This document shows, piece by piece, positions 1 to 64,000 of a stretch of DNA of 64,000 nucleotides. Every line of letters begins with the position of its first letter. Position 1 is the first letter of the stretch. The translations under genes and the position numbers were made by a program. The notes under the pieces were generated by a model. The model saw nothing but the letters and a program-made list of their open reading frames with translations. It did not search any database and was not told the origin of the DNA. This DNA is from Calliopsis andreniformis (Eukaryota > Arthropoda > Insecta > Hymenoptera > Andrenidae), in the NCBI RefSeq assembly GCF_051401765.1, contig NC_135069.1, positions 11,634,501-11,698,500 of the forward strand, written 5' to 3'.

Positions 1-1855
1 ATTCATTCAGGAAATTCAATTCTTATTTAATAAAATAATCTGTATATTCCGTTAAGATAATATCCCCATTTGAAAAGGTCGTTCGTTCATGCTCAAAAAA
101 TTCATAGTGAAATTTTTATGCATTTATATGTATATTTTACGTCAACTATGTTATTATATGTTAGCAGTGTGTTATTTTTAATGGCTACCATGATTCATGT
201 TATGTTTATCCAGAATAGAAAAGTCGAAGGTAATCTAAATTTGCTGTGTGATTATCTACCATACTAGAACAAAACAAAAAGAATCTACTTTAACAAAGTG
301 GCAGCCATGTAAAGAAAAAATGTTGATTTTATCATCAATGTTTCAACCTTAGGCGATAAGAACACTACTTATATGTTGCAGATATTGACATCGTTTTAGT
401 ACGAAAAATGAAACAGCATACACGAACTTTGTATGTATTTATATAAAATCTGAAAAAATTGGTTAAATTACATTATCGAAGTACAGATAGTACATTGAAA
501 ACTGTTACTTTTCATATTCTACAAAATTTCTCTTAACATTTATTCTTTTATACTAGGTCAAAGCTAGGTTTTTGAAATATTAATATACGTATAGTAGTTT
601 ATTATATCATAAAAAATACTCTTTTTCAGATGCACTCATGAATAACATGCGATCTTTTACAAACTTCTTTTTTCTTTTCTTATTTGTTACACTTATTATA
701 TAATATTGTTTGTTATTAATTAGTAACACTTTATACATGTACATACTTTCTTCGTCAGCTGTATTAGGTATAATTATCAACTTAGACAAATCTAGAAATT
801 ATTCTATTTATTCTAAACGATCGTCAATATTAACATAATTAATAAATATAAAAGTCATATTTAATTATTACTAGAATTATTGTGTACTTGTTAGCTATCA
901 CGTTTACCTTTTGTCATCATATTTAATTTCAACTCTCGTGGCAAATAGTGTTATACTCTTATTTCATTGTGAATCGAATCAATAACCTGAAAGGGCTAAC
1001 GCTCCCTCTGTGTGACAAAGATTTGCATTGATAACAGGTTTATCCTATACCTTCTCCACGCTATAATATTATACTTAAATACAAAATGTTGTCAATACTA
1101 TTACTGATCGTAACTCGGATATTTTTTAAAACTTTTAGATGCAATTGCATTTAACTTCAACACCTGAACTGTCGTATGACGCACTGGTACGCACATAGCC
1201 AATATAATTTTTAATCAATAAAATACACGAAGCATACGTGTGTAGATCTATAGAAAACAAACTAGTATTGAATAAATCGTTAGAAAATGGTTGAAAGAGT
1301 CATCTAATTTAAACTATTTTTTCTAAGTAAGGAGAAGAACGTTCCATTACAAAAAAGGAGTACTTAAAGCTTAATCGATACAAAGATGCCACAGAAGCTC
1401 ATAATTTCTATCGTAGATAACTTCAATTATGCCCTATTAGATAAATCGTCGGGCTCACGGAGAGGATGATTCTAATTCAGTTCATGTACCGTTTTCGACG
1501 TCGAGATTACCTCTTGGAAGACTGCAGGTATCGTTTCACTGACATAGAGTCATGGCCGGGAGACTTTGGACGTGTTTGCGCGCGCGCTCCCTTTCTCTTC
1601 TCTTCTTCTGCCCCAGGCCTCCCCGCTCCTCCCCTATCCTTCTTCCCCATGGTCCCTGGAATATGTAGATGGGGTTGATAGCGTTTATGCACGACTACGA
1701 GTTCGTTCGGCGGCTCGGGTTCTTTGTCTTGCAAACGAGCGAGCATTTTGTCCCCCTCTCCAACCCTCGGGCTTCCTTCGCCGTTCCTCTCCTTGCTCGA
1801 GATCACCCTCACCTTCCCCTCTCCCCTCATCTCTCCCCCACTTTCAGAATGACAG

Positions 1856-1858
<3 letters not shown>

Positions 1859-1908
<50 letters not shown>
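1859..1908. repeat. (TC)n microsatellite
   Basis: An almost uninterrupted run of about 24 TC dinucleotides within a wider pyrimidine-rich tract. A second shorter run lies near 2130-2162. Confidence 0.95.
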
Positions 1909-1911
<3 letters not shown>

Positions 1912-2129
1912 CTCTCTCCTCGTTCCTGTTCGACCACCACCCACAACTCGCCCGTTCTCTCCTGAAACGTAGTACTCGACCGAGGGCACCGCCACCTCTG
2001 ACTTCCCTTCCTCTCTCGTTCAACCCTCCCTAGACCTTCCTCTTCTGCCTCCTCTACCTCTTCATCCTCATTTCTGTCTCCTTGTCTCTACCTCTTTCTC
2101 CACCCCCACCCCCCACCCTTTCACAACTC

Positions 2130-2130
2130 T

Positions 2131-2162
<32 letters not shown>
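2130..2162. repeat. (TC)n microsatellite, second tract
   Basis: A run of TC dinucleotides with a few T interruptions, in the same CT-rich island as the tract near 1.86 kb. Confidence 0.85.
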
Positions 2163-3870
2163 GAATCGCAGGCTATATCCCGATTTCTTTCTCCCTTTCT
2201 CTCTATTTCCTCGTTCTCCGTCACTCATCCCAAGTTTCCACGGTCCCAACCATTCTGTCTACGAAACTTCCCCACTCGCGAGCCGAATTCATGCTTCCAC
2301 GAATATAGTTCTAATTAGCTGCACTTTTCGATCTCCTCCACGTGTTTATTTCAGGATTTCGTCGAAGAGGAGACGGGAGTGGGGGAAAAAAACGGGTGCT
2401 CTAGGATATGGAAGATTGAACGCGGAGAATGACGGTTCTAGTATTTCTACCAAACGCTGCCATTGATCCGATTAATTTTTCTTTCCTCCCGCCACTCTCG
2501 TCATTCGTATCCTACTTCTTCTTTTATTTGCGGCGATGAGGATTCTTTTTCGTTTCTGGTCTTCGTGTCCTCTTTTGTTTTACATTTTATCAATTCTTTT
2601 GTTGTTATGCATTCTAATTTGTTTCAATCTGCATTTCTTTGACGTTGGGCTTCGCATGGAATATCGAATTTTAGAGTCACCGATCGAAAACCTATTTTTG
2701 AAGTAATAATTGTTGCTTTATGTATTATTAAATGTGGTATAATGTATATTCTCGTGGAAAATATTATAAAGAAGTTTAGAATAGTACTTTTCGAATGATT
2801 GGTAAAGCAGCTTAATCAGGTCCTTGCTTGTTGACTCAAAAGAATTAAAATTTAAATTTACTATGAAAATTATAATCGAAGTCCAGTTCCTAATTCTACG
2901 TAACATACATTTCATAATAGTCAAATAACATTGTATCCGATATGAAACGCGAGTTCAAGATATGAGACTTAATATGAGTAGAAAGCAGTATACATGTATA
3001 GTTTTCAGCACTTCAGGAATGTACCTACAGGGATTACAGTCTGACCACTGATTCTATCTACTTCAAACTGGATGTTTTCATTTCTCCCTCTGTAATACCT
3101 TTCGAGCGCTTAAAATTGTATAGTATAAAATTGTATAGAAGACCTCGAGAAAAGTAGAGGCGTGATATGTTGAGTGACCCTTAGTAGGATTAAGAAGTTC
3201 AGAATAATGTAAGATATCTTCTTTTAAGCTCTTCTGCGTGTTCAATACATCAGTCCTATTTCCCATTGTCAGTCCTTTACAGCAATAGCATAACACAGAA
3301 ATCATAACTTTCCAAGAAATGAGGCAATAACTTTAGTTACTTAGATTAATCTAAAACTCAAACCATTGAATTTTTTATTTATATAATATATTCCATAGTA
3401 CTATCCCTAGAAAAAAGTTTTCGACCAAACACAACAATATGAAGTTATTTAAAAACATTGTGTTTTTCGAAAAGTAAAATACTATTATATGAATACAAAA
3501 TACATAAGAATATTAGATATTTTACATTTTACACATTTACATCACATTTTATTAGACATTTTACATTAGGTATTTTACATTGTTAAAAACTAAAATATTT
3601 TTAAATAATTTCGTATTATTGCATTTGGCCGAGAACTTGTTAGCAGGGGTAATATGCTATTACAGTAAATGAGTGAAATTTCTTTACGTGTACTTTATTG
3701 AATTTTATGCGTCTTACTACAAGGTATTTAATAACAGGTACCAGAAATTCTAAGGGATGATTCTATGTATCAAAATCGAAGGAAAATCAAGAATGATAAA
3801 ATTTGGTTCAGGGCTTCGTTTCAGAGTTATTAATTCTTGCAAAAATGCCTATAAGATTCACGTGAAAGGT

Positions 3871-3952
3871 GTCTGACTTAGGACTTACTCTACTGCCGCG
3901 TGTATTAGGTTAAACATAACAAAGTTAACAGAGTAAGTCCTAGCCTAAACAC
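3871..3952. repeat. Short inverted repeat (hairpin)
   Basis: TTAGGACTTACTCT near 3878 is matched in reverse complement by AGAGTAAGTCCTAGCCTAA near 3930. This makes a hairpin of about 75 bp just before the TTAA MITE. It may be a separate small element or part of a nested insertion. Confidence 0.55.
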
Positions 3953-3985
3953 ATTTCATACGTATGATAGGTGTTTTCTCAACAA

Positions 3986-4227
3986 TTAACACGTTGACTG
4001 CCACTTTAACTTCATTAAAAATTCTATCATTTTGGCTGTGATTCCAGCTTTAAAGAAAATTGTTTTTAATTCATTTTCATGATTATTTTAAAGTGTTTCT
4101 TCTCTTTTACTAAGTGTCGCTGAAATTCTGTATATTACTATTATTCATGATTATGTAACTTATCGTTATTCACAATCATGTCAAAATTGTCACCCACATA
4201 TGGATGGCATGGCAGTCAACGTGTTAA
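3986..4227. mobile_element. TTAA-flanked MITE (piggyBac-like ends)
   Basis: Both ends read TTAACACGTTGACTGCCA in inverted orientation (left end from 3986, right end finishing at 4227), giving a 242-bp element bounded by TTAA. TTAA target sites and short terminal inverted repeats are typical of piggyBac-type non-autonomous elements. There is no coding capacity. The family assignment is inferred from the ends only. Confidence 0.8.
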
Positions 4228-6618
4228 CAACTCGAAAATGTAATTTCGTCTATCTTTATTTTCATCTTATTTTGAGGTGTAGAATCAGCCCTTAGGATTA
4301 ATGATATCTGTCGTTGAACACCTTGCATACGATGAGATGAATTAGACTTCCAAGTGTTTTTATCTTTTTATCTTAAAAACAATAAAAAAAGTCATAAAAA
4401 TACATGTTTTATCTGACTTCGTTTATAAGATATAATGAATTTTATTTTCTCTTTAAATTCTCTGTTCGGGCTCTCTTTCCATAGACCACAATACTTCGTA
4501 AGCAAGATTTCTAATTGGATCTTTTCTTCACATTTTTCTATTCTTGAGACATTCACATTCGCAATTTTGAATTTTAACACATTACTTACTAGAAGCCTAT
4601 TAAATAGGTTAAAATAATAGGATCTATCAATAAATTTGTGTCAATTTCATACAATAAGCATTTGTATTACATTTATTTTTGTAAAAGAAGAAAGTTTTTC
4701 AATCTAATCTCCTTACATCCAGAATAGAAATTCCATCTTGTAGCCTTCAACTAAGCCAAAAACTCAATCTTTTTTAATGTGGCTCACATCGTTTTGCCTT
4801 ATAACAACAAATATCTTTTTTAAGAAAATTCTGTTACCGTGTTTTTCCACTGAGATCCACACTTTCAATTCAAACAAGAACCATGTAATCAGCAACGTTT
4901 GTCTCTGGTAGAGTGAAGTACACGCGTTGAAAGTTAGTTGAGGAAATTCTCCCCAAAAATCTTGAAAAGCATCGAAGTTATTCGATCGAAGTGAAGAAAC
5001 GGAGAAGGCGGTGGATGGGGCTGAGAAGAGGAAAGACAGAATACCGCGGTGTATGGTACACCGGGAGCTCTAGTTGTTCGAGAATAAAAGAGTAATTTTC
5101 CGGGTGGTGAGACCCTGATAATGGGGTTGCAGACTGCCGAGTCGACTGGAAAGTGATTAAGCACACATGACGGAGCCCGCGGACTCGCCAGGATATTACG
5201 AGCCACCCCTTTCAATCCACCTTCGTCGTCCTTCTGTCTTCCACGCTTCTCTCTCTCGTTCCCTTACATCATTCGCCATCTCCCGCTCTTCTTTGCCGCA
5301 GATCCTGCTTCTAATTCTCGTCCCTTATCTCATTCCTACATGCTACTGGATAGGTAACGATCTGTTTCTGCGTTTCTCTAAACTGGTTGCATATCGCAAC
5401 CCTTAGAAAACTTCACTATACGAAACGACTGATCTGGATATTGACAGTTTGTTCTTTTTCATTGACCCACGAAGTGGAATCACGATTTAGATGAGAACTT
5501 TTTGGACGACACATGGCACAAATTGCGAAGGCTGAGTATTAACTGCACGTGGCCAAATAATATTATAAAAATAGTCGGAAATATTCGAACGTCTTAGTTA
5601 GGATAAAAAATGAACTTTCTCTGAGTAAATTTAAGTGTGGGGTTAACTTGAAAAAGGTTTTTATAAACACGCAAATCATAACCTCTGATTTCGACTGATT
5701 AACTTTAATTTTAAAGTGAGACAGTTTAATAAAATGCAAACTGGGACGATGTATCATATAAACGTAATGTAATACACAATATAATAAAATAATATGCGTT
5801 ATTGTTAAATTCAACCTGCTTTAATTATTTGTCATAATTTGTTGGTTACAAATTAAGTTGCCATTTCTTGAAATATCTGGTAAATAGCCAAAGGAATTGA
5901 GCTCACTGAAAATCATTATATTACTCTTTTACTATAAGCTTACAACCGTCATCTACGACCAGTTTATAGCGAGAAGAAATGTGCTTCAGTGATTCACTTT
6001 CATCTCATCTAATTGTAAAACATAAGTAAACAGAAGATTCTACTGCTCACTTTAATTAATAGCAAAAAGTGGAGGAGATAGCCCATAGCAAAAAATAATA
6101 CATTTGTTTTTTAAAGTAATCAGATCAAGGAAACAAGTGTATATATGATGTTCGAATCGTAAAACATGGCCTTGTAACATAAAATTAAGTAGTATAAATA
6201 CCAATAAACCAGACAAATAGTTTGTAGAAACCAATCAAACTAGGAAAATCAAGTAATTAACAAGTTTCTTACAATGAAAAATCACAAGATTATATAGTTA
6301 TATTTGTTTTGATTAAAATTTTCGTCTGAGAATTTACAGTTAGAGGAGTTAAACAAGCCATGTACCTATTCTATTTCACATTCTATTATATGTTATATTA
6401 TTTTTCGTAATGTATTATGTACCTATCCAATTTTACTTGATTCACAAAACAATTACTCATATATTTCAAGTATTGTGTTGTAAATTTCACATTAGTAGCA
6501 ATTATGTAAAATAACTAGATTTTATGTACCGATACTCTAATTATAAGCTGTATCGCCATATAGAAAGATCTCCCTAGATATTTAAAACTGCGATTCTAAA
6601 ACGCTAAGGTGAAAGAAT
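4228..6618. other. Non-coding intronic or upstream stretch
   Basis: AT-rich sequence with a more GC-rich patch around 4930-5400. The open frames there are short, lack recognisable domains and have no convincing splice context. I see no gene. Confidence 0.5.
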
Positions 6619-6750
6619 CATCTTTTTCATATTTTATATTTTTTTCTGTTTCATCTTTCTCATATTTTATATTTTTTTCTGTTTCATCTTTCTCATATTT
6701 TATATTTTTTTCTGTTTCATCTTTCTCATATTTTATATTTTTTTCTGTTA
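6619..6750. repeat. 33-bp minisatellite, four copies
   Basis: Four head-to-tail copies of a 33-bp unit beginning CATCTTTCTCATATTTTATA. They are nearly identical: the first copy has one substitution and the last ends differently. The unit is a multiple of three, so the minus strand shows an 11-residue repeat (EKNIKYEKDET) in a 73-codon open frame. The frame has no start context or homology that would make it a gene, so I call it a tandem repeat. Confidence 0.95.
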
Positions 6751-9700
6751 TAAAAATATTAGGAGTAATATACCAAATTTCAATTGTATGCCAGAATCTA
6801 ATTGTAAAGAAGATCATGTTTGGACAGACTTACTTTAATTAACTGTCAGTAACCGTACGAAGAGCTACAGAAAAATGCACGGCTTACACTTTAAAAAGCA
6901 CAAATGCTAACATATAAATGTATTTAAATAATATTATAAAGTATCAACATAGAACCTAAGAAACATATCGCCTTTTTAAAATCAAATAGAACAATTGTAC
7001 TTTATTTTGTCAGTATATTCATTTAAAATATATTTGAACAAATAAAAAACAACAGACAATAAGGAAGTTTCTTGGTAATATCTACGCGCAAGAATTTTCA
7101 TTGTATCTTTTATAATAACGTATGAATTTAAGTAAAACTAAACGTACACAGACCTACGTGCTAGTTTCTTCTGACAGGTTAAAATAATTAAAATTTAATC
7201 TTCACAAATGTGAATAATAAATACTTATTTACCACGACATTTAGGACAATGGCGTTTATATAAATATTTCGCGTAAACACAGCCCGAATGAGTCCGAATT
7301 AAAAAATGTTAAAGATTCCCTTATGGTTCAACATTAAAGCGCTCGTTATCTACGGGAGCTTAGAATAGCCCTATCATGGAAAACCACGTGTTAACCGATT
7401 TGGAGTGAGACGTATGAGAAGGGTGGCAGAGGAATAATACGCCTCTAGGACACATTCAACCGCGAAACACAAAAAGGAGTATGGAGAGGGAGGGGCGGAG
7501 ACGAAAGTGAAAAGAGAGTAAGTCCAGTTCATCCATACGCCACAATGAACGATATAGAAAGAGAAACGATAGAATTGGAGACGGGGAGGGAGGGGGAGGG
7601 TAGGAGTATTGGCCTCGTCAAGCGGTTTCAGGCTTGCCGATATTCCGAGCGCTTCTCGTCAACCCTTATGAAGCCAATTACACTTCGTCTCGCCAAAGGC
7701 ACCCCACTTATATCAGTACCCGACGTTTCTGGGGCTCTTCGAGCTGGCGACCGGTTTCATAGCACGTACTGGTTATATCAGATACCGCTACTGTGAAAAC
7801 TGTGTGTTATTTTTAAAAATTCGGATTTTCATGTGGATATCAGTTGCCTAGGAACGATGCTATGTATTATTAACAGAGTGCTGGTCTATATGAATTTATG
7901 GGAAATTTCAATGTACAAAAGAATACAGAATCAGTATCGTATGGAAAAATATAGAAATTAATAAAAGATAAATATATTTTATAATATTTTAAACTTAAAG
8001 TCTTTAATTAGTTACTATTTTTCTAATTTTAACAATCTAATTATTAGTGACAAAATTTTAAATATTCAGTATATTAATAATTCTTTTTGGTTGTACATAG
8101 TATTGTCTTCAGTGTAAATATAGTGAAGTTAATTTACCTACACGATTCAGAGTGAATCAAAAGTAGAAATTTTTAACAATCTATTTTCCATAGTGAAAAT
8201 TCAGAGATATGAATTGTCGGATTTTTAATTTTTTGCTTTGCTTAGTGCCTTTGGTGTCTTATTTGATTACATCAATTGATTACAAATTTCCAAAGGTAGA
8301 AATCTTGTTATAATAAAATTTGTAAAGCATGTTTGAAAAATACTGACGTATCTACTCAGTTTTTCTTATAGATAATAATTAACTAAAGATTGTAGTTTAG
8401 TTAGAAAAAGAAAAATTAGTGATACACTCTATCCTGGAGAAACTTGCAAATATGATAATGAAAATTTCTAAATATAGCAGAAATATCCTAGATATTCAAA
8501 TACATTAAGAAATCCCAATTCATATTACAATTAAGAGTTTGAATTTCTTGTAAACTAATTTGTCATTTTTACTATTACAAATTTACAAATTAGAAAAAGA
8601 ACAAAATCTATCAGACAACTTTGAAACGTTTAATGCCATTTTTATCAAATTAATTACACGTCCACGCATAATATACTTATTACAATTTATGTATCTTTTT
8701 TGTGATTTCGAGATCCCCTTTTCTTTAACTCATATTTTTGTCTTCTATGTCTTTTGAAGGAATCTCGTCACAACTGTTCATACTACTCATTTATCTTAAA
8801 TATCTATTACTATAAACTTACTTTTGTAGTAGATCAGGTGATCACAATTTTGACATAACAATTTTTAGAGCACTGTAGAATTTTTTTAAATATCCTTCCA
8901 GTGAGTTTTTTAAATGTTTATACATTAACTTGTTGCATCAGTGCTGTTTGTTAAAGTACATTTTCTACATATCTGATTCTTGAAAACAACTTATACTTAC
9001 CATAAACATTATATTTTCTATCCTTATTTATAAAAACGTTATAAAATGCGTTTCAACTTTTTTATAGAAATTTTCGGATTTATAATTTGAAACACTTATT
9101 GTATTTTCTGGAATCTCAAAATTGTTAAAATTGTTTTTTTCTGAATTATTTTGTAGTGTTCAAAAACAATAAATATTTGTTTAAATATGGTGAATGAAGA
9201 GTAAGTTTCCAGCGCAGTTCTAATATTTCTTCCTGCACTGCTATTTAACCAAGTTAAACTCTGTAGGGCATGGAACGTCTTACATGAACTACATCAGAGC
9301 TATTACAAATACTTATAACCTTTGTAATTGTTTATACAATTAAAGTGATGAATAGAACTTGCACAGTAACCTAATAGTTATCGCTAGACTGCAAATTTTT
9401 AATATTATTATACAGTTTCATATTTTCACAGGTACAATTAACCCTTATGTCAACACCCAAAATTGTCGCCATTTAAAGAATATCGGAAAAAGGATATTCT
9501 GCTACTTGAGTATTGACATACAGGTTAAAGACACAGAATCTAAATAACAATTTGATTCATCTTTCAAATACCATAATTTGCACTTTGGTTTTCATATTTT
9601 ATATATTTTTGAATATTCTATGCATTCTGTAACTTTTCACACATTTAAAATATCTGTGAATGCATAAAAATACTAACAAAATTCAACAAAACTTACGTGG

Positions 9701-9854
9701 GGTTCATTTTAAATGAAATATCTCTTAAAATTAACCTTAACTGCGGGATACCGTTCACAAAAAGTCAACTTGATGGAAGTCGACTGGAATCGAACATTAC
9801 TTCACAAATACATTTGAAAGGTAGGGAATTCATGCAGCATCTTTATTGTTCCAG
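6751..9854. other. Non-coding stretch before the first pangolin exon in the window
   Basis: AT-rich intronic sequence with a GC-richer, purine-rich patch at about 7380-7800. That patch holds an 83-codon open frame with low-complexity Glu-Gly-Arg content, no splice support and no family resemblance. No gene is called. Confidence 0.5.
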
Positions 9855-9945
9855 GTCTGACGAGAGCACCAATGTATCCCTTCTCCACGGGTCAATATCC
9901 ATACCCCATGCTTAGTCCGGAAATGACGCAAGTCGCCGCTTCCTG
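9855..9945 (+). CDS. pan: pangolin linker exon (LTRAPMYPF...)
   Basis: A 91-bp internal exon after an acceptor (gttccag) and before a strong donor (gtaagt). It begins in the second base of a codon and encodes a Gly, then [17 protein letters not shown], then [13 protein letters not shown], the last Trp being split with the next exon. This is the Pro/Tyr-rich segment between the beta-catenin-binding domain and the HMG box of insect TCF, and closely follows the Drosophila Pangolin arrangement as I know it. In the family this linker region contributes to Groucho corepressor recruitment. The preceding exon lies outside the window or was not recognised. Confidence 0.92.
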
Positions 9946-12484
9946 GTAAGTCAATACGCGCTTTCATCGATAGAAAACGTCACTTACAAAAAGCTGGATG
10001 ACGAATCTGTTGTGTCTTCCAGGAGCTTTAAAGCGAATTGATCCGCCATCTTTCGTTATCTTTTGGTCAATAGGAACAATGAATGCTTCGTTTAAAGGAA
10101 TCGGCGTATTCGTGTGTGCTAATCACTTGTAGGACAATCATAAAGCTGAAAGAATTCTTATTTCATATTCTTTCGCAAAGACATCAGCAAAATGTGAATC
10201 AGAAATGTGAATAAATAGAACACAGTTTTTGTTAAAGGAAGAGACAGAGGAAAAGAAGAAAACGGTTCGGGATAAAGTAGCTCAAGCATTAATACCTTTT
10301 CGTGGCAATAAACCTCGCCAACGGTTTCTGTCGGACACGAAATGACTGGATTTACATGAAAAACGTCTGATTTATCACGCTGAAGCAGTCGTTAGTACTG
10401 CCTTTTGCGTACTAACGATTCGGCTACGAACCATAACTCGACACGGGATATATCTGCTTTTTATTTACTCTCGGTCCTTCTTTCGGCCAGATTCTTTTCA
10501 ATCGACCTCCTCCGCTCCTTCCGAACGAATAGTACGCTTATACGCGGCATTGAGATTTATTCGATGATGAGAAACCCACGCGGAATAATGAGCGCGAAAC
10601 ACAAACACACTGAATTCTCCTTTTTAACGAGAAAATCACAACGTCCAACTCCGTCTCCCCTATTTGGTCAACCGGTCATCCTCTCAGTTCCGGTCTATTA
10701 GATCGAGTACGACCACCACCATCGCCATCAGTGGAGGCATCGGCGTCTAACAGTCGCTATTACACACTGACCACACAACTATTGAGCAAACCCTCTTTTT
10801 GCGACAATTCCCTCAGCTCCCTCCTTCTTATTTGCTTTCTGCCCGAGCCTCCCTAAATTGAGATTTTCCATGGACGATTAAGCCCGTTCTTCTCAATTAG
10901 GAGGGCGGCCCTTGCGTTTTTCTGCCGAGGCTTTCTTCGTCGCTCTGAGGAAACGCAGGGATCTATGTTGACCTGTTGGATTTTTGATTTTTAACGAAAC
11001 AAGCAAATACGAAATTTTATGTCATTTTAAAGTTGGAATAAATTGTACAAAAATTATTATTCATGTGTACGAGATGGAACGAAATAATTGGCTGATTAGT
11101 TTTTAATAAGGCAAAAAGCTTGTCGTTAATTTTTTGAATTAAGCGTGTTAAAGGTACTATTTATCAAAAGTTTTTAAAATTTAAGAAAAGAATTTTTTTA
11201 AAGATTTTGTATCTTTAGTACTTCATACTCTAAAAATCAAAAATAATCCTTCAGGTCTTCGTTCAAAACGGAATTCATACAAAACGACAGTTGATTTTAT
11301 TTTTCGAATTTCTTTATTTCTGAAAATTGTTTATCTTTATCTTGGCGGAAATACCGTGCGATAAAATGTCATTGCAATTTGATGTGAACTTGGGAAAGAG
11401 TTCACAAAATTTCATAAAATCAAAAAAATAATGAGATATAGATATAATAATTTAAAAAATCACTAAAGAAAATGATTTTTGAGTTGTTTATAGCATTTCG
11501 ATCGATTTAAATTTGTTGATCAGGTTTAAATTTTAATAGTTTGAATGTCATTATATCATTTAAAAAACAACCTTTTTTCAATATTAGACATTATAGATAT
11601 TATTGAAGAATTCGAACTTTATATTTTGTTTTACCACAGTACACAAATATGTATTAAGATTTTTTAAAATAGGGAATAATACTGGATATCATTATGGGTA
11701 ACCCGAAATTATTAAAATAAAAGTAATATTTTTCTAGTTCTAGTTTTCGTATTTCAGCATAATATTTGAAATTGTATCATAAAATTGTATCATACCAGAA
11801 ATTTATTCGTAAACTGTGAGCAGATTTGAGCAAAATGTAGGTACCATTTATTGTTATCATTTAACCAAACAAACGTAAAGTATTTTACATAAATTAATTT
11901 ATCATGCAAAAATGCAGATTTTTCATAGATACCTATTGAACGTTAAACTTTTGTCTAATAATTTTTTAATTATTGAATCAAATATAGATACGTATTCGTC
12001 AGCGACGAATTTACTCAACGTCAGGACTATTTTCGTGACTTTAAGATTGACATTTCCCAATAAAAAGGGTACCTATAAAATAATTTTGACGAAATTGCTT
12101 CACACAAAACTTCGATTACGATTGATATAACATAATTCTTTAGGATTTGCTTTTTATTCAATCTAGAGGGAGTGAATACCTATATTAGAGATCGAAAGCA
12201 TATGAAGAAAGAAGCTTTGAAGCATGTAAATAGTTTGTATAAAAATCATGATCATAATGTTTCTATTTTATGACAAATATTTAAATGAAAATTAACTTTC
12301 ATGGACTACAGAGACACCTGGATAATAAATATTTTTAAATTTACAGCAACTGAAATATTAACATTCTCATGTAATTGACTTTCTAACATAATTAATGCAT
12401 TTAATAGCCCTCGAGCTATTAGGTAAATATTAAGGTATAATTGCCACAGATGTTTTTTGTTAACGCATCACAATTTCGTTTCAG
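9946..12484. other. pangolin intron
   Basis: Intron with GT-AG ends (gtaagt to tttcag). The first kilobase (to about 10,980) is richer in GC and CpG than the rest and may be regulatory. A 98-codon open frame there has no domain or splice support. The remainder is AT-rich with nothing recognisable. Confidence 0.7.
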
Positions 12485-12580
12485 GCATACACCAAGCATG
12501 TATCCCATTTCTCCGTCAAGCGCTGGTTTCAGAAGTCCGTACCCCACGAGTTTACCTATCACAAGTTCTAGTTTACCAAG
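12485..12580 (+). CDS. pan: pangolin linker exon (HTPSMYPISP...)
   Basis: A 96-bp internal exon between acceptor tttcag and donor gttagt. It completes the Trp codon of the previous exon and encodes HTPSMYPISPSSAGFRSPYP then TSLPITSSSLP. The last two bases (AG) join T of the next exon to make Ser. The Ser/Pro/Tyr-rich content matches the linker of insect TCF, where Drosophila has a similar HTPS...FRTPYPSSLPI segment. No catalytic or DNA-binding motif is present. Confidence 0.92.
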
Positions 12581-14119
12581 GTTAGTAGGTGATTGAAGTC
12601 AACTGCATCGACTTCGCTTTGCTTAACAAATTCCAGTTCCACTTGGCAATTCGCCTAACAGCGAATTAACAATAAATCTTTTCAAGTCTAACCAGCTTTT
12701 TTAGCACGCTCTAATTGTAGGAAAAGCAATATCTAGCTGAGCTTCCTTACTTTTATGTATAAACGTAAGATTATACTCAAGCAGTATATTTACATGGAGC
12801 AGTCGAGGTTTTAATACGAGTGTTGACTGCGATTTTTAATGTATTGCACTTTTTTGTGTCGTGTTGCATGAGACACTAAATCTTTGTTAAAAAAAAGCAA
12901 AAGGCAAGCAACATTTAAATTGTTTTGTTTCTTGCATGTAACCATGCCTTTGCTTCAGTGGAATTTCATCTGAATTTGGTAACTTCTAAAATTCATTTTG
13001 AAAAAATTGATAAGAACTTAAATATGTACCTAATATAAAAACATACAGTTTTATGGTGTAGTGGATTTCAGCATGAAAAATATTGCAGTTATTCTACACA
13101 GCATTGTAACTCAAAACTTGCTTGTTACCCTATAAAAGCTTTATCATACCTTGGTATGCTAAGGGTTAACAAAAGTAAACGACATTGTCAACTTCAATGT
13201 ACAAACATGTCATTGGGCATTTGCTTCAAATTGAACATTTCATGTTGTAATAATTAAATGCTTTCAGCATTTCAACATTTTCATATTTCCTTAAGCTTAA
13301 GCTTTATGTTAAATTGTATAACAATTCAGTTGGTATCATACACTCAGAACAAACTAGGCAATGAAATTATATAACATTTTAGTCGTTCCTGGAAAGGTTT
13401 TCTCTTTTGAAACATAGCAACTTAGCAATACAGTCTGTGATTAGTTTTGCTATTATGGCATTTTGCAAATGCTTAGTACATATTCTAACTTCTATTACTG
13501 ATCTTTGATCTTTCTCTACTTTGATGCACTGCTCACGAAAGAAGAAGCATTTCTGAATATGCATAAAATGTGTCGATTTATCTTCTATCATGTTTAAATC
13601 ATGATTCATTTCATAAGCTCAAATTGATAGCGTTTTCCTATTTACAGTCTACTTGGTAGCAACTGAATTGAATTACTAGTGCGTGTTTGGGCTAAATGCG
13701 CGTGCTTCCATATGAAATAATGAATTTTACAGGAACGTCTAAGCGCATGCAAGAATACAAATTTTGTAGTATGTGATTTGGAATCGTTAAGACACAAAAT
13801 AAAAAAAGCTACAAAAATTTGGATTTCAAAAGAAAAAAAATTTGGAGGAATTTGTTTGCAACCTTTAAATTCTACAAGTATTAGAAAATTCATTAATTCG
13901 GAATTTAATTTTTATCAAAATTTTGTATAGACTTTTACATTCAATCCATAACTCGAAGTACATGAAAAATTCTAAATTTTTTCATTACCCCTCGATCGCC
14001 TTTTTTCGTTATAAATGGAATACAAGTCAACGTTGGAATATTTAATCCAACATCTGCAGGTAGCCATTATCCAGTATTATTTAAAAGACTTACAATTAGC
14101 AATGTGATGTTTTTTCCAG
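12581..14119. other. pangolin intron
   Basis: AT-rich intron with GT-AG ends (gttagt to tttccag). The open frames on the minus strand around 13.4-13.9 kb have no recognisable domains. Nothing else is seen. Confidence 0.7.
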
Positions 14120-14257
14120 TGATCTCTATCGATTTTCGCCAACGGGTCTGATGCCCCCACACCCTGGACTGAGTCCACACGCACACGCATTGACGTCCCA
14201 TGCCCTAGTGCCCTCGACACCAAAAACGGATCATTCCACCTTGGATCACAATCACAG
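14120..14257 (+). CDS. pan: pangolin linker exon (DLYRFSPTGLMPP...)
   Basis: A 138-bp internal exon between acceptor tttccag and donor gtttgt. After completing a split Ser codon it encodes DLYRFSPTGLMPPHPGLSPH and a His/Ala/Ser-rich stretch ending in DHNH. The final AG joins G of the exon at 17522 to make Arg. It matches the DF/LYRFSP segment that precedes the HMG box in insect TCF. In the long isoform it splices across the alternative first exon at 16885-17432, and both routes deliver the same phase to 17522. Confidence 0.92.
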
Positions 14258-16884
14258 GTTTGTTTTTTCTGAAGTAATGATGACACTTATTTCATTTATG
14301 TAGAACCGATCAGTGGTCTCGTTTAGCAACTCATTTACTCCTTTTCTTAATCCTATCCCTACTAAAATCGACGACAGTATTTTGTACTAACTAAACAAGT
14401 GAATAGTATAAACTATAAAAATTGACAAAGTCGACGGAGAACAAAAAAGGTGAAAGTGTTTTCTATCAGATACTAAATTATTAATATTACTTAGCTAGCT
14501 ATTGGCGAATGTATCAGCAGTGAAAGTGGAAGCAAAGTTCCGTTGATTAGTGATAAAATGTGGTGTTGATATGACGAGCTCTATAAATACATAAAAGCTT
14601 GACACACTGCATGCGATAACAGGAATCTGGAGGCCTAATTCTCGCTCTACCGGGATAAATCGCTTGCACGCGCTTTGATCACACTCGCAGGAGAGATGGT
14701 AAATATTGCAACTGAGGGAAGACTACCACAGAGCAAATAGAGTCGATAATTTACTGAATGCAGAGGTATACTGAGTATGCTGAATGAAATGAAACAAAGA
14801 ACCTCAGAAGATTGTGAACGATAATAAAAGTGTTTCTATATAGTTAAACCTCCAACTCTTTATACAACAAAAATTGTAAAAAGTCCTAAAATTCATAAAA
14901 GGTCGAAAAATTCACTGGCTAATACAACTTATATTTTCCATATTCGCATTCGGTGCCGTAGGTAATAAGACCAAGATGAGGTAAATCGTTTGATAAAATA
15001 CGCGATAACAGGATTGTCCATCCATCGATAAAGGCTTTGAAGAGAACTCGAAAATGCAGCTGTCTCGTCTGTTGATAAAGAAGCGTGGTGCAATCAGAAA
15101 TCGACGGATAGTTTCAGGGACGACCATAGGGGGTAGCACGTCCCGGGGTATTCAACCCCTCGTGCAATCGTTCCCCTTTCGCCGACGAGGCACGTATAAC
15201 ACTTATTGAATGACTCTCTTCGCACAGCGTCTGCGCCTGCCGCCGTCGCCACCGCCACCGCCACCGCCACCACCGCCACCGGTTATGTATTGATCATTAC
15301 CCTCTTAAACAGATTTCTAATTTGCATTAGTACCCGGCCGATCGGCTGGTCCAACCAGTGTATACAAAACCGCATGGTCGCAGCCGCGCTTCCTATACTC
15401 GCAACCCACGTACCATAGGCGATCAGCTGACCCGAGGATTGTTCCCGAGCCGAGGAGCATCGTGCGCCGTGGAAACTGCAACGACAACGACGATGCGTCG
15501 GGACGTCAACAGACTTTTACGAGTGACATAGACGGGGCTGGCAGGGATGCGGCAAGCCGCTGCCACGAGACCTGTCATCCATTTTGACCTTCGCTCGAGC
15601 CACGTGCTTAGGAAGTGAAAACGTTCTACAGAGAGTGGGTTCGTCGCTGAAGAGCCTCCGCCGAAAAGAAACTGGAGAAATGTGTGCACGAATTGCCAGG
15701 ATGTGATGGATCTACATCCATCAGGCTCACGTGGAAGGACCAAAAGAGACAGTGCCCAGAAGGGAGACTCCCCTTTGAAGCGTTTGATCCCAACGATGCC
15801 AGATTTGTCGAGCTCGTTGTAAGACTGAAGACTCGAATAAGAACAAATAGCTAATCAAATGACGTAGGTAATCAAGTCGCACGTAATCGTGCGAATGCTG
15901 TGCGACCCAGGCAACGCGAGACTATCGATGGTAGCGCCACGTAGCCCGCCAAAAAAAGGCATCACGCAGGGAAAGCAGAGAGAATGCAATCTTCACCCCC
16001 CATGCGCGAATTATACATCGGCGGATGGTCGGGTGTCGTTGCTGCGGAGCCATGAATCGCGATGACGGCCCCACAGTGCAACCCTCCTCCCTGCCGCCCG
16101 TCCATACTCGCGGATAATCAATCGTCGTAACACTGCTCGGTGATTCCACCGACGCAAGAAACGACGCGTTTTCGCTGGATGCACAGGATACAGGGTGATA
16201 GAAGGAAACGCCGGGTTGGAAACGTCAGACAGGAGAAGATAACCGTGTAACATTGCGAACGGGACAACGAAAACCAGGAATTTTTTATCGGTGAAATAAA
16301 AGGAGAAGAGGGCAGGGAGGGAGAGAGAAAAAGACTTTTTACTGGGCGATAAGCTGAATCCAAACGGTGGCTCGTAAGAGGAACTATCTTGCTGTGCAAC
16401 ACAACGTGTAGAAATCTTAAATAGTATAGAACTATTAACATTGACACAGCGGGGACAGTGTGTGAATGCTTGTACGGATATGTGATCGGTGACTGGAACA
16501 TTCAGAGGAGCATGTAGATGTTGTGCGCGTATGTGTGTTGTTTACGAAGATTATTTTATGAGGTTTCTATAATGCACAGTATGGAACGGCACGGGGAATT
16601 GAACGTAGAGCGCAAGGTAATACGAACAAGTGGAAGAGATGTCACTGACGATCCCATAAAGCATGCGATGCCGTTTTTGAACGACGATGAGAGGACTGAA
16701 TCGACCAAGCCGGTTCATCGTTGCTTGAATTCTAATCACTACGCGTACACTTGCGTATACGAAAAACTTAGAGCGCGTAAGATCGAATAGATTGCAACAG
16801 ACAGATTGCGGTTCGATGGATCAGTCTAGATCGTTTCGGTGGGTATAAGAGGACCCACGAAATACTGAGTAGTTCGCTCCGGCG
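14258..16884. promoter_or_regulatory. Intron containing a probable internal promoter for a short pangolin isoform
   Basis: From about 15,100 the base composition rises in GC and CpG up to the alternative first exon at 16885, as expected for an internal promoter region. A TATA-like TATAAGA sits at 16844-16850, 35-41 bases before the ATG. If it is used, the 5' UTR would be very short, so a start further upstream is also possible. Several short overlapping frames on both strands (15.1-16.8 kb) follow from the high GC and are not called as genes. A (CCGCCA)n tract lies at about 15240-15280. Confidence 0.5.
15240..15281. repeat. (CCGCCA)n short tandem repeat
   Basis: Tandem GCCACC/CCGCCA hexamers, about six copies with one shortened unit, within the CpG-rich region ahead of the alternative pangolin first exon. 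Confidence 0.85.
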
Positions 16885-17432
16885 ATGGAGCCCGAGTGCC
16901 TGGAACCATTAAACCTTGTGATAAAGAAAGACGACGCTGAGAACGGACCAACCGTGATTGAGACTACCGAGGACGCATCGATCGGCAAAATCGACGAGGA
17001 GAAAATCCAGTCGAAATTCGAAGACAACATGACGATACTCCAAGACGCGATGAAGTCTAACGAAACAGGCTTACCCACGGCTGATCACAAAATTCTCACG
17101 GCACTCTACATGAGTAGTCTGATGCAGATGTCGAACATGAACGTACCGAGGAACGTTACACCGCCTCCGTACGGTGCTCAGCACAACTTCATGCAGTTGC
17201 TAGCGATGGTCGAGGCGCGACACCGTATGTGGCAACAGATGAATTGGCCACTGCCGCAGAATTTTCCTAGAAACCCTCTGACATTACCTCAGCCGTACTT
17301 CGACGGGCCTACATCGAATCTGACGGAACAGCTCTGCAATTCTCAAAACACCACGTCATCATCCTATCCTCTGACCTGCACGAAACCCAACCAACCTTTG
17401 AACCATGACACGAAACAACCTTTCTTCAAACG
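16885..17432 (+). CDS. pan: pangolin alternative first exon, CtBP-like motif
   Basis: An open frame of 182 codons plus two bases from ATG at 16885 to a GT donor (CG|gtaata). The remaining CG joins G of the exon at 17522, restoring Arg-Ser-Ser-Val exactly as the exon ending at 14257 does. The intron between them is only 89 bp. The encoded N-terminus replaces the beta-catenin-binding region of the long form. Residues 8-14 read PLNLVIK, close to the CtBP-binding PLSLV(T)K motif of vertebrate TCF7L2. Other visible parts are an acidic stretch (about 17-50), a Met-rich helix-like segment (about 76-88) and an aromatic/Met-rich segment (about 103-125). No known domain is recognised. Predicted product: a TCF that binds DNA but lacks direct Armadillo contact, plausibly a repressor. 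Isoform use is inferred from splice phase. Confidence 0.8.
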
Positions 17433-17521
17433 GTAATAGAGCTGACGAGACCTCACGCAACGTGTTTCAATTTTTGTGAAGATATGTAATTATTCTTTGG
17501 TCTTTTTTAATCTGTTCACAG

Positions 17522-17607
17522 GTCTTCGGTAGAACAGAAAAATTCTACGACGTTGGTAGCACCCGACAGTGGGAAAAATGTAGATTCAGCTCAACAAAAC
17601 AATCAAG
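17522..17607 (+). CDS. pan: pangolin linker exon before the HMG box
   Basis: An 86-bp exon between acceptor ttcacag and donor gtaagc. It encodes [20 protein letters not shown] and VDSAQQNNQ, a short hydrophilic linker. It accepts splicing in the same phase from either 14257 (long isoform) or 17432 (alternative first exon), so it is the first exon common to both. The last G combines with AT of the next exon to give Asp. Confidence 0.9.
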
Positions 17608-17706
17608 GTAAGCCTCGATTGTTTGAATTTGTTTCCGTGATCAGTTTATCGCTTATTTTTAATTATGAAAGTCGCTTCTCATACCACACTTCGATGACGT
17701 TGACAG

Positions 17707-17837
17707 ATAAAAAGAAACCCCACATAAAAAAGCCTTTGAACGCATTTATGCTATACATGAAGGAGATGAGGGCAAAGGTCGTGGCGGAATGTACCTTAAA
17801 AGAAAGTGCTGCAATCAACCAAATATTGGGAAGACGA
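17707..17837 (+). CDS. pan: pangolin HMG box, N-terminal half
   Basis: A 131-bp exon between acceptor ttgacag and donor gtgagt. It encodes [20 protein letters not shown], then [24 protein letters not shown]. This is the first half of the TCF/LEF HMG box, essentially identical to Drosophila Pangolin and vertebrate LEF1/TCF7L2: minor-groove wedge region [15 protein letters not shown] and helix 2 [12 protein letters not shown]. It ends in phase 0 after Arg, so either downstream half-box exon can follow. Confidence 0.98.
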
Positions 17838-18728
17838 GTGAGTAATGACTATATATTTTTTACTGTTGAACATTTTTATTGGAAATCTGTTACATCAGGG
17901 TTTATACGAAAGATTTTGAGAAGAATTTGCTCTTTCACATTTTATTTGACAGCAGTCAATATTTTTACGTTACATTAAGAACTTGTTTTAGGTCCTTGTC
18001 AATACCAAATATTTAGTTTGTTTTAATACAGTTGTTTCAAATTACACTGTTTGAAACAAAATATTAGAAAAATGTCTGAAACCCTGATGTAAATATAGTA
18101 AACACGTGCCAAAGTCAAGATTTTCTTCTGTTTTCTTTTTTCTTTTTTACTTAATTTATTGCCGCCGCTTAGCCATTTTGGAAATACTAACAACATGTAA
18201 TTAAGGAAGATTTACGATACAACTATCACTGGTCAGTAATCAATCGATACCAAATACTTGTCATTTGAATAACTCTCAAGGGTATATGCAATGACTTTCG
18301 TGGCCGAACTTGGAGGCAAATGTTGACTTGGCAATCAAAAAATAACAACTTAGAGATTTTACAAGCGTACAGATGTCCTCAACGGCGATCATAAGTTGCA
18401 TGCATTTTAGCTCTATCCGTTGGTCGTCCGTAAACTAGGTTGAAACACTAACTTGATCCGTTAGTAACGTAGTAGAAGTAAAGAGAGAGCATCGTAGGTG
18501 GGATCTAAGGAAATCTAGGGCATAAGACGAGTGGGTTGGGATCGGATCGTCGATCGAGCAAAGGGGTGGGTGCGACGAGGAATACACCTTCCTCTTAAGG
18601 GTAAAAGAGTTGTTAAAGAAATAACAATAAAAGATTAGAAAAGAAACGTGAAAAAGCTTGAAAGGGACACGGTGCACGGATGAATACTGTGAAACTGTGA
18701 ATCTGAATTTTGGGGGTATGACACGCAG
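17838..18728. other. pangolin intron
   Basis: Intron between the HMG-box halves, ending tgacacgcag before TGG. No other exon or element is recognisable. The open frames on the minus strand near 18.4-18.9 kb are shadows of GC-rich sequence. Confidence 0.75.
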
Positions 18729-18894
18729 TGGCACTCGCTAAGCCGGGAGGAGCAGGCGCGGTATTATGAGGCGGCCAGGCAGGAGCGCCATCTCCATCAA
18801 CAACGATACCCCGGCTGGAGTGCCAGGGATAACTACGGATACGGCAGCAAGAAGAAGAAGAGGAAGAAAGAGCGCTCCGCAGATCCCACCGGAG
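18729..18894 (+). CDS. pan: pangolin HMG box C-terminal half, exon A (canonical)
   Basis: A 166-bp exon (cacgcag|TGG to GGAG|gtacc). It encodes [40 protein letters not shown], then [16 protein letters not shown]. This is helix 3 of the HMG box and the basic tail that bends DNA and serves as nuclear localisation signal. WSARDNYG followed by KKKKRKK is the canonical sequence in fly and vertebrate TCFs. It starts in phase 0 and ends with one base, exactly like exon B at 20427, so the two are interchangeable but not combinable without duplicating helix 3. HLHQQRYP differs slightly from the usual QLHMxLYP. Confidence 0.95.
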
Positions 18895-20426
18895 GTACCA
18901 CTTTCCAGTGCTAGAACAGCAGGCCCTTAATAATTCATTATAATAATTCATAGATTACCTACTGATTAATATTAAAACGATCAAAGTCTCTGTGCGTTTT
19001 ACTTTTTTTTAATTTTTTTTTTTTTTTTTTTTTTATTTAATTGTCATTTGTATGTTTTTTTTTTATTCTGGCATTCACTCTTTGACGTGCGGACTTGTGT
19101 TTATTAATAATACCGACAGCTCTTCGAGCGTGTATGTATACACTTGTACATAACCTGTACGATGTACGTGTATACATATGTACTGTTTCCGTTTTTTCGA
19201 TTCGATTACCGAATTATTGGATTGTCTGTTGGGGAAAATCTTGCGGATTGATGCAGCGCAGTAGAGGAAAAAACGGACTGTAATGTAATTTTTTTTTGTA
19301 TTTGGCCAAACTCCCTAAAGCGGTATCCGTTCACGGAGAGACAAAAGAAAAAAAGATAAGAGGTGTACCTCAATGATAGATTAACGATGATTCGAGCGAG
19401 AGCGATGTTGTAACGAGAGCCATAGGTACGGGATGTCTGGTAGACGTAGGGTACTCTTACCGTGGACGATTTTTGAAATCCTTTCAATGGGGGCCGCTGC
19501 TTATACTTACTGCCCCCGTATTAATTAAAAAGGATTATGAAACGGATGACACCGTTTTAGCCCGGTCCAACGAGAACTCTGTGCTGGCTAATCACGCTCA
19601 AACCCCTTCAATCTCCTTATTCTTCCTCCATTCTTTTTTCGTTTCCTCGTAAGTCTCAAAATTTACCATCTCGTCATTGGTAAGTGATGCTTGAATTTCA
19701 GTGTCCTGTTCCGTTAGAGCAACAGCAATCTGGTTTTTAGAAACGTCGATTTTATTCTGTTTTTTCCTTTTTCGTTTCGAAAGGAAGAGGCATGGCCAAA
19801 TTATTTGGTTTATTGTATCTAATCATTACGTATACGTTACGTGAAGTTTGTATACAGTACGATGCATATTTATAGTATATTTTTTTAGTGTATAGACCAG
19901 CCGAGAATCCTCGTTTCACTGGATACATGCTCGGGAAAGCAGACCACAGTGTTTATTCAGCACTTTCTTGTGACGACCTCCTATCAGACACCCTGTATGA
20001 TCTAAGTTCTTTGATAACTAACGTTACGATAAATAGCGGTGCAACCGAGGGGGAGGGGAGATCTAGGCTGTTCTTCTAGCACTTTAAACGGAAAGTAGGG
20101 ACCCCAGTGTTACTGAAAATGCTAAACATAGCAACGATGCGTTAAATGAGAAAACTATAAAGAACGATAAAAACTATTTCTTAATCAAACAAAAAAGTGA
20201 AGGAAACATAGCATGTATTGTAGATGAAATAACTCACATAAGGCAGGAATTTCTAACTTCGTGCGAGAGCAACAAAAATAAGAAAAAAAAAAGAGTCAAC
20301 TTGCGATAGAGAAATTCAACTAGGGTGGCGGCAGTAGCATTAGTTAAACTTTTTTTCTTGATTAAAATATTGTTTAGCCTACGGTTCATGCACAATTACA
20401 AATAGTGTTTGGTTCTCTCTCGGTAG
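18895..20426. other. Intron between the two alternative HMG-box exons
   Basis: GT-AG intron (gtaccac to cggtag). It contains a poly-T tract at about 19005-19034 and TG/TA-rich sequence near 19.1 kb. A 63-codon open frame at 19888-20079 has no family resemblance and no clear donor, so it is not called. No further copy of the half-box exon was seen. Confidence 0.7.
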
Positions 20427-20586
20427 TGGCACGCGCTAGGGCGAGAGGAACAGGCCAAGTATTATGAGTTGGCGCGACGGGAGAGACAGTTGCACATGCA
20501 GCTGTACCCTGACTGGTCTTCCCGCGCAAATACCAACCGAACTAAGAAGAGGAAGCGCAAACAAGACACAAACAGTGATCCTGGAG
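20427..20586 (+). CDS. pan: pangolin HMG box C-terminal half, exon B (alternative)
   Basis: A 160-bp exon (ctctcggtag|TGG to GGAG|gtaccc). It encodes [40 protein letters not shown], then [14 protein letters not shown]. It replaces exon A, with the same start phase and one leftover base. Helix 3 is very TCF-like ([22 protein letters not shown]), but the tail WSARDNYG is changed to WSSRANTN and the basic run is shorter. The basic tail contacts DNA and aids bending and nuclear import in TCF/LEF, so isoforms with exon B could differ in affinity or partners. The difference is seen; its effect is inference. Confidence 0.93.
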
Positions 20587-20779
20587 GTACCCATATGCCT
20601 CACTCCACACATTCTTGCAAAATTCCCCTGTCCTATGAACGACAGCAACAAAATTATGAAATTCCCCTCAGCAGCCCCCCACCCCCTCATTATTACATAT
20701 ACTATTATAATTATTATACATTCTTATTGCTACACTACATTATGTTGCATGTTTTCCCCCTGTCTTGGGGTTTTGGGTC

Positions 20780-20925
20780 GATATGTACATATATATTATA
20801 TATACATTATATTATATATAATATATATCAAGATATTATACATATATGCACACGTGCGTACGCGCATATACACAGCATACACACACACAACACACAACAC
20901 ACATACACATACACATAACTATCTA
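20780..20925. repeat. Compound (TA)n / (CA)n low-complexity tract
   Basis: Alternating ATAT and then ACACAC/ACACATAC sequence. Overlapping open frames on both strands (Tyr-Ile-rich and Thr-His-rich) come from the repeat. Confidence 0.85.
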
Positions 20926-22776
20926 TTATAATCTTTCGTGTTTTTATTTTTCTTTTTTTTTCTTTTAAGAGAAATATGGAAAAACAAAGAGTAAGGATAA
21001 TAAAAAAAATACATTCTCGCGTGAGCGAGTGTGCAAGCGTACGCATGCGCACGTGCGTGTTTATACTTACCTATTTCCAGTAGATATAAATACATTAAGA
21101 GATCAAGTGGAAACACGAGCGCATTCAGTACACATACACGCACATAACACAGCATTATTAATTATTAATTACGTATACAACTTTGGGGACGCTGGCCATC
21201 TTGCATTTTTACAGGGACCTATTCCGCAATCAGACAATCCTAAGCGTTTTTAATTTTCATTCAGTTTCTATTCTGTCCCTTCGTTCCAACACTTGCGTCT
21301 TTCTGTGCTCTATTTTCTGCAGTTTTTATTAATCTTTTCTTCTCTCTTCATTTTTCTTTTTTTTTCTTTTTTTTTTTTTTTTTACTCTAATACACTGATT
21401 TCATTTCACTCTAATTCTGTTCCCTCACGTTTGATCGTTTCAACATGACCAGACTTTTTTCACTTTTTTTATTTGTCCAGTATTACTTAAATTTTTCTTA
21501 ATTATCATTTATAAAGCGTTCAGTTTACTTACCAATACTCGACCTTTTTTCACTCAGTTTTTATGATCATTTCTAATCAATCACTTTATTATTCTCGACT
21601 CTTACATACAAGGTGTTTTGTTCACAATACCTGAGTGCTCAGGTGTCCTATTTTTTTTATATTTAACTTTAATATTTATATTTAGAGCTTGTGTTTGATA
21701 CAGATCACGACATTAATGAGTAGATATAATCTTTGATCGTATTTTGTACGCCGTTTTAACTTTTTACGCTGCATGTTGTTTTTACTCAGCTTGACAGAAT
21801 ATCTCTTTTTTGTCGATCCGTTGGTCCTTCCCTGAAGACTGCCAATTTCTAAAGTCATTTTGAAGCGAATCATTAACTTCTATCTTCTGTAATCTTCTTC
21901 AATATCTTCTAGAATTCTTTTGATTGAATTACGCAATTGTCAAAGAACGTTAACGTCTTCTGAGAAGGCCCTATCTTACCGATGTATTATCAAATTTCTA
22001 GACTGTTTGAGCTTGACACTCAAGAAGACAATATTAAATATCTATGCAAAATACAAAACTGTGTAACACTTGAACTCTAACGATAATATATACATCTCTA
22101 GAACTTAATATTCGTAGAAATACTATACACGTTTCTTTAAAAGCTCGACTATACATTGATTATGAATTTTTGTGAACACCAAGCTACCTTTGTAACACGT
22201 CGCGAGAGTCACTAGCAATCTAAAACCACAAGAAAAAAAAACTGCGTAGATCAAGCTCAATCAGTTGTGATCATTTTGTTATACGCATGGCTAGTTGACA
22301 AACGTTTGAATTTGGTCAATATTCTCAGTAGAGCTACTTACCTTCGCTAAATTATTCAAAACTCTATTGCAAAATATTGATGTATGATAAAAAAGGACAT
22401 CCCAAAATAATATGCATTTAAACAATAAAAGCAATTAGTTCTTGCATTATTGTTCATTAGGTTACAGTTCTTTAAAATTCAAATGTCAATTAGCGTCATA
22501 TGTCTAGCAAAATGGTAGAAATTCGATTATTTATTCAGAGTGTTTAGCCACAAATGGTGTAAAAGTTAGAAGATGAATCTAGACATGAGAATGAGACGAA
22601 AATGAAAAATAATGAAATATGTTTGAGTTTGAGTTTAGTGATAAGTATTTAAAGATTGGTCAAATTCACCCGAAACTTGGCAATTCAAATGCCAAGGCGA
22701 AGCTCGTGGTAAAGTTCAGTCCATAGAGGACAGTGACGATCATAGTTACTGTTACGAATTCCATCACAGCTGTGTA

Positions 22777-22947
22777 AGGGCAGATTCACACTGTCCGTCT
22801 AAACGGCGGCAGGCTAGCTTCTGCGCCAGCGCAGTACGACTGCCAACAGGCGGTTCCATAGAGGTCGCTATCTAAAACCTATGAGGAAAAAATTTGACGA
22901 AAGCTAGCGTCCTGCTGGCTAGACGGTTAGTATGAAGAGGCCTTAAG
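22777..22947. mobile_element. MITE with imperfect terminal inverted repeats
   Basis: The left end AGGGCAGATTCACACTGTCC and the right end, read in reverse complement as AAGGCCTCTTCATACTAACC, are related. Inner arms also pair (GGCTAGCTTCTG... against ...GAAAGCTAGCGTCC), giving an element of about 170 bp. It resembles the elements at 29665 and 54387 in its 'CACACT/CACGCT' ends. No coding content. Confidence 0.65.
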
Positions 22948-23221
22948 ACAAGTTACGTGGTTTATGTCAATAGCTATGACAGCCATTGTTTTCTTTAAAG
23001 CTCATAATTAACAAAGGAAGACTCAAACTCAATTTCAGTATTCTTCATTTTTGTCTTATTTTAACATCTGGAATCATACCTTAAGCTTTCCTCCACCCGT
23101 AGCTGAACGCCCTGTATATTTATGTCTATGTATATCTATTCGTGCGAAAGCCTCTTTCTTGTTTTATATTGGGTCAAAACCTATTCAACATACTAATCGA
23201 CGCACGATTCGAATTTTCTAG

Positions 23222-23291
23222 GTAACAACATGAAGAAGTGTCGCGCCAGGTATGGATTAGACCAGCAAAGCCAGTGGTGCAAACCATGCAG
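23222..23291 (+). CDS. pan: pangolin C-clamp exon
   Basis: A 70-bp exon between acceptor ttttctag and donor gtacgtgag. Joined to either half-box exon it encodes [20 protein letters not shown] then KPC, with AG left for the next exon. This is the C-clamp of TCFs: Cys residues in KKC and in WCKPC, with the final Cys of the motif supplied by the next exon (RRKKKCIRY). The C-clamp binds helper sites beside the HMG site and sharpens target choice in fly Pangolin and in vertebrate TCF7/TCF7L2 'E' isoforms. Its sequence is almost identical to the fly motif. Confidence 0.97.
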
Positions 23292-25123
23292 GTACGTGAG
23301 CATCATGTAGAGGGTTTGATTAATTGCTTCTTGAGAGAAGAATATATACCGTTTTGTCAAAAAGCTGAGCACGCTGTTTCGGTCGCGTGTACATAACTAT
23401 TCGATCATGAGAAGTGTTGAAGAGGAACAGAAGTCTCACGTCAGTTATGTAGTTCACTAGAAAAAGTTACATTACATGTGGTGAATGATGGTGACAGTAC
23501 ATGTCGGTTAAAATGCTCGAGTATCTTTGAACGGCTGCTTTTTTGCATAAAAATTGGCTGTAATTATGTACAAAATGCAATGTAATTAGCGTTGCCAAAA
23601 GTGGAAAGTGAATGCAGAAATCTTGATAAAATGAATTTGAAATAATGGAGAGCTAACAAGTAATTAAGTGTAATTTAATTTTCGTTGTTCTGAAAGAGGC
23701 GTTAGTGTTACAAGATACTCGAACAAGAAGCCTAAAGCAAAAACATGATTTAGCGACGGATAAATCGGGTCATCATGTTTGAAGTAAAAGATATGCAACC
23801 CGGGCACGATATTAGTACTCTTGAATATCACCACTTGTTATTGTTATTGTTTTCTACTCCGTTCCGTCATCCACATGTTATCGTGGAACTTGAAAAAAGT
23901 TAATCAAAAATTTCGGACGACCTAGTAGTTTATGGTAAAATCACATTTGATCGCGCTTTGATACAACAGTCACGTTTGAAACACATGTTCGAGTCCTTGA
24001 TACAAGTCTAGCTGTTCGTTAGCAATCGCCTCGACGGAAAAAACAAAATGGAGCAAAGGGTAGATGACGCCAATCGTCAGAAAATGTGTCTTCCAAAAAG
24101 AATGAAATAAGAAGAATGAGATTAGAGAGTAGCTCAGAAATCTCTCTCGCGCACTGCAGGATCGATCTAACGGCTGTACTTTGCTTGTAAATATTTCTAC
24201 TAGAATTCACACTGTAGTTTATTGCGGTATCACAAGCAACCCATCTTTTAGCGCCACGAATTCTCGTTCATTATACATTGTCGCACAACGCGCCCAAACG
24301 CCCCAACTCCCGGCTGGGTTTGTGAATCATATGGACCTCATTAAAGGGGCGAAAACGAATCCCAACCACGGTGGACGGAAACAAACCTCGCTCGCGGCGC
24401 TAGTGGTCGTTTATTCAAACAAAGAGGAAAAGAAGTAGTCGCAGATCTATCAGAGACTCAAGGAATAAAATAATCCTTTCTATTTGCACAAACCAATCTG
24501 TTAGAACTAGACACCATTTCTGTTGTTTGCTATCTTGAAGCACTATCAAAAATATCTAAAGAAAAATTTGTCGATAATTTAATAAACCTTACAGATCTAA
24601 ATGTTCTTGAAACAGTGGCGTCTCAGATGACACTTCAGAACCTCGTTAACGCAGACATTTGGGAGACATATTTTCTGATCAAACAACCGAATCACCTAAA
24701 ACTTTCGATCGAATCCCCTCATTGCACGCAGTTTCCTTCAAATCGGATCGAGTTTGTTGCAACAGGCTCGGCGTCGTTCGCTGATGCAAGGTCCCAGAAA
24801 GACTAACGCGCCCAGAGTTCTTAAAATTCCTTAGAATGACATCGATCAGAGGCCGGGCAGGAATGAAAGAAAATTGAAAGGCAAAAAAGCAATCTGATCC
24901 CTTGATCGTGACGATGGCCGAGCCTGGGATTCTCGGTGTTGAGAAAGAAAAATACAGTTGCAAAGAAATGAGGTTGAATGTACGAGCTTGCTCGCAGCAG
25001 TCCAAGGACTTGAGCCGATGCGTGTGGGTGACGACGATACGGTGTGGGATTAAAGTGGGATTAAAGTGATAACGTCGATGCGACGAGAGCGCCCCTTTAA
25101 TGGCTGGTGGTTGGTTTTGGCAG
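23292..25123. other. pangolin intron
   Basis: Intron after the C-clamp exon. Mostly unique sequence with GC-richer patches near 24.2-24.4 kb and 24.7-25.1 kb. Open frames on both strands there have no recognisable domain. No mobile element is evident. Confidence 0.65.
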
Positions 25124-25316
25124 CCCAGTGGAGCATGGAGCGGGGATGGGCATCCACGCGAGCATAATCCATCACGGTGTGGGAAGTAGCGCGGGGGCAG
25201 GGGTCGGGGCTGGAGGTGGTGGAGGGACAGTAGGGGCAGCGACTGCCCCTCCAAACACCAACACTGCCTCCAATGCCTCCTCGCCTCAGCAAGAACCCAC
25301 TTATGTTAATCTCTAG
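25124..25316 (+). CDS. pan: Candidate alternative last exon of pangolin
   Basis: After an acceptor (ggttttggcag at 25113-25123) the frame compatible with the C-clamp exon (AG plus C gives Ser) runs 64 codons to TAG at 25314-25316. It encodes SPVEHGAGMGIHASIIHHGV, a Gly/Ala-rich stretch, and a tail ending SSPQQEPTYVNL. Use of this exon would remove RRKKKCIRY and so the last Cys of the C-clamp, giving a shorter protein with a different tail. The correct phase, the acceptor and a clean stop support it. The Gly/Ala-rich composition and lack of known homologues weaken it. Transcript evidence would decide. Confidence 0.55.
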
Positions 25317-27644
25317 TCAAGCCTATCGCCTCCCTTCTACTGCAACACTTCTTCTTAAACAGTGGTCAGTCCCGACTTAAACCTACAGGTTAGCTGGCCA
25401 TCGCTATATACGACCAACTCTGCTCGTCGGATGCGAAACGGAAAGAAAGTGTCGGGCAAAACCGAAAGAGAGCGGCTGTACGGTCTTTTAAATTTAGAAA
25501 CACTTGTTGGCGATCTTTACCTGGAAGCCGCTTAGACCGAGATAGTTCATTGCCGAAGGTTTCTACGAGCGGAGTAACATAGTGAATGGCTCAGCGATGC
25601 CTTAATGCTCGCATTGTTTCTCATTGTTGTGGCTCTTTGCAGCTTATTATTGTTATTTGAGTTTCCCTTATTTAGTTAAACTTTACTCAGTGTTGCCCTT
25701 AGCATGGCTGATCTGTAATACATGCATATATATGTATACACATATACGTATTAAGTATATATATATATATGTATATCCTTTGTGTGCGTGTGTGTGGATA
25801 TATATACACACATGTTACACGCGTTTACTACGTGTAACCAAATTTTCATGTTTTTGTTTCGGTTCTGAACGTTTGACATATAGAGAAGCATAATATCATA
25901 TAATTGTGATTCTAATTTTTATGGCATGGCAGTTCGTACGATTTCCGACGATTATGTGTTGTAACGGATATGTTGACCTTTTTTAGTACGTGAACATAGA
26001 TTTTACGTTCTTCTTTCGTTCCCTGTTTTATTTGTCTTATTTGTTGTAATGTAACTGTTACGTAGTCGCGCGTCATGATTCGACTTGAAGAACTGCGAGT
26101 CATCTTATTCCACAGAAGCCACGCGATCAAACTAAAATTTGGCTAGGCTATACCCTGAATAATCTAGTAGTAATTTCAAAATTTCAGAGATCGATCTTTC
26201 GACGAAGCTATTGTACGTGATTTTTTATGTTTCGTAGAGATCCGAAAGATCGAATTAGCGTTGATTCGCGCTGTTACTGTCGCTGTCTGTTTAAAACTCA
26301 AAAATATGTTGACTAATAATCATGCAATTTGTGGTGCTTTTAATATGAATGTAACCTATTGTGACATTAGTCGCAGAAATACTTTATTTTGCAGGCAATG
26401 ATACTACCTAAAATTTCCATAATCCGAAGAATGTCAACTTGTGCTGACAACTTATTCTAAAACGATCGCTTACCTGTTTTACCAACTCGTGAGAAAGTCA
26501 GCGACTCGGCAGCTGCACGAATCAACTATTATCGAAGTGCGTAGAGATACATCTAACGCTTCAGTCCAGATGTGCCTGTAACAGTTGATGTCTTGTCCAG
26601 AAAGCAATAATATTTACATCCGAATATAAGAAAATTGTCTAACTGGCTAAGAGATGAATAATGAGAGCCAATGGCAGAGCGATAAATGTCTCGACTTCGA
26701 TGCAGTTATCATGCAAGGGTCGGTCGGGCTCACTTTTCGGAAACTTTGCAGTAGCAAACTTTGCCTCTTTCCTTTTCGTGGTCCGTTCTTCGTGAAATTA
26801 AACACGATTTGCGCGAGTTACATCCGGTACTTGCGATTAAACGTTATCTATTTTCTTTTCATCTGTTTTCATTTCTATTTCTAATTTTTTTTTTTTCTAT
26901 TCAAATACGACGAGAAAGAGTCATTGAAAGTTCCAAGTTCCAGGTAGCATTGATCCGACTCGCATGACTCTTTGTTGCGATTCGGTACACGCTAAATTGT
27001 TAGAGTTTTAGACTCAAGATCAATTTGCCGTTTATCACAGTATTACTTGGAACACATAGTTGTCGCCTGAGGAAAGGAGCCTTCCTGTTTCCATCTACCC
27101 CCCGTCCCCCGCCTTGTGCCCCGGCATTTCAATTCTGTTTGTTAAAACTTTCGTTCTCCACGTATACGGTTGCAACACAATTATTTGCTTGTTACGTCTG
27201 AACGTTTTGAGCATGGCATTTGCAGCGAGTGATCCGTGTTGAGCAATAAAATCCAACGCTGGCCGTGCTGGAACAAGTTCCTTGCAATTTAAAAAAGAAG
27301 TAGTAAAATATTTCTAAATCAGAAGTTTCCACAAAACCAAACAGATTTTAAAAAGAGATTTCAAGCAGAGATTTCTTTTGCACTGCCAGCGTTGCAACGA
27401 CTAAGGAGTGATCGCATGTTCTCTTAGTTGGTAATAATTTTGGATGTAACTTTATTCGATAGATTGAATGTTGCTCTCCGTGTCCCCTGGTGGCGATGTT
27501 AACTTGAAATTACGCTCCCTGATTCATTTCTAGTTCCAGAAGAAGCCCCAGACGCACGAAGGAGTGACGCTCAATCTCCTATTATCATTAATAGGACATT
27601 TCCTGGGGATAATACTTGTCTAACCTCCCATTACTTGTTCACAG
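25317..27644. other. Intron or alternative 3' UTR of pangolin
   Basis: If the exon ending at 25316 is used, the first part is its 3' UTR. Otherwise the whole stretch is intron, ending ttgttcacag before 27645. A (TA)n/(TG)n tract lies at about 25755-25815. No further exon or element is recognised. Confidence 0.6.
25755..25815. repeat. (TA)n / (TG)n low-complexity tract
   Basis: TATATATAT followed by GTGTGCGTGTGTG and ATATATACACACA, an interrupted dinucleotide repeat. Confidence 0.8.
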
Positions 27645-28089
27645 ACGTAAGAAGAAATGTATCAGATACATGGGGGAGGGAGGAGACGGAGATGGTGAAG
27701 CTGACGGTGAAGGCGAGGACGATCACTCGGAGGACAACTTGGGCAGCGTGGGGGAGGCAGGCACTCCTGAGGAGGATGAATCTTTGAGCAGTCCAGGGGG
27801 TTTGTCCGCATTGTCTAGTCTGGCTAGTCCATCACTGGTGTTACCGTCGCCCTCAAGCCTGGCCAGCCCGTGCCCCTGCCCTCTGACACCTCCGGTACCG
27901 CCTCCACCCCTGTCCAATGCGACCAGTCAATCGGTGCAACCGCCGCCGCCACATCGTAACCCAGTTGGCACCAATCCCCACGACATTAACAATCCCCTTA
28001 GCGTCAACCAATTAACCGGACAGTGTATAAAGAGTGAAGTGGTACCGGCGCCATCGGGCACGTCCAATCCGGCGATTAGTGTTACGTAG
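27645..28089 (+). CDS. pan: pangolin last coding exon (end of C-clamp and tail)
   Basis: After acceptor ttgttcacag the exon completes Arg and encodes RKKKCIRYMGEGGDGDGEAD, then an acidic and Gly-rich stretch. A Ser/Leu/Pro-rich region follows (SLSSPGGLSALSSLASPSL and several PPP runs), and the end reads VPAPSGTSNPAISVT before TAG at 28087-28089. KKKCIRYM finishes the C-clamp, supplying its last Cys and the following basic residues, as in fly Pangolin. The acidic run after the C-clamp and the Ser/Pro-rich tail are low-complexity and probably disordered. No E-tail CtBP motif of the vertebrate PLSL type is seen in this tail, which makes the PLNLV motif in the alternative first exon more notable. 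Confidence 0.93.
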
Positions 28090-29238
28090 CCCCGGCCGGA
28101 CCCACATGACAAAACTGTTGCGTCACATCGTGTCATCCACAGGGTCCATGTACGTGTACAGATAGAAAGTCGGACGATAGCAGCGATTATTATCGTGGCG
28201 ACCATATGCAGGATAACGGAGAAGATTTCTCTGTGTTGGGATCGTTATAAGACGAAGACCAAACGGAAAGAAATCATCGGCCAAACGGTTTTAGGTCGAG
28301 AGACTGTCAAATATAGTATATCGAGGTCTTTCCTACAATTGTAAGAAAATTCGGAACCTTGGAACTTCCTTCGACTCGAAGATTGTCAGAGGCGGCCCCA
28401 AGTGCCGAGAGTCGCTCCAATGGGAGGCGCAGACACTTCTAAGCGGCTGGTTGTCTGTCAATCCGTGATTCGGGTTGAAATTGTCAAGCCGAAGAATTAT
28501 CCGATAGTGATTACAAGATCGACGATGTTTGGGTACGGAGGTGGCGATACTTACTCGTTGATTGTACAATTCTGAGCTTAGATCGCTTGACTGATGTACG
28601 CGATAAAAGATAAGAAGGTATTTAGATACTCGGATAAATCGTCTCCAACTTCGCTCATCGGGGATAAATCCAGTGTCCAAAGTTAACGGAGTGAACAAAC
28701 GGAGACTGGTGGGAACAGACGTTAATGCGTATAACAAATGAACAAAGTAAATGAAAACAAATGAAAATGAGAATTTGATGCAGAAATACTCAGGACCAAG
28801 CGTCTGGCTGTAGTCACTCACTCGAGAAAGGAAGATTGTGAGTTTGTGTGTGTTAGATAGCGCGAAAGAAATGAGAGTGAAAGTCTCAGTTGCGTAGATG
28901 CGTACGTGAGAGGTGATGAGAAAAGCAGAAACGATTGAAGCGATAAAGATACACGTGACACAGCTTGTAGTCCTTGTTACGTTGTGATGCCAATGACTGA
29001 GAGGTCATGTTCCTGTGCCAGGTACTATATTCTATAAAATAATTATACCGTGAACGTATAACTAAAGGTAAATCAAGGAAGCAAGAGAGAAACAAAAACA
29101 CAGTGTGTGCATAAATGTACACGAGAATGAGTAACTGGATGAATGACTGAATAAATGAATGCACATGTTTGCTTGTAAGTAGGAAGGGATGAGCAATTAC
29201 ATAAATGAATGAGAATGAAAAAGAAGGTAAATACAAGA

Positions 29239-29249
29239 GGGAGAGAGAC

Positions 29250-29280
<31 letters not shown>

Positions 29281-29283
29281 GAA
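29239..29283. repeat. (GA)n microsatellite
   Basis: Run of GA dinucleotides with a few A interruptions, inside the presumed pangolin 3' UTR. Confidence 0.9.
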
Positions 29284-29663
29284 AGAAAATAAAGAATAAG
29301 AAAAGTAAGCAAGAAGATAAGTCGAAGAACAAACGCGAAATTTTTTTATTCATTCATTTATTCGACCTCACAGTGTCAAAATACCTATTATCTGTATGTA
29401 ATTTGTTATTTTTTTAAAAGTCTATACACTGTGCGATTAATTAGCGTATAAGATCTCGTTTTAGTACGGAGTCTGTAAGTTTCAAATCACTCTATTTTGT
29501 CCTCTTACCCGATCTTCACCGTTACAATCGTATTACCCTTTCTTCGGGTAATCTCAAGTCTGGTGTAACGGGATTATCAGGTAACAATGTCGTAGGACTT
29601 TTCTCACGGGACCTCGGCGAATTGTATTCTAACAGGGAATTCCATTACATATTATATCGAATT

Positions 29664-29819
29664 GTTAAGGCCGTCCCACGCTAGCCGTCGTTCGCATCGA
29701 GCAATCGGTTGAAGTGTCTACAGACATTTAATTTTTGTTTCAAAAATGTCTGAACAGTTCTGAACACGTTGATCAACTGCTCCGCGAGAATGTTCGCTAG
29801 GGTGTGACGGTCTTTAAAG
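29664..29819. mobile_element. TTAA-flanked MITE
   Basis: Begins TTAAGGCCGTCCCACGCTAG and ends with the near reverse complement CTAGGGTGTGACGGTCTTTAA, with TTAA at each end. About 155 bp, no coding content. TTAA flanks point to a piggyBac-type source. It lies in the presumed 3' UTR of pangolin, so it may be transcribed with it. Confidence 0.75.
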
Positions 29820-32800
29820 TAAAATCTCAGGAATCTGTTGAAACACGGAAACCAGCTCGTTCGTGAACGATCTACCCTCCCTTTAGCACTAGTAACCCCC
29901 GCTCTGTTTTCTTTCGTAGTAAGATCGAAATCAAAGAATCAGAGAGGTGGATGCGGCGGTTAAAACAAACACAACTCGCGCTTTCGAACAATCCTAGACA
30001 ATAACCACGGCGAAGAGACTGTTGTAAAATCGAAAGTGCGGTCGAGAGCTTCCATGGAATTGGGATCGGGAATCGTATTCGAGCCGCTCCACCGGTCGTT
30101 CACGATCGAGACCAAAGAAAAAGCTTCTTATTTTACTGGCCGAACAATGATCGATTTCTCAAAATTCATTGTTTCTAACTTCTTTTTTTTTTTAACGTCA
30201 GTCTTTTTATTTTTATTTTTTCGATCCTTTTGTCGTGTTTTCCCGAGTAGTAACAAAAATAACTTTATTTCTTGCGATTTCCCATGATTTCATTGATTTT
30301 CATGGGAAGAATTCGGTATTACGAAACTGCAGTTACGTGTTTACCAGAATATGAATATGTGCAAAGCGTAGAATAAAAGAAAGATTGTTAGCAGAAACGA
30401 TGTTTAGACCTCGAATTCGATAAAATGCGATAATCGAATGTTGGAAGAATTACTCTTACGTCTGGTAAAAGGCAAAGAATGTTTGACAACAGTTCTCGTG
30501 ATAATTGTGTAATCGATTTAAATCGTTAAAGCGAAATTGTAAGATAACAAAATTAGGCCACCTGCGTTTGTTTTAATTTTTCTTGTCGCCTTACAATAAT
30601 TTTATTTCGTTTTAGTTATCATACTCTCACATTAATTTGTAAACTTTACAAAATGGCAACGCTGTTACTGTTATTATAACAACAAAATTACGAAAAAGTA
30701 ATGTCAATTATATATAATTCATCACTCGTTTATTATTACATTTTTATTTCCATTTGATCACTGTTATAGCGAGAAATAAACATGTCAGAAAATCAAACAT
30801 CGCAATATTTTATAACAACTTTTTTTCGTTTGTTTTACTTTTATTGTTTTAGTTGGCATAGGAGAAACCGCAGCGAAAGATATATTAACTATGTGATACA
30901 GAAATATTGTTTTAGTTATACGAAAGCAGGCTAATCGTCTCGTAATTTCATCTGTGGTGTGGTTTCGATTATTTCGACCAAATGACATTTATATATTTTT
31001 TTCGATATTATATTATTATAATTTTATATATTTTTCATTGACATTGCAATCGATGAATTAAGTTGTTTTTTAATTGTATCATTGAATTATGAATCGATTG
31101 ATGAATAATTAATGTCATTTTCGAAAACCAATTAAATTAATGGTACTCTATCTTGATTGAAAGGGAATCGTTAATCATGCGAGCGCAAATTTACTCAGAA
31201 TTAGTGAAGAGCCTGCAATCGTCTGCTCATCAAGCGTAATGTCAATTGTTAAACGCAAAATCTCACATGGCGTTTACTGTAAAATTAATTTTCTGTTGCA
31301 TGAAACCTCGGTGCAATCAAATCTCGCTTATGACGGTACCAATCGAAGGTAGAGAAAAAAGAAAGAAGAAAGAATCACATAATACAAAACCTAATCGAAA
31401 ATTGTTTTCGTAGGCTTGTATTGAAAAACAGCTTCTGTACATAAAGTAAATACGTTTTAAGGTGCATTTGTTGCGTCGAAAGGGAAAGTGCAATGGAAGA
31501 CCTTTAGAACGAAGGAAAAAAATAGAGAAGGTGTTATGTCGTAATATAAAAGTTACGTGAATATGTTGAAAAAGAAAATAGGAGAGAGATAGAAAGAAAG
31601 GGAGAGAAAATGAGGGGGGTGGGCAAAAAATGAAGCATGAACAAAGCGTGAGCGTGTGCGTGTTAGTACGTCTGTTTGCGTATACGTATGCATTTGTGTA
31701 CATGTATGGAAAATAGAGAGCAAAGACACAAAGAAATATTAGAGGAAGTGTTTTCCCTTTTCTTTTCCCCTTTTTGTTCTTTTTTTCTACGTTTATTATT
31801 TCCACTTCCTGACTGAGATAGTTACAACGTTTGTATAGCGAGAACGTAAGATATAACTTGTAAACGCGTTAGTGAACAGTAAACTAAAGGTGCCATAAAA
31901 CAACATCATGCCAATATATTGATAATACATACATATTTTTTACATTATGATCTGTTCACCTTCATTCTGTCAGTAGTCTATCAACGCGAGTACGTATTTC
32001 TGTTTTTTTTTTGTCGCGTTTTTATTGCGACCATCATTTATCCTCTCCCTTCATTGCTTCGTTCTTCTCAATCGAAAGTCTTTGTCCATAATCTACGATA
32101 TAGCGCTGTGTATTTTATGGATTTCTGAAGATCACAGAACAATCAAAATCGATGGCATTTTGACATTTAACGTTTAGAAATCTTCATCAGTCGGTGATTT
32201 CACATTCCTATATCTATTCATTATCTACTCGACATATTTTCGGTCCCTAATATGTCATTTGCAATTGTCATTTGTAAGTCATTTGCAAATGTTAAGTAAC
32301 CTTTACATTTAAGAAGATTAACATTCTTCTGATCTAATTCTTTGTAAATCTACTTGTAGTGTCTAATATTATTCCGAATCCTGTATTCCTCTTGAGGATC
32401 TTCAGAAATCCTGATTATAATCGCACCAGGAAAAGACAGAGTCGTAAGTTCTATCTAAAGTGATAAGATATTGTTAATCGATCGAGACGCTAAGGCAATA
32501 AGTAGGTACGAGCAAGGACGACCAGCAGTTCACGGGAGTAGCGCGAGAAATATACTATCTTTTGATAGTACTGACAGACGTTAACCACAAAGAAAAGACT
32601 CGTAATACCGCGCGATGTATTATTCCAAGCGTGTGAGTGCATGTGTGTGCGCGTATGTGTGTGGAATCGATGATTGCTGTGTAAACCAGGTTACAAGGGC
32701 AGAAGTTACAGGGAATAGTTGATAGATTGTATTTGAACATACTCTATTAAAGTATCTCTTTAAACAACATTTTAGATATTTTATGGCAGAAATAATCTAT

Positions 32801-33512
32801 ACTCTCCACATTTGTTTTAATTATTCCAAGTGTTCATTTAGAAACAATGCGATACAGCCAAATGTAATTGTTCATGATTCCCTGACTCTGTTTGAAATGT
32901 ATTCGTGGCAAAGATCCTCGAAGACCTAAAGTTTCAATCATAATTTTTACTTATATAGATCCAGGTGTATCCTTCGTTTCAACTCTGCTCGTGTAATTTG
33001 GTACTAATTCACTTTACGAGGAACGAGACGACGTCACGAAGGTCCATTGTGACCTAAAAAATGGTCAGGGACGAGGAAGTTATTCTCACGTTTGTTCATG
33101 GATTCGTTTTGTAGAAAGACGTACGCCGGAATGAATGTTGTTGCGAAAAATTCGACGTGGAACAGCTTCCGAACCCTAAACACGGCCTACAGACCGCGCG
33201 AGGCGTCATCAAGTCGCTCGAAAAAGCCTTCTCGCGGCTGACTACGAAACCTTTATGAAATGAATTTGTGACTTCGATGCGGCTAGGCTCGTCTCGCTTC
33301 AAGGAGTGTTTGTAACATATTGTAAAGTATCACCGACAGTTTTCAGCTGCGTTGTACAGTGTTTTCTAAGTATCTAGTTGATAGTGTGTAATTGAAGATA
33401 CATTGTATTTACATTAATAAGTGATCTGTATCAAATTCATTCTCGTATAGCCTGTATCTCCTACTTATGTAGATGCTAAAAGTGATTTGTGTCATAAAAA
33501 CCTATAAATAAA

Positions 33513-35769
33513 ATTAGCAATTTGAGAATGTTGTCGACTACAGAGATTTGTTATTTGCTTCATCTTTATTAGTAGACATAGCGACCTGGGGTAATTGGAG
33601 AAAATTAAATATTAAATGCAGTGAAACTTAATATATCATTCAAACCTGATTATATAATCAATATCTACAATTTTGAAATACATTTTAAGCAAGCTTGCAT
33701 TTAATAATACATCATAAAGACCGATAACTACAAATAAACTGTAGAGTATTCATACTTTTTCAATTAGCCATTTTTATAAACGAATGAAAAGACATTTAGT
33801 ACATGTACTTTCATAATTTTAACAGATTCGAAAATAATTTTCGTACGCAACAATAGCCTAAGGATAAAAATATTGGGTAATAAATGTAATAATAGTTTTA
33901 TCAGGAGGGCTCGATGAATACACCAGATTAAAGTAACCCTTTACTAAAGTCGGAGGCAAACAAGCAACCCGGTGAAAATCACGTATAAAACACATGAAGC
34001 TCGCGCCAGGACCACCTGGACAAAGATGGCGCCTTGAAGGAGAGTCAAAATTGACAAAAAATGTATTTCTTGCTAACAATTTTACAAAATCAAAATCTAG
34101 GAAAACTGCTATTTAATTTAATTAGGGAAAACTAGAAACAAATGTAACAATTTGGGTTATTGACTCTGTAACTTCTAAGTTTTATGAAATTTTTAGATAA
34201 GTCAAACAGGACAGTAAACTTACGTTATTAAACAACGCAATCAAACAAAAAAACAAGCAATACGTTACACAAATTTTTTTAAATACACCTCTTTTTTTAA
34301 GTATGTCATTTGTTACTCGTCTCCCTAGGGTTAGGGACAAAAGTAACATACGATAATTTGAGGTATTAATGATGGCAATATCCTATTTAACTTTAAAAAT
34401 TAAATTAAATAATAGAAAAAATACTTCTGAAAGGTATTTCTACTTATTTTGAAGGTAAAAATAAGTATAAATATCAACATAAACCTAACACTGACTTTTA
34501 AGAAGCCACCCCACAATATGTTTTTCTTTTACGATTGTGAAACATTCTCTAAACAGTAATCCCGCATTTGAATATTACTTTTAAGAACTTAATAACCCCA
34601 TTTTTGTCCATTTTCTATTTTTTATTTATGTCGTATGAGTCAAAAGAAAATGCTTTTATTGTATGTCAAAGTTGAAAAGATCAAGACATGAAGAACTATT
34701 TTTATAATGGGTATACAAGGAAATACCTTAACAAGCCTATGTGAAACAGGAAAATAATTTGACATATTAACGAGAAATTCAAAGTTATTATGTAGTTTCG
34801 AATAATTGTATCGAAAAACATTGACCACGCTGATTGCATTACTCGTTTCTGTTATTTTGTAGTATTCAGTTTCAGACTTCAAAATCACTCATCTGTAAAA
34901 TTTAGGAAATATGTCTTAACAAGATTTTTCCTTAATAAATTTTATTAAAATAACATATCCGTTAAAGCAAAGATTATAGTAGAAAGTTGCAAGTTACAAT
35001 TTGGACAAAAGTAACAGCTTGTTAAAAAGTAAATAAAAAGTAGTAAGTTGTTACTTTTGTCCCTAGCAGTATTTCTCATGGACGTGTTCTACATACCAGT
35101 CTCACTTATAGTCATAATAATTTTTATACCTACCTATAAGGTCAATATCTATTGAATACATTACAAAAGAAGTCACAAGATTTTATGAAACCAGAACAAA
35201 AGGATGCATAATTGAAACAGACTCTATAAATTTATTTTTAATATACTATTTAAGTAAAACGTTAAAATTCGAAGAATTGCCTATTTTCATGTGTTGCCAA
35301 AACCTATGGTGTAGGAGAGGTGGAAATGACATGCAAAGATGGAAGCACAAGACTATTGATCCATTAGTATTTGTTTTAAAATATTTGTTACATTCGCCCT
35401 GTGTTACGTTTGTCCCTGGTTTCCCGTACTGCAATTGCAAATAAAATTTGTTAATTTTTTCTTATTACTTTTTTGTTTAAAAATAAAACTTTTTCAATAA
35501 TAGCCCTCTTTGTCATAGTACTATGAGTTCTAATTTTGTATTACACTTTGGACCCCAATTTCTATCTTAATCCGCCACTGCACACACGCACAATAGGTAA
35601 GTGAGAAGAGAAGTACGAATATTGTGCGTATGTGGCATGCTCACTCACGTGGTGAGGTGGAAAGGGGAAAAGCGCGAAAACAGGTGTCCCTCACCGAACT
35701 ACCTGACTGCCTCCGACTTTAGACGTCTGTTCGTGAAGTTTAACCTTTTGAGTGCTATGGACGCATATA
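33513..35769. other. AT-rich stretch, possible decayed transposon
   Basis: No intact gene. The phrase GGACAAAAGTAAC or its reverse complement recurs at about 34335, 35002 and 35050, with a looser match near 35405. The minus strand has two broken frames (33858-34079 and 35246-35440) with protein-like composition but no domain I can name. A degenerate DNA transposon is possible, but I cannot assign a family. Confidence 0.35.
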
Positions 35770-36890
35770 CAGGGTGTAACAAAAATGTCGCAGTTCCTTA
35801 AAAGGGGTGATTTAGGGGGTGATTTGAAACAACTTTTTCCTTAGCGAAAATGTAAGATGAGGCTTCGTTAACGAGTTATTAACGAAAAACACCGGCCAAT
35901 GAGAGCGCGAGTTTGCCGCCCGAGCGACCGCGGTAGCGTTGGGTACGCGCGCTAGATGCTACAGTTGTACTCCGAACAAGAAAGTCGTCATACATCGAAG
36001 AAAATAGCATTAGTATGAAAACTGAAAGCGACATAATAAATAACACCGAGTCCTTTTTTTGTTTATCACTTGAAGTGAATAATTACTTAAAATCGAGGAA
36101 AACTACGTGCAACGTAAAAATACGAATATGTAAATCTCTTATTCGCATAACGTATAAACGAAAAAGCAATACAACGAAAAATAAAGGAAGAAGAGAACAA
36201 ACTTCACCTGTAGTTTGTAAACCTGTGTCACTGGGTCACTGTACCGATCCTGGTCATCGACTGTCGAAATGGTTTATGCTAGGGCACGCGTTTAGGTAAT
36301 TTATGGCTTTATTGCTTTGGTTTCGAAGAAGACATGATCTCGGAGTGTCCGAACAAAGAAGGTCTGAGGTGCTTAAACTACGTGGGGGGTACAAGGAGCT
36401 TCTTTGGAAAAATTCTACCCTGCCATAAACCACTCCAGAGGTCGATGACCAGTATCGGTACAGTGACCCAGTGACACAGATTTACAAACTACAGATGAAT
36501 TGCATTTAATTCATTAATGATTATTATTTTTTAAATCTAACGCAGACTACTTTCAACGTTTCTATCTTCAACGTTAATTCTCCAATTCTCCGTTCATTTC
36601 TTTTGTTGCATTGCTTTTTCGTTTATACGTTATGCAAATATTTTCACACTAATGCTATTTCCTTCGACGCATGTCGACTTTCTTGTTCGGAGTACAACCG
36701 TAGTGCCCAGCGCGTACCCAACGCTACCGCAGTCGCTCGAACGGCAAACTCGCGCTCTCATTGGCCGGTGTTTTTCATTAATAACTCGTTAACGAAGCCT
36801 CATCTTACATTTTCGCTAAGGAAAAAGTTGTTTCAAATCACCCCCTGAATCACCCCTTTTAAGGAACTGCGACATTTTTGTTACACCCTG
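35770..36890. mobile_element. 1.1-kb fold-back element with very long inverted arms
   Basis: Starts CAGGGTGTAACAAAAATGTC and ends with the reverse complement GACATTTTTGTTACACCCTG, flanked on both sides by TATA (target duplication of TA or TATA). Pairing continues inward almost to the centre. The outer ~235 bp pair closely, then weaker segments match (around 36145-36175 with 36600-36635), then a second strong pair (36207-36260 with 36430-36495, including GTGTCACTGGGTCACTGTACCG). The whole transcript could fold into a long hairpin. The 94- and 81-codon frames inside are not transposases. I call it a non-autonomous fold-back/MITE-type element. Confidence 0.85.
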
Positions 36891-36899
36891 TATAGCTCA

Positions 36900-37290
36900 A
36901 TGGTTATATGGCTTATTTTCCGCCGCTCGACGAAAGCCCGAAATTGTTTTATACTATGGTAGAATTAATTTTAACAGGCGGCTCAGGGTCACTCAGCCCC
37001 TTACGCGCCTTTCTGGTGGGTTCCCCCACCGCGGCAGTTCCTGGTGCGCGCGGACGCACTTGCCGCGCGTGTGGAATATCCGTGAGCTCATTCCTCTGTC
37101 CTACCAGAAAGGCGCGTGAGGGGCTGAGTGACCCTGAGCCGCCTGTTGAAATTAATTCTACCATAGTCGCCACATGCAGGACCCTTAGCTATCGAAAATA
37201 TAAAAGACAATTTCGAACGAACTCTGACTTTCGCATCTGGTAACAATCAAATAAACAATTGCTTCGTCGAGCGGAGGAAGGACCGAGTCG
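36900..37290 (+). mobile_element. LTR-like remnant with a nested palindrome
   Basis: Positions about 37200-37280 (GCATCTGGTAACAATCAAATAAACAATTGCTTCGTCGAGCGG) resemble the 3' end of the solo LTR at 40168-41586 (CACATCTGGCAGCAATAAACGCGATTGCCTCTTCGAACGG), including the AATAAA signal. The left side has TCCGCCGCTCGACGAA near 36919. The 213-bp palindrome at 36954-37166 is inserted inside. A gypsy reverse-transcriptase fragment follows at 37330. Edges are uncertain. Confidence 0.5.
36954..37166 (+). mobile_element. 213-bp palindromic MITE, copy 1
   Basis: Begins CTATGGTAGAATTAATTTTA and ends with the reverse complement TAATTCTACCATAG. The arms (about 75 bp each, with CAGGCGGCTCAGGGTCACTC) pair almost perfectly around a GC-rich centre. 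Because it is palindromic, both strands show similar open frames (GGSGSLSP...), which are not genes. Copy 2 is at 38058-38270 in the opposite orientation of the central part. Confidence 0.88.
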
Positions 37291-37329
37291 ATTGTACCTA
37301 TTCTTGTTAAAAATTTGTATATTTATAGA

Positions 37330-37650
37330 AAATATTACTATTACGCGTTTATCGATGATTTCCTAATAGCATCCGCCGACGAGAAACAGCACTATGAACA
37401 TTTAAACATTTTATTTAAACATTTGAACAAATTTGGCGTAGTAATGAATCCTGCGAAGTGTACTTTTGGGGTTTCTGAAATCACCTTTCTCGGGTACACG
37501 GTCAACGAACACGGTATTAGATCTTTAGCCGATCGTGTTGAGGCTATAACGAAGTTTAGACAGCCGATGACGGTAAAGCAACTTCGGCGATACTTAGGTA
37601 TGGTCAATTTTTTTTGTATATTTATAGAAAATATCGTTTCATCCCCAGCT
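37330..37650 (+). pseudogene. Gypsy-type reverse transcriptase fragment
   Basis: About 105 codons of the RT core of a Ty3/gypsy retrotransposon. Visible are the catalytic Asp pair in YAFIDDFLIAS (the Y-x-DD box, here FIDD), HLNILFKHLNKFGVVMNPAKC, ITFLGYTVNEHGI, and LRRYLGMVNFF, the conserved order of this family. It has no start of its own and runs into stops after 37686, so it is a fragment of a pol gene. The same 22 bases (TTTGTATATTTATAGAAAAT and two more) occur at 37314 and 37613, at both ends of the fragment. Confidence 0.9.
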
Positions 37651-37686
37651 TTAGTCGTCTATTCTAATTTCGGAAGAAACACCTAG

Positions 37687-38057
37687 TCACTTTATTAGCA
37701 TGAAACAGAAAAAATTCAGTTTCAAGATTCTGTTCTAGCAATGAAAATATGTTAAATAATTTATCCTAATAAGAACACTGTCAGTGTTGTAGCATCTTTG
37801 CCATTTCTACACCCTGCAGTGTTTTACGTAGCCGTTCGGTGTTTCCGGCAGGTAGAGCGGGTTTCTCCAAAATTTGGGGTAGAGTCTGATTCTGGCCACA
37901 TCTGGTAGCCAGACTTGCACGCAGACAACAAGTATTTTTTCGCTAACTACGTGCGACATTTTTTCCCGCGCGTGGAGGCAGTCGCCAGAACTTTGTCTGT
38001 CCTTGTCTAAGGGTAAATAAATAGCCTTCCGAAATTAGCGACATGGTCATTAGTTGA
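37687..38057. other. Retroelement-derived intergenic sequence
   Basis: No gene. The GC-rich part from 37800 to 38050 with AATAAATAGCC near 38015 looks like LTR debris, but no ends could be fixed. Confidence 0.35.
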
Positions 38058-38270
38058 CTATGATAGAATTAATTTCAACAGGCGGATCAGGATCACTCAG
38101 CCCCTCACGCGCCTTTCTGGTGGGATAGAGGAGTGAGTTCATGGATATTCCCCACGCGCGGCAAGTGCGCCGCGCGCACGGGGAACTGCCGCGGTGGGGG
38201 AACCCACCAGAAAGGCGCGTGAGGGGCTGAGTGACCCTCAGCCGCCTGTTGAAATTAATTCTACCATAAC
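38058..38270 (-). mobile_element. 213-bp palindromic MITE, copy 2
   Basis: Same terminal arms as copy 1 (CTATGATAGAATTAATTTCA to TTCTACCATAA). The central GC-rich part appears as the reverse complement of copy 1, so the two copies are in opposite orientation about 0.9 kb apart, flanking the gypsy RT fragment. Same length within 1 bp. Confidence 0.87.
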
Positions 38271-39340
38271 CGGTCAACCGTTCGCTTCGCGCGAAGATTC
38301 TGTCAGCGTTCACGCCTTGGCTATGATCGGAAAATGAAATCTGTGTGTGGGTTTAATAAAACACGCGTATCAATACTGATTTCAATCCACAACAGTGTAA
38401 ATATGTGCGCCAAGTACATTCGCAGAAATTGTAATTATTCCGATTCCAACAAAATTTTGTCAGTGTAAAAATGTGCATCAGACTACATTTGCAAAAATCA
38501 TCAGGCCTAACAAGTGTTTCTTAGTCAAGTAAGCTACGAATTGTGGCATAAGCAATGATTTTTGTAAGTTGATTTCTTGTCATAAAAATTGAAGGCGTAT
38601 TCCACATGGTGAAATATGATCGTGTAGCATGTGCAAGTAGCATCAAAAATATTTTTAATGGGAAGTATATATCGTAGCAGTAGAAATAAGTTTAAAAGTG
38701 ATATTTGTTGGGACTACATTAGTAATGGTTTGATAGAAGATTAAATTATTGCGCTTGGCTAATATCTTAAATTGGTTGAATGATTGATGCTTTGTGAGAG
38801 ACTGGTTTTTGTAAGATAGGTCTTTTAATGTAACGCATATACTTGGCGTGCTTTTTTGTTTACCTTTTTAAGGTTTTTTGACTCCTTTTTGTGATATTGA
38901 ATAAAGGTTTGATTATTATTAGTCAAACTAATTCTAAAATTAGGCTAAAATTTAGGCTAACCTAAAGGAGAAATATTATGCATCTTTCTGAATTAAACAT
39001 ATTTAATAATGTAATGAATTGTTTAATTTGATTCATGAAGTTCCGTAATGTATTCTTGTATTCACTTAACTTTCTGTTTAACTTTCTGTTTAACTTTCTG
39101 TTGTGTTGTCGCGCATGCGCAGTGGCGTTTGTTGTTTTAGGAAATCACTTAATTGCTGGTTTTGAATAAACTATTCTGAATCTCAGGAAAGTAAAGTGGG
39201 TACAGTTCAGGACAGAAAAGGTTCAATTTTGCTGTGCAATCAGATATACAAAAAAGGCAGTATCTTAGAAAATATCAGTGTGTTTTCATGTATGAAATTT
39301 AGAATTTCGTTTTTAATTGTTTTTTGTAATTTTGTTTTAA
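38271..39340. other. Intergenic AT-rich stretch
   Basis: No coding feature. A threefold TTTAACTTTCTG repeat lies near 39065-39102. A short GC-rich motif (GTCGCGCATGCGCAGTGGCG) near 39108 precedes the jockey remnant and could belong to its 5' region. Confidence 0.4.
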
Positions 39341-39766
39341 CAGCCGCACAATGAATTAATCTGTGTGACTTACGCTCGCACAGACATTACATAATTATGT
39401 ATTGCCCAAAAAACTCAACATTCACGACACAAGATTCCAATGTTCTTGCACCAAATTCAACTGCTAATAAGCAAACCCAACAAAATACACAGACCACACG
39501 TAACAGTATCACTCCACACGCTGCAACCATGGTGAGTTAGGCAATTAGGCAGTGGACACCGACTCCGACATTCAAAATATCACATCACCATCATTACAGT
39601 CAACGAATATTTCGAAGAAAGACTTCTACGATTGCTTGGAGGGTAATTCAGCATAAAAAAAGAGAAGCAACAACTCTATCAAGAAACCAGTCTCATTAAA
39701 AATGATACTAAAGAAAAACGAAACCAATCGTGTTCGGAACTGTTACCTACAGTCAGTAACTCAGGT

Positions 39767-40162
39767 ATGTTCAACAACAACAATATTACGTACAATAGAT
39801 TTGAAATTTTACAAAACATAACAGACGACAATATGACAGTAGCAAAACCACAACCGATCATAGTACCTAATATTCACAACATTCAAAAACTATTCGAAAT
39901 GCTAACAGAATCAGCAGTTAATTGTACACTCAGATCCAACCTGGCACCATAGATGACTACAGAAAAACAAGATAAAAATTAGAACAATTAGGAGTAGAAT
40001 TCAACACATTCCAATTAAAAGAAAATAGACTCTTAAGAGCGGTAATTAGCATACAACGTCAGATCCAAAAAGAAACTACGAAAGAATTAGAAACAATGGT
40101 ACACGAAACTTCGAACCTACCACATATAGTGCTGAACACAGAGTCACAAAACAACTTCTACC
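39767..40162 (+). pseudogene. jockey gag fragment, upstream part
   Basis: Broken frames contain PIIVPNIHNIQKLFEMLTES and, after a frameshift, DDYRKTR, a stop, then LEQLGVEFNTFQLKENR and LRAVI. In jockey-type ORF1 this is the region before the zinc knuckles. The sequence stops at the solo LTR and continues at 41587. Confidence 0.7.
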
Positions 40163-40167
40163 AATCT

Positions 40168-41586
40168 TGTTCGGTTCGCGGTTAATCGTTTTACTCGCGA
40201 CACTCGTCTTGCCGCTCGCCAAATTAATCTTGAGTGGCTGTTTCAAATTCCGGATGGACCTCAACAGTGAAATGTTATAATGAAAAACAGTGAGTCCGCA
40301 CGACGACTCTATACTTCGTTCACTGGGAGAACGCAGTTGTCGGTTGACGAGTTTTCGTACTCTTTGCGCAGTTCACGCCTACGCTCATTAGTTATTGGCT
40401 CTGTCACTCCCGAGCACATCCCTACCCATGAACCCCTTGTTGGGCCCTTGGAGGTCCTACCATTTCTAAAGAAAGTCACTTCTTCAAGTGTTAGCGCATA
40501 AACGGTGTGAAAGAAATTTTGAGCAAGCAAACGATATTCTTTTAGATTTTAGTTTTCTCCGAAAGTATTAATGCGGCTCTGTTAGTAAATAAAAATCTTC
40601 TTGAATATCGTCTCTGTCGACCGAAAACGTACTGGTACTAGTCAGAATTCTTACTGCGTTGCAATACCATAAACGACCTGGTCGCATCGAACATTTTCTA
40701 GGAAATCCAGGAAACAGTTCTACCGTTGCTGTTTCTTTATAATCAAATAAGCTGTGGATTCTTATACATTGATATCTCAATAAATATTGTTTCTTAATAG
40801 ATAGAAACATTTGTTTCATTTGGACACTAGGTATACAGAGTAGAAAGAAGCAAGGCGTGTCCTTTTAGGCTCTTGAATCCTTCACCAATCTCAGTGGAAA
40901 AGTCAGTCGGGGCAATGGAAGCCATCTGCGTGAAACGACTGCGTTCTCTCAGTGAACGCAGTATAGATGCGGTGAAGTTCAGATGGCTCTGACTTCTTTC
41001 CTTGCGTTCTTATCCAAGACTCGAATGCATCTTCTTCAGTTTTTTCGGAGTCCGTTCTTCATCTCCTTAAATCCCCCAAAGCGCGCGACTTTAAGGGCGT
41101 CACCGATTTTGTACGACGAAACAAATCGACATTGATTGGCCTTTGACCCAAAGAAGGAAGATCTTCCTAGTCACCCTGACGGGGGCAAAGAAACCGTCTT
41201 GATTTCCTCGCCACAAAGGTGGAGGAGACCTCTCCTTCAGGTCTAAGGCCGCGAAAATTGGGGAGGAAGAACGAACCCTGGAATAGCATGGCTCGAGCGG
41301 GCCCACGCGCGTATTTGCTGAATGTTTTTATGGCCGTATTGTCCCGCGAGTCAGCGTCAACCCTCTGAGTCCGAAGAGGATAAGCTGGCGAAGGCACCGA
41401 TTGCGGAGCAATACGGCCCTCGGTGGTTATTAGGGAGGAACACTTCGCTCGAAGAAAGCACGAAATTACTTTATTCTGCCAGATGTGGAATTTTTGAAAG
41501 TACGGATGAATACACAAGGTATTTAAAAGAAACTCGGATTTCCACATCTGGCAGCAATAAACGCGATTGCCTCTTCGAACGGAACA
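40168..41586. mobile_element. Solo LTR (1.4 kb) inserted in jockey gag
   Basis: Starts TGTTCGGTTCG and ends CGAACGGAACA, an LTR-style TG...CA pair with matching inverted tips. It is flanked by a perfect 5-bp duplication AATCT (40163-40167 and 41587-41591). Removing the element rejoins the gag reading. An AATAAA at 41556-41561 lies 25 bp before the end, as in the R/U5 region of an LTR. There is no gag or pol inside, so it is a solo LTR left by recombination. The several frames inside on both strands are not genes. Orientation is probably plus, given the AATAAA. Confidence 0.88.
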
Positions 41587-41591
41587 AATCT

Positions 41592-42043
41592 TCTTCATAG
41601 ATCTAGCAGTGAAATCTAACAATAAAGAAATATATTCTCTAGAGAGACTATTAGACACTAAAATCACAATAGAACCTCCACAAATAAAAAAAAGGAAATA
41701 GAACAATGCAAAAGATGTCAAAGACACAGATACACTCAAAAATATTACTACAACTTCTGGATGCGTGAAATGTGCTGAAGACCATCATACAACAGTATGT
41801 ACAAGGAAAATTAGAGACGAAAACGTCAAATGCACAAACTGTGGCGAAAAACACCCAGCAAACTACAAGGACTGCGCGGCATATGTTATCGTCTCGAAGA
41901 GGAAATATAATCCATACAATACCTACCAATCATACGACACGCATGCCAAAAACCTGCAGTACAGAGGGGAGTGCCTATTCTATGCGAGTACCACTAAGGA
42001 GCGAACTACGAGAACAACAATAAAGAAACCTTGGACAACATAA
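41592..42043 (+). pseudogene. jockey gag fragment with zinc knuckles
   Basis: The frame gives FIDLAVKSNNKEIYSLERLL and then, after frameshifts, CVKCAEDHHTTVC and CTNCGEKHPANYKDC. These are two CCHC zinc knuckles of jockey spacing (C-x2-C-x3-H-x4-C and C-x2-C-x3-H-x6-C). Downstream Arg/Thr-rich sequence ends at 42043. The knuckles bind the element's RNA in active relatives. This copy has frameshifts and stops. Confidence 0.85.
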
Positions 42044-42184
42044 GAATGCAGAAATCACTATAATGATGAAAATGATGACAGAAATGAAAACTGTCTTAAA
42101 CTAACAAACAAAACGAGTAAAACTACTCCTAACAACGCTTAACCACATTCTACAGAAAGTATAAAATGGAATAATATAAAATAA

Positions 42185-42780
42185 CATTGTGGAACGCCAA
42201 TGGTTTTTCTCAACACATTTTAGTGGTCCAGGCATACATAAATCTAGCCAAAATAGACATATTGTTAATCTCCAAGTTACAATGTATACGACCCTAACCA
42301 CCCCAGTAGTAATGCACACGCAGAGTGAGTAATAATCATTAAAAATACTATCAAACACTATATTTTACAACCTTTTCAGGAGGATTATGTGCAAGCCACA
42401 AGTTTAATTGTAGAAGATCGTAATGGACTACTAACCATATTGGCAATTTATGAACCACCACGCCACTAAATGGCAATGGAGGGATACACAAACTTTGTTA
42501 AAACGCTTGGCAACAGATTTATCATAGGAGGTGACTACAACGCTAAACACTCCTTGGGGTGCAAAAGTAACAAACCCTCAAGAAACCAGACTAATGAACA
42601 CCATACTTAGGCTGAATCTAAAAGTTTTTACAACTGGAGAACCCACATATTAGTCCACTCACAAAAATCACAAACCGGATATATTAGATTTCTTCATCAC
42701 AAAAGGAATAAATCGAAAAAGCTTTTCTATTCAGACATGTTTAGACCTTGAATCAGATGACACAGCAGTAGCAGAAATAC
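42185..42780 (+). pseudogene. jockey endonuclease fragment
   Basis: Frames contain LWNANGFSQHILVVQAYINL and AKIDILLIS (N-terminal Asn of the APE-type endonuclease), FVKRLGNRFIIGGDYNAKHS (the GGD-N motif) and HKPDILDFFITKGINRKSFS. All are landmarks of LINE endonucleases in the right order. Stops and frameshifts interrupt them, for example after AIYEPPRH. Confidence 0.8.
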
Positions 42781-42799
42781 TAGACGAGGTGGTAAAGCT

Positions 42800-43654
42800 C
42801 GTACAACGGAGGAATCTGAGATTAGCTCACGTTGACTTTTTCTGGTGAGTGCACCGCTAACTAGTGGTCAACCAAAGAGTGGTCTTTGGTACTCCAAAAC
42901 CGAATAGCAGTCTCAAGGAATCAAGGTATGGTCGTCGATTCCCAAACTGCATTAATTCACCAAAAAACCGTCATTCTATTGCGAGCTGGTTCAACTGTCG
43001 TGCAAGAGAACGTGTAGTTCGAACAAGTCGAATGATCAGGTCGCTAGAGACAGAGATACCAGCGACAGAACAGCGCTCCTATTTTTGTCAAAGAGATTCG
43101 GATCTGTTTTAACGAGGTGCTACTGATCGCTTCTGTTTGCTCACTGTCGAACGATGGGCAGGTGTGTCTCCGCGTCACTAATTAGCCGCTACGCGGCGTT
43201 CGCTGCCTTCCCATTGTGGTGTTGTGTACCACTTTACCTATTGGGCGTGGGTGAAATAAAGGTTTTCACGAGAAAATTCTTTAACTTTGTAATAAAATTT
43301 ATTTTAAACGTAATTACTGCGTAACACTCTTTGGTTTCTCTCTCCTCTCTCCTATCGGGCGAGTGTGTCGCCCTCTGGTCCCCAGCTTGGGTAACAAGAG
43401 ATATGTCCCCCACACCATGTCTTTTTCTCTATTGTTCTAGCACTTTCTCTCTCTCTCTGGTACTCTAACGTCACAATACGACCTCAGGTGCTTTTTTCGA
43501 ACAGCTGATGCAGTAATACCACAGAAACTAAAACATTTTTGCTATGTTTATTCTTAACATATCAGTACCACCTGTCGAAGTTAAACTTTCGGTAAGTCAT
43601 GTATGACTGTAGGCAACGAACCTCGCGGATGAGGGATTGGCCTCGGAATGACCC
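42800..43654. other. Unrelated insert replacing the jockey reverse transcriptase core
   Basis: Sequence of different composition (GC-richer, with AATAAAGG near 43255 and a CT-rich patch near 43340-43460) lies where the RT core should be. No ends with target duplication were found. It may be a solo LTR plus a deletion. The 82-codon frame at 42864-43112 is not recognisable. Confidence 0.45.
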
Positions 43655-44180
43655 CACATTTAAACACAGATTCACCACCAAAAAACGAACATGCTTACCA
43701 GTAAAACTAAACAACGACATACTACCTCAACAAGAAACAGTTAAATACCTTGGTATACACTGAGGTAGAAAACGCACATCCGTAAAAAAATAGAACAACT
43801 AAATGAAAGATATGGAAAACGTTGATGGCTAATTGGCAAAAAATCACAACTAACAACCAACAACAAACTACTAATATACAAAATTATCCTCAAGTCAATA
43901 TGTCTCATTCAAATTTAAAACTCATAGAGAGATGGCAAAACAAAAAACTGAGGACCATTTTGAACGCAGAGTGGTATGTACCAGAGAAACAAATAAATAA
44001 AGAAACTATTATACGTACTGTAAAAGAAGAAATTGCCAAATATAACAGATTATATCAACAACAACTAAAGAACCATCCAAACAACTTGGCTCAAAAATTA
44101 CTAGACAAGTCTGAAGATCATGAGAGACCAAGAATATACCTTTTTCTACACCTACCATTCATATTTACAGACATGCTGTA
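43655..44180 (+). pseudogene. jockey ORF2 C-terminal fragment
   Basis: Frames read RFTTKKRTCLPVKLNNDILP, QQETVKYLGIH, then WLIGKKSQLTTNNKLLIYKI ILKS after a frameshift. A 119-codon open part follows with LIERWQNKKLRTILNAEWYV and PTVKEEI-like sequence. These match the thumb/C-terminal region of jockey-type reverse transcriptases (VKYLGIHLD..., N..LLIYK.ILKPIW, Q.K.LR.I..APWYV). The open part at 43822-44181 is a remnant and not a host gene. Confidence 0.85.
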
Positions 44181-45828
44181 GTAATACACCAATGGATGTG
44201 CTTACGCTCATGCCAATTTAACCACTCATATGTTAGCGTCAACGTATTTTAAAAGCGAGTTGAGCGTGAACGGTTCCATGCCGTCTTGTCTTCAAGGGTT
44301 TTATGTATGGAACTTAGGCTATGTGGCCTTGAATGAGGGTGCGTGAGACTAAACAGCCTCGATGCCAGGCGATGGCTGATGACCACGTTGGGTCTCCCAA
44401 CTATCGGGTGTTGAGGGATTGAATGTTTATGTGAAGAGATAGAGAGTTTGGAAATATCAAGCGGCCTGACGCCGCGTAGCTAAAGAACAGGGACTTTGTT
44501 CCTAAAGGATCTGGCCACGGAATGGGGAGAGTCTTTTGACTCTCTGGCAAGAGGACTGTGTCAAGGGACACGGCACTTACCCCAGAACCTTGAACGAGGA
44601 ATCAATTTAGAAAAGTTTCTAACACATAAGCTCTACTGAATATCTACAATGTTACCTCCGACCATCACCTGGTCCCTTTTTTTGGTGTCAATCAGCGAGA
44701 AATGCTGATGCATTTCGAATAATGTAACTAAGTATATGAACGACTGCAACCAACTTAATCGAGCTGATTCGGTAAATCGATGTGTAAGCGTTCTCCTTTT
44801 TGATGTTATGACCCAAAAAGGAATAATATAAGAACAAGAATCGTCAGTGTGCGTAAGAAGTTGAATGCGAGATTATATAGAATCAAGGATCAGAGTGGAT
44901 CCTTGATAACTACCCGCTGTAGGCTATACCCGCGAGAGCGAAAGTAACATTGTAACAGCGAGGGCGTATTCCATGAGCGTAAATCGTGAGCGTACTCCGC
45001 GAAGTCTGAATCCGCCTCCTTAGACTGCGTTGAGAGAATCCGCGAAATCCAAAATAGAAAAGTGCGTGTAGCAAGGAAACCACATCGAGAAGCGACCACG
45101 AACTAGCGATCAGTTAACTTACAAGGTAACAACGTTGAGATTGTACAGACAGTAAGAAGGAGTTGGTATGTAACTCGTAACATATTGAATATATGAAACT
45201 GACAAATCTAAGCATAATCTATCAGCTCCCCTCTTTCCTTCCACTACACACTTCTAAGATAAGTTTAATCAAGCTGAGTTTTAACACTTTAAAAGAGCAA
45301 GAACCTTCAAGGTCGATATCCGCCGCTCGAGACAACCGCCCGTCTAGTTAGGACGTAACAATGATAATAGCACTTTATCAGATTTCAGTAAAAAAAAATT
45401 GTTGGAAAAGTTGTGATGGTGCAAGCAAACAAATTTTTTTCGAAATTCGTACTTCTGCAGGCTGGGGTGGGGGCGGTTCGGGTACCCCTCCCGAGTCGTA
45501 CCGAACACCCCCTCCCATAATGTATGATTGCGCCTGCGCTTTCACGAGACGGACATCCGGACATCCATACATACTGAGAAGAAGAAAATCTTGAAAAATG
45601 AAAATTAAAAGTTACACTTTTCAGAATCACATTGTGAGATTTTAGCAACAGATGCATCAATTTTGATGAGACCAGGCTTAATCGAAAAATCGTACCAATA
45701 TTATATTGCGATAATACTGAATTTTAGATCTGAGCTACGGATCTAATGATATACACAATTAAAGCTTTTCAAACGCCAAACTCCAAACAATGTGTATGTT
45801 CTGTAGTACCAGCTGCACCTCGCATATA
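44181..45828. other. Intergenic sequence, probable LTR debris
   Basis: No gene. A segment from TGTTATGACC (44803) to GGACGTAACA (45360) has TG...CA ends with 5-bp inverted tips and a TATA-like ATAATATAAG near 44825, as a solo LTR would. No target duplication was found, so this is only a possibility. The 64-91 codon frames near 45.4-45.6 kb overlap on both strands in GC-rich sequence and are not called. Confidence 0.35.
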
Positions 45829-46917
45829 CAGTAATGTTGCGGACGAGAGCCGCTCTCGGGTCTGGTCGCGACTCTCGTCCGCGACTGGTAGTCGATTCGG
45901 CTTCCTTTGCTCTCGGTCGCCGAGATAATTGGTACACGACCGGAGAAGCAAAAAAAAGGGTCTCGCTCGAGCTCGATGCCCGAAATCAATGACGTCAGAA
46001 AAGACAAGGATAGCATTAGGGATTTAATAGGAAAAATTGAAGTTCCTTATTTGCAAACAGATTTTCACGCAAGTAACACCAATCGATTCCTTGTGCTCTC
46101 CCGATAAAAATGATATCAAATACGACATGATTCCTATTATTTATAATAAAAATATTTAAATAATAAAGGTTGGAACCCTGCGATGGTTACGGAGAATCGT
46201 CAAAGTTACTTTTCTATCAGTTCTTTACGAGCTAAAAATGACAGTAAATGAAGATTTGGCTAACAGAATTTATGTATATTATATTTAATCGATATCGGAA
46301 AGAAGATATTGAAAATAAAAAAATAAAAATTTCTAAACATTTAAAACGGAACTTATATACTTTTTGTGTCACGCTTTCATTTTCTTAATAATTTCAATCA
46401 TTAAATAATTAAACACAAAAATATGAGGGAATAATAGGGAATTAGCCCTATGACGAGAGCCGCGTTCGTCGAATTGACAACCACTCACGGACGAGAGTCG
46501 CGCTCGGGTCTAGTCGTGCTTAAAATCGACTACCACTCACGGACGAGAGTCGCGCCCGGGTCTGTTTACATAACGCGACGAGCATGACCTTCCGTTCTAC
46601 AAATCAAGTTTTATGTATCATTGTTAAAAATAATCGGAATCATGTCCTGTTTAACATCATTTTAATCGGGAGAGCACAAGGAATCGATTGGTGTTACTTG
46701 CGTGAAAATCCGTTTGCGAATAAGAAACTTCAATTTTTCCTATTTAAATCCCTAATGCTATCGTTGTTTTTTATGACGTCCTTCTTCTCAGGCGTCGAGA
46801 TCGAACGCGATGGTTCCAAGAATTGGTTTCTCGGCGGCACGTATCAAACGAGGTAGTGGGGATAAACCACAGCTCTCGTCCGTGTAGACGAAACGGCTCT
46901 CGTCCGCAACATTACTG
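45829..46917. mobile_element. 1.09-kb fold-back element with internal GC-rich repeats
   Basis: Starts CAGTAATGTTGCGGACGAGA and ends with the reverse complement TCTCGTCCGCAACATTACTG, with TA on both sides (mariner-like target). A second long pair lies inside: about 45,955-46,140 pairs with 46,610-46,800 (for example GGGAGAGCACAAGGAATCGATTGGTGTTACTTGCG and its complement). The unit GGACGAGAGTCGCGCTCGGG recurs near 46,490 and 46,540 and in altered form near 45,840 and 46,452. No transposase frame. The short frames inside pair with each other because of the inverted arms. Confidence 0.85.
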
Positions 46918-47551
46918 TACTTGGCGTTGTGTCACTGCTGTACCGCTTGATTACCGATATTGTTCATGTTGAATATATGATGACGCATTCGTAGTGGTTA
47001 GAAGAGAAACTTTCGGGCGAATTGGCAAAGCCGAGGAACTTGCAGGCCCTTGAGCAGACCATATCATAAAACGAGTGAAGCCATCTGTTTTTCTTCCAAC
47101 ATCGCGTCACGCTCCTCTACGGAAAAACCCGAGGTCCCAATATTTGGGTACCGAGAGCGTGAAGGGAGAACGCTATGAAGTGTCCTCACGAGAAGACGTA
47201 GGCTGTGCCACGTTCGCTACAGTATTGTGGGAAATAAAGTATTTTGTGTACCGAGTACGAATTAATTATTCTCACATCAATACCCACAAATATTACAACA
47301 GTTACCAATTTCAGTAAAATATTCTACAAGTATAGAAAGAAAGTAAAAGTAAATTTTGGTACAGATGTAAGTACAATTTATTTTTAATACTACATCGTTG
47401 TTAATACAAAAGTTCATACCTTTAAAAAGAGGAAAATTAAGACTATTTTAAAGATCATAACTAGGTCAATTTTTTGAAAGCACGTTAAGCCGAAGTTTTG
47501 TATGCAGACTAAGGACAGCGATACAAATGACTAAGAACAAGTAAATTCACG
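46918..47551. other. Intergenic, downstream of the 1800-codon gene
   Basis: No gene. It contains the likely 3' UTR of the minus-strand gene, with its poly(A) signal at 47377-47382. Confidence 0.6.
47377..47382 (-). terminator. Poly(A) signal AATAAA for the 1800-codon gene
   Basis: TTTATT on the plus strand, AATAAA on the minus strand, about 170 bases after the stop codon at 47552-47554. Confidence 0.55.
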
Positions 47552-50500
47552 TTACTGTTCGCATTTGGATGGACACCCGGTTTTAGCATCCGAGAAGAAG
47601 TATAAGCTCAACACATTCACCGCATTCAACGTATAAACATTCGGAGTCTTAAGATTAGAATTTTCTACGAACACTTTGGCCATCTTCATGATATTCTCGC
47701 ATTTCATTACACAGGCTGCTCCATCGAAGCTTGGTTTACCCTGCTCGCTCCTGGCACAAGGGTCAAATAAGTAGAACTTTCCATAATGTTGCATAACCGC
47801 AACCGCCATGTTAGTTGTGTGAAGAATGCCAGCGCAATTCGATCGGAAGAACATGGCCAGAGACTCTGACAAGTCAAAGGTATGAAGTAATCCAGCCGTA
47901 GTGTGATTGTGAATGTGTATCGTGGCACGGAAATCGCCAACGATAAAAACTGTAAGGAGTTCACTAGGCGATAAATTTCTAAAGCCAGGACGCGCAGCGC
48001 GCACGCTATCTGAGTGCAACAGGTCCCCGTACTTCAGTATAACGTCGATGAGTTCGGGTGTCCAGGTTGAAGGGACATGAAGAAGTCCCACAACAATGGC
48101 TACAGCTGCGATAGCAGTACTTTGGAAACCACGGGTCATGGTACTCCAAGTACGGTGGTTCATATGTAAACTGCCACGCAGCACACTGAGTTCTTCGTCC
48201 ACGATACGGTATTCTGTTACTGTCTCTACATCTAATGTGGTGTTTTTCTTCATAGGTTGCACCGGAATCGAAGGAGACACGCAGTCAAAGTATGGCCTGA
48301 AACCTGCAGGACACGGTAAAGGCTCGATCATAGCAGTTCTGATGATAACTCTGCAAATCTCGTAGCGACCGTATTTCTCTTGCTCGTCGATATTGGCAAA
48401 TAAAACCTCGTAGAGCGGTTCTACGCAAGCGAACCACATCACACACGAGGTACCATAGAAGTCAGGTAACCCTTGATCGCTACGTGCCCGCGAATCATAC
48501 ATAAAATACACGCCCATATCTTTCCAAATAGCCACCATTCCACGATCAGTGACCAAAATTCCAGCTCGATTGTTCTCAAAGAACTTCTGAATTCCTTGTT
48601 CCAATAGAATTGGTGGAGGTGGTGGAGCACGCACTCTTGTTGGAGTTCTACTCTTTTTCCCTCTAGTTCCCCTGGCTCTTCGTGCTCCACCTCGTCTTCT
48701 CTTCTTCTTATCTTCGGGAGCAGGCGGAGGAATCGCAACTATACCAGAAACCGTGCCAGGCTCTATGTCGGCAGTTAGAATATTAACACCTACATAGAAT
48801 ACCCTGATAATATCTTTAGGTTTAATTCGTAATATTGTTGGTTTAGCCTTTTGAGTTTCTCTGTGAACATTAATTCCAATTGCTAGAATTTCATCCATGG
48901 TTTTCCTCGTCCAAGTAATGGGACTTTTTACAACGGACATTCCAAGAGCGACAACACAGTTAGCAGCAGTCTGCTTATTCCGGAAGGATTCTGGAAAGAT
49001 CTCATCTCCCTGATGATAGCTGCCACGAAGGATTGCTCGAGCTTCTCCATGTACTCTCCTGTAAGCGTTCAACGGAGGTAGATTTGAAGGACGAACAGCT
49101 GAGCTTGGGTCGAATCTCCAAGGAGGAAGTTTGTTCCAATTGACTACATCAATTGCGATCAGCTCATAGTCTCCGTCACTTCCAAGGAAATCTAACAAAT
49201 ACTTCACCAGAGTTTCCTTATTTGCAAAGCGTAGAACTTTAGGTGCAACCGTTGTGGTTTCCCCTGTTGTTGTCACCCAAGTAGGTATCAAAGCGTAATA
49301 CTCGTGATCGGACTTCCAAACAGCTATATTTTTATTCCCACTTACACTTAGAGCACCTGAGATACATCGTGAGAAGAATTTATCGATGCCTGATTGCAGA
49401 TCCTGAACCTTTGGTGGTTTCGCGGTCAAACTGCCAGCTTGTACGCAGTCCTTGATTGTCAAGTTAATACGGCGATTCGAAAGGAAGAATTCTGTCATGA
49501 TATCATTGATTCTCGGTGTAGCACTCTCTCCGAGTCTCTCAACACATTTTGAGTGTAATTTGTCACCAGTAACGATAACTTCATCGAGTACTGCTTGTGT
49601 CCAGTATCGTGGCTCGTAAACCTTCGAGAAAACAATAGCCATAACTGCAATAGCTGCCGTCTGTTTGTCGCGATTAGCCTCCGCAAACCTCTCGTCATCC
49701 AATTTCACTGTGCCATCGATATTCCAAACACCTTCGGTCATTTTAGCAAAGTTATACCAAGGGTTATCCCCTGAAGTTGGCTTCGTTGGGCGTTCCCCTT
49801 CGGCAACTCGCGTTTCGTAAGCATTATCTAAATTAACATTATCAATAACAAAGTCCTCTCCTGTGGCAACTGCTTGGATCGAAGTAACTAATGATGCGAT
49901 ATCAGTAAACCACATTACAGCAGCTGTACCATCTCTTTCTCGTGGTTCAGCTCGGGTGTCCCTTCCTTTGGGATCCATTGTAAAATATATGTCGCCTTCC
50001 CTCCAAATGGGCATCATTATATTGTCTTGCCTAAATATACCCATGGCATTCGCTTCAAAAAAAGCTTCCAACTGCGCTTCTAAGTCTGTCATTTTACCCG
50101 AAATAGCCTCTTCTTCAAGCTCAACATACATTCGATTTACTCCGACGGTAAAGTCCTCGCTAATTTCACTAGGAAGAAGGTAATTTCTTGGTGTCTCTTC
50201 TGTCGTGTCTGCTTCTTCAAGATTCTCTAAATTGTCCATAGCAATCTTGTCGCCTAGCTTCAATATGTCATCAAGTACTTCTCTATACCACAGATGTGGA
50301 TTGTATAATTTCGTCATTGCCAGGGTAACCAAGGCACTTGCTGCTTGCTGCTTGTCTCTAGTATGACGCTTAAACATTACCTCATTAGCCTGATTAAAAC
50401 TGCCTAATAGAATGGCCCCAGTATCTCCTACGCTATAGTAATTGTATAAATCAGGTTTCACCGGAATTAGTTTATCTGCTTCTATTTCCTCTTCAGTCAT

Positions 50501-52954
50501 TTCAGGACCAATGGAAATACTCTTTATGTCGTGGATAGCGAATTCACTTTCAGGTTCTGGGTCGTGACCTGCGTTTGTTTCGATCAATTTCGCAAGCACA
50601 GGTAAACTCAGAGTTCGAATTGCGCAGGCTACACCTTCCTCTTCATCCTCTGGTGACGATAAGCCTAAATTATTTCTAGGATTAGGATCGAAACAGTAGT
50701 ACACGTTCTGTTTTACTACGTCGTCCTTTTCTTGGACATCCTCTTCAACTTTCCATACAGCTAGGCTCAAATTCTTCAAATCAATGATACCATATTGATG
50801 ATTTTCAAAAAACTGATTCAATGCTGTCAATAAATTTGGCACATCGCTGTCATCCGGTGATGTCAAATCCCCAACAATTGTTCCTTCTTCCACGTCAATT
50901 CTTATTTTTCTATTCTTAAAATACAAATTTTTCTTCAAATTAGATACAAAAAAATAATGCTCGCTGTCTTCATCGAGCTTCATAGAAGAAATGCACCAAT
51001 TATAGTAAGCATCTCCTTCTCGAACTATTGTGTCAATCGTCTCATCTGTCCATCTCGATGGTGGCGTTTCTCTAGCACTAATCAACGCCACGACTGGCAT
51101 AGCGAGTCCTTGAATACCACGACTTTCATCTTCAAAGTCTTCATCCTCGTTAGATATCTTTCCTTGCAGTACCCATGTTTCTCCAGCTATTCCAGGTTGG
51201 AAATCGAACCAGGGTCTGGTCCCGGGGATGTCATCCAAGATTGTAATGTGCCTAATAGTAAAACGATCGTTTTTCTTCGCAAGCTCAACATTTTTCCAAT
51301 ACAAAGCAGCCAGTGTATCAGCATTAGGAAATCTGATTACACAACAATTTCCTTTTTTTCTTGGCGCATCCGCCTTGGCGCCTTTTCCGCCTTTCTCATC
51401 ACGAACTCTAACACCAATGGGGTCACATTGACGAGGATCGAACATGTAAAAACAGTCATCCTGACTCCAAATCGCTACAGACATTGCTGAAGATTCAATT
51501 ACACCTTCAGTGTTAACTAAAAAGAACTCGTCTAATGCTTGTCTTAAGTTTAACACTGTTGGGATCTTAGAACTGATTGTACCAGTGACTGTGATGAGGT
51601 CCACATCGATAACTAACTTCCTGTCCTCCACTTGAATTTTCACATCGTATAAATCAGACGCAGTCATGTTCCTTATCATTGGTTTCTCCGATTTCACATC
51701 TGCATACAATGTATCCCCTAATGCTAATATTTCATCCAACTTTGGCCTTAGCCACGTTTTCACAGGATGAACCTTTTTCATGGCAATAGCCATCACGCAA
51801 TTCGCCACATTCTGCGCTCCCTTACCCTTGTACATTTCGCTCGCTTCATGTGTCAAACCATGAAGAATTGCCATATTTCCAGGTAATTCTCTGAACGTCG
51901 ATGGTACATTCACGTGCATATTCTCATAGTTATAACCAGTGTCAAAGTTATTTTGATCTACTAAAGGATCAGTGGCAAAACGTTTGTCAATGCTGTAATT
52001 TGAAATGGTAATCGACAAAGGTTCCCTGTGAATCTTGGCGGTTGTGGCAGCTTTCACCTTGTCTCCTTTAGGTACTGGTTTAGTGCAATCCATTTTGTTC
52101 TCATCAATATCTACAGGATTGATGGCACGAAGGACACTTTTGTCTACTGTTAAATGAGTAGCACTTGGAAGGCGATCGATGTATCCACGACCAACCTCTG
52201 CCACTCGCAAAATGGTCACCTTGTCAATGCAATACCTAGAGTCATATCGTTTGTCCATGCTTTTAAGGAAGTGCTCACATATATCATGCAAGCATTTGAA
52301 TCTCATGACACATGCTACACCTTCCGGATGGCGAACACCTTCTTCGTCACAAGGAGCTGGATCAAAGTATAAAAAACCGATATCAGGGTGACGCCACATA
52401 GCGGTTGACGTGCCTTGAGCTGTAACCACACCAGAGTCACTGCTTTGAAAAAACTTTCGCAAGCCATCCGTGAAATCTGGACAGCCTACAGTTTCGCTGA
52501 AAAGATTTCCATAAATACCCGTCTCTTCAATGCAAACTAAAACTTTGTAATTAGAAATGTAGAATTCTGGGTGAACCAGCTTGGCTTTCATATATTCGTC
52601 CTCTTTGACTCGGTTCCTCATGACGCTAGTGCGAAATACTTTGTCACCATATTCCAACACTTGATTCACATAATCTTGAACCCATTCTTTCGGTTCAAAA
52701 AGACGCCCATATACAATAGCTACTATTGACGCTGGAGCAGCTTGGCGACCGCGACTTCGATATTTAAAATGAAGATCGTTCATTGCAAAGGAACCTCGCA
52801 GAATCGCAGAATTCGGTGTCAGAATTCGAAATTTGTGCCATCTCCTTCCAACTTCTCGAATTACTAGCTTGCGCTTTGGAGCAGCATCACCTTCTCCAGA
52901 TGTTCCGGGAGTATTCTTGATATCTGTCTTCTTCTCCGCAGTCTCGGCCGACAT
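47552..52954 (-). CDS. Intronless 1800-aa protein, seven tandem deubiquitinase-like pseudoenzyme domains
   Basis: One uninterrupted frame from ATG at 52954 (context TAAACATG) to TAA at 47552. The protein is seven diverged copies of a ~200-residue domain, starting near residues 50, 362, 594, 847, 1076, 1307 and 1590. Each begins with an ILRGSF-type motif (degenerate in some). Each then has Gln (71, 381, 615, 869, 1098, 1328, 1611), Trp exactly 20 residues later, Gly-Asp 12 after that (Gly-Ile in copy 6), an FF-x-N-x-x-GI stretch, and a (F/Y)D(P/S)-x-x-R/C...G strand (lost in copy 5). This order resembles herpesvirus-tegument/C76-type deubiquitinases (Q-C-x-x-N...; D-S-H...G). The Cys position is A72, N382, G616, Q870, T1099, T1329, S1612. 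The His after F-D-P/S is A200, R508, N758, K996, R1489, C1733. All copies look non-catalytic. Copy 6 carries a Lys/Arg-Pro insert (1416-1449). No signal peptide or membrane segment is seen. Fold assignment is inference; repeats and spacing are seen directly. Confidence 0.85.
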   Translation of the reverse strand: MSAETAEKKTDIKNTPGTSGEGDAAPKRKLVIREVGRRWHKFRILTPNSAILRGSFAMNDLHFKYRSRGRQAAPASIVAIVYGRLFEPKEWVQDYVNQVLEYGDKVFRTSVMRNRVKEDEYMKAKLVHPEFYISNYKVLVCIEETGIYGNLFSETVGCPDFTDGLRKFFQSSDSGVVTAQGTSTAMWRHPDIGFLYFDPAPCDEEGVRHPEGVACVMRFKCLHDICEHFLKSMDKRYDSRYCIDKVTILRVAEVGRGYIDRLPSATHLTVDKSVLRAINPVDIDENKMDCTKPVPKGDKVKAATTAKIHREPLSITISNYSIDKRFATDPLVDQNNFDTGYNYENMHVNVPSTFRELPGNMAILHGLTHEASEMYKGKGAQNVANCVMAIAMKKVHPVKTWLRPKLDEILALGDTLYADVKSEKPMIRNMTASDLYDVKIQVEDRKLVIDVDLITVTGTISSKIPTVLNLRQALDEFFLVNTEGVIESSAMSVAIWSQDDCFYMFDPRQCDPIGVRVRDEKGGKGAKADAPRKKGNCCVIRFPNADTLAALYWKNVELAKKNDRFTIRHITILDDIPGTRPWFDFQPGIAGETWVLQGKISNEDEDFEDESRGIQGLAMPVVALISARETPPSRWTDETIDTIVREGDAYYNWCISSMKLDEDSEHYFFVSNLKKNLYFKNRKIRIDVEEGTIVGDLTSPDDSDVPNLLTALNQFFENHQYGIIDLKNLSLAVWKVEEDVQEKDDVVKQNVYYCFDPNPRNNLGLSSPEDEEEGVACAIRTLSLPVLAKLIETNAGHDPEPESEFAIHDIKSISIGPEMTEEEIEADKLIPVKPDLYNYYSVGDTGAILLGSFNQANEVMFKRHTRDKQQAASALVTLAMTKLYNPHLWYREVLDDILKLGDKIAMDNLENLEEADTTEETPRNYLLPSEISEDFTVGVNRMYVELEEEAISGKMTDLEAQLEAFFEANAMGIFRQDNIMMPIWREGDIYFTMDPKGRDTRAEPRERDGTAAVMWFTDIASLVTSIQAVATGEDFVIDNVNLDNAYETRVAEGERPTKPTSGDNPWYNFAKMTEGVWNIDGTVKLDDERFAEANRDKQTAAIAVMAIVFSKVYEPRYWTQAVLDEVIVTGDKLHSKCVERLGESATPRINDIMTEFFLSNRRINLTIKDCVQAGSLTAKPPKVQDLQSGIDKFFSRCISGALSVSGNKNIAVWKSDHEYYALIPTWVTTTGETTTVAPKVLRFANKETLVKYLLDFLGSDGDYELIAIDVVNWNKLPPWRFDPSSAVRPSNLPPLNAYRRVHGEARAILRGSYHQGDEIFPESFRNKQTAANCVVALGMSVVKSPITWTRKTMDEILAIGINVHRETQKAKPTILRIKPKDIIRVFYVGVNILTADIEPGTVSGIVAIPPPAPEDKKKRRRGGARRARGTRGKKSRTPTRVRAPPPPPILLEQGIQKFFENNRAGILVTDRGMVAIWKDMGVYFMYDSRARSDQGLPDFYGTSCVMWFACVEPLYEVLFANIDEQEKYGRYEICRVIIRTAMIEPLPCPAGFRPYFDCVSPSIPVQPMKKNTTLDVETVTEYRIVDEELSVLRGSLHMNHRTWSTMTRGFQSTAIAAVAIVVGLLHVPSTWTPELIDVILKYGDLLHSDSVRAARPGFRNLSPSELLTVFIVGDFRATIHIHNHTTAGLLHTFDLSESLAMFFRSNCAGILHTTNMAVAVMQHYGKFYLFDPCARSEQGKPSFDGAACVMKCENIMKMAKVFVENSNLKTPNVYTLNAVNVLSLYFFSDAKTGCPSKCEQ

Positions 52955-52979
52955 GTTTACTCTGTATTTTTGATTTGAT

Positions 52980-53020
52980 TAAAGAATATATAACTGGTTT
53001 TAATCATATAGAGCAGGCCT
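52980..53020 (-). promoter_or_regulatory. Possible promoter of the 1800-codon gene
   Basis: Two TATA-like strings on the minus strand (TTATATATTC at about 52985-52994 and TCTATATGAT at about 53005-53014) lie 32-60 bases before the ATG. With either, the 5' UTR would be short. The evidence is positional only. Confidence 0.3.
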
Positions 53021-53305
53021 GTTCTGCTCGTAGCTGTTTTGGGAGCTTAAACTTCCATAAGCATTTCAGAGCCTCCCCCATTCCTATTACCCTATTTATG
53101 TCACTAATGACGTCAAAAAGTTCTGTTCGTCTAGTATCTCTGAGCAGGGTTGCCCTGAAATTCTTGACCGCGAGAAAAAGTTTGTGTTAAAGTAGTAAAG
53201 AAGAAACTAGAACTGTCATTGGGTGTTGGATATTGAGAGTTGTGGGAATAACTGCATCACTTTACCAAACGATGCCTCCCCACCAGTTCCAATGGTTTCC
53301 TCACT
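53021..53305. other. Intergenic sequence
   Basis: Nothing recognisable. A 71-codon plus-strand frame overlaps the upstream region of the minus-strand gene and has no support. Confidence 0.5.
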
Positions 53306-53520
53306 AGTACCTACTCCCGAATAAGGATGCTACTTATTGCTAAGATGAAACCTAGTGCTTGGTGTCGTCACGAAGTAGAAAAGGAACTTTTCGAATGGGG
53401 TGGGATTTATCCCTCCAACCAGTGATTGTTACGAATCCCCACCCCATTTGAAAAGTTCGCTCTCTACCTCGTGACGTCACTGCACAGCAGCTTGCATACC
53501 GGCCCTACTCCCGAGTTAGA
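53306..53520 (+). mobile_element. Hairpin MITE, copy 1
   Basis: Inner arms at about 53362-53405 and 53437-53480 are inverted repeats (GTCGTCACGAAGTAGAAAAG against its near complement ending CTACCTCGTGACGTCAC), with GAATGGGGTGGGA against CCCCACCCCATTTG. The outer boundary TACTCCCGA appears at both sides in direct orientation. A second, similar copy in the same orientation is at 55703-55900. Confidence 0.7.
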
Positions 53521-53678
53521 GAGCACTAGGGTTCGTTGGTGATTACGAACATGTGGGACGCGCTAGTGGTTCGCTTTCACCTTACGGCTAAGTGTTTCAG
53601 GACAACCTTGTCCCTGAGGGGTAGTTGACAGGCTGATGGTGAGGGAACCAGTCGCCTAATAGTGAGGAAAACGGCAGA

Positions 53679-53831
53679 CTAAGACTGCACTTACGGCGGA
53701 TGCATTTTCTGACAAACTGTAGATCTGACGAATATGTCTGAACTATTTATTGTATGAACAAGACAAGTTCAGACGTATTCGTTAGAACATCAGTTCATCA
53801 GAAAATACATCTACTGTAGCCGCAGTCTAAA
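53679..53831. mobile_element. MITE with ~38-bp terminal inverted repeats
   Basis: AGACTGCACTTACGGCGGAT and TGCATTTTCTGACAAACTG on the left match the reverse complement of the right end (CAGTTCATCAGAAAATACAT then CTACTGTAGCCGCAGTCT). A second inner pair (CGAATATGTCTGAAC / GTTCAGACGTATTCG) extends the palindrome. About 150 bp, no coding content. Confidence 0.75.
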
Positions 53832-54386
53832 GTTAAAATTAATGACAGTGGCCGGTGAAGGCCACTTTTTCTCGCATTTGTCTTCCCTCCATGTTACTCC
53901 GCTTGAACATACAGACTATGACTACATACACAGTTCTCATGCTTGTATCGTGTGCAAATATCATGGCGTGCATGCTCACGCTGAGCCATATGGAAAAAAA
54001 GCAAGCACGAGACACAAGAATAGAAGCCGTGACCTTTATCGGCTTATGTCACTGATTCAGATTTTAGCAGTTAGAGTAGTACAGTCACGTCGAGGAAAGT
54101 GTTCCTCAGGCTTGTACTGCATCATTGACTTTGAACTCGACATTTGCTCATGTTTCTGAGACCCATAAGGAGCATTCAAGCTCTCAAATCGATTAGCTGA
54201 ACTGGCCTGCTATATAGGCTGCAGTCCGAAATTCAGTTAAAACCGCTACTAGTGTTGAAGCTGTATGCATTATATTACATGGTGAATACAACATTCAACA
54301 GTTTCAGCAGTCTCAGCTAATTTCGAACTCAAGCCATAGAATGGTGTATTTATCTCTACCACTTAAAATATCTTTCTTGCTCTTAA
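53832..54386. other. Intergenic sequence
   Basis: A 105-codon plus-strand frame (53842-54159) and an overlapping 66-codon frame have ordinary composition but no recognised domain, start context or splice signals. I do not call a gene. Confidence 0.45.
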
Positions 54387-54468
54387 GAGCCCGGTCATAC
54401 GAACAATGGAACTAGAGAAATTATAACGAACGCAACGTCTTATTGATGTTCGTGTGATCGGACTCTAC
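54387..54468. mobile_element. Short MITE (~80 bp)
   Basis: AGAGCCCGGTCATACGAACA on the left and TGTTCGTGTGATCGGACTCT on the right are near reverse complements. The ends resemble those of the MITEs at 22777 and 29664 (GGCCGTC...CACG). Confidence 0.65.
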
Positions 54469-55702
54469 TGTACTGACTTTCATTATGCTCATCGGTGACT
54501 ATCACTTCCACTTTAGGATAACCGTAATTCAGATACCGCAAAGGGAAAAACATACTAAGATGTACCCAAAGATGTCACTTTTATCTACTTCAACAGTTTC
54601 TAAGATATATCGAAATCTTTGAAATTATGGAACGTGATTTTGAAATTACATCTGTGGTTTTGAGGCAAAATAATCTAGGTCACATATTTTTGTTTTTGAG
54701 ATATTAACGTTAAAGTTGTGTCTTCTTGAATTTTTATTTATAAGTAAAAGGGTCCTTTATAATGCTTTTAATTGCGTCGCGAAGTTATGAATCGTGAATC
54801 CGAAAGCAATATGAATTACCGTAGGTCTTCAACTAACGCAAGAACGCCGACGTGTCACACCCGAATCCCTACCAAGGACTCCATCTTGCCCTTTCTCTAT
54901 TCCCTACTACAGTCTGATTTTCTAGTGTTGAACCCTGGTGGTCAGGTCCTCTAACTTGCGATGTTGTCGCTTCTCTAGATCACGAACGGTGATTCTTCCA
55001 CACCGCATGCCCTATTCATTGGATCTTAAGCAATTATCTACAAATACTTAATCGTAGGTCCTCACAGCTTATTCTCTATCTTCGTCTGGCGTCTGTCGTC
55101 TTTCTTTCTTAGCGGGGCCACCTAACGCTATTTCATGGCATTTGGCATTGACGAATCCTATTAGCCATTTAGGGAGGCTCGTGTCGCATAGAAAAAATGG
55201 TGGACCACTTTGTTTCGTTTAACTCAAACTCAAAACAAGTTAAACGATCTTTTAGACAACCTGGTAACTTCTTACAAGCCCGTATAATACCTAATCGATA
55301 TCAGAATCCCTTAGATTGATGAAGGAATACGCAAAAAGTAATCAATTTAGCATGGGGTGTCTTGCAGATGAAGGAATCTGTTTTATCGAGTCACTGAGAA
55401 AAACGCACTTGCTCCTAAGGATAAAAAGAGAGATCCGATCGGCTACACAATCTGACAACGTTGCTTGAAATACACATATCTAACATTGGGTCCCTGCTGG
55501 GCCATGTGTCGACCACTTGGCACGCTCAAGACTCAACTCTGGAAAATTATACTGTAGTGAGGAAAGCATTGGAATTGGTGGACAGACATTGTTTGCCAAT
55601 GTAGCTATCCGAAAGCTGAAAGTATATGTGAAACTGAGCGTGTCCTCTTCCAATCTGACCAGTTAGATCTCTATACCTTTCAGGGATCATCTCTTGAGCA
55701 CA
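54469..55702. other. Intergenic sequence
   Basis: No gene or element recognised. A 60-codon frame near 54772 has no support. Confidence 0.5.
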
Positions 55703-55900
55703 GTACCTACTCCCAAGCAAGGATGGTATGAAGCTTACTGCCTGCTGACATCACGAAATACAGAGGGAACTGTTCGAATGGGGTGGAAATTATCCCACTA
55801 AGTAGAGATTGCTAGGTACCTATTCCTTTGAAAAAATACCCTCTCTACCTCGTGACGTCACCAGAGAATAGGTTTCATATCATCTCTGCTCCCGAATAAA
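55703..55900 (+). mobile_element. Hairpin MITE, copy 2
   Basis: Same layout as 53306-53520: GTACCTACTCCC at the start, GACATCACGAAATACAGAGG and TTCGAATGGGGTGG on the left arm, CTCTCTACCTCGTGACGTCA on the right arm, CTCCCGAATAA at the end. It is more diverged inside than copy 1. Confidence 0.68.
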
Positions 55901-57081
55901 GCATTCACAGACTAACGTGAGTTTGTTGTAGCGACAGCGAATTCCCGACGAATAATATGATGTGGACTTCGCGCGTGCATGTGTGTTGGATCGTGTGGCT
56001 TGGTCGAGTGAGTCGATTGCTTAGTGTGAATGATGAGTGTGGGTGTTTAGGTTAAGAACTAACAAAAAATGAAGGGAAGACTTCGAAAAAGCATTCCGTA
56101 CCAGTTTAAGCACAATCCTGTTGAGAAGGCAATTTTCCTCCTCTTTGCAGTCCCATGTACCGAAAAAACAAAAACTCACCCTGAAGTAGAGGCAGTTGAA
56201 TCTGCTGCGTAACCGCTAATCAATTACAACTACTGTATACAAACTATAATGCGTTTTAAATACAATCTTTATTGCCAATATTTTAAAAACGTGATGATTG
56301 TTTATTAAATACTTTACATACAGTTAGTTTGGCGTGTAAGATGTCTCACGACCAGTTCCTTAAATCAAAGAGCTATCGCAGACACAACTCTATTTTTTTT
56401 TTCTAGAAATATAAATTCTATATTCTACATCCCCACCAAAACCTTAACTCGATTTTTTTGAAAATGTGACTTAGATTGTTTTGCCTTGCAACCACAGATA
56501 ACAATGTGTCTGCATTGAAACTGATTATTCCTACCTAATGCCGCGTTCACACTGGTATTCGCGAATAGCTTGCGAACAATGTTCGCGACCAGATCGCAAA
56601 CACATTGCAAATAAACCACCATCATATCTACAGATTGTATAAAAAAATGTAGAACATTTCAGTAGGGTAAATTCTATGTACATAGCCATAGAAGGAAGTT
56701 CATGTGCCCATACACCCGGAAACGCCTAATTTTTTAGTTATACGTTATTTTATGTTACATAAAATGCTGGCCCCGAACCCGCAAAAAAATAAGCGTGCAA
56801 TATTTTTAGAGAATAGGTTCTAGACACAAAAAATAAGGAAAAAGTTTAAATGCACATATGCGCCAGTGATTACAAAAGTGGTGTGTAAGACCAAAATGTA
56901 TAAAAAGTTATTTTATTAATTGAATCGCATGGAAATAAATCAAATCGCAAAAAACGAAAATGTAAATTTTAGAAAAAGTTTTGGACTTTCACAATTTTCA
57001 TAATCCTTGGTGCATATGTCTAAAAACACATCATTTTTTCGTTACACGGTATTTAATATTGCCTAAAACGCTAGTTTAATA
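55901..57081. other. Intergenic, with diverged repeat fragments
   Basis: No gene. GCGTTCACACTGGTATTCGC near 56543 resembles the end of the GTTCACACT-type MITEs, with GCGAACAATGTTCGCGACCA following. GGAAACGCCTAATTTTTTAG-TTATACG near 56730 recurs in similar form near 63750, so both belong to one dispersed repeat. Confidence 0.4.
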
Positions 57082-57412
57082 CAGTGGCTCCGGGTTAGTA
57101 CACCGAAATTTCTCCGGCATTGTTGGTCGTCGCTATCCCCATCACTTCTTGGAAGTGACTTCGTCAAATGTCTTCAGCATGACGAACTTAAAGTAAATAA
57201 GCATAACCTCCGTGAACGAAACCCTTTACTTATTATGCTGTATATTAATGTCTCACACGCACTCATTCTTTATTACTCTACCTATTTACCCATTCTGAGA
57301 CAAACGACTTCAAGAAAAAAAAAGCATTCGATAATTTCTAGAAGTGGGACCCTCCCGAGATAGTTTGGTCAGACTTGGTCTCGAACCATGACCAACTAAC
57401 GCGGAACCACTG
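57082..57412. mobile_element. MITE with CAGTGGYTCC ends
   Basis: Left end CAGTGGCTCCGGGTTAGT and right end, in reverse complement, CAGTGGTTCCGCGTTAGT. 331 bp. The left end is preceded by TA; the right flank does not show a clean TA. The ends resemble pogo/Tigger-type (CAGTGG...) elements. No coding content. Confidence 0.7.
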
Positions 57413-57700
57413 TGCACACAGTTCCATTTATCCCGTCAATGGATTAGATCAAGGGGATGTAGGGAATTTTGAATAAGTCTATGTCGACTTGTTAGAGATA
57501 CAATTCTGGAAACCTTGCTTAGGCGCCGCCAGTGTTTAAATGAATGGCTAGCTGGACCGCTTTATTTGACATATAAACTAACACCGACATTCTATTTTAA
57601 CTTAAGTTTTGTCATTGACTAAATATACGAATAGACTTAAGGACCTAAAATCACATATGTCAGAGCGGCGACATTACTGACAAAATTAAGTAAGAACAGA

Positions 57701-58019
57701 AGTTTACGCCATTACACTTTTCATCTTTATATTAGAAGATTTTGAGATGGGAAAGGACTCATTCGATAGAGGAAGATTCAATCAAGTGTACCCTAGCCAT
57801 GATTTAGTCAGATTCTGCTGATATTCAGTAATACCTGTGTTCAAAGTAAAGCAAAAATCGACAAATTCACATAAAATCAAAGCATTTTTAGGTAATTTAG
57901 AGATTGTTCTAAGCGAAATCATAATCAGAACGCACTCAATTAAACCTTTTTCTATCGAATGAACCCTTTCCCAGCTTAAAATCTTCTACTATAAGGACGA
58001 AAAGTGTAATGGCGTTTCG
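57701..58019. mobile_element. MITE with ~55-bp terminal inverted repeats
   Basis: The left arm (TTTACGCCATTACACTTTTC ... TTAGAAGATTTTGAGATGGG) is matched by the reverse complement of the right arm (CCCAGCTTAAAATCTTCTAC ... GAAAAGTGTAATGGCGTTT). About 320 bp; its centre is AT-rich and non-coding. Confidence 0.78.
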
Positions 58020-58604
58020 GCAGTGCTTTTTCTCAGGTTAGGGATAAAACAGAGTACCAAAGTAATAAGTTTAGTTTGGCTTGTGCACACCAGGTGGCGC
58101 CTAATCAGGAGGCCCGTGATACCCAATTTGGCATGCCTGTTTAGAGAATTTGTTCCTCCACTACATACACCACCGTACGAGCTACGTGTACCGTTTATGT
58201 CCCACAAAAAGTCCCGTGAAAAATCATTCTGAGACACACTGTTGTGGCACTAACAGTGGGTGAGTTCGACACTTCAGACTACTTCGGACAGCTTTGGAAA
58301 AAAATTTGAAATGTTTAAGTTCAAGTCATCAAAGCAAGCGGCACGAGCAACATTCAGTCTTTTTAATATTACAGATGTTTTCACTTTCCGACTCGGAAGG
58401 AGATTCTTCGGTGAGATCTCCAAAAATTTTTATGAAATTTCGAGGATCAAGTATGAAAACCAAACGATGATATTTTATGGAATATCTCATGCCAATGCGT
58501 ATTTTTTTATGAAGAATTAAATTAAAACAAATTTATGTACAAGATGATATAACCGAAAAGGGGCGATTTTACGTGTAATAATAATCCAAAAATAAAGAAT
58601 ACAA
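58020..58604. other. Intergenic sequence
   Basis: Frames at 57989-58237 (minus), 58023-58232 and 58260-58520 (plus) overlap each other and show no domain. They are not called. Confidence 0.45.
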
Positions 58605-59098
58605 AGTTTTTATAAAATACTTAGTTTCTGAGAAAATTGAATTTAAAGATTTGTGTGGTATGTGTACAGAAAAATAAGCAGTGCCAATATCATGATAAGT
58701 ACTGATAATACATTTATTAATAATTGTATTGCTTTATATTTACCATTTATATTACAAAATGAATTGCTGAAAATGTCATCATTGTTGCTACATACAAATC
58801 CTTCTTCGAATCGGACAATCACGTACTGATATTTCGGTAAAATCTGTATTATTGCTTCTAACTGCAGAAGATTTAGAGTGCTTCCTGCGTATACTAATTC
58901 TTTCATATGACTCAATAAATAGCTTATTGTTAGCATTCGAGAAATTAAAGCATCATAATACGGTAACATCATTCTATGATTCTGTGATTCGAAGAACAAG
59001 GATTTGTATACATCAACAGGGATGACACTTATACTGCACGCATACTAAACGAATCTTTAAATTCAATTTTCCCGAAAACTAAGCGTCTTATGAAACAA
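58605..59098. mobile_element. Inverted-repeat element with a 118-codon minus-strand frame
   Basis: TACTTAGTTTCTGAGAAAAT and TGAATTTAAAGATT on the left are matched in reverse complement by AATCTTTAAATTCAATTTTC and CCGAAAACTAAGCG on the right (59052-59091). GTTTTCGAGAAAAT...GAATTT is a recurring insect DNA-transposon end. The interior carries the frame described at 58643-58999. Confidence 0.65.
58643..58999 (-). other. Unrecognised 118-codon frame inside the inverted-repeat element
   Basis: An open frame with normal, non-repetitive composition: an N-terminal amphipathic part (ALISRMLTISYLLSHMKELV), a middle with three Cys, and a strongly hydrophobic C-terminus (LLINVLSVLIMILALLIFLY) like a membrane anchor. 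I do not recognise it. It could be the 3' exon of a captured host gene, such as the end of a receptor, or chance. The surrounding repeat argues for the former or for chance over a resident gene. Confidence 0.3.
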
Positions 59099-59117
59099 TT
59101 TTATTCAAATGAACAGA

Positions 59118-59490
59118 TAGAAGTCACACGGTGCAAGATCTTGCGAATACGGAGAATGATCAAGCACAGAAATGTGCTTGTCCGCTAAAAACTGCTTCAC
59201 AGATAGGACATTGTGGGCTGGTGCGTTGTCCTGGTGCATTCCTGTGCTTGAACATCCTCCATATTTGCCAGATCTCGCACCGTCTGACTTCTATCTGTTC
59301 CCAAAAGTCGAAAGTGCATTGAAGGGAACACATTTTCAGTTTATTGGAACATATAAAAATGAAAACGGCAGAGTTGTTGAAGAGGCTGACAACTGATGAG
59401 CTACAGTATTGTTTTAAACAATAGAAAACACATATGCAGCTGTATGTAAATAGAGGAGGAGAGTATGTTGAAGGGGATAAAAGTTAAATG
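59118..59490 (+). pseudogene. mariner transposase C-terminal fragment
   Basis: Frames contain VLEHPPYLPDLAPSDFYLFP and KVESALKGTHFQFI, then KTAELLKRLTTDELQYCFKQ and EYVEGDK. HPPYSPDLAPSDF(F/Y)LFP is the signature around the last catalytic Asp of mariner-family transposases, and the rest follows the family order. The frame shifts before the signature and stops occur after it. The N-terminal DNA-binding half is missing. Confidence 0.9.
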
Positions 59491-60795
59491 CAACTTTATT
59501 TGCAATAAATCACATTTCTCACACCAATCTCGTTATTTAATTGCCACATCTCGTATAGAATGTCATCGTTTGATCTTCACACTCGTCACTCAAAATGTCA
59601 TAAAAATCTCTGGCAGTTTCACCAAAATATCCCTTTTCAACATAAATCGGAAAGTGAAAATATAAGGGCAATCATGAAGGTCGTGTGGCTCATGGCTCGT
59701 GCCGCTTGCCGACGACTTGTACAGTTGAATATAGCGTTTCAAGAGTGAGAGAGTAAGGTTAATATTCGCCTTCTCTCGTACATCGAGATTACATACATGT
59801 GGCTCGTGCAGTAGTAGGTGTAGTGGAGGGGGAATCATAGTGTAGCTCCATCTCGCATTCATCAGACATAATATTATTTCTGTGACGAAAACAGTAACAG
59901 CAGATACCGACCAAGCAATCTCGAAAAGCCACGTGACTATCCCTTGTACTTTCTCGTCCTAGGCAAATGGTGCTCTAGAGCCCCATTACCATTTTCATAT
60001 CACTCTCGACGTTATCGATTCAGTCAGAAAATTTTGTTTTTCACCAATATTTCAAACATGAATTACTTTAAATCTTAAGATTACTTTCAGTAAATAAATT
60101 ATACAATTTATTTTATTAATAAATTTCAATAAATAGGTAAGTGTTTGCTTCTATAAATTTTTAACACAAGAATTATGCAAACATAACTGAGATAATTATG
60201 CTTTTTAGAAAAATATTAGTATAAATGAAAAAAAAAACGGCAAAAGTAACATTTGCATTTTTTGTACAAAAAAAGTTGCATAGTAATTCATTGTAAGTAT
60301 TTAAACAATTTCCTTATACATACATATTTGAGTTACCTTTTCATATCATGATTGACTTTGACTTTTACCGCATTAAATTAATGAAATTAATTGTAAAAAA
60401 ATAAAAAGTTTCCTACTACCTTTTAATATATTAAACAAAATGCGAAGAATTTAAATGTTTTACTAAAACAAAATCTGCTCATAATTTGACACTTACAGCT
60501 TAACATGAAAAATGCAACATAATATTTAAGTAAATAGAATTGGCTATTAAGACTCTGAAGCGTTATTGCTATCTTTATCTTTAGAACTAACGTATTTCGA
60601 ACTCTCAGTGCAAATCGTTTAAGAGGTTCCACCTGAGTTCCAGTGAGTTAAGTTCAGGATCATAAGAAAAAATCACCCTCGCCCAATTTCAGGAGAAATT
60701 TCAGGAAGAAAGTCTAATTTTTACTGTACAGATACAAATCGAACGTTGAAGAAAGAAGTTGAGCAAGCATGAACTAAGTGATACATAAATAAGTG
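59491..60795. other. Intergenic AT-rich stretch
   Basis: No gene. Overlapping short frames at 59465-59862 on both strands have no recognised domain. The rest is AT-rich. Confidence 0.5.
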
Positions 60796-62135
60796 ATACA
60801 GTGAGTGCAAAAAGTATTTATACAGCGAGTAAATTCAAATCCCTTTGTATAACTCAGTCTATTTATAAAATTTTATAAAATGTACAACTGGTATATAATT
60901 TTATAAATGGCTAGAGTCAAATTAAAAAAAAACTGTATAGATATTCAAATAATTTTCGAAAAAAGTCAACAAAATTCCATTTTAGGTAAAAACAGCCGCG
61001 TAAAAAGTATTTGTACAGCACTTGTTTAGGACTACAATGTATATTGTAAATAATGGTCGGTCACCTCTGTACAGTATTTAACTGTGCCAGTATGTTTAAA
61101 ATCACTATTACAATCGGTAGCGTTTAAAATCTGACAGTATTAACGACTATAGAGCATAGTGGATCGAAAAAGCGTAGGAGCGACCATTAAAGAGAGGAAC
61201 ATAATTATAATTAGTATCATTAATAGACCTTAATTTACGATTCAAGACATAATTCATCGATACGAATTATATAAAACAATAAAAAATAATTTCAGAAGTG
61301 GGCGTTCACAAAAAATTAGTAAACATGTCGAACAAATTATTTTTCATATGATTAATAAAAATCCCAAACTAAGTGCATGTAAAATTGCAGATAATCTTAA
61401 TAATCTTCTAGATGGCAAGATTTCACTTACTACCACTACAAATTTTTCACGGACACAAGGATATGATAGCAGAATAGTACGTAGGAAATGTTTTGTCAGT
61501 GACCAAAATAGAACAAAGAGATTAGAATTCGCGAAAACTTATAGAAATGCTGACATCAACTACTGCAATTATGTAGTTTTTACAAGCGAAAATACATTTA
61601 ATATCTTCAGCTCCGATAGATGTTATACTGTATGGAGAAAAAAAATTAAGCTTATAATGTTCAAAATTTAGAGCCTACTGTGAAGCATGATGGTGTGTCT
61701 GTGTTTGGGATTTCACGAGTGCTGCTGGAGCTGGAGAATTGCATTTCATAGAAGGGATCATGGATAATGAACTACATATATATTAACATTTTAAAAACAA
61801 ACCTCCATGCTAGTGTGGAAAAATTAGGAATTAGACATAATTTTGTCTTTATGCTGGACAATGACCCCAAGCATTTTGCTTATAATACAAGGATATGGAT
61901 ATTATATAATACATCATCATATATGAAAATCCCCTCAGTCATCAAATGTAAATGTAATAGAACTTACTTAGAAAAAAATATAGGAAAACCTAAGTATTTC
62001 TTCAAAAGAAACGTTGAAAAATGCAATACGGAAAGAATAGTACAAAATTACATATCGTGTGGCGAACACTCTTACATTATTTGCCGTAGCAGCAGTAAAT
62101 GTCCAAGGAACCCTTACTTGCTAGAATTTTAGTTT
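60796..62135 (+). mobile_element. Decayed Tc1-like element
   Basis: The left end ACAGTGAGTGCAAAAAGTAT and TTATACAGCG is typical of Tc1-type inverted repeats. A related string (CGCGTAAAAAGTATTTGTAC) recurs at about 60,998, so the end region is repeated. The transposase remnant follows. No matching right end was found before 62,200, so the element is truncated or diverged at its 3' side. Confidence 0.7.
61180..62132 (+). pseudogene. Tc1-like transposase, degenerate
   Basis: The N-part is broken (ATIKERN near 61183, NFRSGRSQKISKHVEQIIFH near 61291). A 107-codon frame has NPKLSACKIADNLNN (second helix-turn-helix) and FTSENTFNIFSSDRCYTVWR (family F-T-D-E-S-x-F: the catalytic Asp is replaced by Ser). 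After a frameshift comes EPTVKHDGVSVFGI, then KLGIRHNFVFMLDNDPKHFA (second catalytic region, D-N-D-P-K-H present). The third-acid region (SPDLNPIE) is not recognisable. With frameshifts and a missing catalytic Asp it is inactive. Confidence 0.87.
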
Positions 62136-63660
62136 ATTATCTATCGACACGTTGTACCAAGGTCTTGAACTTAGTCATAATTTTTATTTTTTCCACATGT
62201 TCATTCAAAGTCGAGGTGCTCCTTGGGTTTATTGCTCGCTATAATCATTAGTAGGATTAGCGGCGTGGGTCATTCGGGGATGCAATCGGTGCCTTCGGAT
62301 GACCATTCGGAAAAACCAGAAATTCCCACTTTACCGAATATTTCTTAACCCCACTACTTTTAGACACTGCCTTCTTGCTTCCCTCTCTGTTTTGTTATAA
62401 CCAATAAGTATTCACGCTTAATTTGTAAACGTCCCAGCATAACACATAAATATCGAGACACAGCAGCGAGATTGTAGATTTTGCTTTGAATAAGTCTAAC
62501 GAAAACCAAGAACAGTGTGTACTAATAATAGTTTTGAGTCACTCCATCAACAAATTTACAGTCCACTATCAAATTTTAAATATTCGCACAAAGTTAGTTC
62601 GGCGTGCGAAGTGTGAGTTAATTTATCTCATCAAATAGAAAACGCACACAACAATTTGGTCCTTTGAGCCGGATATTGATGACAAAGGAAGCTTGTGCAG
62701 CGCAGTGACCACCAAGGAGTGATTAGGCGATTTAGTGCATCAGCTTTGGTTATCGAAAGCATTGCTTATTAGTGTTGGAGATTGGATTATAACAGAAGCT
62801 TCAACGTTTATACGTCTCGATCTTAGCCTCTGTGCAAAGAGGGCAGATCAACAGTACCACCGTAGGACTACACGTCGCCGGTGAACTGACATATCCAAAA
62901 GCAACCGTATCGGACACTCCAACCAAGGAAGCAGCCTATTAAGACACCTCAACCAAGGAAGCAGCCGTCAGACAACGGATAATTCAAGAGTGACACATCG
63001 AAACATACCGTAGCATCGTAACAGTATCATCGAAGCAACGCAAAATCGTCGAGGAACTGTAGCAACATCTCAACCGTCCCAGAAGTTCAAGCGTCTGAGG
63101 ATTCAGTATACGAATCACCATTTCCTTAACATACTTCACTTCGTGTAAATAGATCTTGATTTCGTTCGTTATATATGTTGAGTTTTCATAGGAATGGGAG
63201 AATCATTTTACCACGACACGTGGTAGCACAATGAATACACCTTTTAATTCTGTACATCCGTATATTATAAGTGCGAGAGAACAAAAAAAAACTTGAATAT
63301 CGTGAGTGACGACATTGTACAAGTCTGGTATTATAAAACTTACAATGCGAAAAGAAACACAACGCTACAAAATAAATTTCGCCAAGCTTATACATTTGAG
63401 GCCCCGTTCGACATAGCGTCAGCACACACCAACCTGCGCCTCCGCACCGCGGCGCCACATACCAAACAGGAAACAGAAAATAAGTTCTCCATAACCGGAA
63501 ACAACTGATACCGCGAACCGCGTATAATTATTATTCAACAATATTAATTATCGGTGTAACTTGTTACTAATACACTTGTTAGGTAATACACAAGAGTCAG
63601 TTCAATTGAAGAGTCTCAGGAATCAGGGGACAGTGGGCTTCAATAAAGGGACAGCTTACA
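62136..63660. other. Intergenic sequence, possible LTR debris
   Basis: No gene. The segment from about 62,640 to 63,150 is GC-richer, with a partly duplicated phrase (CCAACCAAGGAAGCAGCC near 62,920 and TCAACCAAGGAAGCAGCC near 62,950), which may come from a retroelement untranslated region. Frames at 63186-63508 on both strands overlap and have no domain. Confidence 0.35.
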
Positions 63661-64000
63661 CGTACAGGGTGTTTCTAAATTCGTGGGAAAACTCGGAGGT
63701 GTAGGTAGAAGACAAGAAAATAAATCGAAAACTTCGTATGCAATATTCTCAGAAACGCTTAATTTGTTAGTTATACGCGATTTTATATTTCGTAAAATAC
63801 CGATGTAACAGTGACCCATCCCCTTTAAGGTTAGTGTCCGGGCTTCGACGAGGCCTCGAGCTTTTAAAGATCTAGGCATTTCTGGGCATATCGCAGTTCG
63901 CAAGATCAATCTGTCAAAACGTATGAATTAAATACTGTAACATATGAACAGCATCAGCTCCATTTTTAGCGGTACGTTATCTACAACAATTAGCTAGCGA
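63661..64000. repeat. Fragment of a dispersed ACAGGGTGTTTC repeat
   Basis: Begins TACAGGGTGTTTCTAAATTC, a common start of insect terminal-repeat elements. It contains AAACGCTTAATTTGTTAGTT-ATACGCGATTTTATATTTCG, similar to 56725-56765. The window ends before any second end. Confidence 0.5.

Follow-up and report, generated by a model that had tools for sequence, protein, structure and literature searches.

Seven inactive tegument-like deubiquitinase domains in one bee gene, and beetle relatives that keep catalytic residues in repeat 3

The window analyzed here is a stretch of 64,000 nucleotides from the 1.02-Gb genome of the bee Calliopsis andreniformis (contig NC_135069.1, positions 11,634,501 to 11,698,500). 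Its minus strand carries an open reading frame at positions 47552 to 52954 that starts with ATG, contains no internal stop, and comprises 1,800 codons. The initial annotation, which gave no strand, had described an intact frame of this size, and its borders proved to be exact. The features of the gene are listed below with their amino acid (aa) positions.

47552..52954, minus strand: reading frame of 1,800 aa with seven inactive tegument-like (VTD/C76-like) domains
52169..52822, minus strand: repeat 1 (aa 45-262), Ala at the Cys site and Ala at the His site, ubiquitin-tail acid lost
51887..52042, minus strand: conserved second half of the linker between repeats 1 and 2 (aa 305-356)
51206..51886, minus strand: repeat 2 (aa 357-583), Asn at the Cys site and Arg at the His site, structure predicted
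51161..51211, minus strand: W-box junction of repeats 2 and 3 (aa 582-598), present in beetles too
50474..51190, minus strand: repeat 3 (aa 589-827), Gly at the Cys site and Asn at the His site, probably corresponding to the beetle repeat with retained catalytic residues
49778..50431, minus strand: repeat 4 (aa 842-1059), Gln at the Cys site and Lys at the His site, contact loop cut to ~4 residues
49712..49759, minus strand: W-box junction of repeats 4 and 5 (aa 1066-1081), present in beetles too
49094..49741, minus strand: repeat 5 (aa 1072-1287), Thr at the Cys site, catalytic Asp lost too (Ile)
48317..49051, minus strand: repeat 6 (aa 1302-1546), Thr at the Cys site and Arg at the His site, presumed oxyanion-type Gln retained
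48611..48733, minus strand: Lys/Arg/Pro-rich stretch replacing the ubiquitin-contact loop of repeat 6 (aa 1408-1448)
47561..48202, minus strand: repeat 7 (aa 1585-1798), Ser at the Cys site and Cys at the His site, contact loop cut to ~6 residues

A hidden Markov model (HMM) built from the seven pieces found exactly seven domains, in agreement with the seven copies of one domain noticed earlier, and its envelopes (aa 45-265, 357-583, 589-827, 842-1059, 1072-1287, 1302-1546, and 1585-1798) together fill the protein. Because the HMM was trained on these same pieces, it serves to set the borders and is not independent proof. The reported spacing of a Gln (positions 71, 381, 615, 869, 1098, 1328, and 1611), a Trp 20 residues later, and a Gly 12 residues after that was confirmed in all seven repeats; 0.0265 occurrences were expected per shuffled protein, and none of 2,000 shuffles contained more than one. 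Two further motifs said to occur in most repeats had been overstated: the strict form of FF-x-N-x-x-GI is present in 3 of 7, and the homologous site fits (F/Y)D(P/S) in 5 of 7, with MDP in repeat 4 and IP in repeat 5. Of the 40 columns with the highest conservation between repeats, 32 are aliphatic or aromatic, which we read as the core of the fold. Conservation extends to the linkers: aa 305-356 had a mean majority fraction of 0.75, compared to 0.74 for repeat 2 (57 full-length rows), and aa 1288-1301 reached 0.84, above every repeat. An antisense frame of 177 codons inside the gene (50957-51490, plus strand) is probably an incidental consequence of the coding sequence opposite to it.

The proposed kinship with C76-type peptidases was borne out, as the whole protein matched the Pfam model Herpes_teg_N with 27.8 bits (curated cutoff, 25) and the predicted structure of repeat 2 was a VTD papain-like fold. 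The best match by rank, in both sequence and structure, was the helitron domain 8ADD (DrT1-VTD2), placed above the viral entries. 8ADD is an active enzyme with the catalytic motifs Gln-Cys and Asp-Ser-His, whereas the seven repeats of the window lack both Cys and His. The M48-type herpesvirus large tegument deubiquitinase (DUB) 2J7Q is viral and active; its ubiquitin-touching loop is altered in window repeats 4, 6, and 7. Modeling of repeats 2 to 5 together resulted in a pLDDT of 83.3 and a pTM of 0.44 (alignment of 39 rows). The combination of high per-domain pLDDT and low pTM is consistent with beads on a string, and the low pTM may be an effect of the shallow alignment. No second Pfam domain in the frame exceeded its cutoff, comparison of the protein with PHROGs gave nothing better than an E value of 0.041, a phmmer search of the single protein against the PDB returned one match only (E value of 0.96), and no Rfam matches were obtained within the window at gathering thresholds. 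A search of the bee's own genome with PF04843 was silent, as were its controls, and it is thus uninformative.

This type of gene is already known in insects, because Erven et al. (2022; PMC9741609) describe, in the available text, insect proteins with several inactive VTD copies, termed likely devoid of activity, and favor a kinship of insect VTDs with those of helitrons. Five Drosophila genes of this inactive VTD (iVTD) kind are given there, CG32436 (5 copies), CG939 (3), CG4669 (2), CG14402 (1), and CG32462 (1), all testis specific, and the Discussion names beetles among the insects with VTD genes. Like the Drosophila iVTDs, the window gene consists of tegument-like DUB domain copies without active-site residues, outside a recognizable transposon: the frame holds no other Pfam domain above its cutoff, and a search of the genome gave, among the best candidates, a single full-length match to the gene. 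It has seven copies, kept through Hymenoptera, compared to up to five in the named Drosophila proteins. Neither an active-site Cys nor Asp-x-His is found in its repeats, which are VTD copies missing one or more active-site residues. We regard it as practically certain that the locus is a cellular insect gene of the iVTD kind whose domains are dead, which upholds the initial reading of a chain of dead deubiquitinase-like domains.

Homologues with 38-85% identity were found in bees, wasps, ants, sawflies, and parasitoid wasps (5,291 candidates scored); the top homologue reached 85%, and that of Xylocopa violacea reached 82%. The 67 homologues comprise 66 proteins that are hymenopteran wherever the source names them and one from the firefly Pyrocoelia. 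Proteins of ~1,800 aa were widespread, and 56 of 68 (window protein plus 67) had exactly seven repeat hits; therefore, the frame is no accident. The remaining 12 were ten short proteins (1,087-1,528 aa) with four to six hits, P0013 (low quality) with eight, and the firefly protein P0067, which also had eight because its repeat 4 is split. The repeats of the bee, a sawfly, and Orussus formed seven clades, one per repeat, each with a bootstrap support of 100, which points to an old array within Hymenoptera.

The Cys-site residues of window repeats 1 to 7 are Ala, Asn, Gly, Gln, Thr, Thr, and Ser; the Asp of Asp-x-His is present in 6 of 7 repeats, and the His is present in none. Both residues were located by means of the FDSH motif, since the 8ADD chain as printed is one residue short of the paper numbering in this region. 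Cys was absent from all 447 residues aligned to the seven sites in the 67 homologues. Among the 438 hymenopteran repeats (window included), none had Cys, six had His (two of them in P0013, labeled low quality by the source), and none had both. The survey for a copy keeping Cys and His, suggested by the initial annotation, was thus negative in these 67 homologues and positive elsewhere, in repeat 3 of six beetle proteins (see below). Each repeat has its own substitute at the Cys site, nearly fixed across Hymenoptera: Ala in 51/61 rows for repeat 1, Asn in 63/67 for repeat 2, Gly in 59/67 for repeat 3, Gln in 65/67 for repeat 4, Thr or Ser in 65/66 for repeat 5, Thr in 46/60 for repeat 6, and Ser in 56/59 for repeat 7.

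Other residues of the old active site were retained. At three positions, the residue class was kept in at least 85% of rows: the Gln preceding the Cys site (7 of 7 repeats), the catalytic Asp (6 of 7), and the acid equivalent to E377 of 8ADD (5 of 7); the E377 site ranks within the top seven of 95 polar positions for conservation. We read this pattern as something other than random decay. The acid was lost from repeat 1 (Leu in 49/63), and repeat 3 has Asn (28) or Asp (27) in most of 66 rows. For D376, the other tail acid, a conserved equivalent is missing from all seven repeats. In the 8ADD enzyme, E377A abrogates and D376A strongly reduces the cleavage of RLRGG, and C322A, D451A, or H453A each kills activity (PMC9741609). 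The retained acid could also be a helix cap. The contact loop, 13 residues in 8ADD, has a near-normal median of 11 to 12 in repeats 1, 2, 3, and 5, compared to 4 residues in repeat 4 and 6 in repeat 7. In repeat 6, it is replaced by a median of 45 aa, of which a median of 15 are Lys/Arg and 10 are Pro (59 repeat-6 rows).

Fifteen beetle-type proteins (P0067 to P0081) were obtained, a lower bound, as only candidates sharing most words were scored. Six had exactly seven hits; seven had eight to ten, counted as seven given that repeat 4 (and, in two of them, repeat 6) was hit in pieces; P0070 and P0081 had five each. In contrast to the window gene, repeat 3 keeps Gln-Cys and Asp-Ser-His in 6 of the 14 assignable proteins, with P0081 (Diabrotica, partial) left out. 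These are P0068, P0069 (Lamprigera), P0070 (Photinus), P0078 (Coccinella), P0079 (Atheta/Dalotia), and P0080 (Tribolium madens). All six have Gln at the site that we take, after M48, to have the oxyanion role and Glu at the E377 site, and four have Asp at the D376 site. Elsewhere, repeat 3 shows Ser (Phaedon) or Gly (Anoplophora) at the Cys site with His kept, Gly with Tyr in five weevil-type proteins, and Thr with Leu in Pyrocoelia. Only six Cys occur in the 108 beetle repeat pieces, all in these repeats 3 (pieces with a gap: 11 in the Cys column, 9 in the His column). The beetle relatives thus seem to keep one working copy. In the literature searched, part of which was aimed at other subjects, we recognized no beetle multi-VTD proteins with an active repeat; seven-repeat beetle proteins with an intact repeat 3 are absent from the available text of PMC9741609, and its supplement might list some. 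Repeat 7 of 12 of the 15 beetle proteins (P0067 to P0078) retains Asp-Pro-His and has Asp at the Cys site, which, judged from the alignment, is a shared and distinct way of dying.

Correspondence between bee and beetle repeats was assessed by matching the repeats of five beetle proteins, including four of the six with an intact repeat 3 (P0068, P0069, P0078, and P0079), to seven hymenopteran repeat profiles in all 5,040 permutations. The in-order match ranked 5th on the mean and 3rd, 2nd, 4th, 28th, and 15th in the single proteins; it was never the top permutation. The top one exchanged repeats 3 and 5 for the mean and for two proteins, exchanged 1 and 5 for two others (3 staying in place), and moved 1, 3, and 5 for the remaining one. 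By raw scores, the in-order profile was best for 20 of 35 beetle repeats (profile 1 scoring high throughout), and for beetle repeat 3, profile 3 came out on top in one protein of the five. A second line of evidence is a W..F...W.L.G box at the window borders 2/3 and 4/5, for which 0.001 was expected per shuffle of the window protein. Two boxes occur in 60 of 66 hymenopteran proteins; of the 15 beetle proteins, 13 have the box at border 2/3 and 8 have it at border 4/5. The pattern behind these counts was tuned: it was relaxed after a stricter version had found nothing in the window and hits in 6 of 66 hymenopteran proteins. The location of the boxes relative to the repeat borders was established for the window, the beetle proteins, and six of the hymenopteran rows. 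The 2/3 box is shared with the window gene by five of the six intact beetle homologues, the sixth, P0070, beginning at repeat 3.

In trees, most repeats clustered by insect order and not by position, with weak deep support, and hymenopteran R2 adjoined beetle R4 in the tree that gave the bootstrap-100 clades. With catalytic columns included, R1 of both orders formed one clade (96/86), and R3 of both orders did not do so in the best tree (p-AU of 0.077); with these columns removed, R3 of both orders was one clade (82/72). Taken together, correspondence in order is moderately supported and likely, although not proven. In a tree rooted with 8ADD and including catalytic columns, R3 came first, adjoining the helitron outgroup. 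After exclusion of 29 catalytic and neighboring columns, the root fell, weakly supported, on beetle R7; R3 is therefore not put forward here as the founding copy. A single clade of all other repeats was neither shown nor rejected without the catalytic columns (p-AU of 0.202).

Hymenoptera and beetles separated more than 300 million years ago. We tentatively propose, at slightly below even confidence, that their common ancestor had one seven-domain protein with a working repeat 3 among six dead copies, that beetles display this enzyme and its stepwise death, and that Hymenoptera lost the enzyme on their stem and kept the array. That this ancestor was a DUB with a functional repeat 3 and six noncatalytic copies is by itself likely. 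If the enzyme was lost but the array was kept, selection would therefore be maintaining binding. The protein would then be a flexible, multivalent scaffold; a noncatalytic scaffold of this kind is quite likely. Conservation of the Gln, the Asp, and the acid suggests continued use of the former tail-binding groove in some repeats, with repeats 2 and 5 (near-normal loop, tail acid present) as the best candidates; most plausibly, these two still grip the C-terminal tail of ubiquitin, or that of a ubiquitin-like protein (Ubl), without cutting it. Binding of ubiquitin or a Ubl by at least one repeat is a possibility that we hold with less than even confidence. The loop losses and the basic, proline-rich stretch suggest that repeats 4, 6, and 7 may have acquired other partners. 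By analogy to the five Drosophila iVTD genes, the setting is likely the male germline, that is, the testis. As a whole, the explanation of an iVTD gene with a dead seven-domain array, a noncatalytic scaffold derived from a partly active ancestor, has in our view slightly better than even prospects.

A purely structural repeat protein, in which VTD folds are building blocks of a sperm structure (e.g., flagellar or cytoskeletal) and do not bind ubiquitin, is nearly as likely as ubiquitin binding. It would account for the mostly aliphatic or aromatic conserved columns (32/40, if these are the fold core), the lost D376, the loops altered in 3 of 7 repeats, the linker at aa 1288-1301 (0.84) that outconserves any repeat, and the testis specificity of the fly relatives (PMC9741609); however, a mere block would not obviously need the conserved Gln, Asp, and tail acid or a nearly fixed Cys-site residue. 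That the beetle seven-repeat genes arose by independent expansion, leaving their active repeat 3 uninformative on the bee gene, we consider rather unlikely. The mostly separate beetle and hymenopteran clades (weak deep support), the neighboring hymenopteran R2 and beetle R4 in one tree, and the in-order permutation being best in none of five proteins fit such an expansion, whereas common descent is favored by the in-order ranks (5 of 5,040 for the mean, 2 to 28 for single proteins), the W-boxes at two shared borders, and joint clades of R1 (96/86) and, without catalytic columns, R3 (82/72).

Hidden enzymatic activity, with a substitute nucleophile (Thr or Ser) or a shifted Cys still cutting ubiquitin, as argued for USP52, appears very improbable. 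Repeats 5, 6, and 7 do carry Thr or Ser at the Cys site, and some presumed pseudo-DUBs have been reconsidered, according to the available part of a review (PMC10919355); however, these three repeats lack His, repeat 5 lacks Asp too, no hymenopteran repeat has the Cys (0/438), and each of the three catalytic substitutions abolishes 8ADD activity (PMC9741609). The initial annotation had left open a cellular origin or capture from a large DNA virus or Maverick-type element. A cellular gene is favored here; recent capture, whether from a herpes-like virus, another large DNA virus, or a Maverick element, to which the tegument name of the matching Pfam model might point, has hardly any probability left in view of homologues throughout Hymenoptera (38-85% identity) and in beetles, a helitron domain that outranks the viral ones in sequence and structure, a frame without further Pfam domains over the cutoff, and the helitron kinship favored in PMC9741609.

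Should the proposed seven-domain ancestor be real, these genes would form a natural series from an enzyme-plus-reader to a pure reader of a ubiquitin or Ubl tag in the male germline. Dead DUB relatives are well known; a domain apparently alive in some lineages and dead in others is directly testable and could show whether the loss of catalysis leaves a ubiquitin-binding surface or a mere fold. Beetle repeat 3 also bears on the "likely devoid of activity" statement for insect multicopy VTDs in PMC9741609.

The same genome carries a second multicopy VTD-type gene on contig C1 (~8041796-8048898, within region C1:8036000-8053000), which extends over several open frames and is presumably broken by introns. 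It has seven iVTD-like stretches, some very weak, if two adjoining pieces are taken as one, together with acidic low-complexity linkers and decayed repeats. Its repeats showed no order match to the window gene (rank 3508 of 5,040). Relatives occur in Neodiprion, Vespa, Trichogramma, and others, again a lower bound, as only candidates sharing most words were scored. For the same reason, the lack of fly or moth sequences among the matches of this and the beetle search is uninformative. Among the 53 pieces of this group, Cys occupies the Cys site in two (one from this genome and one from Neodiprion), and His occurs in none. Compared to the window gene, the second gene is more decayed and multiframe.

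In the neighborhood of the window gene, 17 distinct open reading frames were scanned among 110 of at least 80 aa. Two of them are fragments of other mobile elements ~10 kb from the gene: a reverse transcriptase fragment (PF00078) at 37255-37686 (plus strand) and a Tc3-type transposase fragment (PF01498) at 61234-61671 (plus strand). A partial HMG box at 17511-17975 (plus strand), with LEF as the closest PDB sequence (2LEF; E value of 1.5e-16), is probably an exon of a TCF/LEF-type (pangolin) gene.
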